Source: Actinomycetes bacterium (GTDB lineage Bacteria; Actinomycetota; Acidimicrobiia; Acidimicrobiales; RAAP-2). From it: a DNA stretch of 64,000 nucleotides. Below the pieces are notes generated by a model. That model made no database searches and was not told the origin of the DNA. It saw only the letters and a program-made list of their open reading frames with translations. Below, piece after piece: positions 1 to 64,000 of this stretch. Within the stretch, counting starts at the first letter, position 1. Each line of letters opens with the position of its first letter. The stretch lies in the NCBI GenBank assembly GCA_021793395.1, contig JAJYSU010000007.1:1-64000 (forward strand). The letters are read 5' to 3'. The position numbers and the translations under genes were made by a program.

Positions 1-70
1 CTGCCCGGATTTGAACCGGGGACCTCTGCGTCCCGAACGCAGCGCGCTAACCAAACTGCGCTACAGCCCG
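1..70 (-). tRNA. tRNA-Pro (anticodon CGG), 3' end truncated by window edge
   Basis: Reverse strand reads CGGGCTGTAGCGCAGTTTGGTTAGCGCGCTGCGTTCGGGACGCAGAGGTCCCCGGTTCAAATCCGGGCAG; anticodon loop TTCGGGA; acceptor end runs off position 1. Confidence 0.9.
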
Positions 71-117
71 CAGCGAAGAATCTCGCAGCCCGTCAATCCT
101 AGTCGCGACTGACGGGG

Positions 118-960
118 TCAACCCGCGCCCGAGGACTCGTGGACCGCGGCGTCGCTCGAGGACGGGTGATGCTCCACCACGATCTCACTGATACGGCGAC
201 GCTCGACGGACTGGACGCGAAACGTCCAGTCTCCGAAGGTGTAGGTAGAGCCGGGGGCCGGAATCTCTCCGGCTAGATCCAGGATGAATCCCGCCAGAGT
301 GACGTACTCCCCCTCGGGGATGTGAAGACCCAACTCTTCTTCCACCCGATCGACGTGCGTCTGGCCGTCAACGAGCCACCGATCATCGCGGATCCGCTCA
401 ATGGCTTCGTCGTCGTTCTCATCGAACTCGTCGGCCAGGTCGCCTACCAACTGTTCGAGGATGTCGCGGATGGAGATGACGCCGGCCACGCCCCCGTGTT
501 CGTCGATCACGACGGCGAAGGTCCGGCGCCGAGCGCGCATCTCGCTGAGACTCTCTAGGAGGTCCAGCGTCTCGGGGAGTAGCAGCGGTCGGCGAATCTT
601 GCGCGCGATCTCGCCGGTGGCAGGCAGTGACACGCCGATCGCCCGCTTGACCGTGGTGCTACGAAAGAGGTCGTTGACGTAGAGCACGCCCTCCACGTCG
701 TCGAGGTCTCCTTGCACGACCGGGAAACACGAGTGGCCGGTGTCGCGCACCGCGTCGGCGATCGCCTCGGGCGTCACCGGCGCGACCAGGACGGCGACGT
801 CGACGCGCGGGGTCATGACGTCGCGCAACTCGAGTTTGCTCAGCTGGTCGACGCGGGCGTGAATCGCCTCGGCTTCGGGCGACATGGGAGCAGCGGGGCT
901 GCGCTTTTTCAGGATCCCGCGGAACCGCGAGCGGTCCGGGGGAGGCTGCGAGTCGGTCAT
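118..960 (-). CDS. CBS-domain / CorC_HlyC-like protein (hemolysin-like, no DUF21 membrane part)
   Basis: ORF 280 aa; 'LRDVMTPRVDV', tandem CBS, 'VIDEHGGVAGVISIRDILEQLVGDLADEFD' and C-terminal CorC-type domain. Confidence 0.85.
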   Translation of the reverse strand: MTDSQPPPDRSRFRGILKKRSPAAPMSPEAEAIHARVDQLSKLELRDVMTPRVDVAVLVAPVTPEAIADAVRDTGHSCFPVVQGDLDDVEGVLYVNDLFRSTTVKRAIGVSLPATGEIARKIRRPLLLPETLDLLESLSEMRARRRTFAVVIDEHGGVAGVISIRDILEQLVGDLADEFDENDDEAIERIRDDRWLVDGQTHVDRVEEELGLHIPEGEYVTLAGFILDLAGEIPAPGSTYTFGDWTFRVQSVERRRISEIVVEHHPSSSDAAVHESSGAG

Positions 961-1385
961 CGAGTCCCGGTGCCGGCCCGCACGGTGCGGGGGCGCAGCG
1001 ACTCGTCGTCGTAGTCCTCACCGCGAAGCAGCGCGCGGACGGCCGCGCGCGTGCGAAGCGGGTCCAGAGGCTTGACGAGGAAGCCCTCAGCTCCGCTGCG
1101 TCGGGCGAGGAAGACGTCGGGACGCCGGTCGAGCAGCATCAGCACGGGGACCGGCTCCAGGGCACCGTAGGACTCCTCGTGGCGAAGGTCCAGGCAGATG
1201 GCCATGCCCCCCATGGCGCCCACCTGGAAGTCGGTGATGACCAGGTCAATGTCACCCTCGCCCACCCGGGCGCGTACCTCGCGGCCACTAGCCACTTCGT
1301 CGACCGTGAGGTCGGGCCCTTCGATCATTAGTCGGATATCACGCCGAAGCGACGCGAGGTCGCTCACCACAAGAACGGTAGCCAC
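957..1385 (-). CDS. Response regulator receiver-domain protein
   Basis: 142 aa; 'VLVVSDLASLRRDIRLMI..DLVITDFQVGAMGG..GFLVKPLDP'; 4-nt overlap with downstream CBS gene. Confidence 0.8.
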   Translation of the reverse strand: MATVLVVSDLASLRRDIRLMIEGPDLTVDEVASGREVRARVGEGDIDLVITDFQVGAMGGMAICLDLRHEESYGALEPVPVLMLLDRRPDVFLARRSGAEGFLVKPLDPLRTRAAVRALLRGEDYDDESLRPRTVRAGTGTR

Positions 1386-1503
1386 GAGGCCAGCGTAGCG
1401 TAGCGTCGCGCCGTCACCAAAGGGTGGCGAACTGGGTACAAGAACTCTTGCCGGGCGTCGCGCGAGTGGGTAACCTGCGCATCAAAGCAGGAGGGGGAGC
1501 GTG

Positions 1504-1752
1504 ATGGCGATTTTTCCGTTGTCGTGGACCGAATCCGCCGCGTGCCGTGGTCGCGAGGGGGTGCTGTTCTTTCCGCCCGAGACGGGCGAGCGAAAGGAGG
1601 AACGGCTCGAGCGCGAGCAGAGTGCCAAGCGACTATGCCAGGCGTGCGTCGTGCGCCACGAATGTCTGACCTGCGCACTGGAGCGCCACGAGTCCCACGG
1701 CATCTGGGGCGGCATGAACGAAGCGGAGCGCCGGGGGCTACTGAGTTACTGA
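1504..1752 (+). CDS. WhiB-family iron-sulfur transcriptional regulator
   Basis: AACRG...LCQACVVRHECLTCAL...GIWGGMNEAERR signature. Confidence 0.93.
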   Translation: MAIFPLSWTESAACRGREGVLFFPPETGERKEERLEREQSAKRLCQACVVRHECLTCALERHESHGIWGGMNEAERRGLLSY

Positions 1753-2211
1753 GCGGGTCCATCCCAGTTGAGTGGGGCTGACGCGGCTGACGACCACCAG
1801 GAGGGCCAGCGTGACGACGTGCACGCCCGTGCACCACAGACAGATGTGGTCGATGATGAGCAGTTCCGCCGCGACGAGCCACAACACGAAGGCCATGGAC
1901 ACTCCGACTAGCGCGACGCGCGCGACGTGGACCGCGCGCACGGAAGAGCGCCAGGCCCACGGTGAGTTGATAACGACCATGACGAGGTAGTCGGCTAGTC
2001 CCAGCACCGCCACGGGCATGCCGAGGAACGACGACTGGGCCGAGGTTGTCACGGCGGCGCAATTTACCGTCCCCGACTCCGCGCAGGCGAGGAACTGCGT
2101 GCCGGCGTAGTGCGTGAAGGTGAGGTATCCCGAGATGCCCAGCCCGATGAAACTGAGCAGCCACGTGGCCACGACGGCCCAGCGCGGAACGCTCAGCGCC
2201 GGGGCGCTCAC
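1738..2211 (-). CDS. Vitamin K epoxide reductase (VKOR) family membrane protein
   Basis: 157 aa; hydrophobic segments, 'CAESGTVNCAAV..S..FLGMPVAVLGL' and 'CLWCTGVHV'. Confidence 0.9.
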   Translation of the reverse strand: MSAPALSVPRWAVVATWLLSFIGLGISGYLTFTHYAGTQFLACAESGTVNCAAVTTSAQSSFLGMPVAVLGLADYLVMVVINSPWAWRSSVRAVHVARVALVGVSMAFVLWLVAAELLIIDHICLWCTGVHVVTLALLVVVSRVSPTQLGWTRSVTQ

Positions 2212-3161
2212 TTGATGCCCATGGCCTTTTTCGCCGCCATGACGCCGGGGCTCTGGCAGACGGTGCCCGGGTGGTCCTTGGTCAACTGGCAGATAGCGGC
2301 GCTCAGGTAGTTAGCCGTGGCGACGATGGCGTCGGTGACCGGGCTCTGGGCGTTGGACAGCCCCGAGGCGATCTGACTGCGCGTGAGTCCGGTCAGGGAC
2401 GCCGGCGAGTAGCTGGCGCCCGAAACCAGGTAGCGGTTGCCTAGGGAGATGAAGGGGATCGACCCGTCGGCCGAGGACGGCATCCCCGGAATGTACGTCG
2501 ACGTGTCGTACTTCTTAAAGAGGGCGTTCTCGGCGGCCGTGGGCTTCTGCAGCGGGGTGTAGAAGTTTAGGGCCGACGAGTAGACGTTGGTGTAGGCCTC
2601 GATGCTACGGAACGCGAGGTAGGGCGACGTGTAGCGCGCCTTGAGGAAGGTGAACGTGGGGGTGCCGGGGTAGATGTCCTTCGCGCCGCTCGTGGTGTCA
2701 CCGAGTCCGTGCCAGGTGCCGAAGCGGCTGAGGGCCACGATCGTGGGCCAGCGTTCGGCCGCGCAGTAGGGGCAGTACTCGGCGCCGAGGTAGAAAACCT
2801 CAGGTACGCGAGTGCCGGTGCTCGTCGTGGCGGTGAGGGGCGGCTGACCCTTCAGCGGGATGGGTGCGGCTACCGGGGCCACGCTGGACGTGATGCCCAC
2901 GGCGTTGAACACCGACGTCGGCACCGTGGTGATCTGCCTGAGGGTCGTGGCGTCGGTGGGCTGAAAGACGTCCGAACCGCCCGAGGACGATCCGCCCGAC
3001 ACTTTGATCACGACCAGCGCGACGACGACGACCACGACGACCGCCAGGGCGATCCACGTGAAGAGGCCGGCCGGGCGACCGGTGGCACGGGCGGACGAGG
3101 GGCGCGCGGCACCGCGCGACGGGTTGGCGCCCGCCTTCTTTGAGGTGGAGGATTTGGCCAC
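2208..3161 (-). CDS. DUF929-like thiol oxidoreductase-type membrane-anchored protein
   Basis: 317 aa; N-terminal TM helix, 'EVFYLGAEYCPYCAAERWPTIVALSRFG' CxxC motif. Confidence 0.8.
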   Translation of the reverse strand: MAKSSTSKKAGANPSRGAARPSSARATGRPAGLFTWIALAVVVVVVVALVVIKVSGGSSSGGSDVFQPTDATTLRQITTVPTSVFNAVGITSSVAPVAAPIPLKGQPPLTATTSTGTRVPEVFYLGAEYCPYCAAERWPTIVALSRFGTWHGLGDTTSGAKDIYPGTPTFTFLKARYTSPYLAFRSIEAYTNVYSSALNFYTPLQKPTAAENALFKKYDTSTYIPGMPSSADGSIPFISLGNRYLVSGASYSPASLTGLTRSQIASGLSNAQSPVTDAIVATANYLSAAICQLTKDHPGTVCQSPGVMAAKKAMGIK

Positions 3162-3645
3162 GGTTCTCCTTGGGTCGCTACAAACTTACTGCCTGGATCC
3201 ACCGCTGCAGACCCATGGGCTCGTCTATTCCCGGGCCGCCTCGCCCGATGAGCCGAATGATCTCCTTCGAGAACTCGGGAGTTCGGGAGTTTGGTAGCTC
3301 GCTGCTCGCCGTCGGGGCCGGGATCTCCTCGGCCGGTGCGGCGAGGACGTGACGCGTGGCTGAGTGAGGTCGAGCCACTATCGGTGTCGTGTTCGCTTGG
3401 GGATCCGTCGGCGACAGTGGAGGCTACGTTCGGATCCGGGCCGTTGCACTCATCGGCGAGACGCCGCTGACCGACGGTGCGGATCGTGTCGACAAGGTCA
3501 GGGACCGACGCCGTCGCGCCGACCACGACCGACTACCGGCTCGTTGAGTCGTGGCACGTCGAGGAGCGAGGCTGCGACGAGCGAGTCGGCTTGGTCCCGG
3601 GTGCCCTCGCGAGTTGAGGCAACCATCCGTAGATTAGGTTGGATC

Positions 3646-4449
3646 ATGGTCGACAACCTGATTCCTCGACCGGCTAGCACGGTGGTGACGCTGCGCGACG
3701 CGTCCGGAGGCGTCGAGGTGCTGATGGTGCGGCGCAACCTGCGAAGTGAGTTCGTCGGGGGAGCCTACGTGTTCCCCGGTGGCGGCGTCGACGCGGGAGA
3801 CGCCGACCCGACGTGGGCGACGCGCGTACGGGGGCTCGACGACGCGATCGCGTCGTCACGGCTCGAGGTGACGTCAGGCGGATTGGCCTACTTCGTGGCG
3901 GGCTTGCGTGAACTGTTCGAGGAGGCGGGGCTGCTGATCGCCTGCGATCAGTTCGGCACCGCGCTCACCCTTGACGACCGAGACCGGCAGTTACGGTTGG
4001 CGGCTCGGCGCCGTGACCTTAACGCGAGATCGACGACGTTGGCGGACATCCTGGTCGACGAGGAGTTGTGGCTGGATCTCACGCGCGTGGGTTACCTCGC
4101 CCACTGGGTGACCCCGGTGGGTATGGTGCGCCGATACGACACGCGGTTCCTGGTGGCCGCGACGCCGCCGAGTCAGGTCGCCGCGCACGACGAGGGCGAG
4201 ACCGTGGACAGTCGTTGGCTGCGACCACGCGAGGCCCTCGACGCGAGTCGCCGGGGCGAGATGACCATGGTCCTGCCAACCCTGCGGACGCTGGCGTCGA
4301 TCGCTGATTTCGCGACCGTGGACGAGGCGCTGGCGTACGTGCGCGAGCAGCGCCACGTGACGCGCGTCGAACCTCGTCTCGTCGTGCGTGACGGGGTGGC
4401 GACACCGGTCACTCCCGGGGAACCCGGCTACGACGAGGCGGGCGGCTAG
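3646..4449 (+). CDS. NUDIX hydrolase
   Basis: 'VFPGGGVDAGD...GLRELFEEAGLL' Nudix-like box; ATG at 3646 preferred over ORF-track start 3364. Confidence 0.85.
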   Translation: MVDNLIPRPASTVVTLRDASGGVEVLMVRRNLRSEFVGGAYVFPGGGVDAGDADPTWATRVRGLDDAIASSRLEVTSGGLAYFVAGLRELFEEAGLLIACDQFGTALTLDDRDRQLRLAARRRDLNARSTTLADILVDEELWLDLTRVGYLAHWVTPVGMVRRYDTRFLVAATPPSQVAAHDEGETVDSRWLRPREALDASRRGEMTMVLPTLRTLASIADFATVDEALAYVREQRHVTRVEPRLVVRDGVATPVTPGEPGYDEAGG

Positions 4450-5576
4450 GCGGGCTCGACGGCTCGCGCCAGTGCGTCCAGGAGCCGTGCGGTGCAGCCG
4501 GCGGCGCCCGGCGGCGGCGCCAGGTCGTCGATCACTCGCCGCGCGAGGGTTGCGAAGACCCCGTCGTCCTCGTCGAAGGCGACGGGTCGTCCCTGGTCAC
4601 CCCCCTCACTGATGTCGGGGCGCAGGGGGATACTCGCGACCAGCGGCACACCGATCTCGTCGGCGAGCAGGCGGCCTCCGCCCTCACCGAACAACGCGTG
4701 ACGTTCACCGCAGTGACACGTCAGTGCGCTCATGTTCTCGATCACGCCGAGAACGCGAATGGAGGACTTGCGCGCGAAGTCGGCGCTGCGTGCCGCGACG
4801 CGCTGCGCGGCGTGGTGCGGCGTCGTCACCAGGAGCAGACCCATTCGCGGCAGGATCCGCGCCAGGGTCATGGCGATGTCACCCGTTCCGGGGGGCGTGT
4901 CGATGATGAGGTAGTCGATGCCCGACCAGTCCGCGTCCTCGATGAACTGGGCGACCGCCTTTTGGACCATCAATCCTCGCCAGAGGAGCGCCCGCTCCTC
5001 GTCGGCCAGTAGCCCCATGGAGAGAAGTCGGACCTCGCCGGCGCCAGCCGGCGCCACCAGGGGTTGCATCTTGGCGTCGCGCACCGCGATGTCCCCGCTG
5101 ATGCCGAGGAGTCGGCTGAGCGAGAACCCCCAGACGTCGGCGTCGAGGACCCCGACGGTGCGCCCGGTGCGCGCGAGCGCTACCGCGAGGTTCGCCGCGA
5201 CCGACGACTTTCCGACGCCCCCCTTACCGGATCCAATCATGATGACGGGTGCGCCCGAGGGGATCGTGGTCGACGGCGCCCGGTCCTGGGCCAGGGATCG
5301 CGCGCGGCGCAGGAGCGTCGCGCGCTGGTCCGGGGACATGACGGCGTAGCGTACGTCGACGCGGCGGACCCCGTCGATACCCCGGGCGGCCTCGCGGACG
5401 TCGCGTTCGATCTGGTGGCGCAGCGGGCAGCCGGCGGTGGTCAGCGCCACCGCGATCGTCGCGACGCCGTCGCGTAACGTGACGTCGCCGACCATACCGA
5501 GTTCGGTGATGGGGGCGCCTAACTCGGGGTCTCGCACTAGAGCGAGGCGTTCTCGCAGTTCCTCGACGTCACTCAC
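4446..5576 (-). CDS. Mrp/NBP35 (ApbC) family Fe-S cluster carrier ATPase with N-terminal DUF59 (MIP18-like)
   Basis: 'IGSGKGGVGKSSVAANLAVALA', 'DYLIIDTPPGTGDIAMTL', N-terminal 'ALVRDPELGAPITELGMV'. Confidence 0.93.
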   Translation of the reverse strand: MSDVEELRERLALVRDPELGAPITELGMVGDVTLRDGVATIAVALTTAGCPLRHQIERDVREAARGIDGVRRVDVRYAVMSPDQRATLLRRARSLAQDRAPSTTIPSGAPVIMIGSGKGGVGKSSVAANLAVALARTGRTVGVLDADVWGFSLSRLLGISGDIAVRDAKMQPLVAPAGAGEVRLLSMGLLADEERALLWRGLMVQKAVAQFIEDADWSGIDYLIIDTPPGTGDIAMTLARILPRMGLLLVTTPHHAAQRVAARSADFARKSSIRVLGVIENMSALTCHCGERHALFGEGGGRLLADEIGVPLVASIPLRPDISEGGDQGRPVAFDEDDGVFATLARRVIDDLAPPPGAAGCTARLLDALARAVEPA

Positions 5577-5687
5577 GTAGTGACGCTACCGGGGTGACGG
5601 CGACCCCGAGCGGCGCGGTGATCTCATCGGGGGGGTGTACAGCGCGCAAGGCGGCCGCTACACTCGGGACAACGAGAAGGAGGACAG

Positions 5688-6062
5688 ATGTCGAACGTGA
5701 CGACCACCAGCCCTCGCACTGACGAGCGCGTCGCCGATCCCATCACCCTGACGAGCGTGGCGGCCGAGAAGGTTGCGGAGTTGATTGCCGCCGAGGATGC
5801 CGCCGAGGCACTGTCACTGCGCGTCGCGGTGAAGTCGGGCGGATGCTCCGGGTTCAATTACGACATGTATTTCGACTCCGAGGTCGCCTCGGACGACATC
5901 GTGCGCACCTTTGGCGAGGTCTCCGTCGTGGTGGACGCCGAGAGCGCCGAATTGCTGACGGGGTCCACTCTCGACTTCACCGACTCGCTGCAGGGGGCGG
6001 GATTTCACATCACCAACCCCAACGCCACGCGCACCTGCGGGTGCGGCAACTCCTTTAGTTAG
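5688..6062 (+). CDS. HesB/IscA-type iron-sulfur insertion protein
   Basis: 124 aa; 'SGGCSGFNYDMYFD' and 'TCGCGNSFS'; strong SD (gaaggagga). Confidence 0.93.
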   Translation: MSNVTTTSPRTDERVADPITLTSVAAEKVAELIAAEDAAEALSLRVAVKSGGCSGFNYDMYFDSEVASDDIVRTFGEVSVVVDAESAELLTGSTLDFTDSLQGAGFHITNPNATRTCGCGNSFS

Positions 6063-6425
6063 GTGGCGACGGTCGGTCCCTACTCGCCCTGGCGGCGAGC
6101 GGGTAACTTCGTGATCCTCTCGGGCCAGTTGGGCCTGGTTGATCGAGGTCAGGGGCCCGAATTGGTCGACGGCACTGCCGGCGACCAATTGCGCCAGGCT
6201 CTGGTCAACGCGCGCGAGGTGCTGGCGGAGGCCGACGCGACGTTCGACCAGGTGGTGAAGGGGACTCTCTTTCTCACCGATATGAGCGACTTCGCGTCCT
6301 GCAACGACGTGTGGACGGAGGCGTTCGCCGTGCCGCGGCCCACCCGCTCCGCGGTCGCGGTCGCGCAACTTCCCCTCGGTGCTCGAGCCGAGGTCGAACT
6401 CTGGGCTTACGCTCCGATCGACTAA
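6063..6425 (+). CDS. RidA family protein
   Basis: 120 aa; 'GPYSPWRRAGNFVILSGQLGL..' and 'RSAVAVAQLPLGARAEVELWA'. Confidence 0.88.
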   Translation: MATVGPYSPWRRAGNFVILSGQLGLVDRGQGPELVDGTAGDQLRQALVNAREVLAEADATFDQVVKGTLFLTDMSDFASCNDVWTEAFAVPRPTRSAVAVAQLPLGARAEVELWAYAPID

Positions 6426-7129
6426 TCGTCGTCGGCGAGGGCGTAATCAGTGGACGCGCCGAACTTGTAGCCGACCGATCGGACGGTCTGAATGAGGTGG
6501 GCGTTCTCTTCACCGAGTTTGGCTCGTAGACGTCGAACGTGAACGTCGACAGTGCGCGCCCCCCCGTAGTACTCGTAGCCCCAGACGCGGCTGAGGAGCG
6601 TTTCGCGGGTGAAGACCCGATGGGGGTTGGTCGCGAGGAAGCGTAGGAGTTCGTACTCCATGTAGGTCAGGTCCATGACCCGCCCCGCGATGGTCGCCTG
6701 GTAGGTCTCGAGATTCATCGAGAGGCCGCCGTGCTCGACCCGCGCTGCCACGCTCTCGTTGCCGGCGCGGCGTAGCCGGTGGCGCAGCCGCGTGGCGAGT
6801 TCGCTGACGTCGAAGGGGCCGACGACGAAGTCGTCGAATAAGTCCTCGCGAAAGGTGAGGTCGTCGAGTTGGTAGTGGTCGAGAAGCAGGATGATTGGCA
6901 CCACCGGGTGGTCGCGATGGCGCAGTTGGCGACAGAGATTCATTGCTTCGGTGAAGGGAAATCCGGCGGCGTTGATGACCGCGCCCGCGTAACCGTCGGG
7001 GGGTTCGAGGGAGGCGACTTCGTTGAGACGGCCGCTGGTCGCCACGACCGGGGTGACCCCCGTGACCTCGAGGGCCTTGCGCACGGGACCCTCGCAGGAG
7101 GGGACGCACAGGACCGGGTCGCTGGTCAC
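6422..7129 (-). CDS. OmpR-type winged-helix response regulator, GlnR-like (atypical receiver)
   Basis: C-terminal 'MEYELLRFLATNPHRVFTRETLLSRVWGYEYYGGARTVDVHVRRLRAKLG'; GTG start at 7129 overlapping the glutamine synthetase stop. Confidence 0.8.
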   Translation of the reverse strand: MTSDPVLCVPSCEGPVRKALEVTGVTPVVATSGRLNEVASLEPPDGYAGAVINAAGFPFTEAMNLCRQLRHRDHPVVPIILLLDHYQLDDLTFREDLFDDFVVGPFDVSELATRLRHRLRRAGNESVAARVEHGGLSMNLETYQATIAGRVMDLTYMEYELLRFLATNPHRVFTRETLLSRVWGYEYYGGARTVDVHVRRLRAKLGEENAHLIQTVRSVGYKFGASTDYALADDD

Positions 7130-8424
7130 AGCAGGGGAAGATACCGTTCGAGCTCGAAGGGGGTGACCTGTCCACGGTACGCGGCCCACTCCTCGCGCTT
7201 GTTGCGCAGGAACCACTCGACCTGGTGTTCGCCGAGCGTCTCGAGCATGAGCGACGACGTGGCCATTAAATCGACGGCTTCGGCCAGCGATTGGGGCAGC
7301 GGTGCCGTCGGCGATCCCTCCGGAGGCAACTCGTAGCCGCCGTCCACGCCGCGAAGGCCGGCGGCCAGGATGACCGCGAAGGCGAGGTAGGGGTTGGCGG
7401 CGGGGTCGGGGGCGCGGTACTCGAGACGGGTGGAGTCGCCGCGTCCCGGCTTGATCGACGGCACGCGTACGAGGGCAGCCGTGTCGTAGTGGGCCCACTC
7501 GGCCCCGACGGGGGCCTCGGCGCCGGGAACGAGACGTTTGTAGGAGTTGACCCACTGGTTGGTCACCGCGGTGATCTCCGGCGCGTGGCGCACGAGCCCC
7601 GCGATGAACTGCTGGGCGACGTTGCTCAAGCCGTAGAGCCCGTCGCCGATGAAGGCATTTCGGTCGTCTCGCCAGAGGGACAGGTGCGTGTGCATGCCTG
7701 ATCCCTGCACGCCGACCAGGGGCTTGGGCATGAAACTGGCCGTCACGCCGCTCTGGCGCGCGAGCTCCTTGACGACGTGGCGTACGGTGACGACGGTGTC
7801 GGCCATGGTGAGCGCGTCGGTGTAGCGCAGGTCGATCTCGTGCTGTCCGGGCGCGTCCTCGTGCTGGGCGTGTTCGACGCCGATACCCATCTCCTCGAGC
7901 GTCAGCACCGTGCGCCGACGTAGCTGGCTCGAGACGTCGTCGCTCAGCAGGTCAAAGTAGCTGCCCTGATCCAGGGGACGCGGGACGGATCCCCTGACCG
8001 AGTCATCGAAGTAGAAGTACTCGATCTCGGGCGCGACGTAGAACGTGTAGCCCCGCTCTCGCGCGGCGTCGAGGACGCGCCGCAACTGCTGACGAGGGCA
8101 CCCCTCGAACGTGGAGCCGTCGACGTTGGTGATGTCGCACAAGACGCGAGCAACTCCGGATCCCTCGGGGTACCAGGGAAGCAGCTGGAACGTCGTCAGG
8201 TCCGGGCGCGCCAGAACGTCAGCCTCCTTGACCCGGGAGAAGCCGTCGATGGCGCTGCCGTCAAAGGTCATTCCCTGGTCCAGGGCGTCTTCGAGTTCGG
8301 CCGGTGTGACGTGGAAAGCCTTGGGCCGACCCAGCACGTCGGTGAACCAGAACTGGACGAAGCGCACGCCGCGCTCCTCGACCGTGCGCAGCACGTACTG
8401 GGCCTGACTCTGCATGGGAGACAT
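7126..8424 (-). CDS. Glutamine synthetase, type I
   Basis: 432 aa; 'FTDVLGRPKAFHVT', 'TFDGSAIDGF', 'PGQHEIDLRY', 'GSGMHTHLSLW', 'NSYKRLVPGAEAP'. Confidence 0.95.
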   Translation of the reverse strand: MSPMQSQAQYVLRTVEERGVRFVQFWFTDVLGRPKAFHVTPAELEDALDQGMTFDGSAIDGFSRVKEADVLARPDLTTFQLLPWYPEGSGVARVLCDITNVDGSTFEGCPRQQLRRVLDAARERGYTFYVAPEIEYFYFDDSVRGSVPRPLDQGSYFDLLSDDVSSQLRRRTVLTLEEMGIGVEHAQHEDAPGQHEIDLRYTDALTMADTVVTVRHVVKELARQSGVTASFMPKPLVGVQGSGMHTHLSLWRDDRNAFIGDGLYGLSNVAQQFIAGLVRHAPEITAVTNQWVNSYKRLVPGAEAPVGAEWAHYDTAALVRVPSIKPGRGDSTRLEYRAPDPAANPYLAFAVILAAGLRGVDGGYELPPEGSPTAPLPQSLAEAVDLMATSSLMLETLGEHQVEWFLRNKREEWAAYRGQVTPFELERYLPLL

Positions 8425-8454
8425 TCTCGCACCTCGCGTGGAGGGCTCGTACTC

Positions 8455-9567
8455 CTAGCGTGCGGCGGCTCGGGAGCGTGAGGTCTTGGTCGCGGGTGCC
8501 TTCTTCGCCACCGACCGCGAGGTGCTGGCGGCCGCAGCCCTGGCGCGCGGCCGCGTGCGCGAGGCGGCGGCGGCGCCGCAGATCGTCTCGACCATGAGTC
8601 GAGCCACGACGTAGGGGTCGACGTTGGCGTTGGGGCGCCGGTCCTCGAGGTACCCACGCCGGTCGCGGGCCACGGCGCCAGGGATGCGCACCGACGCGCC
8701 GCGGTCCGAGACCCCGTAGGAGTACGTCGACCAGTGAGCGGTTTCGTGAGCTCCGGTGAGCCGTTCCTCGACGCCGGCGCCGTAGTTCGAGATGTGCTCG
8801 GACACCCGCGTACCGAGGGCCTCACAGCCCGCGATGATGGCGTCCCACCCACCCGCCGCTCGCATCTGCTTGGTGGAGAAGTTCGTGTGGGCTCCGGCGC
8901 CATTCCAGTCGCCCTTGATCGGTTTGGCGTCGAGACTCACGTCGACGCCGTACTCCTCGGCGATGCGCTGGAGAAGCCAGCGCGCGACCCACAGGTGGTC
9001 GCCCACCTCGACCGTGCCGAGTACGCCGATCTGGAACTCCCACTGGCCCATCATGACCTCGGCGTTGGTGCCTTCGATGGCCAGTCCCGCGCGCAGGCAC
9101 GCCAGCGTGTGGGCCTCGACAATGTCGCGTCCGGGCATCTTGGCGCCGCCGACGCCGCAGTAGTAGGGGCCCTGGGGGGCGGGGTAGCCCTCCTCGGGCC
9201 ACCCGTAGGGCCGACCGTTCTGGAAGAAGGTGTACTCCTGCTCGATACCAAACATCGGCGCGAACGAGGCGTAGGCGGCGGCCGCGTCCGCGGCGGCCGC
9301 CCGGGCGTTCGTGGCGTGGGGCGTCATGTCCGGGTTCAGCACCTCGCACATCACCAGCACGTTCGCACCACCTCGCAGGGGGTCGGGGCACGTGAAAACC
9401 GGGCGCAGCACGCAGTCCGAGAAGTGGCCCGTGGCCTGGTTGGTGCTCGACCCGTCGAAGCCCCACAGTTCGGGCTTCTTGGCATCGGCGATGATGCGAG
9501 TCTTGGAGCGCAGGGTGTGGGTCGGCTCGGTTCCGTCGATCCAGATGTACTCGGCCTGGTATGACAC
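8455..9567 (-). CDS. Glutamine synthetase, type II (eukaryote-like), with basic C-terminal tail
   Basis: 'YIWIDGTEPTHTLRSKTRII', 'ELWGFDGSSTNQA', 'GDWNGAGAHTNFST'; tail ...SVAKKAPATKTSRSRAAAR. Confidence 0.95.
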   Translation of the reverse strand: MSYQAEYIWIDGTEPTHTLRSKTRIIADAKKPELWGFDGSSTNQATGHFSDCVLRPVFTCPDPLRGGANVLVMCEVLNPDMTPHATNARAAAADAAAAYASFAPMFGIEQEYTFFQNGRPYGWPEEGYPAPQGPYYCGVGGAKMPGRDIVEAHTLACLRAGLAIEGTNAEVMMGQWEFQIGVLGTVEVGDHLWVARWLLQRIAEEYGVDVSLDAKPIKGDWNGAGAHTNFSTKQMRAAGGWDAIIAGCEALGTRVSEHISNYGAGVEERLTGAHETAHWSTYSYGVSDRGASVRIPGAVARDRRGYLEDRRPNANVDPYVVARLMVETICGAAAASRTRPRARAAAASTSRSVAKKAPATKTSRSRAAAR

Positions 9568-9689
9568 GGTTCTCCTCGGTGACTGAAGGTTGCTCTCCAG
9601 TCTGACGGAGCGATGTCGCGAACGCCACGCGTTGTGTTAACCACGTGTGAAACCTCCGGCGGGTGAGGGCTCCCGGTAGGCTCCACTGC

Positions 9690-11465
9690 GTGCCCGTCGT
9701 ACGACTAGCCCTGGCTCAGATGAACGCCGTCGTGGGCGGGTTCGCGGACAACGTGGCCACGATCACGCGCTTTCGTGCGCAGGCGGCGGGCGTGGGGGCG
9801 GACCTGGTGGTGACGCCGGAGTTGTCACTCACTGGCTACCCCCCCGAGGACCTGTTGTTGAAGGAGGGCTTCGTCGAGACCGCCGAGGAGGTCCTCCTCG
9901 ACCTGGTGGCGACGGGGAATCTCCCCCCGGTAGTCGTGGGGACGGTGCTGAGTGAGTCGTCCTGGGCGGTACGTCTCGCGCCGTCGGGTGACGGTCGCGA
10001 CGTCGTGGTGCCGACGGGCGTCGGCACGGTGGGCCATCTCGCCAACGCTCTGGTCGTGTTGGACGAGGCGGTGGTGGCCACCGCGGTCAAACGCCTCCTG
10101 CCGAACTACGACGTGTTCGACGAGCGACGTTACTTTCACCCGGGGGTTGGCCCGCATACCGTGATCAACGTCGCGGGCGCGGCGATCGGCCTGCTGATCT
10201 GTGAGGACGTGTGGACCGCGGGGGGTCCGGCGGCGGAGCTGGCGGCCCAGGGGGCGACGCTGCTGGTCGTGTCCAACGCCTCGCCCTACGCGCGAGGGCG
10301 GCCGGCCCTGCGTGAGGCCATGCTGGCCGAGCGAGCGCGCGAGACGGGGTGTGCGATCGCGTACGTGAACCTGGTGGGCGGCCAGGACGAGTTGATCTTC
10401 GACGGGCAGAGCCTGGTGGTCGACGCGACCGGGAAGGTGGTGGCACGTGCCGGAGCCTTCGGTGAGGAGCTGATGACCGTCGACGTGGAGGTGCCGCCGT
10501 CCTCGCGCGGAGTACCGGTCCCCGTGCGCTACGCCCGTGACGAGGCCGACGCGCGCGCGGCGCTGATCAACCACGTGACGATGCCGCTCGACGAGATCGA
10601 GGAGGTGTACCGCGCACTGGTCATGGGAACTCGCGACTACCTGCGCAAAAACGGGTTCCGTTCCGTGGTCCTCGGTCTGTCGGGGGGCGTGGACTCGTCT
10701 CTGGTGGCCACGATTGCCGTGGACGCGGTGGGCGCGCGAGCGGTGCGCGGGGTCGCGCTGCCGAGTCGGTACTCCTCGGACCACTCGGTGAGCGACGCTC
10801 GCGAGCTCGCCGCTCGTCTGGACATTGACTTCACGGTCACTTCGATCGAGTCCGCCCACCAGGCTCTCGAGGGCGTGCTCGGTGAGGTCCTCGGGAGTCC
10901 ACCGGCGGGGCTGACCGACGAGAATCTCCAGTCGCGCATTCGCGGCGTTATCCTGATGGCCATCTCCAACGCCACCGGCGCCCTGGTGCTGACCACGGGT
11001 AACAAGTCCGAGATGGCGACCGGCTTCTCGACTCTCTACGGGGATTCGGCGGGTGGGTTCGCCGTTATCAAGGACGTGCCCAAGACTATGGTCTACCGGC
11101 TGTGCCGGTACCGCAACGAGCTCGCTCGCTCGCTCGGGGACCCGGAGCCGATCCCGGTCGCCGTGCTGGACAAGCCTCCCTCGGCGGAGTTGCGCCCGGA
11201 CCAGCGTGACGACCAGTCGCTGCCCCCCTACGAGCAGCTCGATCCCCTGCTCGAGCTCTACGTGGAGGGTGACGCCACCGCCGAGCAGCTCATTGGCGCC
11301 GGTCACGACCGTGCGCTCGTCCTGCGCGTGACGGCGCTGGTTGATCGCAGCGAGTACAAGCGACGCCAATCGCCGCCGGGAGTGCGCATTTCGTCCAAGG
11401 CCTTCGGGCGCGATCGACGTATGCCGATCACCAACGCCTTTCGACCCGAGTCCGCCGGTGGATGA
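9690..11465 (+). CDS. nadE: Glutamine-dependent NAD+ synthetase
   Basis: N-terminal nitrilase domain plus C-terminal 'LGLSGGVDSSLVATIAVDAVG' and 'TTGNKSEMATGFSTLYGDSAGGFAVIKDVPK'. Confidence 0.95.
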   Translation: MPVVRLALAQMNAVVGGFADNVATITRFRAQAAGVGADLVVTPELSLTGYPPEDLLLKEGFVETAEEVLLDLVATGNLPPVVVGTVLSESSWAVRLAPSGDGRDVVVPTGVGTVGHLANALVVLDEAVVATAVKRLLPNYDVFDERRYFHPGVGPHTVINVAGAAIGLLICEDVWTAGGPAAELAAQGATLLVVSNASPYARGRPALREAMLAERARETGCAIAYVNLVGGQDELIFDGQSLVVDATGKVVARAGAFGEELMTVDVEVPPSSRGVPVPVRYARDEADARAALINHVTMPLDEIEEVYRALVMGTRDYLRKNGFRSVVLGLSGGVDSSLVATIAVDAVGARAVRGVALPSRYSSDHSVSDARELAARLDIDFTVTSIESAHQALEGVLGEVLGSPPAGLTDENLQSRIRGVILMAISNATGALVLTTGNKSEMATGFSTLYGDSAGGFAVIKDVPKTMVYRLCRYRNELARSLGDPEPIPVAVLDKPPSAELRPDQRDDQSLPPYEQLDPLLELYVEGDATAEQLIGAGHDRALVLRVTALVDRSEYKRRQSPPGVRISSKAFGRDRRMPITNAFRPESAGG

Positions 11466-11979
11466 GGACGTCGCGTCCCATCTCGCCAGTCTGGTCGACG
11501 CGATCTACCGGGGACTCGGACGTCACTGCGCGGCGGTGCTCGATGACGCGTACCTCGTGCGGCTGTACGAAATGGCCCGGGCGTTCGGCGACCTGTCGAT
11601 CGCCTGGCGCGAGGCTCTGGCCCACCCGTCGGGTGAACCCTTCGGGCCGCTGGCGCGCGTGCTCGACCGCGCGTTCGCCGAGGACGAGTCGGGGGCCCTG
11701 GCCCTCTACGCGATGGCGGCGATTGTCGGCCCGCGCCTCCTGGTCTCACTGCGCGACGCCCGCGGGGTGGCGCACGACGATCCGGCCACGGTCGCCCTGC
11801 TCGACGAGACGGCGCAGGTCACGGTGCGCCAGTTGCGTGAACTGTCGTCACTGCCCACTCACGACGAGGGTGACGACCCTCAGTGGCGCTCGCGGGCTCG
11901 GGCGTTGGTGGACGAGCTCGACGCCGGGGGCTGGTCGGACAGCTTCGGCGTCTCCGGGCGGTTGCCTCCCCCCGTATAA
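11458..11979 (+). CDS. Hypothetical protein
   Basis: GTG start overlaps nadE stop; about 173 aa, GC-rich coding pattern, no family recognised. Confidence 0.55.
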   Translation: MDEDVASHLASLVDAIYRGLGRHCAAVLDDAYLVRLYEMARAFGDLSIAWREALAHPSGEPFGPLARVLDRAFAEDESGALALYAMAAIVGPRLLVSLRDARGVAHDDPATVALLDETAQVTVRQLRELSSLPTHDEGDDPQWRSRARALVDELDAGGWSDSFGVSGRLPPPV

Positions 11980-12022
11980 CTACTGATGTGAGAAGCCCCG
12001 GATATCGGGCGGAGGGAGCATC

Positions 12023-12972
<950 letters not shown>

Positions 12973-12976
<4 letters not shown>

Positions 12977-13740
12977 CGAGACCGCAGGCGAAGTCGGCCG
13001 AGGATCGCGGCGACGGTGATGACCACGGCGCTGATGAAGTAGGGGGTGTGTGAGCGCGCACGGTCGTGGGCCAGCACGGGGTGGGTGAAGCTGAGTATCG
13101 GCCACGACTGCTCGTGGGCGATGCGCGCCAGTTGGCGATCGGGATTGACGGCGTAGGGGTGGCCGACGGCGAAGAGCATGGGCGCGTCGGTGGCGGAATC
13201 GGAGTAGGCGTAGGACTGCTCCAGGTCGATGTCGCGGCGCTGTGCCAGCTCACGGATGGCGACGGCCTTGTTGTCCCCCTGGGCGAGGAACTCCATTTCG
13301 CCGGTGAACTTCCCGTTGGCGTCGACGCGCGCCCGTGAGGCGATGGCGCCGGTGATGCCGAGCAGTTCCGCGAAGGGCTCGACGATCTCGCGCGGCGACA
13401 TGCTGACGAGCCAGATCTCGTCCCCGCGCGCCTGGTGGAAGTCGATGAGGTCGAGCGCCTCCTCGTAGATGAGAGGTTCGAACACGTGGGTCAGGGTGTC
13501 GGCGACCAGGGCGCGTACCTCGTCGCGATCCCAGCCGCGTGTGATCTTGAGGGTCGTCTCTCGAATCTTGGTCAGTCGCTCCTCGTTGGCGCCGAAACGC
13601 ATGAAGTACAACTGGACCAGAGCGGCGCGAATCAGGGTTCGCCGGTGCAAGAAGCCGCGCGCGTGGAACTCCGGCCCCAGGGCCACCATGGAGGACTTGG
13701 CGATGACGGTCTTGTCCAGATCGAAGAAAGCGGCCCGCAC
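12973..13740 (-). CDS. HAD-IB family hydrolase (SerB-like)
   Basis: 'AAFFDLDKTVIAKSS', 'VSMSPREIVEPFAELLG', 'AYSDSATDAPML'. Confidence 0.88.
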
Positions 13741-13779
13741 GGGGCAATGCTAGGCCCGAGGTCCAGGTTGGGCTGGCCG

Positions 13780-14448
13780 TCAGCCAATGAAGGCGTCGGC
13801 ACAGTCCTTTCCCGCGATGTCGCGAGCCAGAAGGATGACGTGGTCGTACTCGAGGAAGTGCATCGTGGGTGTGGGGGTGAGCGGCTGATCACTGCGTACG
13901 ACGGCGACGACACGTACGCCGTCGGCCAGCGTCAGGTCGTCGAGCGTGAGGTTCTGGGCGACGGGCGGCGAATCGGCGGCGAGGGTGACCTCGACGAGGC
14001 GCATTCGCCCCTGGGCGAGGTCGAGCAGCTTCACGACGGAGCCGACTTCGACGGCCTCGTCGACGAGCGAGGTGATGAGTGCGGGGGTTGACACGGCGAT
14101 GTCGACGCCCCAACGCTCGTTGAAGAGCCACTCGTTACGCGAGTTGTTGATCCGCGCGATCACCCGCGGGACGCCGAACTCCTGCTTGGCCAGCCAGCTC
14201 ACCACCAAGTTGTCCTCGTCGTCACCGGTGGCCGCGATGACGACGTCGGCGCTGCGCAGATCCGCGACCGTCAGACAGGCGTACTCGCACGCGTCGGCCG
14301 CCATGACGTTCACGCCGGGCAGGAGAGACTTGAGACGCTCCGCGGTAGCGGTGACCTGTTCGAGCAGGATCACGTCGTGGTGCCGATCGATCAGGTCGAG
14401 GGCGATGGCGGTGCCGACCGAGCCTCCTCCCGCGACGACGACCTTCAC
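13780..14448 (-). CDS. TrkA family potassium uptake regulatory protein
   Basis: 'MKVVVAGGGSVGTAIALDL' NAD-binding RCK-N; TrkA-C. Confidence 0.88.
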   Translation of the reverse strand: MKVVVAGGGSVGTAIALDLIDRHHDVILLEQVTATAERLKSLLPGVNVMAADACEYACLTVADLRSADVVIAATGDDEDNLVVSWLAKQEFGVPRVIARINNSRNEWLFNERWGVDIAVSTPALITSLVDEAVEVGSVVKLLDLAQGRMRLVEVTLAADSPPVAQNLTLDDLTLADGVRVVAVVRSDQPLTPTPTMHFLEYDHVILLARDIAGKDCADAFIG

Positions 14449-15098
14449 GAGGGCTCGCCGGAGAGGAATTGGCGCAACTCGCCCACGCCCTGAGTGGTCA
14501 CGAGGAACTCGAGCATGTCGTCCTCCTGGGCGAAGAGACCCTCAAGGTCGACGCGTCCCTGGCCGCCGCGAATGAGCCCCACCACGCGCACGTGATGAGC
14601 AAGGTTGAACGAGGAGAGTGGGTGCCCCGCGAGGGCGTCGGGCACGATGCGCTCGACGAGGTGTAACGAGCCGGTTCCGTCGGTCCACTCGATGGACTCG
14701 TCCGAGGGGAGGAGCCAGCGCTTTACCTGCTGCGTCGTCCACAGTGAGGTCGCCACGGTGGGGATGCCGAGCTTCATGTAGATGTCCGCACGTTGGGGAT
14801 CGTAGATGCGCGCCACCACGTTGGTGATGTCGTAGGTGTCGCGGGCAATGCGCGCGCACAGGATGTTGGTATTGTCGCCGCTGGTGACCGCCGCCAGCGC
14901 GTCAGCGTGGCTGGCGTCCGCCTTCATCAGGATATCCCGGTCGAACCCCGAGCCCAGGAGGGTCGAGCCGTGGTAGCGGGTGAGCCGTCGGAAGGCGTCG
15001 CGATTCTTGTCGACCACGACCACCGAGTGACCTTCTTCGGATAGTTGCATCGCCAACTCCGAGCCTACCCGGCCGCAACCGATGACGATGATGTGCAC
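14445..15098 (-). CDS. TrkA family potassium uptake regulatory protein
   Basis: 'VHIIVIGCGRVGSELAMQLSEEGHSVVVVDKN'; GTG start at 15098 preferred. Confidence 0.87.
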   Translation of the reverse strand: MHIIVIGCGRVGSELAMQLSEEGHSVVVVDKNRDAFRRLTRYHGSTLLGSGFDRDILMKADASHADALAAVTSGDNTNILCARIARDTYDITNVVARIYDPQRADIYMKLGIPTVATSLWTTQQVKRWLLPSDESIEWTDGTGSLHLVERIVPDALAGHPLSSFNLAHHVRVVGLIRGGQGRVDLEGLFAQEDDMLEFLVTTQGVGELRQFLSGEPS

Positions 15099-15174
15099 TC
15101 GGGTATCTGAGCACACGACGCCGTGGCGACGCAACTAGGCGAGCATCACGACGACGCCCAGGAGATGACTTAGT

Positions 15175-17553
15175 GTGAACGGGGTGTCCGAGGCCGACAA
15201 GCAGATCGTCGACAGCACGCGCGTGCTGACGTCGCACGCGAACGTGTCGACCGTCTACCCCGAGCGGCTGGGGTACCGCCTCAAGCGACTGATCCTCGGA
15301 CGCCCCTACGTGACCGAGCAGTTGAGCGGGGAGCGACTGAATCGAGTGGTGGCGTTGGGTGTGCTCTCGCCCGACTGTATTTCCTCGTCGGCGTACGGCA
15401 CCGAGGAGATCCTCACCCAGTTGACCCCCTTCATCGGCTTGGCGGCGTTCGCTCTGGTCGTGCCGATCATGTTCGTCATCCTCGGCGTCCTCTTCTTTGT
15501 CACGACCTCCTACATGGACGTGATCAAGTACTACACCTCGGCCGGTGGCTCGTACGTGGTGGCGCGCGACAACTTCGGACCCCGGGTCGCGCAAATCGCG
15601 GCGGTGGCACTACTGATCGACTACACGGTGACCGTCGCGGTTCAGTGCTCCGCCGGGACCGCGGCGCTGACCAGTGCCATTCCGTTACTGACGCCCTACA
15701 CCGTGCCGATCACCGTGGGCGTGGTACTGATCCTGATCTTCGGGAATCTACGTGGACTACGCGAGGCGGGTAGTTACTTCGCGCTGCCGACCTACTTCTT
15801 CATTGTGATGATGGGGATCACGATCATCGTCGGCTTCGCGAAGAAGATTGCCGGATCGCTGCACTACATCCCCCAGCCTCCCGTGCACCTCCTCGTGGAC
15901 GGAAGACTGGGCCAGCGTGGATCGGGCCTGCTGATGGGGCTGGCCTTTTTGACCCTACTGCGCGCCTACGCCAACGGGGGGTCGTCGCTGACGGGCCTGG
16001 AGGCCATCTCCAACGGCGTGGCGAGCTTTCGCCGCCCCGAGTCCACCAACGCCCGGGCCACCCTGATCACGATGTCGAGCGTGCTCGCCTTTTTGCTCCT
16101 CGGCGTCACGCTGTTGGCCGCGTGGACGCACGCGCTGCCCTACGCGGCCGGGACACCGACGGTGGTCAGCCAAGAGGTGCACGCGGTCTTTGGATCCCGC
16201 GGCGCGGGCGAGGTCATCTTCTACCTCGTGCAACTGGCGACCTTGCTCATCCTCTACACCGGCGGCAACACCTCTTTCAACGGATTCCCCTTCCTGGCGA
16301 ACTACGTGGCGACGGACAACTACCTGCCGCGCCAACTCACCAAGCGCGGCCACCGGCTGGCGTTCTCCAACGGGATCATCGTCCTCGGCGTGGTGTCACT
16401 GACCCTGATCATTGTCTTTCGAGCGAAGGTGGACGCGCTGGTGGCGCTCTACGCCATCGGGGTCTTCACCGGTTTCACCTTGGCCGGTGCGGGAATGGTG
16501 GCTCGTCACCTTCGCGAGCGCGTGGGTCGCTGGCGCGTCGGCGTCGTCGTGAACGTCTTGTCGGCCACGGTCACGGCGGTCGTCGTGTTGATCTTCGTGC
16601 TGGCCAAGTTCACCGAGGGGGCCTGGATCATCGTCGTGGTCGGACCGATTATGTACGCGGGGCTCCTGCGATTCAACCGTCAGTACGAGCGCGAGGAGAA
16701 GGCGTTCGCCGCGGTCAGCGCGAGGGCTCTGCCCACCCTACGCATGAACCGGGTGGTCGTGTTCGTCGACAACTACGACGTCGTCACCGAGCGCTCGCTG
16801 CGCTACTGCATGACCCTCAACGCCTACTCGATCCGCGCGGTGCACTTCGACATCGACCCTCTCGTCACCCGACGCTTGGAGGAGGCGTGGGGGGCGCCCA
16901 ACACCGCCTCGGCCGGTATCAGCCTCGAGATGGTGGACTGTGAGGACCGCCGGGTCGACCGCGCCGCACTCGAACTCGTGGCTGACATCGTGCGCGACCC
17001 CGACGTCTTCTGCATGGTGATCCTGCCGCGCCGCGGCTTCTCCTCGCGCCTGCAGCGTCTGCTGCACGACCGAACGGCCGACCTCATCGCCGGAGCCGTG
17101 ATGCACGTGCCGCGCACGGCGGCGACCATCATCCCGTACCGGATGGGCCAGAGTCGCCTGATTGAGGGGGAGCACGTCGAGGAGCCCATGAGCGACGAGG
17201 TGGTACGCGGCGGTGTGCGCGAGGACGCCCACCTCGAGGCCGACGTCAAACTTGCGGAGCGCTCGGCGGGTGCCGTGCCGATTGGTGGGCTGCTCCCGCG
17301 CGACGTCGCGGAGATCGCGGGTCGGGTCCGCGCGATGGCCGTCAGTAACGAGTCCGGATCGCGCGAGCTACGGTGCGTGATCGCCGACAATACGGGGTCG
17401 GTCACTCTCGTGTTCCAGGGGCGCTCGGTCGTGCCGGGCATCGAGCGGGGAACTCGCCTGCTGGTGCGAGGAACCGTGACTTCGCTGCGTCGCGAGGCCG
17501 TGATCCTCAACCCCCAGTACGAAATCGTCGCCGCCCCCCAGGGTGACGGGTGA
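15175..17553 (+). CDS. APC-superfamily (KimA-like) permease fused to a C-terminal OB-fold domain
   Basis: 'LSPDCISSSAYGTEEIL..', multiple TM helices, then 'LRCVIADNTGSVTLVFQGRSVVPGIERGTRLLVRGTVTSLRREAVILNPQYEIV'. Confidence 0.85.
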   Translation: MNGVSEADKQIVDSTRVLTSHANVSTVYPERLGYRLKRLILGRPYVTEQLSGERLNRVVALGVLSPDCISSSAYGTEEILTQLTPFIGLAAFALVVPIMFVILGVLFFVTTSYMDVIKYYTSAGGSYVVARDNFGPRVAQIAAVALLIDYTVTVAVQCSAGTAALTSAIPLLTPYTVPITVGVVLILIFGNLRGLREAGSYFALPTYFFIVMMGITIIVGFAKKIAGSLHYIPQPPVHLLVDGRLGQRGSGLLMGLAFLTLLRAYANGGSSLTGLEAISNGVASFRRPESTNARATLITMSSVLAFLLLGVTLLAAWTHALPYAAGTPTVVSQEVHAVFGSRGAGEVIFYLVQLATLLILYTGGNTSFNGFPFLANYVATDNYLPRQLTKRGHRLAFSNGIIVLGVVSLTLIIVFRAKVDALVALYAIGVFTGFTLAGAGMVARHLRERVGRWRVGVVVNVLSATVTAVVVLIFVLAKFTEGAWIIVVVGPIMYAGLLRFNRQYEREEKAFAAVSARALPTLRMNRVVVFVDNYDVVTERSLRYCMTLNAYSIRAVHFDIDPLVTRRLEEAWGAPNTASAGISLEMVDCEDRRVDRAALELVADIVRDPDVFCMVILPRRGFSSRLQRLLHDRTADLIAGAVMHVPRTAATIIPYRMGQSRLIEGEHVEEPMSDEVVRGGVREDAHLEADVKLAERSAGAVPIGGLLPRDVAEIAGRVRAMAVSNESGSRELRCVIADNTGSVTLVFQGRSVVPGIERGTRLLVRGTVTSLRREAVILNPQYEIVAAPQGDG

Positions 17554-17702
17554 TTTTTGACGGGCCGTGTACGGGTTTTCGCCCACCCGGAGCTCGTCGA
17601 GGTCCGACCGCGCACGCGGGCCGGGCGAGTCTGTCTATCTTGTAGGGCGGTAGTTTCGTGGCCGCACGGCGCCACTTCAGAACGCGTTGAGAGGCGGTGA
17701 GC

Positions 17703-20483
17703 ATGGCCCGAGCCCTAGTAATCGTGGAGTCGGTGGCGAAGGCCACCCGTATCCAGTCCATGTTGGGACCCGACTACATCGTGCGGGCCTCGGTCGGCCA
17801 TGTGCGTGATCTTCCCCAGAGTGCGGCGGAGATCCCCGCCGCGGTCAAGGGCGAGAAGTGGGCGCGATTGGGGATCAACGTCGACGATCACTTCAAGCCG
17901 GTCTACGTCGTGTCGAGTGATCGCCGAAAGGTGGTGAGCGAGCTGAAGGCGGCGCTCAAGCAGGTGGACGAGCTCTACCTCGCGACGGACGAGGACCGCG
18001 AGGGAGAGGCCATCGCCTGGCACCTCGAGGAGCTGTTGAACCCCCGGATCCCTGTCAAGCGGATGGTCTTCCACGAGATCACCCCGGCGGCCATCGAGCG
18101 CGCGGTGCACGAGACTCGCGACCTCGATACCCGCCTCGTCGACGCCCAGGAGGGTCGTCGCTTCCTCGATCGCCTCGTGGGCTACGAGGTGTCGCCGGTG
18201 CTGTGGCGCGCCGTGGATAAGGCGCGTTCGGCGGGTCGTGTGCAGTCGGTAGCCATTCGTCTCGTGTGCGAGCGCGAGCGCGAGCGGATGGCGTTTCGTT
18301 CGGCCACGTGGTTCGACGTGACCGCGACCCTCGGTGCCGCCAGCGATTTCGAGGCGACGGTCGACACCCTGGACGGTGCGCCGTTGGCGAGCGGTCGCCA
18401 TTTTGACGCCGCGGGTGAACTCGATCCGTCGCTGACGGTCCGGGTGCTGAGCGAGTCGGTGGCCCGCGGTCTGGCCGACGCCCTCGCGACGGCACCAGTG
18501 AGCGTGGCCACGGTGACCTCGACGCCGCGTACCCAACGTCCCCAGGCCCCGTTTATGACGTCGTCGTTGCAGATCGAGGCGAGTCGCAAGCTGCGTTTCG
18601 ACCCGGAGCGCACCATGCGCGCCGCGCAGCGCCTCTACGAGCAGGGGTGGATCACCTACATGCGGACCGACTCGACCACCCTCTCCGACGAAGCATTACG
18701 GGCCGCGCGCTCGATGGCCGCGGCCATGTTTGGCGACGACTACGTGAGCGCGACACCGCGCCGCTACGACCGCAAAGTGAAGAACGCGCAGGAGGCCCAC
18801 GAGGCGATCCGCCCGGCCGGAGAGTCTTTTCGCACGCTCGACGACGCGCAGTCCAACCTGCGCGGTGACGAGCTCGCCGTCTACGACCTTATCTGGAAGC
18901 GCACGATCGCCTCGCAGATGGTCGACGCGCGCCTGACCCAGGATCGCGTACACCTCGACGCCGCGGTGCGAGGGGTCGAGGGGTACGCGGGCGACGTGGC
19001 GGTGGGCTTGGTCGCGACGGGGTTGCGCATCGAGTTTCCAGGATTTCGTCGGGCGTACGTGGAGGGAACCGACGACCCGGAAGCGGAACTCGCCGATCAG
19101 GAGCGGATCCTGCCCGCCCTGGTTCGCGGACAGGTCGTGACCGTGCGCGCGACCGAGGCGAAGGGTCACGAGACCCAGCCCCCCGACCGCTACTCCGAGG
19201 CGGCGCTCATCAAGAAGTTGGAGGACTTGGGTATCGGCCGTCCCTCGACCTACGCCTCGGTGATGAAGACGATCGATCGGCGCGGTTACGTCTGGAAGAA
19301 GGGCAAGTCACTGGTCCCGGCATTTCGCGCGTTCGCGGTGGTGAATCTGCTGCAGCGCTACTTCGCCGACCTGGTGGACTACGAGTTCACCGCCGACATG
19401 GAAGAGCAGCTCGACGAGATCGCGCGCGGTCGTCAGGAACTCGAGCCGTGGCTGCGCAAGTTCTACTTCGGCGATCCCGAGGGTGAGACCGAGTTCGCTC
19501 GCCTCGGGCTCGCGCACCTCGCCCACGAGACCTACGACTTCGACTTCGCCGCGATCAACTCGCTGGTCCTGGGCGTCGCGCCCGATGGCGAGCCGGTGAG
19601 CGTTCGCTCGGGCCGCTACGGTCCCTACCTCGTTCACGGAGAGGATCGGGTCTCGATCCCCGAAGCGACCGAGCCGGATTCGCTCACCGTCGAGCGCGCT
19701 CTGACCCTGCTCGCCGCCCCGAGTGGCGACCGCGAGTTGGGGGTGGACGAGGCGTCCGGTCAGCCGATCCTGCTCAAGGCTGGTCGCTACGGGCCCTACG
19801 TGCAGGTGGGCGAGATGACCGATCCTAAGGACAAGCCCAAGACCGCGTCACTGTTTTCGACGATGTCCCCCGACACGGTTACCCTGGACGACGCCCGGCG
19901 CCTCCTGTCGCTGCCACGCGACGTAGGAACTCACCCTGACGACGGCGTCATGATTCAGGCGCACAACGGCCGCTTCGGCCCCTACCTCACCTGGGGCAAG
20001 GAGACCCGATCACTCGAGAGCGAGGAGACGATCTTCACGGTCACCCTCGACGACGCGGTCGCGCTGTTCGCGCAGCCCAAGGCCCGCGGGCGTCGAGCGG
20101 CGGGCCCGCTGCGCGAGTTAGGTAATGACGCGGTCACCGGGCGACCCGTGGTGGTCAAGTCCGGTCGCTTCGGACCCTACGTGACCGACGGTGAGACGAA
20201 CGCCACGCTTCGCATCGGTGATACGCCCGAGATGGTGACCCTGGATCGAGCGAGCGAGCTGCTCGCCGAGCGCCGCGACGCCGAGCCGTCGTCGCGTCCT
20301 CGTCGCACTGCCGCGAAGAAGGCCCCCGCGAAGAAGACCGCCGCGAGGAAGGCTCCCGCGAAGAAGACCGCCGCGAAGAAGACCGCCGCGACCAAGGCGG
20401 CGCCGGCGGTGGCGCGCGCGGCTCGCGCGCGCGGCTCGCGCGACAACGCCGCGCTGGTCTCGCGGGTTGACGCGGACGGGTGA
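17703..20483 (+). CDS. topA: DNA topoisomerase I
   Basis: 'LVIVESVAKATRIQSML', 'YLATDEDREGEAIAWHL', 'GWITYMRTDSTTLS', KAPAKKTA-rich tail. Confidence 0.96.
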   Translation: MARALVIVESVAKATRIQSMLGPDYIVRASVGHVRDLPQSAAEIPAAVKGEKWARLGINVDDHFKPVYVVSSDRRKVVSELKAALKQVDELYLATDEDREGEAIAWHLEELLNPRIPVKRMVFHEITPAAIERAVHETRDLDTRLVDAQEGRRFLDRLVGYEVSPVLWRAVDKARSAGRVQSVAIRLVCERERERMAFRSATWFDVTATLGAASDFEATVDTLDGAPLASGRHFDAAGELDPSLTVRVLSESVARGLADALATAPVSVATVTSTPRTQRPQAPFMTSSLQIEASRKLRFDPERTMRAAQRLYEQGWITYMRTDSTTLSDEALRAARSMAAAMFGDDYVSATPRRYDRKVKNAQEAHEAIRPAGESFRTLDDAQSNLRGDELAVYDLIWKRTIASQMVDARLTQDRVHLDAAVRGVEGYAGDVAVGLVATGLRIEFPGFRRAYVEGTDDPEAELADQERILPALVRGQVVTVRATEAKGHETQPPDRYSEAALIKKLEDLGIGRPSTYASVMKTIDRRGYVWKKGKSLVPAFRAFAVVNLLQRYFADLVDYEFTADMEEQLDEIARGRQELEPWLRKFYFGDPEGETEFARLGLAHLAHETYDFDFAAINSLVLGVAPDGEPVSVRSGRYGPYLVHGEDRVSIPEATEPDSLTVERALTLLAAPSGDRELGVDEASGQPILLKAGRYGPYVQVGEMTDPKDKPKTASLFSTMSPDTVTLDDARRLLSLPRDVGTHPDDGVMIQAHNGRFGPYLTWGKETRSLESEETIFTVTLDDAVALFAQPKARGRRAAGPLRELGNDAVTGRPVVVKSGRFGPYVTDGETNATLRIGDTPEMVTLDRASELLAERRDAEPSSRPRRTAAKKAPAKKTAARKAPAKKTAAKKTAATKAAPAVARAARARGSRDNAALVSRVDADG
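20311..20397 (+). repeat. In-frame imperfect repeats encoding TopA Lys/Ala-rich tail
   Basis: Repeats of (gc)gaagaag(a/g)ccgccgcg encoding AKKAPAKKTAARKAPAKKTAAKKTAATKA. Confidence 0.85.
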
Positions 20484-21100
20484 TCGTGCGCCGAGGTTCC
20501 TTCGTCGTTTTCGAGGGGATCGATGCCTGTGGCAAGTCGACGCAGGCGCGCCGAGCCGCCCGTGAGCGTGGCGCTCTCTTCACCTTCGAACCGGGCGATA
20601 CCGCGCTGGGGGCGGATCTGCGCCGCTGGCTGCTGGACGCCGGACCCCCGATGGCGCCGACCACCGAGGCACTGCTGATGCTGGCTGACCGCTCTCACCA
20701 CGTCCACACGGTGATCGAGCCCGCGCTGACGCGGGGCGTCGCGGTAGTGAGTGACCGGTTCGCGGACTCGACTCTCGCGTACCAGGGCTACGGGCGCGGC
20801 GTCGACCTGGACGACCTGCGGGCCGCCACGGACCTCGCCGTCGGCGCGTGCCGGCCGGATCTCACGGTGTGGCTCGACGTGTCGCTGGACGTCGCGCAGG
20901 ACCGCCGCGCGCGCGACGCGCGCGATCGCTTCGAGTCGGCCGACGTCGAGTTTCACGAGCGTGTGCGCGCGGGGTACGCGACGCTCGCCGCCCGTGACCC
21001 CGATCACTGGGCCGTGATCGACGCGTCGGGCACTGAGGACGACGTGGCCGCGATCGTCGCTCGTCATCTCGACTCGCTGTGGTGGGGGAGTGATGGCTGA
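20480..21100 (+). CDS. tmk: Thymidylate kinase
   Basis: 'FVVFEGIDACGKSTQARRAA', 'VVSDRFADSTLAYQGYGRGVDLDDL'. Confidence 0.94.
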   Translation: MIVRRGSFVVFEGIDACGKSTQARRAARERGALFTFEPGDTALGADLRRWLLDAGPPMAPTTEALLMLADRSHHVHTVIEPALTRGVAVVSDRFADSTLAYQGYGRGVDLDDLRAATDLAVGACRPDLTVWLDVSLDVAQDRRARDARDRFESADVEFHERVRAGYATLAARDPDHWAVIDASGTEDDVAAIVARHLDSLWWGSDG

Positions 21101-22166
21101 CGTCTTCTCGGAGCTGGTAGGTCAGGAGCGAGCGGCGGCGGCGTTGCGACACTACGCGCGTGATCCCGTCCACGCGTATCTGATCACGGGCCCGTCGGGG
21201 GCGGACCTTCACGGGGTTCTCGTGGCCTTCGCCGCCGCTCTGCAGTGCACCGAGCACGGGTGCGCGACGTGCGAACGCTGTCGCGCGGTCGTGTCGGGGC
21301 ATGATCCCGACGTCTACCTGGCGTCGCGCGCCGGGTTGGCGTGGCGCGTGGACGAGTTGCGAGAGGCGGGTCGGGTGAGTCGGCGTCGCCCGCTGTCGAA
21401 GGGGTACCAGATAGTGATCGTGGAGGACGTTGACACGGCGGTGAGCGGCGCGTCACCGGCCGCGGCCGCGCTCCTCAAGTCGCTAGAGGAGCCTCCGCCG
21501 CTTACCGTGTTCCTGCTCAGTGCGCACGAGATGGCGCCCGCGCTGGACACCGTGGCGTCGCGCTGCGTACGCGTGGCGCTTCGCGCTCCGTCCGACGCGG
21601 AACTCATCACGGCGCTCGTCGGCGAGGGAGCCACGTTGCAGGCCGCGACACTCGCGGTGGGCGCGGCCCACGGGGACTTACGCCGGGCTCGCCTCCTGGT
21701 CCACGACGCGGGCCTTGCGGCACGCCTGGATCGCTGGCGTACCGTGCCCGATCGTCTCGGAGGAACGTCGGCGTCGGCGTCGGCCCTGGCCGACGAACTC
21801 CTGCGCGCGCTGGACGCGGCGAGCGAGCCGCTGGTGGCCCACCAACGCTACGAGATGGCTCGCGAAGCGTCCGAGACGGGTTCGCGCGCCACGTCGCGCA
21901 AGGAGCTCGACGCGCGCGTACGACGTGAACTGCGCCGTTTTCGGGTTGACGAGTTGCGCCTCGGGTGCGCGACGCTGTCGCGGGTCTACCGAGACCGTCT
22001 GACCGAGGCACTGTCGGGGGTTGACGTCGATGCTCGCGATCGGCGTCGCGCGCGGGCGGCCCTGGGGGCCCTGGACGTCGTGGCGGAGGCGGGCCGACGT
22101 CTTGAGGCCAATCTTGACGAAACGCTGCTCGTTCATGACCTTCTGCTCTCCTTGGTCGACGTGTAG
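21093..22166 (+). CDS. holB: DNA polymerase III delta' subunit (HolB-like)
   Basis: 'FSELVGQERAAAALRHYARDPVHAYLITGPSG', Cys-rich CTEHGCATCERC, 'AAAALLKSLEEPPPLTVFLL'. Confidence 0.88.
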   Translation: MADVFSELVGQERAAAALRHYARDPVHAYLITGPSGADLHGVLVAFAAALQCTEHGCATCERCRAVVSGHDPDVYLASRAGLAWRVDELREAGRVSRRRPLSKGYQIVIVEDVDTAVSGASPAAAALLKSLEEPPPLTVFLLSAHEMAPALDTVASRCVRVALRAPSDAELITALVGEGATLQAATLAVGAAHGDLRRARLLVHDAGLAARLDRWRTVPDRLGGTSASASALADELLRALDAASEPLVAHQRYEMAREASETGSRATSRKELDARVRRELRRFRVDELRLGCATLSRVYRDRLTEALSGVDVDARDRRRARAALGALDVVAEAGRRLEANLDETLLVHDLLLSLVDV

Positions 22167-22204
22167 CGGCGGCCCTCGTGCAGTCGGGTAATCTTGCTGC
22201 TTGC

Positions 22205-22277
22205 GCCTGGGTAGCTCAGTCGGTAGAGCAGCGCATTCGTAATGCGCAGGTCAAGGGTTCGAATCCCTTCCCAGGCT
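22205..22277 (+). tRNA. tRNA-Thr (anticodon CGT)
   Basis: GCCTGGGTAGCTCAGTCGGTAGAGCAGCGCATTCGTAATGCGCAGGTCAAGGGTTCGAATCCCTTCCCAGGCT; acceptor GCCTGGG/CCCAGGC; loop TTCGTAA. Confidence 0.95.
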
Positions 22278-23573
22278 CCGGTGTACCTCACGGGCGAAGT
22301 CCCGCGAGCGTTCCTCCCAGTCGTGATACCGATCGAAGCTGGGCGCGGCGGGTGAGAGCAGCACGACGCCGCCGTCATTCAGCGCGTTGAGCGCGTGCTC
22401 GACGGCCTCACCCATCGTGGTCACGTCGTACTGGCTGACGCTCGGCGCTCGCTCGCGAGTCACCTCGGCCAGTCGACGTCCGGCTTCGCCCATCGTGACG
22501 AGAACCGTCGCGGGGCGTCGCGCCGCGAGGGCGTCACTCAGCGCCGCGTAGTCCACACCGCGGTCGAAACCCCCGGCGATCAGCGCGACGGGCTCGTCGG
22601 CGAAGACCGCGAGTGCGGCCAGGGTCGGCAGCGGCGCGGTGGCGAGCCCGTCGTCGACGAAGCGCACCGTCCGCCCGTGGCGCGAGTGTGTGGCGATCAG
22701 GGTGAGCCGTCCGGGAAGGGGAGTGAACGAGGCCGCTCGGCGCGACACGGCCGCGATCACGTCGGCGCGTGGTCGTTCGGTGAGGGCCGTGACGCAGGCA
22801 AGAGCGAGCGCCACGTTGCTCTCGTTGTGGGCACCTAGCAGGCTGAGGGCCCCGACGAGGCCCCCGTCGTCGGGGGCGACGTAGGTGACGTCACCTCCGA
22901 GCTGATCGGCCGCGTCACGCAACACGGGCTGATCGGCCACGAGAGTCCGGTGCCACCCCTCGGCCCGCGTGAGCGACAACTTGTCGTCGTGGTACTGCTC
23001 GAGCGAACCGTGCCAGTTGAGGTGATCGGCGCCGAGCGAGGTCACGACCACCAGGGACGGGGCGACGTCAATGTCGACGCACTGGTAGCTCGAGACCTCG
23101 ACGACGAGCCAGCCGTGGGCGACGTCAACCTGGGGGTCGTAGGGCGGGAGGCCACTGTTGCCCACGCGCTGGGCCTGCTCGCCCACGCACTGGAGAAAGA
23201 AGGCGACGAGCGCGGTCGTCGTGGACTTGCCTTTGGTCCCCGTCACGGCGATGACGCGTGCCCGATCGACGGCGTGGAGCCACAGGTTGAGCGCCGAGGA
23301 GACCACGACGCCGTGGTCCTCCAGGTCGAGCACGTCGGGGCGGCGCCGGGGGATGCCGGGGCTCTTCAGCACCGCGTCGCACGTGAGCAGTGCCTCGTGG
23401 CCGCCGTCGGTGGTCACCAGCACGTCGTCACCTCGCCCCGGAGCGTCGTCCACTAGGACGAGGGATCCCGCAAGACCGAGCAGACGCCGGTGGGCGGCAC
23501 GACCTTCAATGCCGTAGCCGAAGATCCCGATGCGCCGCCCCGCGAGGTCAGCGAAGCCAGTGGGCCGGAGCAC
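22251..23573 (-). CDS. UDP-N-acetylmuramoyl-L-alanine--glutamate ligase (MurD/MurD2-like)
   Basis: 'VIAVTGTKGKSTTTALVAFFLQ', 'SYQCVDIDVAPSLVVVTSLGADHLNWHGSLEQYHDDKLSL', 'FVDDGLATAPLPTLAAL'; probable GTG start at 23573; adjacent to MurL-like gene. Confidence 0.85.
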   Translation of the reverse strand: MLRPTGFADLAGRRIGIFGYGIEGRAAHRRLLGLAGSLVLVDDAPGRGDDVLVTTDGGHEALLTCDAVLKSPGIPRRRPDVLDLEDHGVVVSSALNLWLHAVDRARVIAVTGTKGKSTTTALVAFFLQCVGEQAQRVGNSGLPPYDPQVDVAHGWLVVEVSSYQCVDIDVAPSLVVVTSLGADHLNWHGSLEQYHDDKLSLTRAEGWHRTLVADQPVLRDAADQLGGDVTYVAPDDGGLVGALSLLGAHNESNVALALACVTALTERPRADVIAAVSRRAASFTPLPGRLTLIATHSRHGRTVRFVDDGLATAPLPTLAALAVFADEPVALIAGGFDRGVDYAALSDALAARRPATVLVTMGEAGRRLAEVTRERAPSVSQYDVTTMGEAVEHALNALNDGGVVLLSPAAPSFDRYHDWEERSRDFAREVHRSLGRDSNP

Positions 23574-24846
23574 GCGTGGGTCCTCGGGGTTGTAGGAGAT
23601 CGTCGAGGGGCGGCGACGGCGCCCGGACCGCCAGTGCCGACAGGGCCGGGACGTCGCGCCACGCGTCGAGGCGCACGACGGCCGCGAGCGCCGTCGCACT
23701 TTCGTCGGGATCACCGACGCACTCGAAGGGCTTGTGGTGTTCGCCCAGTCCGACGAGGTCGGTGAGCGACGAGAGACGGTCGGGATTGCTGAGGGGTTCG
23801 ACGCCGAGCATGTCGTGCAGGGCCGCGCGCTCGACGAAGGGGGCCAGCACCAGGTCGATGAAGAGGCACTTGTCGCACTCGCCGCACCACGAGGCGGCTC
23901 GCGTGGTGGGGTCCTGGGTGAACGCTCGGTTGCAACTACGAAAGACGTGGTGGTACGCGACGAGGCGGCTGAAGACGTCGGCGACCCAGAGCTCACTGCG
24001 GTGCCGCAGCAGGCTGGCGACGCTCAGCGACGCCCCGACGGCCTCGTCGAGCGCGGCGCCGATCAACTCCTCGGCCGCGAGCGACTTGCTCCACTGGTGG
24101 TTGATCTCGCGCGTGCCGACGCGCAGATTGGGTATCGACGCGGAATACTCGTTACTCATCACGACCCCGCCGCGGCCGGTGGACACTGCGGCCAGGGCGG
24201 CCAGCAGAGTGATCATTGCCGTGACCGGAACGTGGCCGCGCAGCTGCGCGTCGTCACCGCGCAGAACCTGTGGGTCGATCGCGCGGGTGGCACGAACTAC
24301 CGGGCGTCCGGTGACCGCCGCGGTCTCGTCGAGCACGCGGAAGCGTCCACTCGCCGGGCTGACGATGAAGAGGGCCTGGTTCAGCTGTGCGGGCAACGTC
24401 TCGACACTCACCACGGAGTCGATGCCGCCGCCGAAGGGGACCAGAACGCGCGTGGGGTCCAGTTTGGCGACCGCGGGAGTGCTCGGGCGTCCGCCCACGA
24501 TGACGACGTCGTCGAGCGTGAGCGCGTTGCGGTAGGCGAACTCGCCGAGACCGTCAACGATCGCCGCGCGCACGAGAGCGACGCCGTGAGGCCCTACCGG
24601 AGTCTCGCCGAGATCGATCAACGGGGGAGCGCCGACTTTGTAGTACGAGAGCCCGGCGAGCAGGTACCACAATTCGGCCACGGCCAGTGCGGACGCTTCG
24701 CGTAGCGATCCCGTGCCCTCGAACACGACGGTCTCACGGAATGATCGCCCGTCGAGGTCGTAGTGACCGGTAAGGGTATCGTCGGTGACGTCGAGCCCGA
24801 CGTAGGAGAAGCGACGGGCGCGCCGGGTCATCGTTCCCATCGGCAC
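23548..24846 (-). CDS. murL: MurL-like UDP-MurNAc-L-Ala-L-Glu epimerase
   Basis: 432 aa; 'VLVPFGGGIDSVVSVE' and 'ASWCGECDKCLFIDLVLAPF'; overlaps MurD-like gene. Confidence 0.75.
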   Translation of the reverse strand: MPMGTMTRRARRFSYVGLDVTDDTLTGHYDLDGRSFRETVVFEGTGSLREASALAVAELWYLLAGLSYYKVGAPPLIDLGETPVGPHGVALVRAAIVDGLGEFAYRNALTLDDVVIVGGRPSTPAVAKLDPTRVLVPFGGGIDSVVSVETLPAQLNQALFIVSPASGRFRVLDETAAVTGRPVVRATRAIDPQVLRGDDAQLRGHVPVTAMITLLAALAAVSTGRGGVVMSNEYSASIPNLRVGTREINHQWSKSLAAEELIGAALDEAVGASLSVASLLRHRSELWVADVFSRLVAYHHVFRSCNRAFTQDPTTRAASWCGECDKCLFIDLVLAPFVERAALHDMLGVEPLSNPDRLSSLTDLVGLGEHHKPFECVGDPDESATALAAVVRLDAWRDVPALSALAVRAPSPPLDDLLQPRGPTRAPAHWLR

Positions 24847-24851
24847 TTATG

Positions 24852-25580
24852 TTACGTGCTGGGGTGGAGGCGGGCGACGAGCGCGAAGCGGCCGCAGGGC
24901 CGGGCGGCGCGGTCACTGAAGAAAGTGGCGCGGTCATCGGTTCGCTCGTCGCTGGTGGTGAGTCGTTCGTCGGCCACGCCGGCGCCGCGCACGCGCCACT
25001 CGACGACGCGCGTCAGGTCGAGCAGTGAGCGATCACCGTGGTCGGCTCGCAGAGCCCCGGGAACGTCGCGGAAGTGGGTGGCAACGTCGGGGCCGACTTG
25101 GTAGCGATCACCCGATATGGCGGGTCCGACGACGACGTGCACGTCCTCGACGCGCTCGAAGCGGGCGAGGGCGGCCTCGAGCACGCCGGCCACGAGTCCG
25201 CGCCAGCCCGCGTGGACGACGGCGATGCGCTCGCGGAGCGGGTCCATCAGCAGTACGGGGACACAGTCGGCGACCAGGATCGCGAGGGCGAGGTGGCGCG
25301 AGGACGTGACCAGGGCATCGGCGGGCGCGATCGCACCGTCGCCGGGTCCCGTGAGCTCGACGACCTCGCGACCGTGGACCTGAGGGACGATGATGAGATC
25401 GTGCTCGCCGACACCGGCCGCGTCGGCGACGCGTCGGCGGTTCTCGCGCACCCGAGCGGGGTCGTCACCCACGTGATCTCCCAGATTGAGCGAGTCGTAG
25501 GGCGCGTCGCTCACGCCGCCCGAGCGTGTCGTCACGAAAGCGTCCACGCCGAGGGCCCGAGCGCTGTCGATCACGAGCAC
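24852..25580 (-). CDS. pgeF: Peptidoglycan editing factor PgeF / YfiH laccase-domain protein
   Basis: 'QVHGREVVEL', 'ADCVPVLLMDP', 'AVVHAGWRGLVAGVLEAAL'; GTG start at 25580. Confidence 0.88.
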   Translation of the reverse strand: MLVIDSARALGVDAFVTTRSGGVSDAPYDSLNLGDHVGDDPARVRENRRRVADAAGVGEHDLIIVPQVHGREVVELTGPGDGAIAPADALVTSSRHLALAILVADCVPVLLMDPLRERIAVVHAGWRGLVAGVLEAALARFERVEDVHVVVGPAISGDRYQVGPDVATHFRDVPGALRADHGDRSLLDLTRVVEWRVRGAGVADERLTTSDERTDDRATFFSDRAARPCGRFALVARLHPST

Positions 25581-25606
25581 CTCTAACGGCCCGCGTCGCG
25601 ACCGGC

Positions 25607-26008
25607 TCAGTGCGCCGCGTCGTGGCACGTCGCGCACACTCCCGTCAGTTCGAGGACGTGGTGCACGTCGTAGAAGTGGTGCTCGGCGGCGATCGCGCGC
25701 GCCCACCCTTCGAGGGGTGGTATCTCGATCTCGAGCGTGGCGCCGCACACCCGGCAGGCCAGATGGTGGTGGTGGGACGCGGCGGCGCAGCGCCGGTAGA
25801 GGCTTTCGCCGCGCTCGTTCATCACCGCGTCGACGTCGCCGCTGGCCACCAACTTCTTCAATTGGGCGTACACCGTCGCCAGGGCCACCTGATCGCCGCG
25901 AGCGCGGATGTGTCCGTAGAGATCCTGCGCGCTGATGAATCCCGCGGCGTCATCGAGTGCGGATACGATCGTGCGCCGCTGTGAGGTGTTGCGTGAGTTC
26001 GTGGTCAT
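25607..26008 (-). CDS. Fur family regulator, probably Zur
   Basis: 133 aa; 'TVYAQLKKLVASGDVDAV', 'HHHHLACRVCGATLEIE', 'CATCH'; divergent from zinc/manganese-type ABC genes. Confidence 0.88.
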   Translation of the reverse strand: MTTNSRNTSQRRTIVSALDDAAGFISAQDLYGHIRARGDQVALATVYAQLKKLVASGDVDAVMNERGESLYRRCAAASHHHHLACRVCGATLEIEIPPLEGWARAIAAEHHFYDVHHVLELTGVCATCHDAAH

Positions 26009-26030
26009 CGGCGGAGGGAGGATTTGTTAT

Positions 26031-26045
26031 CTAGAATGATTCCGA
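26031..26045. promoter_or_regulatory. Candidate Zur box
   Basis: ctaGAATGATTCcga, palindromic core with AATGATT, in the Fur-like/ABC divergent intergenic region. Confidence 0.5.
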
Positions 26046-26083
26046 GTATACTACGTGGAACGGTTCTAGGCAAGGGGACGGTA

Positions 26084-27028
26084 GTGAGAGTGACAACTCA
26101 GCGAACTCGACGGTGGCATCGCGTCGCGGTTGCTGTGACGATGGCGGTGGTGGCCGTGGGACTCAGCGGGTGCAACTCGGGAACGACCGGCGCGGCCGGG
26201 GTGATCCAGGCCGTGGGGGCGGAGAACCAGTACGCCAACGTCGTCGCTCAGATCGGCGGGCGCTACGTGCACGTCACGGCCATCATGAGTAACCCGAGCG
26301 TGGATCCGCACACTTTCGAAGTGTCCACTTCGGTCGCCCAGGCCGTGTCCCAGGCGCGTCTCGTGGTGCAGAACGGACTGGGCTACGACCAGTTCATGAC
26401 GCAGTTGGAGTCGGCGTCGCCCTCTTCCTCACGCCGCGTGATCGACGTCCAGCACCTCCTGGGACTGAGCGACACCACGGCCAATCCGCACCTGTGGTAC
26501 AAGCCGTCGACCATGCCGACCGTGGCCGCGGCGGTCGAGCGCGACCTGGCGACAATGGAGCCGTCGCACGCGAGCTACTTCGCCGGACGCCTGGCGAGTT
26601 TCCGCTCGTCCCTGGCGCCCGAGACCGCCGCCATTCACGCCTTCCGCGCGCGCTTCGCCGGCCGGGTGGTGGCGACCACCGAACCCGTGGCCGACTACCT
26701 GCTCTCGGCGCTCGGCCTCGTGGACGCGACCCCGTGGCGCTTTCAGGCGGACGTCATGAACGGGATCGATCCGTCGCCCGAGGACGTCGCCACACTGCAG
26801 ACGATGATCAGTGACCACCACGTGGCGGCGCTGTGCTACAACGCGCAGGTCACGAGTTCGGTGACCCAGGCAGTGCGCTCGCAGGCTCAAACCTCTCACG
26901 TGCCGATCGTGGCGGTCTACGAGACCATGCCCGAACCGGGCTACAACTATCAGAGTTGGATGATCGCCGAGATCCGCGCGCTGACGCGGGCCCTCAGCGA
27001 GCACGTCTCGACGACGGTGCTGCGATGA
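26084..27028 (+). CDS. Metal ABC transporter substrate-binding lipoprotein (ZnuA/TroA-like)
   Basis: Signal peptide ending 'VVAVGLSGCNSG' lipobox; 'DPHTFEVSTSVAQAVSQARLVVQNGLGYD'. Confidence 0.88.
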   Translation: MRVTTQRTRRWHRVAVAVTMAVVAVGLSGCNSGTTGAAGVIQAVGAENQYANVVAQIGGRYVHVTAIMSNPSVDPHTFEVSTSVAQAVSQARLVVQNGLGYDQFMTQLESASPSSSRRVIDVQHLLGLSDTTANPHLWYKPSTMPTVAAAVERDLATMEPSHASYFAGRLASFRSSLAPETAAIHAFRARFAGRVVATTEPVADYLLSALGLVDATPWRFQADVMNGIDPSPEDVATLQTMISDHHVAALCYNAQVTSSVTQAVRSQAQTSHVPIVAVYETMPEPGYNYQSWMIAEIRALTRALSEHVSTTVLR

Positions 27029-27867
27029 GCGCCCGCGACCTCTCCCACGACTCTTCTCAGGGGCTGCTCGAGGTTCGCCACGTCAACGTCAGTGTGGAGG
27101 GACGCGACATCCTGCGTGACGTGAACTTCTCGATCAAGCACGGGGAGTTCACGGGGTTGATCGGTTCGAACGGCGCGGGTAAGACAACACTCTTTCGGGT
27201 CATTCTCGGGATCCAGGAGCACGCGTCGGGCGAGGTCCTCCTACACGGCGAGCCCCTGACTCGGGCGAATCGCTCGATCGGCTACGTGCCCCAGAAGGTC
27301 CTCTTTGACCCCGACCTGCCGATTCGGGCTCGCGACCTGGTCGCGCTCGGCTCCGACGGGCACCGCTACGGTCTGCGGCGTCGTCCGCGAGCCCTGCACG
27401 AGGCGGTCGACGAGATGCTCGACGCGGTGGACGCCGGGGCGTTCGCGGACCGTCGAGTGGGCGGACTGTCGGGCGGGGAGCAACAGCGTGTCCTGATCGC
27501 CCACTCGCTCATCAGTCGGCCGGAGTTGCTGCTGCTCGACGAGCCGCTCGCCAACCTGGACCCCGGCAGTGTTCAGGAGATCATCGCGCTGCTGCACCGT
27601 GTCTCGCAGCGCCAGCGGGTCGCCATCCTGCTCTCCGCGCACGAGATGAACCCCCTGCTACCGGTGATGGACCGCATCGTGTACGTGGCCAACGGTCACG
27701 TCGCGAGCGGGACGACGGACGAGGTCGTGCGCCCCAGCGTGCTCAGCGAGCTCTACGGGCACCACGTTGACGTGCTGCGCGTGCACGGTCGCGTGCTGGT
27801 GGTGGCGACGGCCCTACCGGTGGGACCGGCCCCCAACGATCAGCACCCCGAATTCGTGGTCGAGTAG
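27025..27867 (+). CDS. Metal ABC transporter ATP-binding protein
   Basis: 'LIGSNGAGKTTLFRVIL', 'GGLSGGEQQRVLIAHSL', 'LLLLDEPLANLD'. Confidence 0.93.
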   Translation: MSARDLSHDSSQGLLEVRHVNVSVEGRDILRDVNFSIKHGEFTGLIGSNGAGKTTLFRVILGIQEHASGEVLLHGEPLTRANRSIGYVPQKVLFDPDLPIRARDLVALGSDGHRYGLRRRPRALHEAVDEMLDAVDAGAFADRRVGGLSGGEQQRVLIAHSLISRPELLLLDEPLANLDPGSVQEIIALLHRVSQRQRVAILLSAHEMNPLLPVMDRIVYVANGHVASGTTDEVVRPSVLSELYGHHVDVLRVHGRVLVVATALPVGPAPNDQHPEFVVE

Positions 27868-27872
27868 CCCTG

Positions 27873-28763
27873 ATGACCTGGCTCTTCGAACCCGGATGGT
27901 GGGCTAACGGCACCGTGCGTACGGCGTTGGTGGTGGGCGGCATCGTCGCCGTCACCTCGGCGGTGGTCGGGATCTTCACGGTGATGCGAGGTCAGTCCTT
28001 CGCCGGACACGCGCTCACCGACGTGGCGACCGCCGGCGGGGCGGGGGCGTTTCTGGCCGGCGTGGGGCCCCTCCTGGGTTTCGTGGGTGGCGGGGTTCTG
28101 GGCGCGGGTGCCATGGACGCCATCGGGGTGCAGCGCGTCAAGGGCCGCGACATCGCGACCGGCGTCGTCCTCGGCGCCGCGATGGGTCTCGCGGCGCTCT
28201 TCCTCTTCCTGTCCGCGCGTACCAGTTCGGCGACCGGAGCGACGCAACTAGTCCTCTTTGGCTCCATCTTTACGGTGAGCCCGTCCACCCTGCCGGAAGT
28301 CTCGTGGCTGAGCGGCGCCGTGCTCGTGACGATGGCGCTCGTGGCGCGCCCACTGCTGCTCAGCTCGCTGAGCGTCGAACTGGCGGCCGCCCGGGGCATA
28401 CGTCTGCGGGCGGTGGGTCTCATCTTCATGGTGGCGTTAGCGGTCGCGGTGGGCATGTCGGCGATCGTGATCGGCGCGATCTTGTCCACCGCACTGCTGA
28501 TCGGACCGCCCGCGAGCGCCCTGCGCGTGGCGCGGCGCGTGGGTAGCGCGGTGGCTCTGGCGGCGGGGCTGGGCGTGCTCGCGACCTGGGTCGGCGTGCT
28601 GCTGGCCTACGACAGTTACTACTGGTCCGCGTCGCACCGCAGTCTTCCCGTCAGCTTCTTCGTGGTCGTCGTGATCGTCGCGGAGTACGCCCTGGCCAGT
28701 GTGCTGCGACGGCGCACCCGACGCGTGCCGACCGCGGTCGTCGAGCCGGAGGGGTGGACCTAG
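27873..28763 (+). CDS. Metal ABC transporter permease (ABC-3)
   Basis: 'VVGIFTVMRGQSFAGHALTDVATAGGAGAFLAG', multiple TM. Confidence 0.88.
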   Translation: MTWLFEPGWWANGTVRTALVVGGIVAVTSAVVGIFTVMRGQSFAGHALTDVATAGGAGAFLAGVGPLLGFVGGGVLGAGAMDAIGVQRVKGRDIATGVVLGAAMGLAALFLFLSARTSSATGATQLVLFGSIFTVSPSTLPEVSWLSGAVLVTMALVARPLLLSSLSVELAAARGIRLRAVGLIFMVALAVAVGMSAIVIGAILSTALLIGPPASALRVARRVGSAVALAAGLGVLATWVGVLLAYDSYYWSASHRSLPVSFFVVVVIVAEYALASVLRRRTRRVPTAVVEPEGWT

Positions 28764-29563
28764 TGTTCTCGAGTTTCATGACCAATGCCTGGCTTAGCGG
28801 CACGATCGTGGCGCTGTTGGCCGGAGTCGTCGGGTTCTTCGTGGTGCTGCGCGGTGCGTCGTTCGCGGCGCACGCCATACCTAACGGCGCTTTCGCCGGT
28901 GCCGCGGGGGCGTACCTGATCGGTGTCAGCCCGTTACTGGGACTGGTCTCGTTCGCCCTGCTCTCGGCCCTCGGAATCGGGATGACCAGCCGGCGGACGC
29001 GTAACGACGTCGCGACGGCCCTGTCGCTGGTCGCGATGCTGGCCCTGGGCGCCGCGTTTCTGTCGGTGAGCCTGATCTACGAGCCGACAATCAACGCGCT
29101 GCTCTTCGGCGAGATCCTCGGCGTGTCGAGCAGCCAACTGGCTCCGGTACTGATCCTCGGGGTGGTGAGCGTCGGCGTACTGGCGTGGTTCTATCGTCCC
29201 CTGATGTTCACGTCGGTGGCCCCCGAGTTGGCTCGGGCGCGTGGCGTCAACGCCACGCTGGTTGACGTGGCGTTCCTGGTGGTGGTGGCGCTCGCCACGG
29301 CGCTGACGGTGCCCGTCGTGGGGGCGCTGCTTACCTTTTCGCTCATGATCGGCCCACCGGCCGCCGCCAGGATCCTGGTGGCGCGCCCGGGCTGGGCGGT
29401 GGCCGGCTCGGTGGGACTCTCGTTGGTGACCGTCTGGGTGTCGATCGGCGCGTCGTACGCCTTCAACCTGCCGATCGGGTTCTTCGTGGGAGCCCTGGGG
29501 GCGACGCTGTACCTGGGCGCGCGCGTCGTCGCGCGACGCCGGGTCGTCCGCTCGGCTACGTAA
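28754..29563 (+). CDS. Metal ABC transporter permease (ABC-3), second copy
   Basis: 'VVLRGASFAAHAIPNGAFAGAAGAYLIG', 'ARARGVNATLVDVAFLVVVALATALTVPVVGALL'. Confidence 0.87.
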   Translation: MDLVFSSFMTNAWLSGTIVALLAGVVGFFVVLRGASFAAHAIPNGAFAGAAGAYLIGVSPLLGLVSFALLSALGIGMTSRRTRNDVATALSLVAMLALGAAFLSVSLIYEPTINALLFGEILGVSSSQLAPVLILGVVSVGVLAWFYRPLMFTSVAPELARARGVNATLVDVAFLVVVALATALTVPVVGALLTFSLMIGPPAAARILVARPGWAVAGSVGLSLVTVWVSIGASYAFNLPIGFFVGALGATLYLGARVVARRRVVRSAT

Positions 29564-29573
29564 CCTACAGGGC

Positions 29574-30452
29574 GTGAACCCGCTGCGCCTCGTCGACTCC
29601 TGTCACTTTCCCGCGGCGGGCCCGGTCGACCTCGCGGTGTCGGGTGGTCCGGACTCCCTCGGGTTGCTGTTGCTGGCCCGTGAGGCGGGGCTCGAGGTTC
29701 GCGTTCATCACGTCGATCACCACGCTCGACCGACGAGCAGCGACGACGCGCATTTCGTGGGTGAGGTGTGTGCGTCGCTCGCGGTGTCCTGCGACGTGCA
29801 CGACGTGCACGTCGCGCCCGGTCCCAACTTTGAGGCGCGGGCTCGGGCGGCGCGTCGCGCGGTGCTGCCAGGGTCGGCGTTGACCGGTCACACGATGGAT
29901 GACGTGGCCGAGACGATAGTGCTTAATCTTCTGCGCGGGGCTGGTGTGGACGGTCTTTCTCCGATGATCGGCGACCCGACCAAGCCGTTGGTGGATCTTC
30001 GTCGCCGAGACCTGCACGCGTACGTCGAGGCGTCGGGGTTGCGGGCGCGCCACGACGAGACGAACGACAGTGCGCGCTACCTGCGCAACCGCGTGCGTCA
30101 CGAGGTGCTCCCGCTGTTGGATGAGATCAGCGGTCGTGACGTGGTGCCGGTCCTCGCGCGTCAGGCCGGTGTGGTGCGCGACGAACGGCGCTGGCTCGAC
30201 GAACTGGTCGGGGGTGACGAACGACCCGTGGACGAGGTCGACTGTCGCGAGCTACGCGAGTGGCCCTTGGCGCGTCTGCGGCGGTGGCTGCGCGCGCGTT
30301 TGGCGTCACCCGATCGGGGCGACGGAGTCCACCCTCCGTCCTTTGACGAGGTGGAGCGGGTCATCGAGGTCGTGCGTGGCGAGCGCGTCGCCACCGAACT
30401 CGCCGGGGGCCGACGCGTCTCTCGGCGTGCACAGCGACTGCGGGTGCAGTAG
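29574..30452 (+). CDS. tilS: tRNA(Ile)-lysidine synthase
   Basis: 'LAVSGGPDSLGLLLLAREAG', 'GHTMDDVAETIVLNLLRGAGVDGLSPM', 'RYLRNRVRHEVLPLL'. Confidence 0.9.
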   Translation: MNPLRLVDSCHFPAAGPVDLAVSGGPDSLGLLLLAREAGLEVRVHHVDHHARPTSSDDAHFVGEVCASLAVSCDVHDVHVAPGPNFEARARAARRAVLPGSALTGHTMDDVAETIVLNLLRGAGVDGLSPMIGDPTKPLVDLRRRDLHAYVEASGLRARHDETNDSARYLRNRVRHEVLPLLDEISGRDVVPVLARQAGVVRDERRWLDELVGGDERPVDEVDCRELREWPLARLRRWLRARLASPDRGDGVHPPSFDEVERVIEVVRGERVATELAGGRRVSRRAQRLRVQ

Positions 30453-30472
30453 CGCTACTACGCTGACCAGAC

Positions 30473-31072
30473 ATGGACAGTGATCATTCTCCCGGCCCGA
30501 CGCGGCCCGACGCGACGAGCACCGACGTGGCGCGCCATTGGGCAGCCCACGATCTGGGGGAGTTGGTGGTCTCCGCGCAGGACGTGCGCGAGAAGGTGCG
30601 CGAACTCGGTGCACGAATCACCCAGGACTACGCCACCCACCCACCCCTTCTCGTCTGCGTGCTGAAGGGAGCCGTCAATTTCGTATCGGACCTGATGCGC
30701 GCCATCGCGCTGCCGGTCGAAGTGGACTTTATGGCGGTGTCCTCGTACGGTGCGGCGACCAAGACGAGTGGCGTCGTGCGCATCGTCAAGGACCTCGACG
30801 TCGACCTGGTGGACCGCGACGTCCTGATAGTCGAGGACGTCGTCGACTCGGGGCTTACCTTGCACTACCTGCGCCAGTACTTAGGCGCACGCAATCCGCG
30901 CAGTCTCGAAGTCTGCGCGCTGCTGCTCAAGGCCGGGGAACAGCGCGTGGAGCAGGACCTCCGGTACGTCGGGTTCACGATCCCGTCGGATTTCGTCGTG
31001 GGCTACGGCCTGGACGTCAACGAGCGCTACCGCAACCTCGACGCCATCTATACCTTCGTCGGGGAGGCGTAG
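30473..31072 (+). CDS. hpt: Hypoxanthine phosphoribosyltransferase
   Basis: 'LLVCVLKGAVNFVSDLMRAI', 'VRIVKDLDVDLVDRDVLIVEDVVDSGLTL', 'DFVVGYGLDVNERYRNL'. Confidence 0.95.
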   Translation: MDSDHSPGPTRPDATSTDVARHWAAHDLGELVVSAQDVREKVRELGARITQDYATHPPLLVCVLKGAVNFVSDLMRAIALPVEVDFMAVSSYGAATKTSGVVRIVKDLDVDLVDRDVLIVEDVVDSGLTLHYLRQYLGARNPRSLEVCALLLKAGEQRVEQDLRYVGFTIPSDFVVGYGLDVNERYRNLDAIYTFVGEA

Positions 31073-31654
31073 GTGGTCGACCGAGAGCGGGTACAAGCAC
31101 TGGTGCGTGAGTTGCTCGACGCCATCGGGGAGGATCCGACGCGCGAGGGGCTCGTGGACACGCCTCGTCGGGTGGCGGAGATGTACGTCGAACTCTTTGA
31201 GGGACTCGAGACGGACCCCGGGGCGCACTTGCGCGTCACCTTCGAGTCCGATCACGACGAGATGGTGATGGTGCGCGACATCCCCTTCACCACGCTGTGT
31301 GAGCATCACCTGGTGCCCTTCACCGGCGTGGCCCACGTGGCCTATCTGCCCGGTCCGCAGGGTCGCGTGACCGGGCTGTCGAAGATGGCGCGGCTCGTGG
31401 AGGGTTACGCTCGACGACTTCAGGTCCAGGAGCGCATGACGACGGAGATCGTCGAGGCCATGGAGCGTGAGTTGCACCCGAAGGGCACGATCGTGGTGCT
31501 CGAAGCCGAGCACTTTTGCATGTCGATGCGTGGCGTGAAGAAGGAGGGCACCACCACCGTGACCTCGGCCGTGCGCGGTGTGTTCCGCGATGATCCGCTC
31601 TATCGCGCCGAGGCGCTGCAGTACATTCATCAGAGACGGTCGACGTGGCGCTGA
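31073..31654 (+). CDS. folE: GTP cyclohydrolase I
   Basis: '[15 protein letters not shown]', '[20 protein letters not shown]', '[16 protein letters not shown]'. Confidence 0.96.
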
Positions 31655-32445
31655 GCCCCGGCGTGATGGGCGTCATCAACGTGACGCCCGACTCGTTCTT
31701 CCCCGATTCGCGAGTCACGACCACGGAGGCGGCGGTCGCGCGGGGTCGGGCGTACTTTGCGATGGGTTGCGACCTGGTGGACGTGGGGGGCGAGTCCACT
31801 CGTCCGGGCGCGTCGCCGGTGCGCGCGGCGGATGAAGTGGCGCGCGTGCGCGCGGTGATCGAGGAGCTCGCGAGCAGTGGGCCGGTGTCGGTCGACACCC
31901 AGAAGGAGAGCGTGGCGCGCGAGGCGGTGGCCGCGGGCGCCACGGTGATCAACGACGTATCGGGCACGCTGGTCGAGTTGGCTGGCGAACTCGGCGTGGG
32001 CTACGTGGCGATGCACCGGCGCGGTACGCGCATCGACCCCGACGAGGAGCCCGTCTACGACGACGTCGTGGGCGAGGTGCGAGCGTACCTGCGCGCGGCC
32101 GCCGAACGAGCTCGCGCCGCGGCGGTGCATCCGCTGTGGCTAGACCCCGGTATCGGTTTCAATAAGAGCGTGGCGCACAACCTGGCTCTGCTCGAGGAGT
32201 GCGCGGCGCTGGCCGAACTGGCTCGCGAGTACGGCGCGGGCTTGTTGATCGGCACCAGTCGCAAGCGCTTTCTGTCACGCCTTGGCGCAGAGGTCCTCGA
32301 CGTGGACCAGCGCTTCGAGGGATCGCTCGCTACCGCGGCGTGGGCTCTGGTCAACGGGGCGTCGATGGTACGCGTGCACGACGTGCGCGCGGCGGTGCAA
32401 CTGCGTGACTTGCTGGTGCGGCCACTCGACGAGGTTGGCTCGTGA
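31645..32445 (+). CDS. folP: Dihydropteroate synthase
   Basis: '[17 protein letters not shown]', '[14 protein letters not shown]', '[18 protein letters not shown]'. Confidence 0.95.
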
Positions 32446-32942
32446 AGGGTCGGTGGGCGTCGGGTATCGAGCCGCGCGGCTTTACGTGGGTCTACCGGGG
32501 GATTCTGGCGGTGTCGGAGCGCCCGGGCGGCTCCACCACCGTGCACCGTCGCGTGCGTCGCGACGAAGAACTCCTGTGGTTGGCGCACCAGGGCTTCACG
32601 CGGGTGATCTCGATCCTGCCCGATATGCAGAACGTCCCGGCCTACCTCGAACACGGACTCGACGTGCGTCACTACCCGTTGCGCGGCGGCCCCCAGCAGC
32701 GTGACGTACTCGCGTCGTGTTACCACGACCTGGCAGACTCCATGGACCGTCACGCCATCGTTCTCCTGCACGGTGACGACGTGTCGGATCGCCTGCTCGG
32801 AGTCGTGGCCGGGTACCTGGTGTGGTCCGGCCGCGTGGAGACCGCGCCGGCGTCGTTGGCCCTCGTGGAGCGCCTGTTTCGACGCTCGGTGGGTCCCGAG
32901 GGACGTACGGTCTTGCTCGATCTTCCCGGGGCGCCGTCGTGA
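32442..32942 (+). CDS. Dual-specificity-phosphatase-like protein with degenerate catalytic loop
   Basis: 'GFTRVISILPDMQNVPAYLEHGLDVRHYPLRGGP...IVLLHGDDVSDRLLGVVAGYLVWSGRV'; HCX5R position reads HGDDVSDR. Confidence 0.65.
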   Translation: MKGRWASGIEPRGFTWVYRGILAVSERPGGSTTVHRRVRRDEELLWLAHQGFTRVISILPDMQNVPAYLEHGLDVRHYPLRGGPQQRDVLASCYHDLADSMDRHAIVLLHGDDVSDRLLGVVAGYLVWSGRVETAPASLALVERLFRRSVGPEGRTVLLDLPGAPS

Positions 32943-33301
32943 GCGTGATCGAGATTCGCGGGCTGCGCTGCTTGTGCGTGGTCGGCGCCTTGGCGCACGA
33001 GCGCGACGCGCGTCAGCCGCTCGAGTTTGACGTCGACCTCGAGCGCTCTTTTGACGTGGCGGCGCGCGACGACGATCTGACGGCGACGACAAACTACGCA
33101 GACGCCACCTCCCTCGTCGTGAGCGTCGCGGTCGAGGGACGCTTCGTGCTGCTCGAGACCCTGGCCCAGCGGGTTGGCACGGCGCTGCTCGACTTCGACC
33201 CCGCTCTCGACGCGGTCGTGGTCGCCGTGCGCAAGTTGCGCCCGCCGATTGAGGAGGACGTGGCCACCGTGGGCGTGCGCTGCCGGGTATCGCGTCCGTG
33301 A
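32939..33301 (+). CDS. folB: Dihydroneopterin aldolase
   Basis: 'VIEIRGLRCLCVVGALAHERDARQPLEFDVDLE', 'TTNYADATSLV', 'FVLLETLAQRV'. Confidence 0.9.
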   Translation: MSVIEIRGLRCLCVVGALAHERDARQPLEFDVDLERSFDVAARDDDLTATTNYADATSLVVSVAVEGRFVLLETLAQRVGTALLDFDPALDAVVVAVRKLRPPIEEDVATVGVRCRVSRP

Positions 33302-33768
33302 GACGCCGGGCGTTCCTGTCGCTCGGCTCGAACCTAGGCGAGCGCGGAGCGTTCCTGGCCACCGGCGTGACGATCGTGGCCGACGGGGACCCGTCACGTA
33401 CGTCGTTCGTCTACCAGACCGAGCCGGTCGGCGGCGTCGCCCAGGACGACTTTTGGAACATGGTGATGGAAGTGGAGACGACGGCGTCACCGCGCGACCT
33501 CCTGGATCGCGCGCGCGCCGCGGAGCGGGCCTGCGGGCGCACGCGCGAGGTGCGCTGGGGACCGCGCACGCTTGACGTGGACGTCTTGCTGGTCGGTGAT
33601 CTCGTGAGCGACGACCCGGAGATCCTGGTGCCGCATCCTCGGCTCTGGGAGCGGGCGTTCGTGCTGGTGCCCCTGCGCGAGTTGGCGCCCGACCTCGTCA
33701 GTGACGCGCAGGTGCGGGCCGCTGTCGGACGCGTCACGCCGCTGGGTACACTCGAGTCACTGCAGTAG
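33298..33768 (+). CDS. folK: 2-amino-4-hydroxy-6-hydroxymethyldihydropteridine pyrophosphokinase
   Basis: 'AFLSLGSNLGERGAFL', 'YQTEPVGGVAQDDFWNMV', 'RWGPRTLDVDVLLVGD', 'VPHPRLWERAFVLVPL'. Confidence 0.95.
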   Translation: MRRRAFLSLGSNLGERGAFLATGVTIVADGDPSRTSFVYQTEPVGGVAQDDFWNMVMEVETTASPRDLLDRARAAERACGRTREVRWGPRTLDVDVLLVGDLVSDDPEILVPHPRLWERAFVLVPLRELAPDLVSDAQVRAAVGRVTPLGTLESLQ

Positions 33769-33807
33769 TACCGAACGGCACCCTCGTGGGCCGGAACGGA
33801 GCCTCTC

Positions 33808-34524
33808 ATGAACATCACGATCGTCGGCGCCGGACGCGCGGGCAGCGCTTTTTCGCGGGCGTTGGTGAGCGTCGGGCACCGGGTCACCCTCGTTCACCAC
33901 GACGACACCTTCTCACTGGTCGACGCGCACGTCGTGTTGTTGTGCGTGCCCGACGGCGAGGTTGCCGCGACGGCGGCGAGGCTGGCGCCGTCGGACTCGC
34001 GCGTCGTCGCCCACGTTGCGGGATCGCTAACGCTGGCCGCGTTGTCCGCTCACCCCCGCGTGGCGTCGCTGCATCCCCTGGTGGCGCTACCGACCCCCGA
34101 GCGGGGTGCGTCGCGGTTGCGTGGCGCCACCTACTGCGTCGCGGGAGACCCCCTCGCCGCGGATGTGGTGGTGTCGCTCGGCGGACGGATCCTCACCGTG
34201 GACGAGCACCAGCGTGCCCTGTACCACGCCACTGCCGTGGTGGCGTCCAACCATCTGGTGGCCCTGATGGCCCAGGTGCGCGACCTGGCCGAGGCGGCCG
34301 GGCTGACGCTGGAGGACTTTCTCCCGCTCGCGCGCGCGGCCCTGGACGACGTGGCCGAGTTCGGACCTACCGTGGCGTTGACCGGTCCCGCGTCGCGCGG
34401 GGACGTCACGACGATCGAGAGACATCTGGCGGTGATGCCGGAGGCGCAGCGCGAGACCTACGTGGCGATGGCGAAAGCCGCAGCCACCGAGGCTGAGCGC
34501 CAGCGACTGCGTGCCGTGGTGTGA
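33808..34524 (+). CDS. Rossmann-like / DUF2520 domain protein
   Basis: 'MNITIVGAGRAGSAFSRALVSVGH', 'AVVASNHLVALMAQVRDLAEAAG'. Confidence 0.85.
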   Translation: MNITIVGAGRAGSAFSRALVSVGHRVTLVHHDDTFSLVDAHVVLLCVPDGEVAATAARLAPSDSRVVAHVAGSLTLAALSAHPRVASLHPLVALPTPERGASRLRGATYCVAGDPLAADVVVSLGGRILTVDEHQRALYHATAVVASNHLVALMAQVRDLAEAAGLTLEDFLPLARAALDDVAEFGPTVALTGPASRGDVTTIERHLAVMPEAQRETYVAMAKAAATEAERQRLRAVV

Positions 34525-35378
34525 AGTCACTCACGTCGATCGAGGAGTGGCGCGACTACTGCGAGAGGGTGCGTCGTGCCGGCGGCCGCGTCGGTCTGGT
34601 ACCGACAATGGGGGCACTGCACGACGGCCACGCGTCGCTTTTTGACTGTGCACGGCGTGACGGTACCGTCGTCGTGGCGACGATCTTCGTGAATCCTCGT
34701 CAGTTCAGCGACGACGCCGATCTGCAGACTTACCCGCGTACGCTGGACGACGACCGGGCGATGGCCCGGCGCCACGGTGTCGACTGTCTGGTCGAACCGC
34801 GTCTCGACGAGATGTGGCCGGACTACCCTCTCCCTACCGCGACCACGGTCAGCGTGCGCGGGGTGGCGGACGGCCTCGAGAGCGTCGGACGACCGGGACA
34901 TTTTGATGGCGTCGCCAGTGTCGTGGCCAAACTTCTGACGATCACCGGACCCTGTGTGGCGTACTTCGGGGAAAAGGATTTCCAGCAGGTCGCGGTGGTG
35001 CGCGCTATGGTGCGCGACCTCGGCTTCGCCGCGACGGTGGTGGCGTGCCCCACCATTCGCGAGTCCGACGGCGTGGCGTTGTCCAGTCGCAACCGTCGCC
35101 TGAGTCCGTCGGGACGTGCGCGCGCCACCGCCCTGTCACGCGCCTTGGCGCAGGTCGCGCAGGTTCCGGCGTCGGCGAGTGTGGTGCGCGCCACGCTTCG
35201 CGACACCCTGGAGGACGCCGGCGTGATGGTCGCCTACGCCGACGTCGTCGATCCCGTGCGTCTCACCGCCTCGGGTGACGACGAGTCGGGCGAGCGTCGT
35301 GCGCTCGTGGCGGCCATAATCGACGGAGTGCGACTGATCGACAACGGGCCGGTCACGCTCGTGGCGCGGGAGGCCTGA
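34521..35378 (+). CDS. panC: Pantoate--beta-alanine ligase
   Basis: 'GLVPTMGALHDGHASLFDCAR', 'TIFVNPRQF', 'YFGEKDFQQVAVVRAMVRDL'. Confidence 0.95.
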   Translation: MKSLTSIEEWRDYCERVRRAGGRVGLVPTMGALHDGHASLFDCARRDGTVVVATIFVNPRQFSDDADLQTYPRTLDDDRAMARRHGVDCLVEPRLDEMWPDYPLPTATTVSVRGVADGLESVGRPGHFDGVASVVAKLLTITGPCVAYFGEKDFQQVAVVRAMVRDLGFAATVVACPTIRESDGVALSSRNRRLSPSGRARATALSRALAQVAQVPASASVVRATLRDTLEDAGVMVAYADVVDPVRLTASGDDESGERRALVAAIIDGVRLIDNGPVTLVAREA

Positions 35379-36211
35379 TGCTGTTGGCGATCGACGTGGG
35401 CAACACCGAGACGGTGATTGGGTTGTTCGGATCGGTGAGGCCCGAGCAACCCGAGGCGATGGGTTTCGCGAGGGCGGTGGACGAGCGGGGGCTGGCCTAC
35501 CACTGGCGCCTGTCGACGGTGCCCGACCGCACTCCCGACGAGCACGCCATGGTTCTCACCCAGTTGTTGGATCTCGAGGGTCTCGATCTTCGTGCGACCG
35601 TGCGCGCGATGGCGATCTCCTCGTCGGTGCCGTCGGTGACGACCCAGCTGCGGCGAATGGCGCATCGCTGGTTCGCCGATCTCGACGTGACCGTGTTGGG
35701 GCCGGGCACCAAGTCGGGCATGGCCATCCTCTACGACAATCCTCGTGAGGTCGGGGCGGACCGGATTGCTAATTCGGTGGGCGCGTACGACCTCTACCCC
35801 GGTGCCTCGATCGTGGTGGACATGGGTACCGCGACCACCTTTGACGTCATCAGTGAGCGTGGTGAGTATCTGGGGGGCGCCATTGCTCCGGGGGTGGCGA
35901 TTTCTCTCGAGGCTCTCTTCACGCACGCCTCGGCGCTGCGCTCGGTTGAGCTGGTACGTCCTCGCTCGGTGGTCGGGCGCTCCACGGTCGAGTCGATCCA
36001 GTCGGGCGTTCTGTACGGGTTCGCCGCGCAGGTGGACGGCGTCGTCGAGCGCATTCACGAGGAGATGGGGCCCTCGGTGGTCATCGCGACGGGGGGCCTC
36101 GCGGGGCTGATCGCGCCGCACACGCGTCACGTCGAGCACGTGGAGCCGTGGCTCACCCTGCACGGATTGCGTATCGTGCATGGACGCAACTATTCGGGAG
36201 ACGATCTGTGA
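35378..36211 (+). CDS. coaX: Type III pantothenate kinase
   Basis: 'MLLAIDVGNTETVIGLF', 'GADRIANSVGAYDLYPGASIVVDMGTATTFDVIS', 'GGAIAPGVAISLEALF'. Confidence 0.95.
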   Translation: MLLAIDVGNTETVIGLFGSVRPEQPEAMGFARAVDERGLAYHWRLSTVPDRTPDEHAMVLTQLLDLEGLDLRATVRAMAISSSVPSVTTQLRRMAHRWFADLDVTVLGPGTKSGMAILYDNPREVGADRIANSVGAYDLYPGASIVVDMGTATTFDVISERGEYLGGAIAPGVAISLEALFTHASALRSVELVRPRSVVGRSTVESIQSGVLYGFAAQVDGVVERIHEEMGPSVVIATGGLAGLIAPHTRHVEHVEPWLTLHGLRIVHGRNYSGDDL

Positions 36212-37668
36212 GCACCCCCTACTCCTTCGCCCACGGCAACTACGCGCGTGACGTTCGCACGACTTTCGATCACCTCGTGGCCGGCGAGGAGTCGGGGGCG
36301 AGCGTGAGCGTGGCGGGTCGGGTGATGCTGCTGCGCACGCAGGGTCGGGTGGCCTTTGCGACGATGCGCGACTCAACCGGCGAGGTGCAGCTGTTCGCGC
36401 AGAGCGCGGGGACCACCGACTTCGAGGGTTTTGCGCACCTGCACCTCGGCGACTGGGTCGGCGTGACCGGTGAGGTGGTGCGTACGCGGCGCGGCGAGTT
36501 GTCCGTCAAGGTCGGGACCTGGACTCGCCTGGCCGAAGCCCGGCGCAACTTCGGGGACAAGTGGGCGGGCATCGCCGATTACGACGTGCGCTACCGCCAC
36601 CGCGAAGTTGACCTTTGGGCCAATGAACGTTCGCGTACGTCCCTAGCGCTGCGTAGTGCACTGTTGCGCGCGCTGCGCGAGCGGTGTTGGGCGGGGGGTT
36701 TCATGGAGGTGGAGACCCCAATGCTGAACCCCATCGCCACCGGGGCCGCCGCTCGGCCCTTTGTGACGCACCATAACGCGCTCGACAGCGAGTTCTACTT
36801 GCGCATCGCCCCCGAACTCTGGCTGAAGCGTCTCGTGGTGGGCGGATTCGAGCGCGTCTTCGAGTTGGGGCGGGTCTTTCGCAACGAGGGGGTGAGTCCT
36901 CGCCATAACCCGGAGTTCACGTCGCTCGAGCTCTACAGCGCCTACTGGGACTACGAGGACATGATGGCCTTTACCGAGGAGCTCGTGGCGGGGGTGGTCC
37001 AGGACGTGCTCGGCACGACGAACCTGACCTACCAGGGTCGGGCATTGTCGATGGCGCCGCCGTGGCCCCGGCGCCCCATGGCCGAACTAGCGAGCGAGGC
37101 GGTAGGGGAGGAGGTCTCGGTGCACACTCCCCGAGAGCGCCTCGCGGCGCTGCTTAGTGAGCGCGACGTGGCGGTGGCGCCCGCGTGGGGGCCGGGGCGG
37201 TGTCTCGCGGAGTTGTTTGAGTGCGCGGCGGAGTCCGAGCTCTGGGATCCACTCTTCGTGACCGACCATCCCGTGGAGGTGTCTCCCCTGGCCCGGCGCC
37301 ATCGCGGTGACCCGCAACTGACGGAGCGCTTCGAGTCCTACGTGGCCGGGTGGGAGCTCTCTAACGGGTTCAGCGAGTTGAACGATCCGGACGAACAGCG
37401 TGTGCGTTTCGAGCAGCAGGCCGCGCTCGGTGCCGCCGGCGACGACGAGGCGATGAGCGTCGACGAGAACTACCTGGCCGCCCTGGAGTGGGGTCTGCCA
37501 CCGACCGCCGGTTTGGGGGTGGGGGTCGACCGGCTGGCGATGATCGTCGCCGACGAGTCCAACATTCGCGAAGTGATCGCCTTTCCCACGCTGAAGCCCC
37601 TGCGCGAAGAGATGCGTACCGATAGGGCCGGTGACGCCGCGGAGGTGTCGCGCCTAGGACGCGGGTAG
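36208..37668 (+). CDS. lysS: Lysyl-tRNA synthetase, class II
   Basis: OB-fold N-terminus, 'FRNEGVSPRHNPEFTSLELYSAYWDYEDMM', 'GLPPTAGLGVGVDRLAMIV'; GTG start at 36208. Confidence 0.95.
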   Translation: MSTPYSFAHGNYARDVRTTFDHLVAGEESGASVSVAGRVMLLRTQGRVAFATMRDSTGEVQLFAQSAGTTDFEGFAHLHLGDWVGVTGEVVRTRRGELSVKVGTWTRLAEARRNFGDKWAGIADYDVRYRHREVDLWANERSRTSLALRSALLRALRERCWAGGFMEVETPMLNPIATGAAARPFVTHHNALDSEFYLRIAPELWLKRLVVGGFERVFELGRVFRNEGVSPRHNPEFTSLELYSAYWDYEDMMAFTEELVAGVVQDVLGTTNLTYQGRALSMAPPWPRRPMAELASEAVGEEVSVHTPRERLAALLSERDVAVAPAWGPGRCLAELFECAAESELWDPLFVTDHPVEVSPLARRHRGDPQLTERFESYVAGWELSNGFSELNDPDEQRVRFEQQAALGAAGDDEAMSVDENYLAALEWGLPPTAGLGVGVDRLAMIVADESNIREVIAFPTLKPLREEMRTDRAGDAAEVSRLGRG

Positions 37669-38631
37669 GTCGTCGAGCAGTGACGTGATCAGCGAGCGGA
37701 AACCCTCTCGCAGGCCCGCCTGGGGTACGGCGTCGAGGGCCCCGAACGCTAGATCGAGGAATTGCCGCGCGGCCCTGACGGTGAGGGCGACCGCGTTCGT
37801 GGAGACGACGAGCTTGCGCGCTCGCTCGCGGTCCTCGTCACCCAGGATCTGACCGAGCAGGGCGCGCAACTCGTCGCCGACGGCCGGATCGCGCAGGGCG
37901 AAGAGGGTGGGAAGGTTGTAGATACCCTCGGCGAGGTCTTGGCCCGCGGGCTTGCCCAGTTGATTCTCGACCGCGACGACATCCAAGATGTCGTCGCGTA
38001 GCTGGTAGACCATACCGAAGCATCGACCGAACTCGCTCAGAGCCTCAGTTTGGGTGTCGTCGAGGCGGGCGGTTATCGCGCCGATGCGACAACTCGAGGC
38101 CATCAGTGACGCGGTCTTTCCCTCAATGGCTTCGTAGTAGTCGTCCTCGCTACGCGTCACGGAGAACGCGGTACGCACCTCGCTGGCCTGTCCACGAGTC
38201 AGCCAGGCCAGGGTGTGGGCGAGTAGACGGGCGGACTCGACACCCAGGTCCGCGGCGATACCGGCCGAGCGCGCCATGAGGTAGTCACCGGCGACGATGG
38301 CCACGAGATTGCCGTAGCGGGCGTTGACGCTGTCCACGTTGCGGCGAACCAGCGCCTCGTCCATGACGTCATCGTGGTAGAGCGACGCCAGGTGCATGAG
38401 TTCTACCGCCACGCCGCCCATCAGGTCATCGGTCGTGGCGGGCCGCGCTCCACTCGTCGCCGCCGCAATCGCCAGTGCCGGTCGCAGGCGCTTGCCGCCG
38501 GCGTAGATGAGGTGGGTGGTTACCGCGTCGAGGTAGGAGTCGCCGATGACGACCGAGTCGGCGAGCAGGGTCTCGAGGCGGGCCAGGTCAGCCTCGACCG
38601 TGGGCAGGCGCAGAAACTCGAGCGGATTCAC
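37654..38631 (-). CDS. Polyprenyl (prenyl diphosphate) synthetase
   Basis: 'GGKRLRPALAIA', 'LYHDDVMDEALVRR', 'QLRDDILDVV'. Confidence 0.93.
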   Translation of the reverse strand: MNPLEFLRLPTVEADLARLETLLADSVVIGDSYLDAVTTHLIYAGGKRLRPALAIAAATSGARPATTDDLMGGVAVELMHLASLYHDDVMDEALVRRNVDSVNARYGNLVAIVAGDYLMARSAGIAADLGVESARLLAHTLAWLTRGQASEVRTAFSVTRSEDDYYEAIEGKTASLMASSCRIGAITARLDDTQTEALSEFGRCFGMVYQLRDDILDVVAVENQLGKPAGQDLAEGIYNLPTLFALRDPAVGDELRALLGQILGDEDRERARKLVVSTNAVALTVRAARQFLDLAFGALDAVPQAGLREGFRSLITSLLDDLPAS

Positions 38632-39033
38632 GCACCCACCTTAGAGGGTGTCGGTGATTTGCCCTGGCCCGGCTCTGATGACCCGCCGACTCGCGTCGGC
38701 CTCGTCACCCGTACCCGCGGGCCCTCGAGTGGCGCGAGCGAGAGGGGCCCGTCGTTCCGCGAGCCCCGTGCGGCGTGGTACGCCCCACCGCAGGGGTGAC
38801 GAGAGACGTGGCGTCATTCGTAAGGCGATGCGGATGACCCGAGAGGCAACGAGTGCGGGCCTCCTTTCTCGACGGGCGAGGCGGCCGTGGCGTGGTGGAG
38901 CGGGCGGGCTCGCCGCCGCGAGCGCCCGATCTGTGCGGTGACCAGAAGCACGTTGACGGGGTGTAGGGGGGTGGGGACGGACGCGGCCACGGTGCCGGTA
39001 CACTGCAATTAGTCAGCCGAAAAGGGATGAGAG

Positions 39034-41538
39034 TTGTTCGAACGATTTACAGACCGTGCCCGACGAGTCCTGGTACTCGCTCAGGAGGAGGCCCGTGACC
39101 TTAATCACGCGTTTATTGGCACTGAGCACATCCTGCTCGGGCTGATCCGCGAGGGAGAAGGAGTGGCGGCGAAGGCTCTCGACGCTCTGGGCATTACCTA
39201 CGACGTGGTACGCGAGAAGGTGGAGGAAGCCATCGGCACCAACACCAACCCCTCGCCGGGCTCGCCCCCCTTCACCCCGCGGGCGAAGAAGGTCCTGGAG
39301 TTGTCGCTGCGCGAGGCTCTCCAGTTGGGCCACTCCTACATCGGCACCGAGCACATGCTGCTCGGACTGGTGCGCGAGGGCGACGGCGTCGCGGCTCAGG
39401 TGCTGAACGACCTAGGTGCGGATATGGCACGGGTGCGCGCTCAGGTGATCCAGATGATGTCGGGCCAGGGAACCAAGGAGACCGGTTCGGCCGTCTCGTC
39501 AGGTGGTCCGAAGGGTGACGCGGATGCGTCGAGCGGGTCGGCGGTGCTCGATCAGTTCGGGCGCAACCTCACCCAGTACGCCCGCGAGGGCAAGTTGGAC
39601 CCGCTGGTGGGCCGCGAGAAGGAAGTCGAGCGCGTGATGCAGGTTCTGTCACGTCGCACCAAGAACAACCCGGTGCTCATTGGTGAGCCCGGTGTGGGTA
39701 AGACCGCCATCGTGGAGGGCTTGGCCCAGCGGATCGTGGCCAGTCAGGTGCCCGTCACCCTGGCCGACAAGCAGTTGTACACGTTGGATCTCGGAGCTCT
39801 GGTCGCGGGTAGCCGCTACCGCGGAGACTTTGAGGAGCGTCTGAAGAAGGTCTTGAAGGAGATTCGCACGCGCGGCGACATCATCTTGTTCATCGACGAG
39901 ATTCACACGCTGGTGGGGGCCGGAGCTGCCGAGGGCGCCATCGACGCCGCGTCGATCCTCAAGCCCATGCTGGCGCGTGGCGAGTTGCAGACGGTGGGCG
40001 CGACGACGATCGACGAGTACCGTAAGCACATCGAGAAGGACGCGGCGTTGGAGCGTCGCTTCCAGCCCGTGAAGGTGGAGCAGCCCTCGGTGGCGATGAC
40101 CATTGAGATCCTGAAGGGTTTGCGCGAGGTCTACGAAGAGTTCCACGCCGTCAAGATCACGGACCAGGCGCTGGTCGCCGCGGCCAACCTGGCCGATCGC
40201 TACATCGCGGACCGCTTTCTACCCGATAAGGCCATCGACCTCATCGACGAGGCGGGGAGCCGCCTGCGGATTCGACGCATGGACGCCCCGCCGGCCGCGG
40301 TGAAGATCGACGAGGACCTCGCCCGGGTACGCGCCGACAAAGAAGGCGCGATGGACAGCGGCGCGCTCGAGCAGGCCAAGGCCCTCGAAGAGCGCGAGCG
40401 CGAGCTGGTGGCCAAGAAGGAGGCCCTGGACGTGACGGTGGCCGCGTCGGGCGGCAACACGTTCGACCTGGTCGACGAGGAGACGATCGCGGAGGTTCTG
40501 GCCAATTGGACCGGCATCCCGGTCTACCGGCTGACCGAGGAGGAGACCTCGAAGTTGTTGCGCATGGAGGACGAACTCCACAAGCGCATCATTGGTCAGG
40601 ACGAGGCCATCATCGCGCTCAGTCGGGCGATTCGGCGCACGCGCGCGGGCCTGAAGGACCCCAAGCGTCCCGGCGGCTCGTTCATCTTCCTGGGCCCCAC
40701 TGGAGTGGGCAAGACGGAGTTGGCCAAGACGTTGGCGGAGTTCCTCTTCGATGACGAGGACGCCCTGATTCAGCTGGACATGAGCGAGTACATGGAGAAG
40801 CACTCGGTGAGCCGTCTCGTGGGTTCGCCCCCCGGCTACGTCGGCTACGACGAAGGTGGGCAACTGACCGAGGCGGTGCGCCGCAAGCCCTTCTCCGTGG
40901 TTCTCTTCGACGAAGTCGAAAAGGCTCACCCTGACGTGTTCAACACGCTGCTGCAGATCCTTGAGGACGGACGGCTCACTGACGCGCAGGGTCGCGCGGT
41001 GGACTTCAAGAACACCATCTTGATCATGACCTCGAACCTCGGAACGGCCGACCTGCGACGCGCCGCGATCGGCTTCGGCAAGGGGTCGGACGTCCTCACC
41101 CACGAGAGGATGAAGGAGAAGGTCAACCAGGCGCTGAAGGCGCACTTCCGCCCGGAGTTCCTGAACCGAATCGATGACACGATCGTGTTCCACGAGTTGA
41201 CTCGCGCCGAGGTCATCCTGATCGCTGATCTCTTCGTCGCCCGGCTGCGCGAGCAGTTGGCGGTGCAGGGGCTCGGTCTCGAGTTGTCGGCGAGCGCGCA
41301 GAACTTCCTCGCGGAGAAGGGATACGACCCCGAGCTCGGGGCTCGACCCCTGCGCCGAGCCATCCAGCAGTACGTCGAGGACGTACTCAGCGAGAAGATC
41401 CTCTTCAAGGAGTTTCGAGTCGGCCAGACCATCGTGGTGGACACCGCGGAGGGCGACGACGGCACGTATCTCACCTTTGAGGGGGTCGAGGGACTCCCGC
41501 CGTCGGTGGACTTCGAGGACCTCACGCCGAACCGGTGA
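39034..41538 (+). CDS. clpC: ATP-dependent Clp protease ATP-binding subunit ClpC
   Basis: '[19 protein letters not shown]', Walker A '[15 protein letters not shown]' and '[19 protein letters not shown]'; TTG start. Confidence 0.96.
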
Positions 41539-42884
41539 CACAGCCGCCACCTAGGGTGGCCGGCGTGAAGAGCAAGGACATTCACGTCTGTCGATCGTGC
41601 GGGACGACCGCGCTGCGGTGGGCGGGTCGGTGCCCGGGCTGCGGAGAGTGGAACTCGCTCGAAGTGCTACGCGCAGCGCCCACTGGTTCCGTGCTCGAGG
41701 AGATGGGCGACGTCGACGTGTCGGCCGATCCCCCTACGCCGAGTGGCGTGGGCGAGTTCGATCGCGTGCTGGGTGGTGGCCTGGTACCGGGGTCGACGAC
41801 ACTGCTCTTCGGTGAGCCGGGAGTGGGTAAATCGACGCTGGCTCTGAGCGTGTTGTGCGCGGTGGCCGCGGCCGGACACCGCGCGCTGCTGATCGCGAGT
41901 GAGGAGTCGGCCGCTCAGGTCGCTCGGCGAGCGCGTCGCCTGGGGCCCATCCCTTCGGGATTGGGACTCGTCGTGACGACGGACGTCGACGACGCCGTGG
42001 CGGCCCTTGGGCATCACCCGCGCGTGGCGGTCGTGGACTCGGTCTCGGCGTTGAATGACGGGGGGCTCACGGCGGCGACCGGGTCTGTTCCTCAGGTCCG
42101 CCAGGCCGCGGAGCGGTTGTGTCGGGTGGCCAAGTCCACCAACACGGCGCTGATTCTGGTGGGACACGTGACCAAGGACGGTGAGCTCGCGGGCCCTCGG
42201 GCGCTCGAGCATCTCGTGGACACCGTGGTTCGCGTCGAAGGTGACCGACACGGCTCTCTGCGTCTTCTGCGAGCCCTCAAGCATCGTTTCGGGCCCACGG
42301 ACGAGGTCGGCTTGCTCGAAATGGTGGGGGGAGGGTTACGCGCGCCTCTGGACGACACTCTCGGACGTCGTGCCGCCCTCGAGGTGCCCGGTGTGGTGGG
42401 GACGGTGACCCTGGACGGGTCGCGTTCGTTCGTCGTCGAGGTGCAAGCGCTCGTCGCCGCGCCGACCGGCACGGCGCGCCGCGTGGCCCATATGGTCTCC
42501 TCTCAACGCTTATCGTTGCTGCTGGCCGTCCTCGACGCGAGGTGTTCGGTGGAGACCGGGGGACTCGACGTGTTCGCGAGCACGGCGGGGGGACTCGCGG
42601 CCACTGAGCCCGCGGTCGACGCCGCCCTCGCTCTGGCCGTGGCCTCGGTCACTATGGGTTTCGCGGTGTCGCGTTCGATTGTCGCGGTCGGAGAGGTGGG
42701 ATTGGCGGGCGAGCTGCGCGCGGTGAGGGGCCTCACGCGGCGAGTGCGCGAAGCGCGTCGGGTCGGAGCCACTCTGGTGATCGCGCCGGCTGACGGCGAC
42801 CTCGACGACGTGGCCGGTATCGATGTTGTACGCTGCGGATCATTGATCGAGGCCATCGAGGCGGCACGCTCCGCATCGAAATGA
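41535..42884 (+). CDS. radA: DNA repair protein RadA
   Basis: 'CRSCGTTALRWAGRCPGCGEWNSL' zinc finger, 'LLFGEPGVGKSTLALSVL', Lon-like C-terminus. Confidence 0.95.
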   Translation: MTQPPPRVAGVKSKDIHVCRSCGTTALRWAGRCPGCGEWNSLEVLRAAPTGSVLEEMGDVDVSADPPTPSGVGEFDRVLGGGLVPGSTTLLFGEPGVGKSTLALSVLCAVAAAGHRALLIASEESAAQVARRARRLGPIPSGLGLVVTTDVDDAVAALGHHPRVAVVDSVSALNDGGLTAATGSVPQVRQAAERLCRVAKSTNTALILVGHVTKDGELAGPRALEHLVDTVVRVEGDRHGSLRLLRALKHRFGPTDEVGLLEMVGGGLRAPLDDTLGRRAALEVPGVVGTVTLDGSRSFVVEVQALVAAPTGTARRVAHMVSSQRLSLLLAVLDARCSVETGGLDVFASTAGGLAATEPAVDAALALAVASVTMGFAVSRSIVAVGEVGLAGELRAVRGLTRRVREARRVGATLVIAPADGDLDDVAGIDVVRCGSLIEAIEAARSASK

Positions 42885-42946
42885 ACCAAATCTGGTAGAC
42901 TATATGGTCCACCGGAATGCTGCCGGAGCAGAGGAGATTCAACTGC

Positions 42947-43435
42947 ATGACTGCTCGCAAGTACAAAAAAGGCGATCGTCTTGTGTATCCCCATCACGGG
43001 GCGTGCACCGTCGAAAAGATTGAGAAGATGACGGCTTTTGACGTGAAGCAGGACTATCTGAAACTGAAGGTGGCCTACACCGACCTCGTGCTCATGGTGC
43101 CCGTGGCCAACGCCGAGTCGGTGGGGCTGCGCGACGTCATCAACGACGAGGAAGTCGAGGAGGTGTTCGCGGTGCTGCGCAAGAAGGAGGCTCGGATGCC
43201 GACGAACTGGTCGCGGCGCTTCAAGAACCACTCGGAGAAGTTGCGGTCAGGCGACATCTACCAGGTCGCCGAAGTCGTGCGGAATCTTTCGATTCGCGAC
43301 AAGGACAAGGGGTTGTCCGCCGGTGAGAAGCGCATGCTCACGCGAGCGCGCCAGATCCTCGTGTCGGAGTTGACCTTTGCGCTCAACGTCGATACGGAAG
43401 CGGCGGAGCAGAAGCTCGCCTCGGTCCTGCCCTAG
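42947..43435 (+). CDS. CarD family transcriptional regulator
   Basis: 'KKGDRLVYPHHGACTVEKIEKM', 'NWSRRFKNHSEKLRSGDIYQVAEVVRNL'. Confidence 0.94.
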   Translation: MTARKYKKGDRLVYPHHGACTVEKIEKMTAFDVKQDYLKLKVAYTDLVLMVPVANAESVGLRDVINDEEVEEVFAVLRKKEARMPTNWSRRFKNHSEKLRSGDIYQVAEVVRNLSIRDKDKGLSAGEKRMLTRARQILVSELTFALNVDTEAAEQKLASVLP

Positions 43436-43437
43436 CC

Positions 43438-44079
43438 GTGCGCGTGGCCGCCGTCGTCGTTGCCGGCGGCCGGGGAGAGCGCTTCGGTGGCCCGAAGCAG
43501 TTCGCCGTGCTGGATGAGACGACCGTCTCAGTTCACAGTGTTCGCGCCGCCCGCTCGGTGGCCGACGTCGTAGTCCTGGTGGTTCCCGAACGTTACGGCG
43601 GTGACGGCGAGGGCGCGGACGTCGTGGTCACGGGTGGCGCGACCCGAGCAGAGTCCGTGCGCGCGGGTCTCGCGGCCCTGACTCCGGTGGATATTGTCGT
43701 GGTGCACGACGCCGCTCGTCCGTGGGCGAGCGCGGACCTCTTCGCGGCGGTCGTTGCGGCGGTCGCGGCCGGCGCCGATGCCGCGGTGCCGGGGCTGGCC
43801 ATTACGGACACCGTGAAGCGTGTGAGCGTCGAGAGGTTGACGACGGTTGTGGAAGCGACGGTACCCCGTGACGAGCTGGTGACGGTTCAGACGCCCCAGG
43901 CTTTTCGTTTCGACGTGCTCGTGAACGCTCACGCCGATGCGGAGGACGCCACTGACGACGCGGCGTTGGTGGAGCGACTCGGGGGGCGAGTGGTCGTGGT
44001 ACCGGGTGAGGAGTCCAACGTCAAGATCACTCGACCGGACGACCTGAGTGCGCCAGCTCGATCGGGGGGTGACCAGTGA
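43438..44079 (+). CDS. ispD: 2-C-methyl-D-erythritol 4-phosphate cytidylyltransferase
   Basis: 'VVVAGGRGERFGGPKQFAVLDE', 'VHDAARPWASADLF', 'TDDAALVERLGGRVVVVPGEESNVKITRPDDL'. Confidence 0.92.
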   Translation: MRVAAVVVAGGRGERFGGPKQFAVLDETTVSVHSVRAARSVADVVVLVVPERYGGDGEGADVVVTGGATRAESVRAGLAALTPVDIVVVHDAARPWASADLFAAVVAAVAAGADAAVPGLAITDTVKRVSVERLTTVVEATVPRDELVTVQTPQAFRFDVLVNAHADAEDATDDAALVERLGGRVVVVPGEESNVKITRPDDLSAPARSGGDQ

Positions 44080-44549
44080 GAGTGGGTCAAGGTATCGATG
44101 TTCACCGCTTCAGTAATGACGCCGAGCGAGAACTATGGCTCGGCCTCGTTCGCATTCCGGGGGCTCCGGGTCTCGAAGGTCACTCCGACGCTGACGTGGC
44201 GACGCACGCTCTCTGTGACGCGCTCTTAGGTGCCGCGGCGTTGGGTGATCTGGGACGCCACTTTCCCGATGATGACCCAGCCACGACGAACGTGACATCC
44301 GCGACGTTGCTGTCGTCGACTATGGAACTCGTGCGCGACGCGGGGTGGAAAGCAGTGTCAGGCGATGTCACCATCATCGCCCAGCAGCCGCGACTCGTCC
44401 CCTTCATGGAAGCAATGAGCACGGAGTTGTCGGCGCTCGTGGGGGCTTTGGTGTCGGTCAAAGCCACGACGACGGAGGGACTGGGCTCGCTGGGTCGAGT
44501 GGAGGGAATAGGCGCCATGGCGGTTGTGCTGGTAGAGGAGATGACGTGA
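44076..44549 (+). CDS. ispF: 2-C-methyl-D-erythritol 2,4-cyclodiphosphate synthase
   Basis: 'GQGIDVHRF', 'GHSDADVATHALCDALLGAAALGDLGRHFPDDDP', 'VKATTTEGLGSLGR'. Confidence 0.95.
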   Translation: MRVGQGIDVHRFSNDAERELWLGLVRIPGAPGLEGHSDADVATHALCDALLGAAALGDLGRHFPDDDPATTNVTSATLLSSTMELVRDAGWKAVSGDVTIIAQQPRLVPFMEAMSTELSALVGALVSVKATTTEGLGSLGRVEGIGAMAVVLVEEMT

Positions 44550-45394
44550 GCGGTCCCCGTCCTGGACATTCCAATCGACGGGCTCGTCCCGCATCAGTGA
44601 ATCGGCGATCCGTGCCGGCGCGCGACGAGGTGCATCGCGCGCGACCCGTTCGCGCCGATGGACTCGGCGGAGAGCAGGTGGAGGGGCGCCACGCCATTCT
44701 GGAGCTGTTGCGTGGCGAGAGACGTCCGGTGCAGCGCGTCCTTATCGCGGATGCGCAGGATCCGTCGCCGATCCTTGACGAGATCGAGCGGGAAGCTCGA
44801 CGGCACCACGTTCCCGTACAGGTTGTGTCGATGGCGCGCGTCGACCGAGAGGCTCGCACTGAGGGCCATCAGGGGGTGCTGGCGTTCGCGCGGCCGGTGC
44901 CCACGGTAATGCTCGATGAGCTGCTCAACGTGCCCAATCCCTTTCTCCTCGTGGGCGACGGGGTGACCGATCCGCGAAACCTCGGTGCGATGCTACGTAG
45001 TGCCGAGGGTGCGGGCGTCACGGGTGTCGTACTGCCGCGCCACCGGGCGTCTCGTCTCTCGCCCACCGTCACAAAGACCGCCGCTGGAGCCATCGAGTAC
45101 CTAACTTTCTGCGACGTCGGCGGCATACCGGCCGCGATTGATGTGATGAATCGAGCGGGCCTGATAACTGTTGGGCTAGCCGGAGAGTCGCCGACATCGC
45201 TCTACGATCTTGATCTCGGATCAGCTCCCGTGGCGCTTGTCGTGGGAGGTGAGGAGAGGGGACTTAGCGTGCTCGCCCGCAAGCGATGTGCTGCGGTCGT
45301 CGCGATTCCTCAAGCTGGTCGTATCAGCTCGTTGAACGCCGGTGTGGCAGTCTCCATCGCTGCGTTTGAGGTAGCGCGCCAACGGCGATTATGA
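44546..45394 (+). CDS. TrmH/SpoU-family 23S rRNA methyltransferase (RlmB-like)
   Basis: 'VEGRHAILELLRGERRPVQRVLIA', 'LLVGDGVTDPRNLGAMLRSAEGAGVTGVVLPRHR', 'VVGGEERGLSVLARKRC..VAIPQAGRISSLNAGVAVSIAAFEVAR'. Confidence 0.93.
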   Translation: MSGPRPGHSNRRARPASVNRRSVPARDEVHRARPVRADGLGGEQVEGRHAILELLRGERRPVQRVLIADAQDPSPILDEIEREARRHHVPVQVVSMARVDREARTEGHQGVLAFARPVPTVMLDELLNVPNPFLLVGDGVTDPRNLGAMLRSAEGAGVTGVVLPRHRASRLSPTVTKTAAGAIEYLTFCDVGGIPAAIDVMNRAGLITVGLAGESPTSLYDLDLGSAPVALVVGGEERGLSVLARKRCAAVVAIPQAGRISSLNAGVAVSIAAFEVARQRRL

Positions 45395-45638
45395 CGCGCG
45401 CTTAGTCGTCGTTGCTCACCCCTGCTTCGCCGCTGGCAACTATGCCCAGTAGATCCGGACGACTTTGCGTTAGATCCTATAACTCAATTTTCATGCAGGC
45501 TCGCCGAGCCTCTCCTCGGGGTCGCTTCTTCCACAAGTTAATAGTGCTGAGTGAGCTGAACACAAGTCTCAAAAACGTACTGATCCCCTGATAACAAAAT
45601 TTGTTTGGTATCAATACTTCATAAAGTCCCTTTGTGGT

Positions 45639-45654
45639 TGTGATAGTCATCACG
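45639..45654. promoter_or_regulatory. Candidate CRP/GlxR-type binding site
   Basis: TGTGA-TAGTCA-TCACG in AT-rich intergenic region; inner arms GTGAT/ATCAC palindromic. Confidence 0.4.
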
Positions 45655-45985
45655 GGACACGAAAGGCGAGTGATGACAACATTTGAGAGGTAGTTCTTTC
45701 AGTTACCTATTTTGGGGGTATCCATTTAACCGGAGCAATCCTGGTCAAAGGACCGGACAGATTCAGCGTGTATGCGCATTACTCCGCTCAGATGGATATC
45801 ACCAATACTTATTAGTGAACCTTTAAATAGGCGGAGAACTTTGCCTTTCCATGCTGAAGAGTAAGTATCTACAAAACTAATCTATTCGCTAGGTGCTGGC
45901 AAGGCTTTTCATCGCACAACTGCCTACCCAATTTTACCCTGAGTGTTCTAAATCTGCATACGAGTAGTATCAAATAGGGGGATGA

Positions 45986-47389
45986 GTGAAACAATATAGA
46001 AGTATTAAGAGTATAAGTAATGGTAGTAGCCACCATGCTATTGCTAAGTTATTGGGGCAACTGACGATACTTTGCAGCGTTTCTATCGTCGGTGTCAGCT
46101 TGTTTGCCGCGACTGCAAGTGCTGCAGTTCAGGTCGTCACATTCGCTGAGAACAACAGCCCGAGTGACACCGTGACAACCTTCCAGTCGGAGGGGGCGCC
46201 GACAGACTTAACATTGTTTGCACACCTTCAGACACCGTTTGTGAATCCCGGGTTTACATTTATGGATTGGAGTACGGCTCAGAATGGTAGCGGTACCGTG
46301 TACGCAGATGGAGCATTGTACTCATTTTCTTCTGACATTGTTTTGTATGCACAGTGGCTGGAGAATTCCGTCACATTCTACGAAAATGATTCTGGTAGTG
46401 ATCTTACGAAGGTAGTTCAGTTTGGGAGTACTGCCTCCCCGCTAGATCTTGTTGCAAGTTTGAGTCCGACATTTTCGAATCCAGGTTACAACTTTGCAGG
46501 TTGGACAACTGGTGAAAATGGTACTGGCTCTTCGTACGGAAATGGTGCAACTTATGACTTTCTGAACGGTTCCACGTCCCTCTACGCGCAGTGGACTCCC
46601 GCGACCGTGGGGGTGACGTTCGCGGGTAACGGGGGGACCGTGAGTTCGACTCAGGCGAGTTACACCACGGGTTCGACGCCGGTGTCACTGCCGACGCCGA
46701 CCTATCCCGGCTACGACTTCACCGGCTGGTTTAGCGCGCCAGCGGGCGGCAGCTTCGTGGGACCGGCGGGTACTGCCTTCACTCCCACCTCGCCGGTCAC
46801 CCTCTACGCGCAGTGGAAGAAGCTTCCACCCGTTGCCGTGCGATTTAGCGTCAATGGTGGTCGGGGGACTGTGGCAGCGTTGTCGAGTTACTCCGGAGCG
46901 ACTATCGCGGTTCCCGCCCGGGCGCGGGTGACGCGGTCGGGCTACCGTTTCACTGGGTGGAACACGTCTCCCTCGGGCAGGGGCACGGCGTATCGCGCGG
47001 ACGAGCAGGTGACCCTCGCTTCGTCAATGGTCCTTTACGCCCAGTGGCAAGCCAACTCGACGGTTACCATGCTCGGTTCGGTCGAGCCGTTTCCGGCTCG
47101 CGCCGCAGCCGTACCAGGTCGACTCATTGGTCAAGTTGACAAACTCGCCGCCATCATCGTGGGGAAGGGCTATTCGCACGTCATCGTGTACGGGTTCACG
47201 ACTGAGATGGGCACGACAGCTCGCCAACGCACGACGAGTGCCGCGCGTGCCCAAAGTGTCGCCCGTCTCCTGCGCGTGGCGCTGGCTCGACGACGTGATC
47301 GGGCGGTGAACGTGCGCGCAGTGGGCGAGGGGTCGGTTCGCGGTCTGTCCGCGGCTAACTCCCGTCGCGTCGAGATTGTGGGGCAGTGA
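45986..47389 (+). CDS. Secreted protein with about four InlB/Listeria-Bacteroides (Flg_new) repeats and C-terminal OmpA-like domain
   Basis: Signal peptide; repeats ending in 'LYAQW' with 'PGYxFxGW'; C-terminal 'VIVYGFTTEMGTTARQRTTSAARAQSVARLL...NSRRVEIVGQ'. Confidence 0.82.
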   Translation: MKQYRSIKSISNGSSHHAIAKLLGQLTILCSVSIVGVSLFAATASAAVQVVTFAENNSPSDTVTTFQSEGAPTDLTLFAHLQTPFVNPGFTFMDWSTAQNGSGTVYADGALYSFSSDIVLYAQWLENSVTFYENDSGSDLTKVVQFGSTASPLDLVASLSPTFSNPGYNFAGWTTGENGTGSSYGNGATYDFLNGSTSLYAQWTPATVGVTFAGNGGTVSSTQASYTTGSTPVSLPTPTYPGYDFTGWFSAPAGGSFVGPAGTAFTPTSPVTLYAQWKKLPPVAVRFSVNGGRGTVAALSSYSGATIAVPARARVTRSGYRFTGWNTSPSGRGTAYRADEQVTLASSMVLYAQWQANSTVTMLGSVEPFPARAAAVPGRLIGQVDKLAAIIVGKGYSHVIVYGFTTEMGTTARQRTTSAARAQSVARLLRVALARRRDRAVNVRAVGEGSVRGLSAANSRRVEIVGQ

Positions 47390-47453
47390 CGTGGCGCGTT
47401 GGCGTGACGGGAGTCTCGTGAAGGGACCCCGTCACGTCGACGCGCGAGAGGCG

Positions 47454-47525
47454 AGCCGGTGGAGGGATTCGAACCCACGACCTGACGATTACAAATCGCC
47501 TGCGCTACCACTGCGCCACACCGGC
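47454..47525 (-). tRNA. tRNA-Thr (anticodon TGT)
   Basis: Reverse strand GCCGGTGTGGCGCAGTGGTAGCGCAGGCGATTTGTAATCGTCAGGTCGTGGGTTCGAATCCCTCCACCGGC; loop TTTGTAA. Confidence 0.93.
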
Positions 47526-47578
47526 GGACGTCCAACCGAGGCTAGATACGCTGTGTCCGTAGACCTAGGCTAGGCGCA

Positions 47579-48082
47579 ATGAGTGCCCCAACTTTGCCGC
47601 CGACTGAGTCGCCCCAGGGATCGCACTATCAGCCGTCGCTCGGCGTGGTCCTGGTCATCCTTGTGCTGTTCGTTGGTGGCGCCTTCGTGGTGCTGCGCTC
47701 CCCGGGCGCGGCGACGTCGTCGGCCGTCACGACGACCACAATTCCGGTGAAGAAGCACACGACGACCGCCACGTTGCCACCTCGTTCGCGCGTGCGAGTT
47801 CAGGTAGCGAACAGCACCTCCGTGACGGGTCTTGCGGGTACCTACTCGCAGAAGTTGACGACGCTCGGCTGGGATGTGCTTCCCGCTCTCAATGCGTCGA
47901 AGGTCGCGGCGACCATTATCTACTTCAAGCCGAACTTCCGATGGGCGGCACTGGAGATCGCCGCGCAGATCAAACTGTCGCAGAGCGCCGTGCAGCCACT
48001 AGGTCATCTGGTTCCGGTACCGAATGCGGCGGGTGACGATCTCATCGTGATCCTGGGCCCAGACGCTGCCATCAACGGCTGA
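47579..48082 (+). CDS. LytR C-terminal-domain protein, membrane anchored
   Basis: N-terminal TM; 'RVRVQVANSTSVTGLAGTYSQKLTTLGWDVLPALNAS'. Confidence 0.82.
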   Translation: MSAPTLPPTESPQGSHYQPSLGVVLVILVLFVGGAFVVLRSPGAATSSAVTTTTIPVKKHTTTATLPPRSRVRVQVANSTSVTGLAGTYSQKLTTLGWDVLPALNASKVAATIIYFKPNFRWAALEIAAQIKLSQSAVQPLGHLVPVPNAAGDDLIVILGPDAAING

Positions 48083-48083
48083 G

Positions 48084-48902
48084 TCAGGTCTCGGCGTCGG
48101 GTAGTTCGACTCCGAAACGTACGAGGGCCGCGTGTAGCACGTCGACCGCGATGGGGCGTAACTCATCGAGGGGCCGGTTACGGTGCCGGCGAACGCCGAG
48201 GTCGACCTGGGCGAGGGCTCGAACCCCGAATTTACGGGCGACGTCGATGAGCAGTGCGATCTCGACACCGTACGCGGACTCGAAGTCGATCGCCTCGAAC
48301 GCGGACCGACGGCCGGCCGTCTCGCCGGCGAGGGGCTGACGCACCTCGCCGAGGCCCGGGTAGAGCAGGGACAGGATTGGTCGCGCCGCTAGTTCATTGA
48401 CGCGTCCACCTCCCGTGGGCATGTCGTGCAGCGGGCGCTCGTAGTAGCCCTTGACCATTTGGATCTCAGGACGTTCGAGAAGGGGCTGCACGAGGCGGGC
48501 GACGAAGTCGTCCGCCGTGTTCACGACGTCGGCGTCGAGGAAGACAACGAGTTCTCCCGTCGTCGCTTCGAGACCGGCTCGCATGGCCTCGCCCTTGCCA
48601 CCGGGGCCCCACAGCGTGATCACGCGTGCACCGTGGTGATGCGCCACCGTCACCGTGTCGTCGTTGGAATGGTCGTTCACGACCAGCAGATCGTCGACGG
48701 GCATCACTCCCAGGCGCACGGCGTCGAGCACCGCGCCGATCGTGGCGGCCTCGTTGCGTGCGGGCACGATGACGGCGATGGTGCTGGAGGAACGTTGGGC
48801 CGCGAGTTGCGCGACGTCGAAGTCGTCACGATCAAGCGTCCAGGGAGCGTCGACGTCGGTCATAGAACCGACACTACGGTCACTTCGCGCTGCACTTGAC
48901 AC
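48084..48902 (-). CDS. Glucosyl-3-phosphoglycerate synthase-like glycosyltransferase (GT-A)
   Basis: 'IAVIVPARNEAATIGAVLDAV', 'VVFLDADVVNTADDFVARLVQPLL', 'GYYERP...GGGRVNELAARPILSLLYPGL'. Confidence 0.87.
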   Translation of the reverse strand: MSSAARSDRSVGSMTDVDAPWTLDRDDFDVAQLAAQRSSSTIAVIVPARNEAATIGAVLDAVRLGVMPVDDLLVVNDHSNDDTVTVAHHHGARVITLWGPGGKGEAMRAGLEATTGELVVFLDADVVNTADDFVARLVQPLLERPEIQMVKGYYERPLHDMPTGGGRVNELAARPILSLLYPGLGEVRQPLAGETAGRRSAFEAIDFESAYGVEIALLIDVARKFGVRALAQVDLGVRRHRNRPLDELRPIAVDVLHAALVRFGVELPDAET

Positions 48903-49034
48903 TGGCGCCCACGGTCGGCCATGATGGACGAGTCATCAAGAGCGACTGAGGGACGGGCCCTTTGAAGTCGCGACAACCAGTGCGAGCACGTCGTGTCGTA
49001 CCAGGTGCCAAAGCCCGATCGATGAAGAGGAGTT

Positions 49035-50282
49035 ATGACGTTCGCTACTGGTCTTATCTGTCGAGAGTGTGGGGCGACGTACCCCGCGCTCGCGCGCTAC
49101 GCGTGTGATTTTTGTTTCGGCCCACTCGAAGTCTCCTACGATCTCGACGCCGCCAAGGGTGCGGTGACGCGTGAGTCCATTGAGCGCGGGCCACTCTCTA
49201 TGTGGCGTTACGCGGATCTTCTGCCGGATCCTGGCGACGCACCCGCTGACCTCGGTGCCGGGTGGACGCCGCTGCGCCGGGCAACCAGGCTGGCTGAGGT
49301 CCTCGGCGTACGTGAGTTGTGGCTGAAGGACGACACGCGAAACCCCACGGGCTCGTTTAAGGATCGGGTGGTCTCCGTCGCGCTGTCGAGTGCGCGCCGC
49401 TTGGGCTTTACGACCGCCGCCTGCGCATCGACCGGGAATCTCGCGACGTCGGTCGCGGCACACGCCGCCGCCATCGGTTGGCCGAGTGTGACCATCATCC
49501 CGTCCGACCTCGAGAAGTCCAAGATCGCGATGGCCGCGATATTTGGAGGGACGGTGCTGGGCGTCGAGGGAAACTACGACGACGTGAATCGCCTCTGCGT
49601 GGAGTTAGTCGCCGAGCACGAGGACTGGGCGTTCGTCAACGTCAACTTGCGCCCCTACTACGCCGAGGGATCCAAGACTCTGGCTTTCGAGATCGCCGAG
49701 CAGCTGGGATGGCGTGCCCCCGACCAGGTCGTGGTGCCGGTGGCGTCGGGCAGCCAATTGACGAAAGTGGCGAAGGGCTTCGAAGAGTTCGTGACGCTGG
49801 GCCTGATCGACGGACCGGCGCCCGTCCTCTTCGGGGCCCAGGCTGAGGGGTGCTCCCCGGTCGCGACGGCGTTTCGCTCGGGTGCGGACGTGGTGACTCC
49901 CCAGCGTCCTCACACGATCGCGCGATCGCTGGCTATCGGCAACCCGGCCGATGGGCTGTACGTCCTCGATGAGCTTCGCGCTCACGGAGGCGACTGCGGG
50001 TCAGTGCCTGACTCTGACGTCCTCGAGTGCATTTCGCTGCTGGCTCGTACCGAGGGTATCTTCGCGGAGACTGCCGGGGGGGTGACGATCGCGTCGCTGC
50101 GTCAGATGCTGGACCGCGGGACGATCGACCCCGATCGGTCGATCGTGGCCATTATCTCGGGTCACGGACTTAAGACGCTGGACGCGATCGTGGAGACGGC
50201 CACGGTCAGTTCGACTATCAGCCCGTCGCTCGCGGACGCCGAGGAGGCACTGCGCTTCCACCAGCTGGTGGCGGCCTCGTGA
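49035..50282 (+). CDS. thrC: Threonine synthase
   Basis: 'CRECGATYPALARYACDFCFGPLEVSYD', 'NPTGSFKDRVVSVALSSARRLG', 'ACASTGNLATSVAAHAA'. Confidence 0.94.
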   Translation: MTFATGLICRECGATYPALARYACDFCFGPLEVSYDLDAAKGAVTRESIERGPLSMWRYADLLPDPGDAPADLGAGWTPLRRATRLAEVLGVRELWLKDDTRNPTGSFKDRVVSVALSSARRLGFTTAACASTGNLATSVAAHAAAIGWPSVTIIPSDLEKSKIAMAAIFGGTVLGVEGNYDDVNRLCVELVAEHEDWAFVNVNLRPYYAEGSKTLAFEIAEQLGWRAPDQVVVPVASGSQLTKVAKGFEEFVTLGLIDGPAPVLFGAQAEGCSPVATAFRSGADVVTPQRPHTIARSLAIGNPADGLYVLDELRAHGGDCGSVPDSDVLECISLLARTEGIFAETAGGVTIASLRQMLDRGTIDPDRSIVAIISGHGLKTLDAIVETATVSSTISPSLADAEEALRFHQLVAAS

Positions 50283-50554
50283 GCGTCATCGTTCGACTAC
50301 CCAGTCAACTTCGGTCCCTGGCCGGCGGAGTCGGTGAGGTGCCGGTCGAAGCGGGAACCGTCCGCGACGCCATTGTCGCCGTGGATGCTCAGTATCCGGG
50401 AATCGCCTTTCGAGTATTGGATGATCGCGGGGTACTGCGACGTTTCGTCAACGTGTTCGTCGCCGACGAGGACGTCCGATTTCTCGACGGGCTCGACACC
50501 GTCGTCGAGGCCGGACAGACGGTCTCTCTGGTGCCGGCGGTAGCCGGAGGCTGA
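50279..50554 (+). CDS. MoaD/ThiS family sulfur-carrier-like protein
   Basis: 91 aa, ends 'VSLVPAVAGG' with C-terminal GG. Confidence 0.9.
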   Translation: MSVIVRLPSQLRSLAGGVGEVPVEAGTVRDAIVAVDAQYPGIAFRVLDDRGVLRRFVNVFVADEDVRFLDGLDTVVEAGQTVSLVPAVAGG

Positions 50555-50560
50555 TTCGCG

Positions 50561-52259
<1,699 letters not shown>

Positions 52260-52300
52260 TCCTTGGCCGAGATAGTTCGCGGCGTTGGCCGCAGTTGTGT

Positions 52301-52336
52301 GAACAGTCGCGGGGCCCTCGGGCCCCGCGACTGTTC
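52301..52336 (+). terminator. Strong hairpin, probable groEL terminator
   Basis: GAACAGTCGCGGGGCCC-TC-GGGCCCCGCGACTGTTC perfect inverted repeat 3' of groEL; no clear T-tract. Confidence 0.75.
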
Positions 52337-52381
52337 GTAGGATCCAGCCTCGATCCGCACGACGGCCCGTAGCATGGGGTG

Positions 52382-53080
52382 ATGACGTCACCGCAACCCC
52401 TCCGTCCCTCGCGGGGCCTCAACGTGCTGCACCTCTTCTGTCACGTCACCGGACCGGTTGACGTCAGCGAGGTGAACGACGCGGTCGACGACGCGCGGTC
52501 ACGCGGTCTGCAGGTCGTCACGGCGGCGATCATGGGGGCTAAGGCTGACCTCTGCGTCATGACTCTGGGTGAGGATCTGTGGGATCTGCGTCGCTTTCAG
52601 ACCCGTCTGCAGGGTGCGGGTCTCGTGGTGGCGGAGAGTTACGTATCGGTGACCGAGGTCAGCGAGTACGCCGGGGGGATGCCCGAGAAGATGATCCACG
52701 ATCGACTGTTTCCGGTGTTGCCTCCCGAGGGTATGACGGCATTTTGCTTCTACCCGATGTCGAAGCGTCGTGGCGAGGAGAATAACTGGTACGCCCTGCC
52801 CTACGAGCGACGCGAGCGCCTGATGCGTGAGCATGGTCTGTCGGGGAAGAACTTTCGCGGGCGAGTGCTCCAGGTGGTAACGGGATCGACCGGTCTGGAT
52901 GACTGGGAGTGGGGCGTCACACTATTCGCCGTGCACGTCGACGACCTTAAGGAGTGCGTGTACACGATGCGCTACGACGAGGCGTCGACCCTCTATGGGG
53001 AGTTCGGCGCGTTCTATACGGGATTGGTCGGCACGGTCGATGACGTGCTGATGGCCACGTCGCCCGCGCGAGACCGGTAG
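52382..53080 (+). CDS. hemQ: Coproheme decarboxylase / HemQ (chlorite dismutase family)
   Basis: 'FYPMSKRRGEENNWYALPYERRERLMREHGLSGKNFRGRVLQVVTGSTGLDDWEWGVTLFA'. Confidence 0.93.
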   Translation: MTSPQPLRPSRGLNVLHLFCHVTGPVDVSEVNDAVDDARSRGLQVVTAAIMGAKADLCVMTLGEDLWDLRRFQTRLQGAGLVVAESYVSVTEVSEYAGGMPEKMIHDRLFPVLPPEGMTAFCFYPMSKRRGEENNWYALPYERRERLMREHGLSGKNFRGRVLQVVTGSTGLDDWEWGVTLFAVHVDDLKECVYTMRYDEASTLYGEFGAFYTGLVGTVDDVLMATSPARDR

Positions 53081-53082
53081 CC

Positions 53083-53772
53083 GTGGACGGCGTCGTTCCC
53101 GAGAAAACGCTGCGCCGTTGGGCGGAGGCGTTGGCGGGTGTCGCGCGTACGGGGCTCGGCTTTACACAGAGCCAGTACGAGCGTGAACGATACGAAGAGG
53201 TGCTGAAGATCGCGGGTGACATCAAGGTAGCGGCTGACGTCGGGCTCGACGGCGTGCCCGACGCCGACGGCTACGTGGCCGAGTGGATGCGCGACGTCGG
53301 CTCGGGGGTGGCCGGCTACGCGACACCCAAAGTCGCGGTGGGGGCGGCAGTGACCAATGATCGCGGCGAACTGCTGTTAATCCGGCGGGCGGATTCGGGC
53401 TTCTGGCTCTACCCGACGGGGTGGTGTGACATCGGTTACTCGGCGCCCGAGGTGGTCGTCAAGGAAGTCGCCGAGGAGACCGGTATCGATGTCGAACCCG
53501 TGCGCCTGATCGGTGTTCTGGACGGTATGCGACTCGGAGCCTCGCGAATCCCCCTCTACTCGCTCCTCTTCTTCTGTCGGGCCACGGGTGGCGAACTCAA
53601 TATTCATCCGCTGGAGTGCACCGACGCGGGGTGGTTTACGCGCGACGCTCTTCCCTCTCCGACGATCGGCGCAGAGCGCTGGGTGGGTCCAATCTTCGCG
53701 GCGATCGATGGCGAGGAGCGTGACGTCTACTACGACGATCTTCGTCGTCCCGTGTGGCGGGGCGACGCGTGA
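53083..53772 (+). CDS. NUDIX hydrolase with N-terminal NUDIX_N-like helix domain
   Basis: 'WAEALAGVARTGLGFTQSQYERERYEEVLKIAGDI', 'GWCDIGYSAPEVVVKEVAEETGIDV'. Confidence 0.9.
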   Translation: MDGVVPEKTLRRWAEALAGVARTGLGFTQSQYERERYEEVLKIAGDIKVAADVGLDGVPDADGYVAEWMRDVGSGVAGYATPKVAVGAAVTNDRGELLLIRRADSGFWLYPTGWCDIGYSAPEVVVKEVAEETGIDVEPVRLIGVLDGMRLGASRIPLYSLLFFCRATGGELNIHPLECTDAGWFTRDALPSPTIGAERWVGPIFAAIDGEERDVYYDDLRRPVWRGDA

Positions 53773-54206
53773 CCGTTGACGTGAACCTCGCGCGCGACGC
53801 GACACCGGAACTCGTCGATGCCCTTAATCGCCTGGTACCGCAACTCTCATCGAGTGCGACGGTGCTGACACGGGAGGACGTCGAGAGGTTGATCGAGTCG
53901 CCCGTCACGTATCTCTTTACTGCGACCTCGGACAGTGCGATCGTGGGGACGCTGACTCTGGTGATCTTTACCATCCCCAGTGGACGACGGGCGTGGATTG
54001 AGGATGTCATCGTCGACGAGGCGAGCCGGGGCTGTGGCGTGGGCGAAGCTCTGACCACGGCGGCTCTCGACGAAGCTCGCCGCCACGGCGTGAGAACGGT
54101 AGACCTGACGAGTCGTCCCTCGCGAGTGGCGGCTAACTCCCTTTATCAGAAACTTGGTTTCGTGGTGCGCGAGACAAATGTCTATCGCTCACTCGTGGAA
54201 GGTTGA
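53769..54206 (+). CDS. GNAT family N-acetyltransferase
   Basis: 'AWIEDVIVDEASRGCGVGEALTTAALDEARRHGVRTVDLTSRPSRVAANSLYQKLGF'. Confidence 0.92.
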   Translation: MTVDVNLARDATPELVDALNRLVPQLSSSATVLTREDVERLIESPVTYLFTATSDSAIVGTLTLVIFTIPSGRRAWIEDVIVDEASRGCGVGEALTTAALDEARRHGVRTVDLTSRPSRVAANSLYQKLGFVVRETNVYRSLVEG

Positions 54207-54894
54207 CGCGCGGGGACGTGGCGTGCGCCGCCACCTCGTAGGACCGCGATGGGGGCAACGTGGGCCACGGACCACGCTGGCGAGTTGGCTCATCCGAGTT
54301 CATGTCGTACTGTCCACCATGGTTGATCGGGCGCGAACCCTTGCCGGTCGTGCTCGGGCTACCCACGACGGCGTCGGCCGCACGACTCTGACAACGAGCC
54401 GGCGTGCGTCATCGTTACAGTCGACGTTCGCGTCGTCTCTCTGGAGGTGAACGTTGCCGACCTGGCGAATGACTTTCACGGGCGCACGGCGCGGGCGAAG
54501 GGCCCGCCACCACACGGTGCCGTCTCGCCGCGGACGTAGATGAATGACCCGGTCCGACGGTGGTTCTTGTTGCCACGGGGGGCTCGCCTCGTCGTGTCGC
54601 GTTGTCGGGTAGTGGCGCGGCCGCTCACGTCACGCGTACCGGTTTCGAGTGCGGCTTCTCGACTCACCGTGCGCCGAGCACCATTCGTCAGAGCCCTAAC
54701 TTCGTCCACGTCCTGCGAGGAGGAGGGGCACCCTCGACGATAATGGTCGGGAGTCGGGAGTCGCGGTGATGAGCAGCGACGAGCGGCGACATGGACGAGA
54801 GCGTCCACGTGGAGCGTCCGTGTGGTGGCGTGATCCGAGCGGAGTTAGAACGAAGGATCATGGGTGTCGCCCACGGCAGTGGAGAGGGATTTTG

Positions 54895-55947
54895 ATGCGC
54901 CACCGCGGCGTGCATTACGACACGGGAACTATCTTTCGTGGTCCGGGCTACTCGATCGCGACCCGTCGCGGCAGTCTCGATCTATCGGTCGTACGGCGCG
55001 AGCTACAGATCATCCGTGACGACCTGCACGCCAACGCCGTGCGCGTCGTGGGAAGCCACGTCGACCGATTGATCTCGGTGGCGCGACTCGCGCTGGACCT
55101 CGGACTTGAGGTATGGCTCTCACCGTCCTTCTTTGAGTACTCGGCGTCGGTGACCGCGGCCCGCACGGTGGAGGCGGCTCGAGCGGTCGCGCCCCTCGGC
55201 GCGGCGTATCCGGGTCGAGTGGTCATCATCGTGGGTGCCGAGCTCACGTTGTTCATGAAGGGTCTCGTCGCGGGTCGCAGCGTCGCCGATCGCTTGGAGA
55301 ACCTCAGGGGAGACCCGTCGCGGCTAGCCAACGGGAGGCTCGACGAGTACCTGGCGTCGCTGGTGCCCGCGGTTCGCGCGGTCTTTGATGGCCCGCTCAC
55401 GTACGCCTCGCTCCTCTTCGAGCGGGTGGACTGGACCCCCTTCGACTACGTCGGCGTGGATCACTACCGCGACGTACGCACCGCGGATCGCTACCTCGAC
55501 GTGCTCGAACCGTTGCTCGCCACGGGCCGACCGGTGATCGTCACCGAGTTCGGCATGCGAACGTTCGCGGGAGCCGAGAGTTCGGGTGCTCTGGGTTTTG
55601 GTATCACCGACAGCATTCGGCTGTGGTTGCACACTCGGCCGGTGGTCGGGCGCCTCGTCCGGTCGCGCGTGAGAGCGGGGTACCAGCGCGACGAGGACGT
55701 GCAGGCTCGCGAACTGGACGAGACGCTCGCCGCGCTCGAGCAGTCCGGCGTCGCCGGAGCGCTGCTGTCGACCTTCGTCACGCCCGAGGCGCGTACCGAT
55801 GATGATCCCCGCTACGACCTCGATATGGACTCCCTGTCCCTCGTAGCGTCTCTCCCCACGCGCCACCACGGGACGGCCTATCCCGATATGTCCTGGGAGC
55901 CCAAGAAGTCGTTCGCGGTCGTTGCCCGTCACTTCGGCGCGCCGTGA
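54895..55947 (+). CDS. TIM-barrel glycoside-hydrolase-like protein (homologues, as I recall, sometimes labelled 'abortive infection protein')
   Basis: 'MRHRGVHYDTGTIF..RRELQIIRDDLHANAVRVVGSHVDRL', 'DYVGVDHYRD', 'RPVIVTEFGMRTFAGAES'; ATG at 54895 with SD ggagaggga. Confidence 0.7.
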   Translation: MRHRGVHYDTGTIFRGPGYSIATRRGSLDLSVVRRELQIIRDDLHANAVRVVGSHVDRLISVARLALDLGLEVWLSPSFFEYSASVTAARTVEAARAVAPLGAAYPGRVVIIVGAELTLFMKGLVAGRSVADRLENLRGDPSRLANGRLDEYLASLVPAVRAVFDGPLTYASLLFERVDWTPFDYVGVDHYRDVRTADRYLDVLEPLLATGRPVIVTEFGMRTFAGAESSGALGFGITDSIRLWLHTRPVVGRLVRSRVRAGYQRDEDVQARELDETLAALEQSGVAGALLSTFVTPEARTDDDPRYDLDMDSLSLVASLPTRHHGTAYPDMSWEPKKSFAVVARHFGAP

Positions 55948-56265
55948 GGTGTCGCCCCTTGCCGCGTTCACGACGCGCGAGGTCGTGATGACGAGAGAAC
56001 CTCACGAAGGTTCGTCGGAGAAAGACGGCTCTCGATCAAGGGCACTGGTTGGTCGTGGTGGACTCGTTGTCCGAACCTCGGACGTTGATCCGTTCGGCGG
56101 GCGATTCCCCAGTGGGTGACGGTCTCGGGTGGCTGGTTGTCGCCGTCGTCTCAGGGGACGCGACGGACCCGGCGTCATCTCCGGGCCCGTCGCGGTGGGC
56201 GGTGCTGACCTCACGGGCGCACCCTTTTGGATGAGGTGATATCGCGGAGCGCCCCTGCGTCGTCG

Positions 56266-56910
56266 TTAGGGAGCGGTTACTGCCCACACGATGGGTTGGA
56301 AGGTCGAGAAGGTGAGTACGCCGTTGCTCGCCGAACTAGGCAGCAGGGTGGGATAAGCCCCCGTGCTGGTGGTCGCGTTCGGATTGTAGATGTAGACCTT
56401 TTTCCCGCCGGTGTCGATCGTGATGGTCACGAGTTTGTGGGAGGCACTCCCGAAGGTAATGCCGGGACCCCCGGCTGCCGCGGCGACGTAGGGGCCGTAG
56501 GCGAGAGTCTGAGGGCCCACGCGTTCGGTGCCGCTCGTGAGGGACTCGGCGTAGTTGCCCATGACGTTCGAGCACGTGGTGACCCCGCCGGTTGACGACA
56601 GGGGGCAGATCTGCAGCCCGAACGTCTTGAGAACGGGCCCGGTGGGCGACGCCACGTCCACGCCGTTGGGCCAGTTGGTGAGAATCGCGAGGCTGGGCCC
56701 CGAGACGGCGCCGGCGGCGAAGGAGGCGGTGATGCCGAAACCGCTCACGGCGCCGCCGGAGGCGCCGATCACGGCACTCGCGTAGGCCGTCGGACCCGTC
56801 GGCGGTGTGGCGACGGCGGGGGCCGTGGGCAGGGTGACGAGGGTGCCCGCGCCGAGTGCGCCGATCGCCAGTACGCGGTAAGGGTGGTGGGGGTAGCGGT
56901 GTCGTCTCAT
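56266..56910 (-). CDS. Exported hypothetical protein
   Basis: 214 aa with signal peptide 'RVLAIGALGAGTLVTLPTAPAVA'; preceded by ECF-type promoter motif. Confidence 0.7.
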   Translation of the reverse strand: MRRHRYPHHPYRVLAIGALGAGTLVTLPTAPAVATPPTGPTAYASAVIGASGGAVSGFGITASFAAGAVSGPSLAILTNWPNGVDVASPTGPVLKTFGLQICPLSSTGGVTTCSNVMGNYAESLTSGTERVGPQTLAYGPYVAAAAGGPGITFGSASHKLVTITIDTGGKKVYIYNPNATTSTGAYPTLLPSSASNGVLTFSTFQPIVWAVTAP

Positions 56911-56947
56911 GAGAGAGCCTTTCTGTCGGTGGAACTACGTGCCCCCT

Positions 56948-56975
56948 TACACGCAGCACCGGTCTGCGTGGTTCA
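56948..56975 (-). promoter_or_regulatory. ECF-sigma promoter-like sequence for the exported-protein gene
   Basis: Minus strand: TGAACC (56975-56970), 16-nt spacer, CGTGTA (56953-56948). Confidence 0.6.
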
Positions 56976-56989
56976 CCGATCGGGGGTGA

Positions 56990-57017
56990 TGAACCACCGA
57001 GCCCGGCGCCGCGTTCT
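56990..57017 (+). promoter_or_regulatory. ECF-sigma promoter-like sequence for the sigma gene (autoregulation)
   Basis: Plus strand: TGAACC (56990-56995), 16-nt spacer, CGTTCT (57012-57017). Confidence 0.6.
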
Positions 57018-57057
57018 ACTGGTGACGCGGGATGCGATGAATCACGAGGGAGGTGCG

Positions 57058-57618
57058 GTGACCACGAGGCGTACTCGCTCGGGCTCGCACAACTCCCCGC
57101 GGTCGGCTGACGCCGTCGTGGCGGACGACGAGGCGGTGGCGGCGCTCTACGACGAGTGGGCGGCGCCCCTGTTCGCCTACGCGTGTCGCCGCTGCGCGAG
57201 CCGCGAGCGCGCCGAGGAGATCGTGCAGGATACTCTGGTGCGCGCCTGGCGCCATCCCGAGTTGCTCGGCCAGTCGCGTGAGGCGCGCCGTGCCTGGCTC
57301 TACACCGTCGTGCGTAACGCGATCACCGACGCGTGGCGCCGCGACGGTGCACGTCCGACGATTGTCTCGTCGCACGTGGATCAGTTCGTCGACGATGGAG
57401 GCCTGGAGTGGGCGGTGGAGTCGTGGACGTTGCGCGACGCGGTCGCTCAGCTCAGTGACGATCACCGTCGTGTGCTGCACCACGCCTTCTACCTGGGTCA
57501 CTCGGTCGACCAGACAGCGGCTGCCCTGCGGGTGGCCCCGGGGACGGTGAAGTCGCGCACCTACTATGCGCTGCGGGCGCTACGGGTGATTCTCGAGGAG
57601 ATGGGGTACATACGATGA
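57058..57618 (+). CDS. ECF-family RNA polymerase sigma factor
   Basis: 'AAPLFAYACRRCASRERAEEIVQDTLVRAWRHPELL', 'QTAAALRVAPGTVKSRTYYALRALRVIL'; GTG at 57058 with SD ggaggt. Confidence 0.9.
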   Translation: MTTRRTRSGSHNSPRSADAVVADDEAVAALYDEWAAPLFAYACRRCASRERAEEIVQDTLVRAWRHPELLGQSREARRAWLYTVVRNAITDAWRRDGARPTIVSSHVDQFVDDGGLEWAVESWTLRDAVAQLSDDHRRVLHHAFYLGHSVDQTAAALRVAPGTVKSRTYYALRALRVILEEMGYIR

Positions 57619-58283
57619 GCGATCACGATCACGATCACGACGCGGTGCGTCTCTCACTGGGTTCGTACCTCGCGGGAGCCCTCGATACAGCGTCACGCCG
57701 GGAGGTGGAGGCACACCTCGAGCAGTGTGCGATCTGTCAACACGAGGTGGCCGATCTCGCCGCGCTGCCCGGGCTGCTCGCGCGAGTCGGGAGCGTGGTG
57801 GACGAGGAACCATTCGAGTTGCCGGCAACGCTGCGTGACGACGTGCTGTCGCGCGTGCGCGACGAGCGGCGTTCGCAGCGTCGCCGAATGGGTGCGTGTC
57901 GTGGCGCCGCGTCGGCCCTGGCACTGGTGGCGGCGTCCTTGCTGGTCATCGTGGTGGTGCGGGCACCGTCCTCGCCCGCGGGTGTGGGTTACGCGATGCG
58001 CCCGTCCGATACCGCGGTGCGCCTGCGCGGCGTCGCAACGCTGATTCCTAAGGCGTGGGGTACGGAAGTGGTCTTCTCCTTGAAGGGTGTGCCGGTCGGG
58101 CTGAACTGCGAGGCGGTGGTGGTGGGCGCCGGAGGCGTGCCGCAGGTCATTGGCAACTGGGGGTCGACGTTGACCCATACCGTGCAGGTGACGGTGGCGA
58201 CACGCCTGGCGACGTCCCGACTGCGCGCGGTGCGCGTGGCGACGCTCGACGGGAGGACGTTGTTGACGGCTCGCGTGGTGTGA
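57615..58283 (+). CDS. Zinc-finger (zf-HC2) anti-sigma factor with one TM helix
   Basis: 'SLGSYLAGALDTASRREVEAHLEQCAICQHEVADLAALPGLL', TM 'ASALALVAASLLVIVVV'; overlaps ECF stop. Confidence 0.87.
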   Translation: MSDHDHDHDAVRLSLGSYLAGALDTASRREVEAHLEQCAICQHEVADLAALPGLLARVGSVVDEEPFELPATLRDDVLSRVRDERRSQRRRMGACRGAASALALVAASLLVIVVVRAPSSPAGVGYAMRPSDTAVRLRGVATLIPKAWGTEVVFSLKGVPVGLNCEAVVVGAGGVPQVIGNWGSTLTHTVQVTVATRLATSRLRAVRVATLDGRTLLTARVV

Positions 58284-58337
58284 GTTCGGCTGGCGTGGGT
58301 CGCGCGCGTCGTCCAGACTGGGAACAGTGAGACGGCC

Positions 58338-59423
58338 GTGACGGGGACTGGGGCGGTGGCGTCGAGTCGTGACATCCTGACCGGAGGTCGCGTCCTCGTG
58401 GCGTTCGACAAGTTTCGCGGGACGGCGACGGCGCCCCAGTTGGGTGAGTGGGTTGCCACGGTCGTGCGAGAGTGCGGGGGCGACCCCGAGGTCGTGGCGA
58501 TGTCCGACGGGGGCGAGGGCTTTCGTGAGGCCTTCGCCGGCCGGGAGATCGGCGTCGAGGTGTCCGACCCCTTCGGGGGGCTCCACCGGGTTCCCGTCAC
58601 GCTGTACCGCGCCGGGTCCGCGACGGTGGCGGTGGCCACCACGGCCGACGTCGTGGGCCGCGGCGTCGTCGACCCGTCGCGCGAGGACGCTCTGCGCGCC
58701 AACTCGCGGGGCGTTGGCGAACTTCTGGTGGCGCTAGGCCGGTTGGGGGTGTCGTCGGTGCTGTTGGGTGCGGGCGGTTCGGCCACCTCGGACGGCGGAC
58801 TCGGGTGCTACGAGGTCCTGCGCGAGGCCGGCGGACTTCCGATCCCGGTGACCGTCGCTACCGACGTGGACGCGACGTTTCTGGCCGCGCGCGACTTCGC
58901 TCGTCAGAAGGGCGTGGACTCGCGGGATCTGGTCGCGATCGATCGACGTCTGGGCGACGCGCGCGAACGCTACGAGCGCGAGTGTGGCGTCGACGTGGGG
59001 CCGCTGGCCCGCGCGGGCGCCGCGGGCGGGATTGCCGGGGCTCTGGCGGCGCTGGGCGCCGACGTGACGAGTGGGTTCGATGAGGTGGCGTCGGTCACCG
59101 GCCTCGCGGCCCGCGCGGCCCGCGCGGTGTTGGTCGTCACGGGAGAGGGCCGCCTCGACGCGAGCAGTGTGGGGGGCAAGGTCGTGGGGGGTGTCGCGGA
59201 CGTGGTGACGCGCGCCGATCGGCTTCTCGTCGTGTGCGGCGCCGTGGAGCCGATCGCTCAGAGTCGCCTGGAGGCGCTCCACCCCGGTGTGCGCGTGATC
59301 GGCCTCGAGGACCGTGTGGGGGCGCGGACGTCGCGCCGCGACCTGCGTCAGGTACTGGGGGCGGCCGTCGCGGAGGAGCTTCGTGCGCGCTTCGTCGACG
59401 TCAGCTGCGCAGGACCACGTTGA
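58338..59423 (+). CDS. Glycerate kinase (GckI/GlxK family)
   Basis: 'VLVAFDKFRGTATAPQLGEWVATVV', 'MSDGGEGFREAF', 'LLGAGGSATSDGGLG'. Confidence 0.9.
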   Translation: MTGTGAVASSRDILTGGRVLVAFDKFRGTATAPQLGEWVATVVRECGGDPEVVAMSDGGEGFREAFAGREIGVEVSDPFGGLHRVPVTLYRAGSATVAVATTADVVGRGVVDPSREDALRANSRGVGELLVALGRLGVSSVLLGAGGSATSDGGLGCYEVLREAGGLPIPVTVATDVDATFLAARDFARQKGVDSRDLVAIDRRLGDARERYERECGVDVGPLARAGAAGGIAGALAALGADVTSGFDEVASVTGLAARAARAVLVVTGEGRLDASSVGGKVVGGVADVVTRADRLLVVCGAVEPIAQSRLEALHPGVRVIGLEDRVGARTSRRDLRQVLGAAVAEELRARFVDVSCAGPR

Positions 59424-60324
59424 CGGGCTCCTCGCCGTCGAGCATGCGCGTGATCTGACGTTCGAGCAGGCGGGCCATGCGCGGCCGCATCGCCGACGTC
59501 ACGCCACCCACGTGGGGGGAGATCAGGACATTGTCCAGCGCGAAGAGTGGGTGGTCGGGGGGGAGGGGCTCGGGGTCGACCACGTCGAGAGCGAGGCGCA
59601 GGCGTCCGGAACGCGCCTCGTTCACGAGGGCGTCGGTATCGGCTACGCGCCCCCTCGCGACGTTGACGAGCAGGCTGGCGTCGCGCATGTGCGAGAGAAA
59701 GGTGCGGTCGACGAGGTGCGTGGTCTCGTCCGTGAGGGGAACCGCGACGACGACGATGTCCGCCTCGGGCAGGAGGGTGGGGAGTGACGATACCGCGTGG
59801 ATCGGCCCGCGTTCGTCGTCACGCGCGGTGTGCGCGACACGTACGATGGTCACCTCAAAGGGCTCGAGGCGGGCCTCGACGGCTCGAGCCACCCCCCCGT
59901 AGCCGACCAGCAGGACGGTGCGGTCGGCGAGGCTTTCGTGAAACGTTGGGGCCCAGAGGCCCTTGTCGGCCGCGCGCACGAAGTCCGCGATCCCGCGTTG
60001 AGCCGCCAGGATGAGCGCCACCGTGAACTCGGCGGTGGACGCTTCGTGCACCGAGGCGGCGTTGGCGAAGACGCGACCGGGTGGGAGGATCTCGGCGACG
60101 CCGTCGTAGCCAATCGACTGGCTCTGGATCAGACGGGTCGAGACGTCGCGCAATCTTTCCATCACCTGGGCCGCGCGCATGTAGGGAACCACCACGATGT
60201 CGATGGAGGGGGTCGGCGCGGGGCCCGATAGATCCCACGTGACGATCTCGACGCCGGGAGGCAACTCGCCCAACGACGCGCGTAACGTCTCGTCGGGAAC
60301 GCTGACGAGGAGTCGGGAGCTCAT
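59401..60324 (-). CDS. D-isomer-specific 2-hydroxyacid dehydrogenase
   Basis: 'RTVLLVGYGGVARAVEARLEPF', 'DASLLVNVARGRVADTDALV', 'LALDVVDPEPLPPDHPLFALDNVLISPHVGG'; ATG at 60324. Confidence 0.92.
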   Translation of the reverse strand: MSSRLLVSVPDETLRASLGELPPGVEIVTWDLSGPAPTPSIDIVVVPYMRAAQVMERLRDVSTRLIQSQSIGYDGVAEILPPGRVFANAASVHEASTAEFTVALILAAQRGIADFVRAADKGLWAPTFHESLADRTVLLVGYGGVARAVEARLEPFEVTIVRVAHTARDDERGPIHAVSSLPTLLPEADIVVVAVPLTDETTHLVDRTFLSHMRDASLLVNVARGRVADTDALVNEARSGRLRLALDVVDPEPLPPDHPLFALDNVLISPHVGGVTSAMRPRMARLLERQITRMLDGEEPVNVVLRS

Positions 60325-60378
60325 TAGTCGACTGTACCGCGGAGCGAGTGTTACTCGTCCCCTTGCTAGGTTCGCGGT

Positions 60379-61239
60379 GTGACGAGTGACGACGAGCGTT
60401 ACACCCACGGACACCACGAGTCGGTGCTGCGCAGCCACCGCTGGCGTACGGCCGAGAATTCCGCCGCGTTTGCCCTCGGCGACCTTCACGCGGGTATGAC
60501 GCTGCTGGATCTGGGCTGTGGTCCCGGTACTATCACGGCGGATCTGGCGGATCGGGTCGCACCGGGACGGGTACTGGGTGTGGACCGGTCCCCCGAGGTG
60601 GTGGCTCAGGCGAGTCAGGCTTTCCCCGCGACACCCGGGCGGGATGTGACGTTCGTGGTCGGAGACGTCTACGACCTCAACCTCCCCGATGCGTCGTTCG
60701 ACATGGTTGTCGCGCACCAGGTGCTGCAGCATCTTCGTGACCCGGTGGCGGCTTTGATCGAGGCACGTCGCGTTACCGTGGCGGGTGGGCGACTGGCGGT
60801 GCGCGACGTGGACTACGGCGCGACCCTGTGGTGGCCGCCGGATCCGCGCTTGGATCAGTGGCTGGCTCTGTACCACGCTCTGACCCGGCGTAACGGGGCT
60901 CAGGCCGACGCCGGACGCCAACTCGCGTCGTGGGTGCGACGGGCCGGGTGGAGCGACCTCGTGGTGTCCTCGTCGACGTGGACGTTCGCCCGCGACGCCG
61001 ATCGCCAGTGGTGGGGCGACCTGTGGGCGGAACGGATCACCGAGAGCGACCTCGCTCGTCAGTTGCGTGACGAGGGACTGGCGACGATGGATGAACTGTC
61101 GTCGATTGCCGACGCCTTTCGCCAGTGGTCGTGGGCCCCCGACGGGGTTTTCGTGATGGTGCACGGCGAGGTGCGCGCCCGCCGGCCCGTCGACGACGCG
61201 TCGGCAGTGTTAGAACAGTCGCGTGTCGTTGCTTCGTGA
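60379..61239 (+). CDS. Class I SAM-dependent methyltransferase
   Basis: 'GMTLLDLGCGPGTITADLADRVAPGRVLGVDRS', 'DMVVAHQVLQHLRDPVAALIEARRV'. Confidence 0.9.
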   Translation: MTSDDERYTHGHHESVLRSHRWRTAENSAAFALGDLHAGMTLLDLGCGPGTITADLADRVAPGRVLGVDRSPEVVAQASQAFPATPGRDVTFVVGDVYDLNLPDASFDMVVAHQVLQHLRDPVAALIEARRVTVAGGRLAVRDVDYGATLWWPPDPRLDQWLALYHALTRRNGAQADAGRQLASWVRRAGWSDLVVSSSTWTFARDADRQWWGDLWAERITESDLARQLRDEGLATMDELSSIADAFRQWSWAPDGVFVMVHGEVRARRPVDDASAVLEQSRVVAS

Positions 61240-61741
61240 TCGAGCGCCCGTGGTACGGGTACGCGAGGCGCTGGCCGCGGCCGGGGTGGCCGTGACGATG
61301 GTGGAGACCGACCAGGGCGCGAGTACCGCGGCCGACGCCGCGCGTGCGCTCGGCGTCGAGGTGGGCCAGATCGCCTCGTCGCTGGTCTTCGCGGGTCCGG
61401 ACCAACGACCCGTCCTGGTGATCACCAGCGGGCGTCACCGCGTCGACGCCGATCGGGTGGCGGCGTCGCTCGGCGTGGCGTCGCTGTCGCGCGTCGACGC
61501 CGCGTACGTGAAGGCGGCGTCGGGCTTTTCGATCGGCGGCGTGAGCCCGGTGGGCTGGAGAGCGGACCGGACGGTCGAGGGGAGTGGCGTCGCGCCCCTC
61601 GCGGTCATCGATGAGACGCTCGCCGACTACTCCGTGCTCTGGGCGGTCGGCGGACACCCTCACGTGGTCTTCTCGATCTCCTACGACGAACTGCGTCGGG
61701 TGAGCGGGGCGGTGGCGCGACGCGTCGCCGTGGACCCGTGA
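61223..61741 (+). CDS. YbaK/EbsC aminoacyl-tRNA deacylase family protein
   Basis: 'TAADAARALGVEVGQIASSLVFAGPDQRPVLVITSGRHRVD', 'GGVSPVGW'. Confidence 0.9.
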   Translation: MSLLRDRAPVVRVREALAAAGVAVTMVETDQGASTAADAARALGVEVGQIASSLVFAGPDQRPVLVITSGRHRVDADRVAASLGVASLSRVDAAYVKAASGFSIGGVSPVGWRADRTVEGSGVAPLAVIDETLADYSVLWAVGGHPHVVFSISYDELRRVSGAVARRVAVDP

Positions 61742-62436
61742 GCCTGACCTCCTCACCCGGGTCGGCACGCACGGTGGTGTTCGACCTCGACGGGACCGTG
61801 GCGGACTCCCAGGCGGGGATCCTGCGCAGCTTCCAGCTCACCCTCGCTGACGAGGGAGTCGTGGTGGCTGACGAGGTGCTCCGCGATCTGATCGGGCCAC
61901 CGCTCGAGGAGTCTTTCGCCCGCCTCGGCATCGCGCCGTCGCGTCTCGTTGCCGTCGTCGCGCGGTACCGCGAGTACTACGACCGCGTGGGCGTGACGGC
62001 GGCGGTCCCCTACGACGGCGTGGTCGAGACGGTGCATCGTCTGAGCACCGCGGGTGTACGCCTCGCGATAGCCACCGCCAAGCGCGTCGACTTCGCTCGC
62101 CGGATGCTGGCGCGTTTCGCCCTCGCGAACTACTTCGACGTCATCGAGGGAGTGAGCGGCGATGATCGGATTCGTACCAAGAACGACGTCGTCGACGCCG
62201 TGCACGACGCGTTGGGCGAGCGGAGTGGTCTCACGTGGATGGTCGGTGATCGCCGTCAGGACATCGAGGCCGCTCGTCACGTGTCGTGGGTGCCGGTGGG
62301 CGTCTTGTGGGGGTACGGAACGCGTGACGAACTGCTCGACGCGGGAGCGGCGCTGCTGATCGACGAACCATCACAACTGCTGGACGTGGTGCGCGGTGAC
62401 CTGCGACGTGAGCCGACCCCCGAGGCATTGCCGTGA
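61738..62436 (+). CDS. HAD hydrolase, phosphoglycolate phosphatase-like
   Basis: 'TVVFDLDGTVADSQAGILRSF', 'AIATAKRVDFARRMLARF', 'MVGDRRQDIEAAR'. Confidence 0.87.
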   Translation: MSLTSSPGSARTVVFDLDGTVADSQAGILRSFQLTLADEGVVVADEVLRDLIGPPLEESFARLGIAPSRLVAVVARYREYYDRVGVTAAVPYDGVVETVHRLSTAGVRLAIATAKRVDFARRMLARFALANYFDVIEGVSGDDRIRTKNDVVDAVHDALGERSGLTWMVGDRRQDIEAARHVSWVPVGVLWGYGTRDELLDAGAALLIDEPSQLLDVVRGDLRREPTPEALP

Positions 62437-63629
62437 CTCGCCCGTGGCTCGCGCGAGCCGATCGTCCGCTGCACCTGGCCCCGGCGTCGGTGGACGACTA
62501 CCGCGAGCTCGCGCGGCGACGTCTGCCGCGCCAGCTCTTCGACTACGTCGACGGAGGATCCTTCGCCGAGTCCACGATGAGGGCTAACATCGCCGACTTG
62601 TCGCGCGTGACGCTGCGTCAGCGCGTGTTGCGTGACGTGGCCCAGCGACGGGTGTCGACGACGGTGCTCGGGGAGGAGATGTCGCTGCCGTTGGTACTGG
62701 CTCCCGTAGGCTTCGCGGGAATGTTCGCCCGCCGAGGTGAGGTGCAGGCCGCGCGTGCCGCCGCGCGTGCCGGCGTGTCGTTTTGCGAGTCCACTCTCTC
62801 TATCTGCTCCCTCGAGGAGGTGACGGCCGCGAGTGACCGCGTGCCGTGGTTTCAGCTCTACGTGATGCGCGACCGCCACTACGCCGAGGACCTGATGGCG
62901 CGCGCGAGCGCCGCGGGATGCCGCACCCTCGTCCTGACCGTGGACCTCGCCGTGGTGGGACATCGCTACCGCGACGTACGCAACGGCCTCGCGGGCGGCG
63001 TCTCGCGCGCCGGAGCGCTGCGCCGGCGCGTCGACTTCGTGTCGCATCCGCGCTGGGTGCGTGACGTCGCGCGCGCGGGGAGACCCCTCACCTTCGGCAA
63101 TCTCGAACGGGCGGTTCCCCAGGGGCGCGTGCCCCAGGACTTCCAGCAGTGGGTGGACGGACAGTTCGATCCCGCGGTGACCTGGGAGGACCTCGCCTGG
63201 GTACGCGAGCACTGGGGTGGCTCGATTGTGGTGAAGGGCGTCCTTGACCCGGACGACGCCCGTACGGCGGTGGCGCACGGGGTCGAGGGGATCATCGTGT
63301 CGAATCACGGGGGGCGCCAACTCGACGGCGCGCCGTCATCGATTGCGGCGCTGGCGGGAGTGGTTGACGCGGTCGAGGACCGCGCCGAGGTCCTGATGGA
63401 CGGCGGCGTGCGCAGCGGGCTAGACGTGGTGCGCGCCCTGGCACTGGGCGCGCGCGCGTGTCTGATCGGACGGCCCTGGGTGTACGCCATGGCGGCTCGG
63501 GGCGAGGCGGGAGTGAGTCACCTTCTGGCTACTTTTCGTGCGGAGATGCGCGTCGCGATGGGACTGATCGGGGTCGATGACGTCGCCCAGATCACTCGCA
63601 CGGTACTGGTGGAGGAATCGCCACACTGA
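62433..63629 (+). CDS. FMN-dependent alpha-hydroxy-acid oxidizing protein (LldD/glycolate-oxidase family)
   Basis: 'LFDYVDGGSFAESTMRANIADLSRVTLRQRVLRDV', 'GIIVSNHGGRQLDGAPSSIAAL', 'VLMDGGVRSGLDVVRALALGARACLIGRPWVY'. Confidence 0.93.
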   Translation: MTRPWLARADRPLHLAPASVDDYRELARRRLPRQLFDYVDGGSFAESTMRANIADLSRVTLRQRVLRDVAQRRVSTTVLGEEMSLPLVLAPVGFAGMFARRGEVQAARAAARAGVSFCESTLSICSLEEVTAASDRVPWFQLYVMRDRHYAEDLMARASAAGCRTLVLTVDLAVVGHRYRDVRNGLAGGVSRAGALRRRVDFVSHPRWVRDVARAGRPLTFGNLERAVPQGRVPQDFQQWVDGQFDPAVTWEDLAWVREHWGGSIVVKGVLDPDDARTAVAHGVEGIIVSNHGGRQLDGAPSSIAALAGVVDAVEDRAEVLMDGGVRSGLDVVRALALGARACLIGRPWVYAMAARGEAGVSHLLATFRAEMRVAMGLIGVDDVAQITRTVLVEESPH

Positions 63630-63665
63630 CCCGTCACGCATCGGTAACGAGCGGTAGGGTCGGGG

Positions 63666-63878
63666 ATGATGGGTGACGAGGCACGGACTAACGAGCGAGC
63701 GAGTGCGCGAGAGGCGGGCGCGTCAGTCGGAGAGTTCGACGAGTCTGGTGGGGATCCGGTGTGCTGGGCTCACCTCCTGTGCGAGGACTGCGGCGTCGTG
63801 CTCACGCCGGGAGTGGAGCACCGTGGTGGCTGTCGGGCGGTCGAGGGACGTCTTTCGTATCGGGTGGATGAGGGGTGA
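63666..63878 (+). CDS. Small Cys-rich hypothetical protein
   Basis: 70 aa; 'DPVCWAHLLCEDCGVVLTPGVEHRGGC' possible zinc-binding motif. Confidence 0.5.
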   Translation: MMGDEARTNERASAREAGASVGEFDESGGDPVCWAHLLCEDCGVVLTPGVEHRGGCRAVEGRLSYRVDEG

Positions 63879-63891
63879 TTGCGTCCGCGCG

Positions 63892-64000
63892 TTAGGTGGC
63901 GGGTGGCATCACGTCGGAGCTGAGGGTCGGCGCCGCCCCGGCGGGCCACTGCGCGAGCAGGCTGTAACGGTCGCCGCGGATGAGACTGCGCCGCCACTCG
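63892..64000 (-). CDS. C-terminal fragment of an unidentified protein truncated by window edge
   Basis: Reverse frame reads ...EWRRSLIRGDRYSLLAQWPAGAAPTLSSDVMPPAT* with stop at 63892. Confidence 0.35.
   Translation of the reverse strand, partial: EWRRSLIRGDRYSLLAQWPAGAAPTLSSDVMPPAT

Follow-up and report, generated by a model that had tools for sequence, protein, structure and literature searches.

A MurL–MurD2 gene pair as the probable route to peptidoglycan D-glutamate in an Acidimicrobiales genome

How does an organism place D-glutamate in its peptidoglycan when neither a glutamate racemase nor a D-amino-acid transaminase is found in its genome? The question is raised by two overlapping minus-strand genes in the window (the whole stretch of 64,000 nucleotides analyzed here, from an uncultured actinobacterium of the Acidimicrobiales), which a preliminary description had read as a MurL–MurD2-like pair with an adjacent pgeF. 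That pair is real: the quoted motifs were all found at their coordinates when checked against the window sequence, and the HMM matches of both products lie far beyond chance. The MurL–MurD2 pathway has reportedly been known since an original report in 2017. The genes concerned, with the regulator gene upstream of them, are as follows.

22251..23573, minus strand: murD2 ligase, the genome's only MurD (TIGR01087, 248 bits; residue table and tree below)
23548..24846, minus strand: murL, 432 aa (NF041275, E = 4.4e-80; AF2 model; Foldseek matches to QatC and QueC)
24852..25580, minus strand: pgeF, peptidoglycan editing factor of the Cu-oxidase_4/YfiH family (PF02578, E = 2.4e-64; TIGR00726 above cut-off)
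25607..26008, minus strand: fur, Fur-family metalloregulator (PF01475, E = 8.4e-25; position kept within the genus)

Together they form a putative single operon, fur-pgeF-murL-murD2, with fur first. The start codon of murL is a GTG at 24846, 5 nt past the pgeF stop, and that of the ligase is a GTG at 23573, inside the end of murL, giving an overlap of 26 nt. The MurL product contains VLVPFGGGIDSVVSVE and ASWCGECDKCLFIDLVLAPF; the ligase product contains GTKGKSTTT and SYQCVDI.

Identity of the pair and supply of D-glutamate

Searched against NCBIfam NF041275, the product of 23548–24846 (minus strand) gave the strong match on which its identity as MurL had been made to depend (E = 4e-80, 269 bits, ∼390 residues, profile positions 8 to 401 of 447). 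The score falls under the 700-bit cut-off, which was set for the Xanthomonadales equivalog, as do those of all 24 MurLs of the class (244 to 371 bits) and of the MurL-positive genomes of a phylum sample (28 of 28, the strong ones reaching 476 bits). Pfam returned no match to the window MurL, with nothing consistent up to E = 1, and comparison of its sequence and profile with the PDB returned no solved MurL and no clear relative by sequence. In X. oryzae, MurL converts the terminal L-Glu to D-Glu, with ATP consumed and AMP released, and the activity of the pair has been confirmed for the MurD2/MurL orthologues of Micromonospora and Salinispora too (PMC8788868). The window pair resembles XOO_1319/XOO_1320 of X. 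oryzae in its adjoining genes, a near-full-length match to the MurL HMM and an R358-type arginine in the ligase, and neither system is accompanied by murI or a D-amino-acid transaminase; it differs in MurL score (∼270 bits against the 700-bit cut-off), in a ligase with Asp183 rather than Glu197, and in its linkage to pgeF, a Fur-family regulator and a zinc-type transporter. With the assayed Micromonospora and Salinispora pairs (PMC8788868) it shares an actinobacterial pathway, adjoining genes and a common side of the MurD tree, whereas in Micromonosporaceae loci the genes are mostly divergent, unlike the overlapping same-strand genes of the window, and most of the ligases carry Glu at the D182 position, at which the window ligase has Asp.

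The preliminary description had proposed a search of the rest of the genome for murI, a D-amino-acid aminotransferase and a second murD, and none of these was found. In this 92%-complete draft, no PF01177 gene and no TIGR00067 match represents the MurI family. Only one class IV aminotransferase is present, and it is IlvE (404 bits, cut-off 245.6), its score to the D-amino-acid transaminase model being 123 against a cut-off of 277; these scores reject the IlvE-like enzyme as a source of D-Glu. Six Mur-ligase-type genes are present: murE, murC, a murF-type gene adjoining ddl, folC (assigned from reading of the sequence rather than by HMM), murT adjoining gatD, and the ligase at 22251–23573. No murD lies in the dcw cluster on contig 89, whose order is mraZ-rsmH-ftsL-ftsI-murE-mraY-ftsW-murG-murC-ftsQ-ftsZ (genes named by reading their sequences, with HMM confirmation for murE and murC).

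Because a missing murI in one 92%-complete draft is weak evidence, relatives were surveyed. Among 347 genomes sampled across the phylum, 28 carried MurL, 310 carried MurI (E ≤ 1e-25), nine carried neither and none carried both; MurI thus occurred in none of the 28 genomes with MurL and in 310 of the 319 without it (Fisher P ∼9e-34, shared ancestry ignored). The 217 genomes of the class sample gave 24 with MurL and 134 with MurI above cut-off, again never together (0/24 versus 134/193; Fisher P ∼9e-12, with shared ancestry likewise ignored). MurL is spread over many separate families, and within the window's own family it was found in 92 of 100 genomes, 68 of 69 high-quality genomes and all 21 sampled genera, the nearest named loci being Acidimicrobiaceae/Acidimicrobiales MAGs. 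A hidden MurI was sought among PF01177 matches, which occur above cut-off in 10 of the 100 family genomes and not in that of the window; the candidate was rejected, the one match scanned being a TIGR00035 aspartate/glutamate-type racemase. MurL–MurD2 thus appears to have replaced the textbook D-Glu route across the whole family.

The two genes are also closely linked. MurD adjoins murL in 24 of 24 class loci and in 77 of 80 named loci, the exceptions being two loci at contig ends and one (L084) in which the genes lie ∼3 kb apart. Natural MurL–MurD fusions occur in two loci of one genus in another family of the class (L015 and L019), as single frames of 877 and 861 codons that match both the MurL and the MurD models. 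Pairwise distances of MurL and MurD2 were strongly correlated (r = 0.94; 0 of 500 permutations as high), a value to which shared species history contributes.

Glutamate specificity of the ligase

Against the TIGR01087 murD model, the ligase (22251–23573, minus strand) scores 248 bits (cut-off 212), and it shares with canonical MurD the three-domain sequence of a full Mur ligase; it differs in lacking K319 and K348, in falling outside the canonical clade and in its position away from the dcw cluster. A MurD tree was built from 74 MurL-linked and 21 canonical sequences (20 of the same class, mostly from MurI-bearing relatives, plus E. coli; three long rows are uncertain). One branch splits the MurL-linked from the canonical sequences (SH-aLRT 98, quick search), and the MurL-linked side takes in Xanthomonadales and Micromonospora, both of which include assayed members. 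The window ligase groups with the MurL-linked MurD2s, apart from canonical MurDs of the same order.

Published determinants of specificity (PMC8788868) were read from an alignment of 93 MurL-linked and 20 canonical MurDs, in which D183, L310 and R338 of the window ligase occupy the positions of E. coli D182, K319 and K348. The K348 position is Arg in 92 of 93 MurL-linked ligases (R338 in the window, as R358 in X. oryzae) against 1 of 20 canonical ones, and the K319 position is Leu, Ile or Phe in 93 of 93 (L310 in the window) against 0 of 20, all 20 having Lys. Two of the three published L-/D-Glu specificity positions of the window ligase (R338 and L310) therefore agree with MurD2, and the mark that holds most consistently among MurL-linked MurDs is the loss of K319. 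At the third, the D182 position, MurL-linked ligases have Glu (38/93), Asp (52/93) or Cys (3/93); with Glu in only 38 of 93, the determinant known as Glu197 in X. oryzae MurD2 is neither universal in the MurL-linked group nor what defines it. It is absent from the window ligase, which has Asp183 instead, and use of L-Glu is thus not guaranteed by the residues alone; change of Glu197 to Asp altered the stereospecificity of X. oryzae MurD2 (PMC8788868). Homology, clade and residues together suggest that the window ligase uses L-Glu.

We consider it highly probable (about 0.92) that the MurD2–MurL pair is this organism's route to D-Glu in peptidoglycan. The preliminary description had proposed that the stem peptide may be built in this way, and the proposal gains support from the MurL HMM match, the missing MurI and the placement of the sole MurD in the MurL-linked clade. 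By analogy with X. oryzae, the ligase would first join L-Glu to the precursor UDP-MurNAc-L-Ala; MurL (23548–24846) would then invert the terminal L-Glu to D-Glu with conversion of ATP to AMP, and the canonical pathway would continue from MurE and MurF onward.

A modification of this explanation, rather than its opposite, is that the ligase of this lineage can use L-Glu as well as D-Glu; MurL would then be the chief source of the D-centre, though not the sole one, and recycled or imported D-Glu would also be usable. We regard such a ligase as unlikely: its mixed signature (D183 with R338 and L310) would be consistent with dual use, slight acceptance of L-Glu is seen in S. mutans MurD, with Arg at the K348 position, and E. 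coli MurD acquires use of L-Glu through K319T, whereas the MurD2 of X. oryzae is essentially specific for L-Glu (PMC8788868). Much less probable is an ordinary D-Glu-adding MurD, supplied by a diverged racemase, a D-amino-acid transaminase or a promiscuous DapF, with MurL serving some other function. The retention of Asp183 as in canonical MurD, the score above the TIGR01087 cut-off, the few family members with an aspartate/glutamate-racemase-like gene and the ability of Chlamydia DapF to act as a glutamate racemase (PMC5885031) are compatible with it. However, the window's genome holds no PF01177 gene and only IlvE, K319 is absent from all MurL-linked ligases and present in 20 of 20 sampled canonical MurDs, and the MurL-linked ligases form a separate clade; furthermore, exclusion between MurL and MurI is perfect in the phylum sample and MurL–MurD fusions exist.

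Predicted fold and proposed mechanism of MurL

Open-access reviews describe MurL as a protein without known domains and with an unclear mechanism, in a pathway confined to relatively few genera. An AF2 model of the window MurL (pLDDT 94.2, pTM 0.93) found its best solved folds with Foldseek in QatC (7.5e-6) and QueC (1.5e-5), both at probability 1.00, and in Cap9, and no fold from beyond the QueC family matched at 0.02 or below; TM values for the QueC-family matches were only 0.33 to 0.40 on the query. By sequence, the QueC model PF06508 failed to match any of the 24 MurL proteins even with E values as high as 1 allowed, and hhalign gave a weak alignment to E. coli QueC (P = 1e-4, probability 56) that sets GGGxDS against SGGxDS and the C-terminal cysteines against the zinc motif. 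In MurL the phosphate loop GGGxDS spans residues 139 to 144 and the zinc-type cysteines are C305, C321, C324 and C327. Invariant in 103 of 103 MurL homologues are G139, G141, D143, S144 and all four of these cysteines, together with H205, H250, K254 and C376, the last lying outside the zinc quartet. The cysteine spacing, C-x15-CxxCxxC, falls between those of QueC (x8) and QatC (x19) (PMC13329287, PMC13279940). MurL is thus predicted to adopt a QueC/QatC-like PP-loop fold with a zinc-type cysteine site, sharing with QueC, QatC and Cap9 the modeled fold, the xGGxDS phosphate loop and the Cys-x(n)-CxxCxxC zinc pattern, and differing from them in its N- and C-terminal parts, the lack of a PF06508 match, its chemistry and the extra invariant Cys376. 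A link between MurL and QueC appears in none of the open-access papers examined, and we claim no priority; the main text of the 2026 QueC-family papers makes no mention of MurL.

QueC spends ATP on a carboxylate, in agreement with both the ATP-to-AMP chemistry of MurL and the adenylate intermediate that its discoverers reportedly proposed. In the mechanism envisaged here, the QueC-like PP-loop site (GGGxDS) would adenylate the alpha-carboxylate of the terminal L-Glu and so acidify its alpha-hydrogen; an invariant residue, with Cys376 as the leading candidate, would take the proton and give it back on the opposite face, and hydrolysis of the acyl-adenylate would make the epimerization one-way. 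We infer these catalytic assignments (adenylation at the PP-loop, Cys376 as acid/base) from a modeled fold and from aligned invariants. That MurL is instead a QueC-type enzyme transferring nitrogen or a nucleobase to the precursor, for instance in stem-peptide amidation, is very improbable: the QueC/QatC/Cap9 fold match and the amide, nitrile or conjugation chemistry of other QueC-like proteins (PMC13329287, PMC13279940) would allow it, but in X. oryzae the homologue acts as an epimerase, activity has been confirmed for the pairs of Micromonospora and Salinispora (PMC8788868), glutamate amidation is already served by MurT–GatD in this genome, and the co-occurrence of MurL with a missing MurI would be left unexplained.

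Metal-linked neighborhood and meaning of the pair

Facing the wall genes are a transporter and, between the two sides, a pair of operator-like boxes.

26024..29563, plus strand: znuA/znuC/znuB/znuB-like metal (zinc-type) ABC transporter, divergent (PF01297, PF00005, PF00950 twice)
26032..26044, no strand assigned: operator-like palindrome TAGAATGATTCCG, box 1 of 2 (conserved TGGAATNATTCCA-type boxes, same spacer in relatives)
26056..26068, no strand assigned: operator-like palindrome TGGAACGGTTCTA, box 2 of 2 (24 bp from box 1)

The gene pgeF lies directly upstream of murL across the family and in remoter relatives such as Kineosporia, fur precedes pgeF at murL loci within the genus, and a transporter opposite fur-pgeF-murL-murD2 is found in the same arrangement in many relatives. 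No relative was found among viral contigs. Box 2 is the genome's only perfect match to TRGAAYNRTTCYA, and two TGGAATNATTCCA-type boxes 24 bp apart are kept in most relative loci with a facing transporter; the two-box spacer looks like a putative Fur/Zur-type operator for both sides. Zinc binding is predicted for MurL, so metal supply may control the wall operon. The pgeF–murL neighborhood makes editing of mis-ligated L-Glu precursors a candidate role for PgeF. The fuller picture, which joins MurL as a QueC-family zinc PP-loop epimerase (acyl-adenylate, Cys376 acid/base), an Acidimicrobiales MurD2 without Glu197 and a metal-responsive fur-pgeF-murL-murD2 unit facing a zinc transporter, so that precursor synthesis would be tied to zinc supply, is tentative and somewhat short of an even chance.

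The pathway itself is already known, and the window pair is a further member of it with a variant ligase signature. What the survey adds is that a whole actinobacterial family shows no visible D-Glu route other than MurL–MurD2, as against the "relatively few genera" of the reviews, and that MurL and MurI never occur together in the phylum sample. Given the predicted QueC-like fold and the invariant residues, the question of the MurL mechanism may be reduced to a set of point mutations. Discrimination between L- and D-Glu, which is relevant to narrow-spectrum inhibitors, can be approached in new ways through the natural fusions and the Asp-type MurD2.

Fused and divergent MurL-linked ligases

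Single open frames joining MurL to MurD were found in two genomes of one genus (g58), which belongs to the same class as the window but to a different family:

L015, 1321-3951: MurL-MurD single open frame, genome G126, 877 codons
L019, 100-2682: MurL-MurD single open frame, genome G009, 861 codons

In the ligase part of these fusions, the position of D182 (E. coli MurD numbering) is occupied by Cys. At a further locus, L117 (a Candidatus Saccharibacteria MAG by record title), MurL has a very divergent MurD upstream (26% identity), which was placed near the canonical side of the MurD tree; this ligase could represent a different MurD2 lineage, or L117 could be a contaminant contig.

Other features of the window's genome

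Both murD and murF are missing from the dcw cluster (L008, contig C89), and the stretch that was read showed no murB either; murF adjoins ddl on contig C9. Within the window, one intergenic feature is kept across relatives:

26032-26068: two palindromic boxes, TAGAATGATTCCG and TGGAACGGTTCTA, with the Fur-family gene on one side and a divergent zinc-type ABC transporter on the other

The family consensus of these boxes is TGGAATNATTCCA, and they are likely the operator of a metal regulator.

Other candidate sources of D-glutamate

In a minority of genomes of the window's family, MurL is accompanied by a gene that resembles aspartate/glutamate racemases (L155, a TIGR00035 member, and L156; genomes G117 and G592). 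Neither a MurI nor a MurL match was found in G128, G145, G151, G155, G290 and other genomes; MurD, checked in the first four, was canonical. Several genomes lacking both have additional genes resembling D-amino-acid transaminase, which score at most 197 bits against the model's cut-off of 277, so D-Glu may be made in these by transaminase-like enzymes; G128 gave weak matches only.
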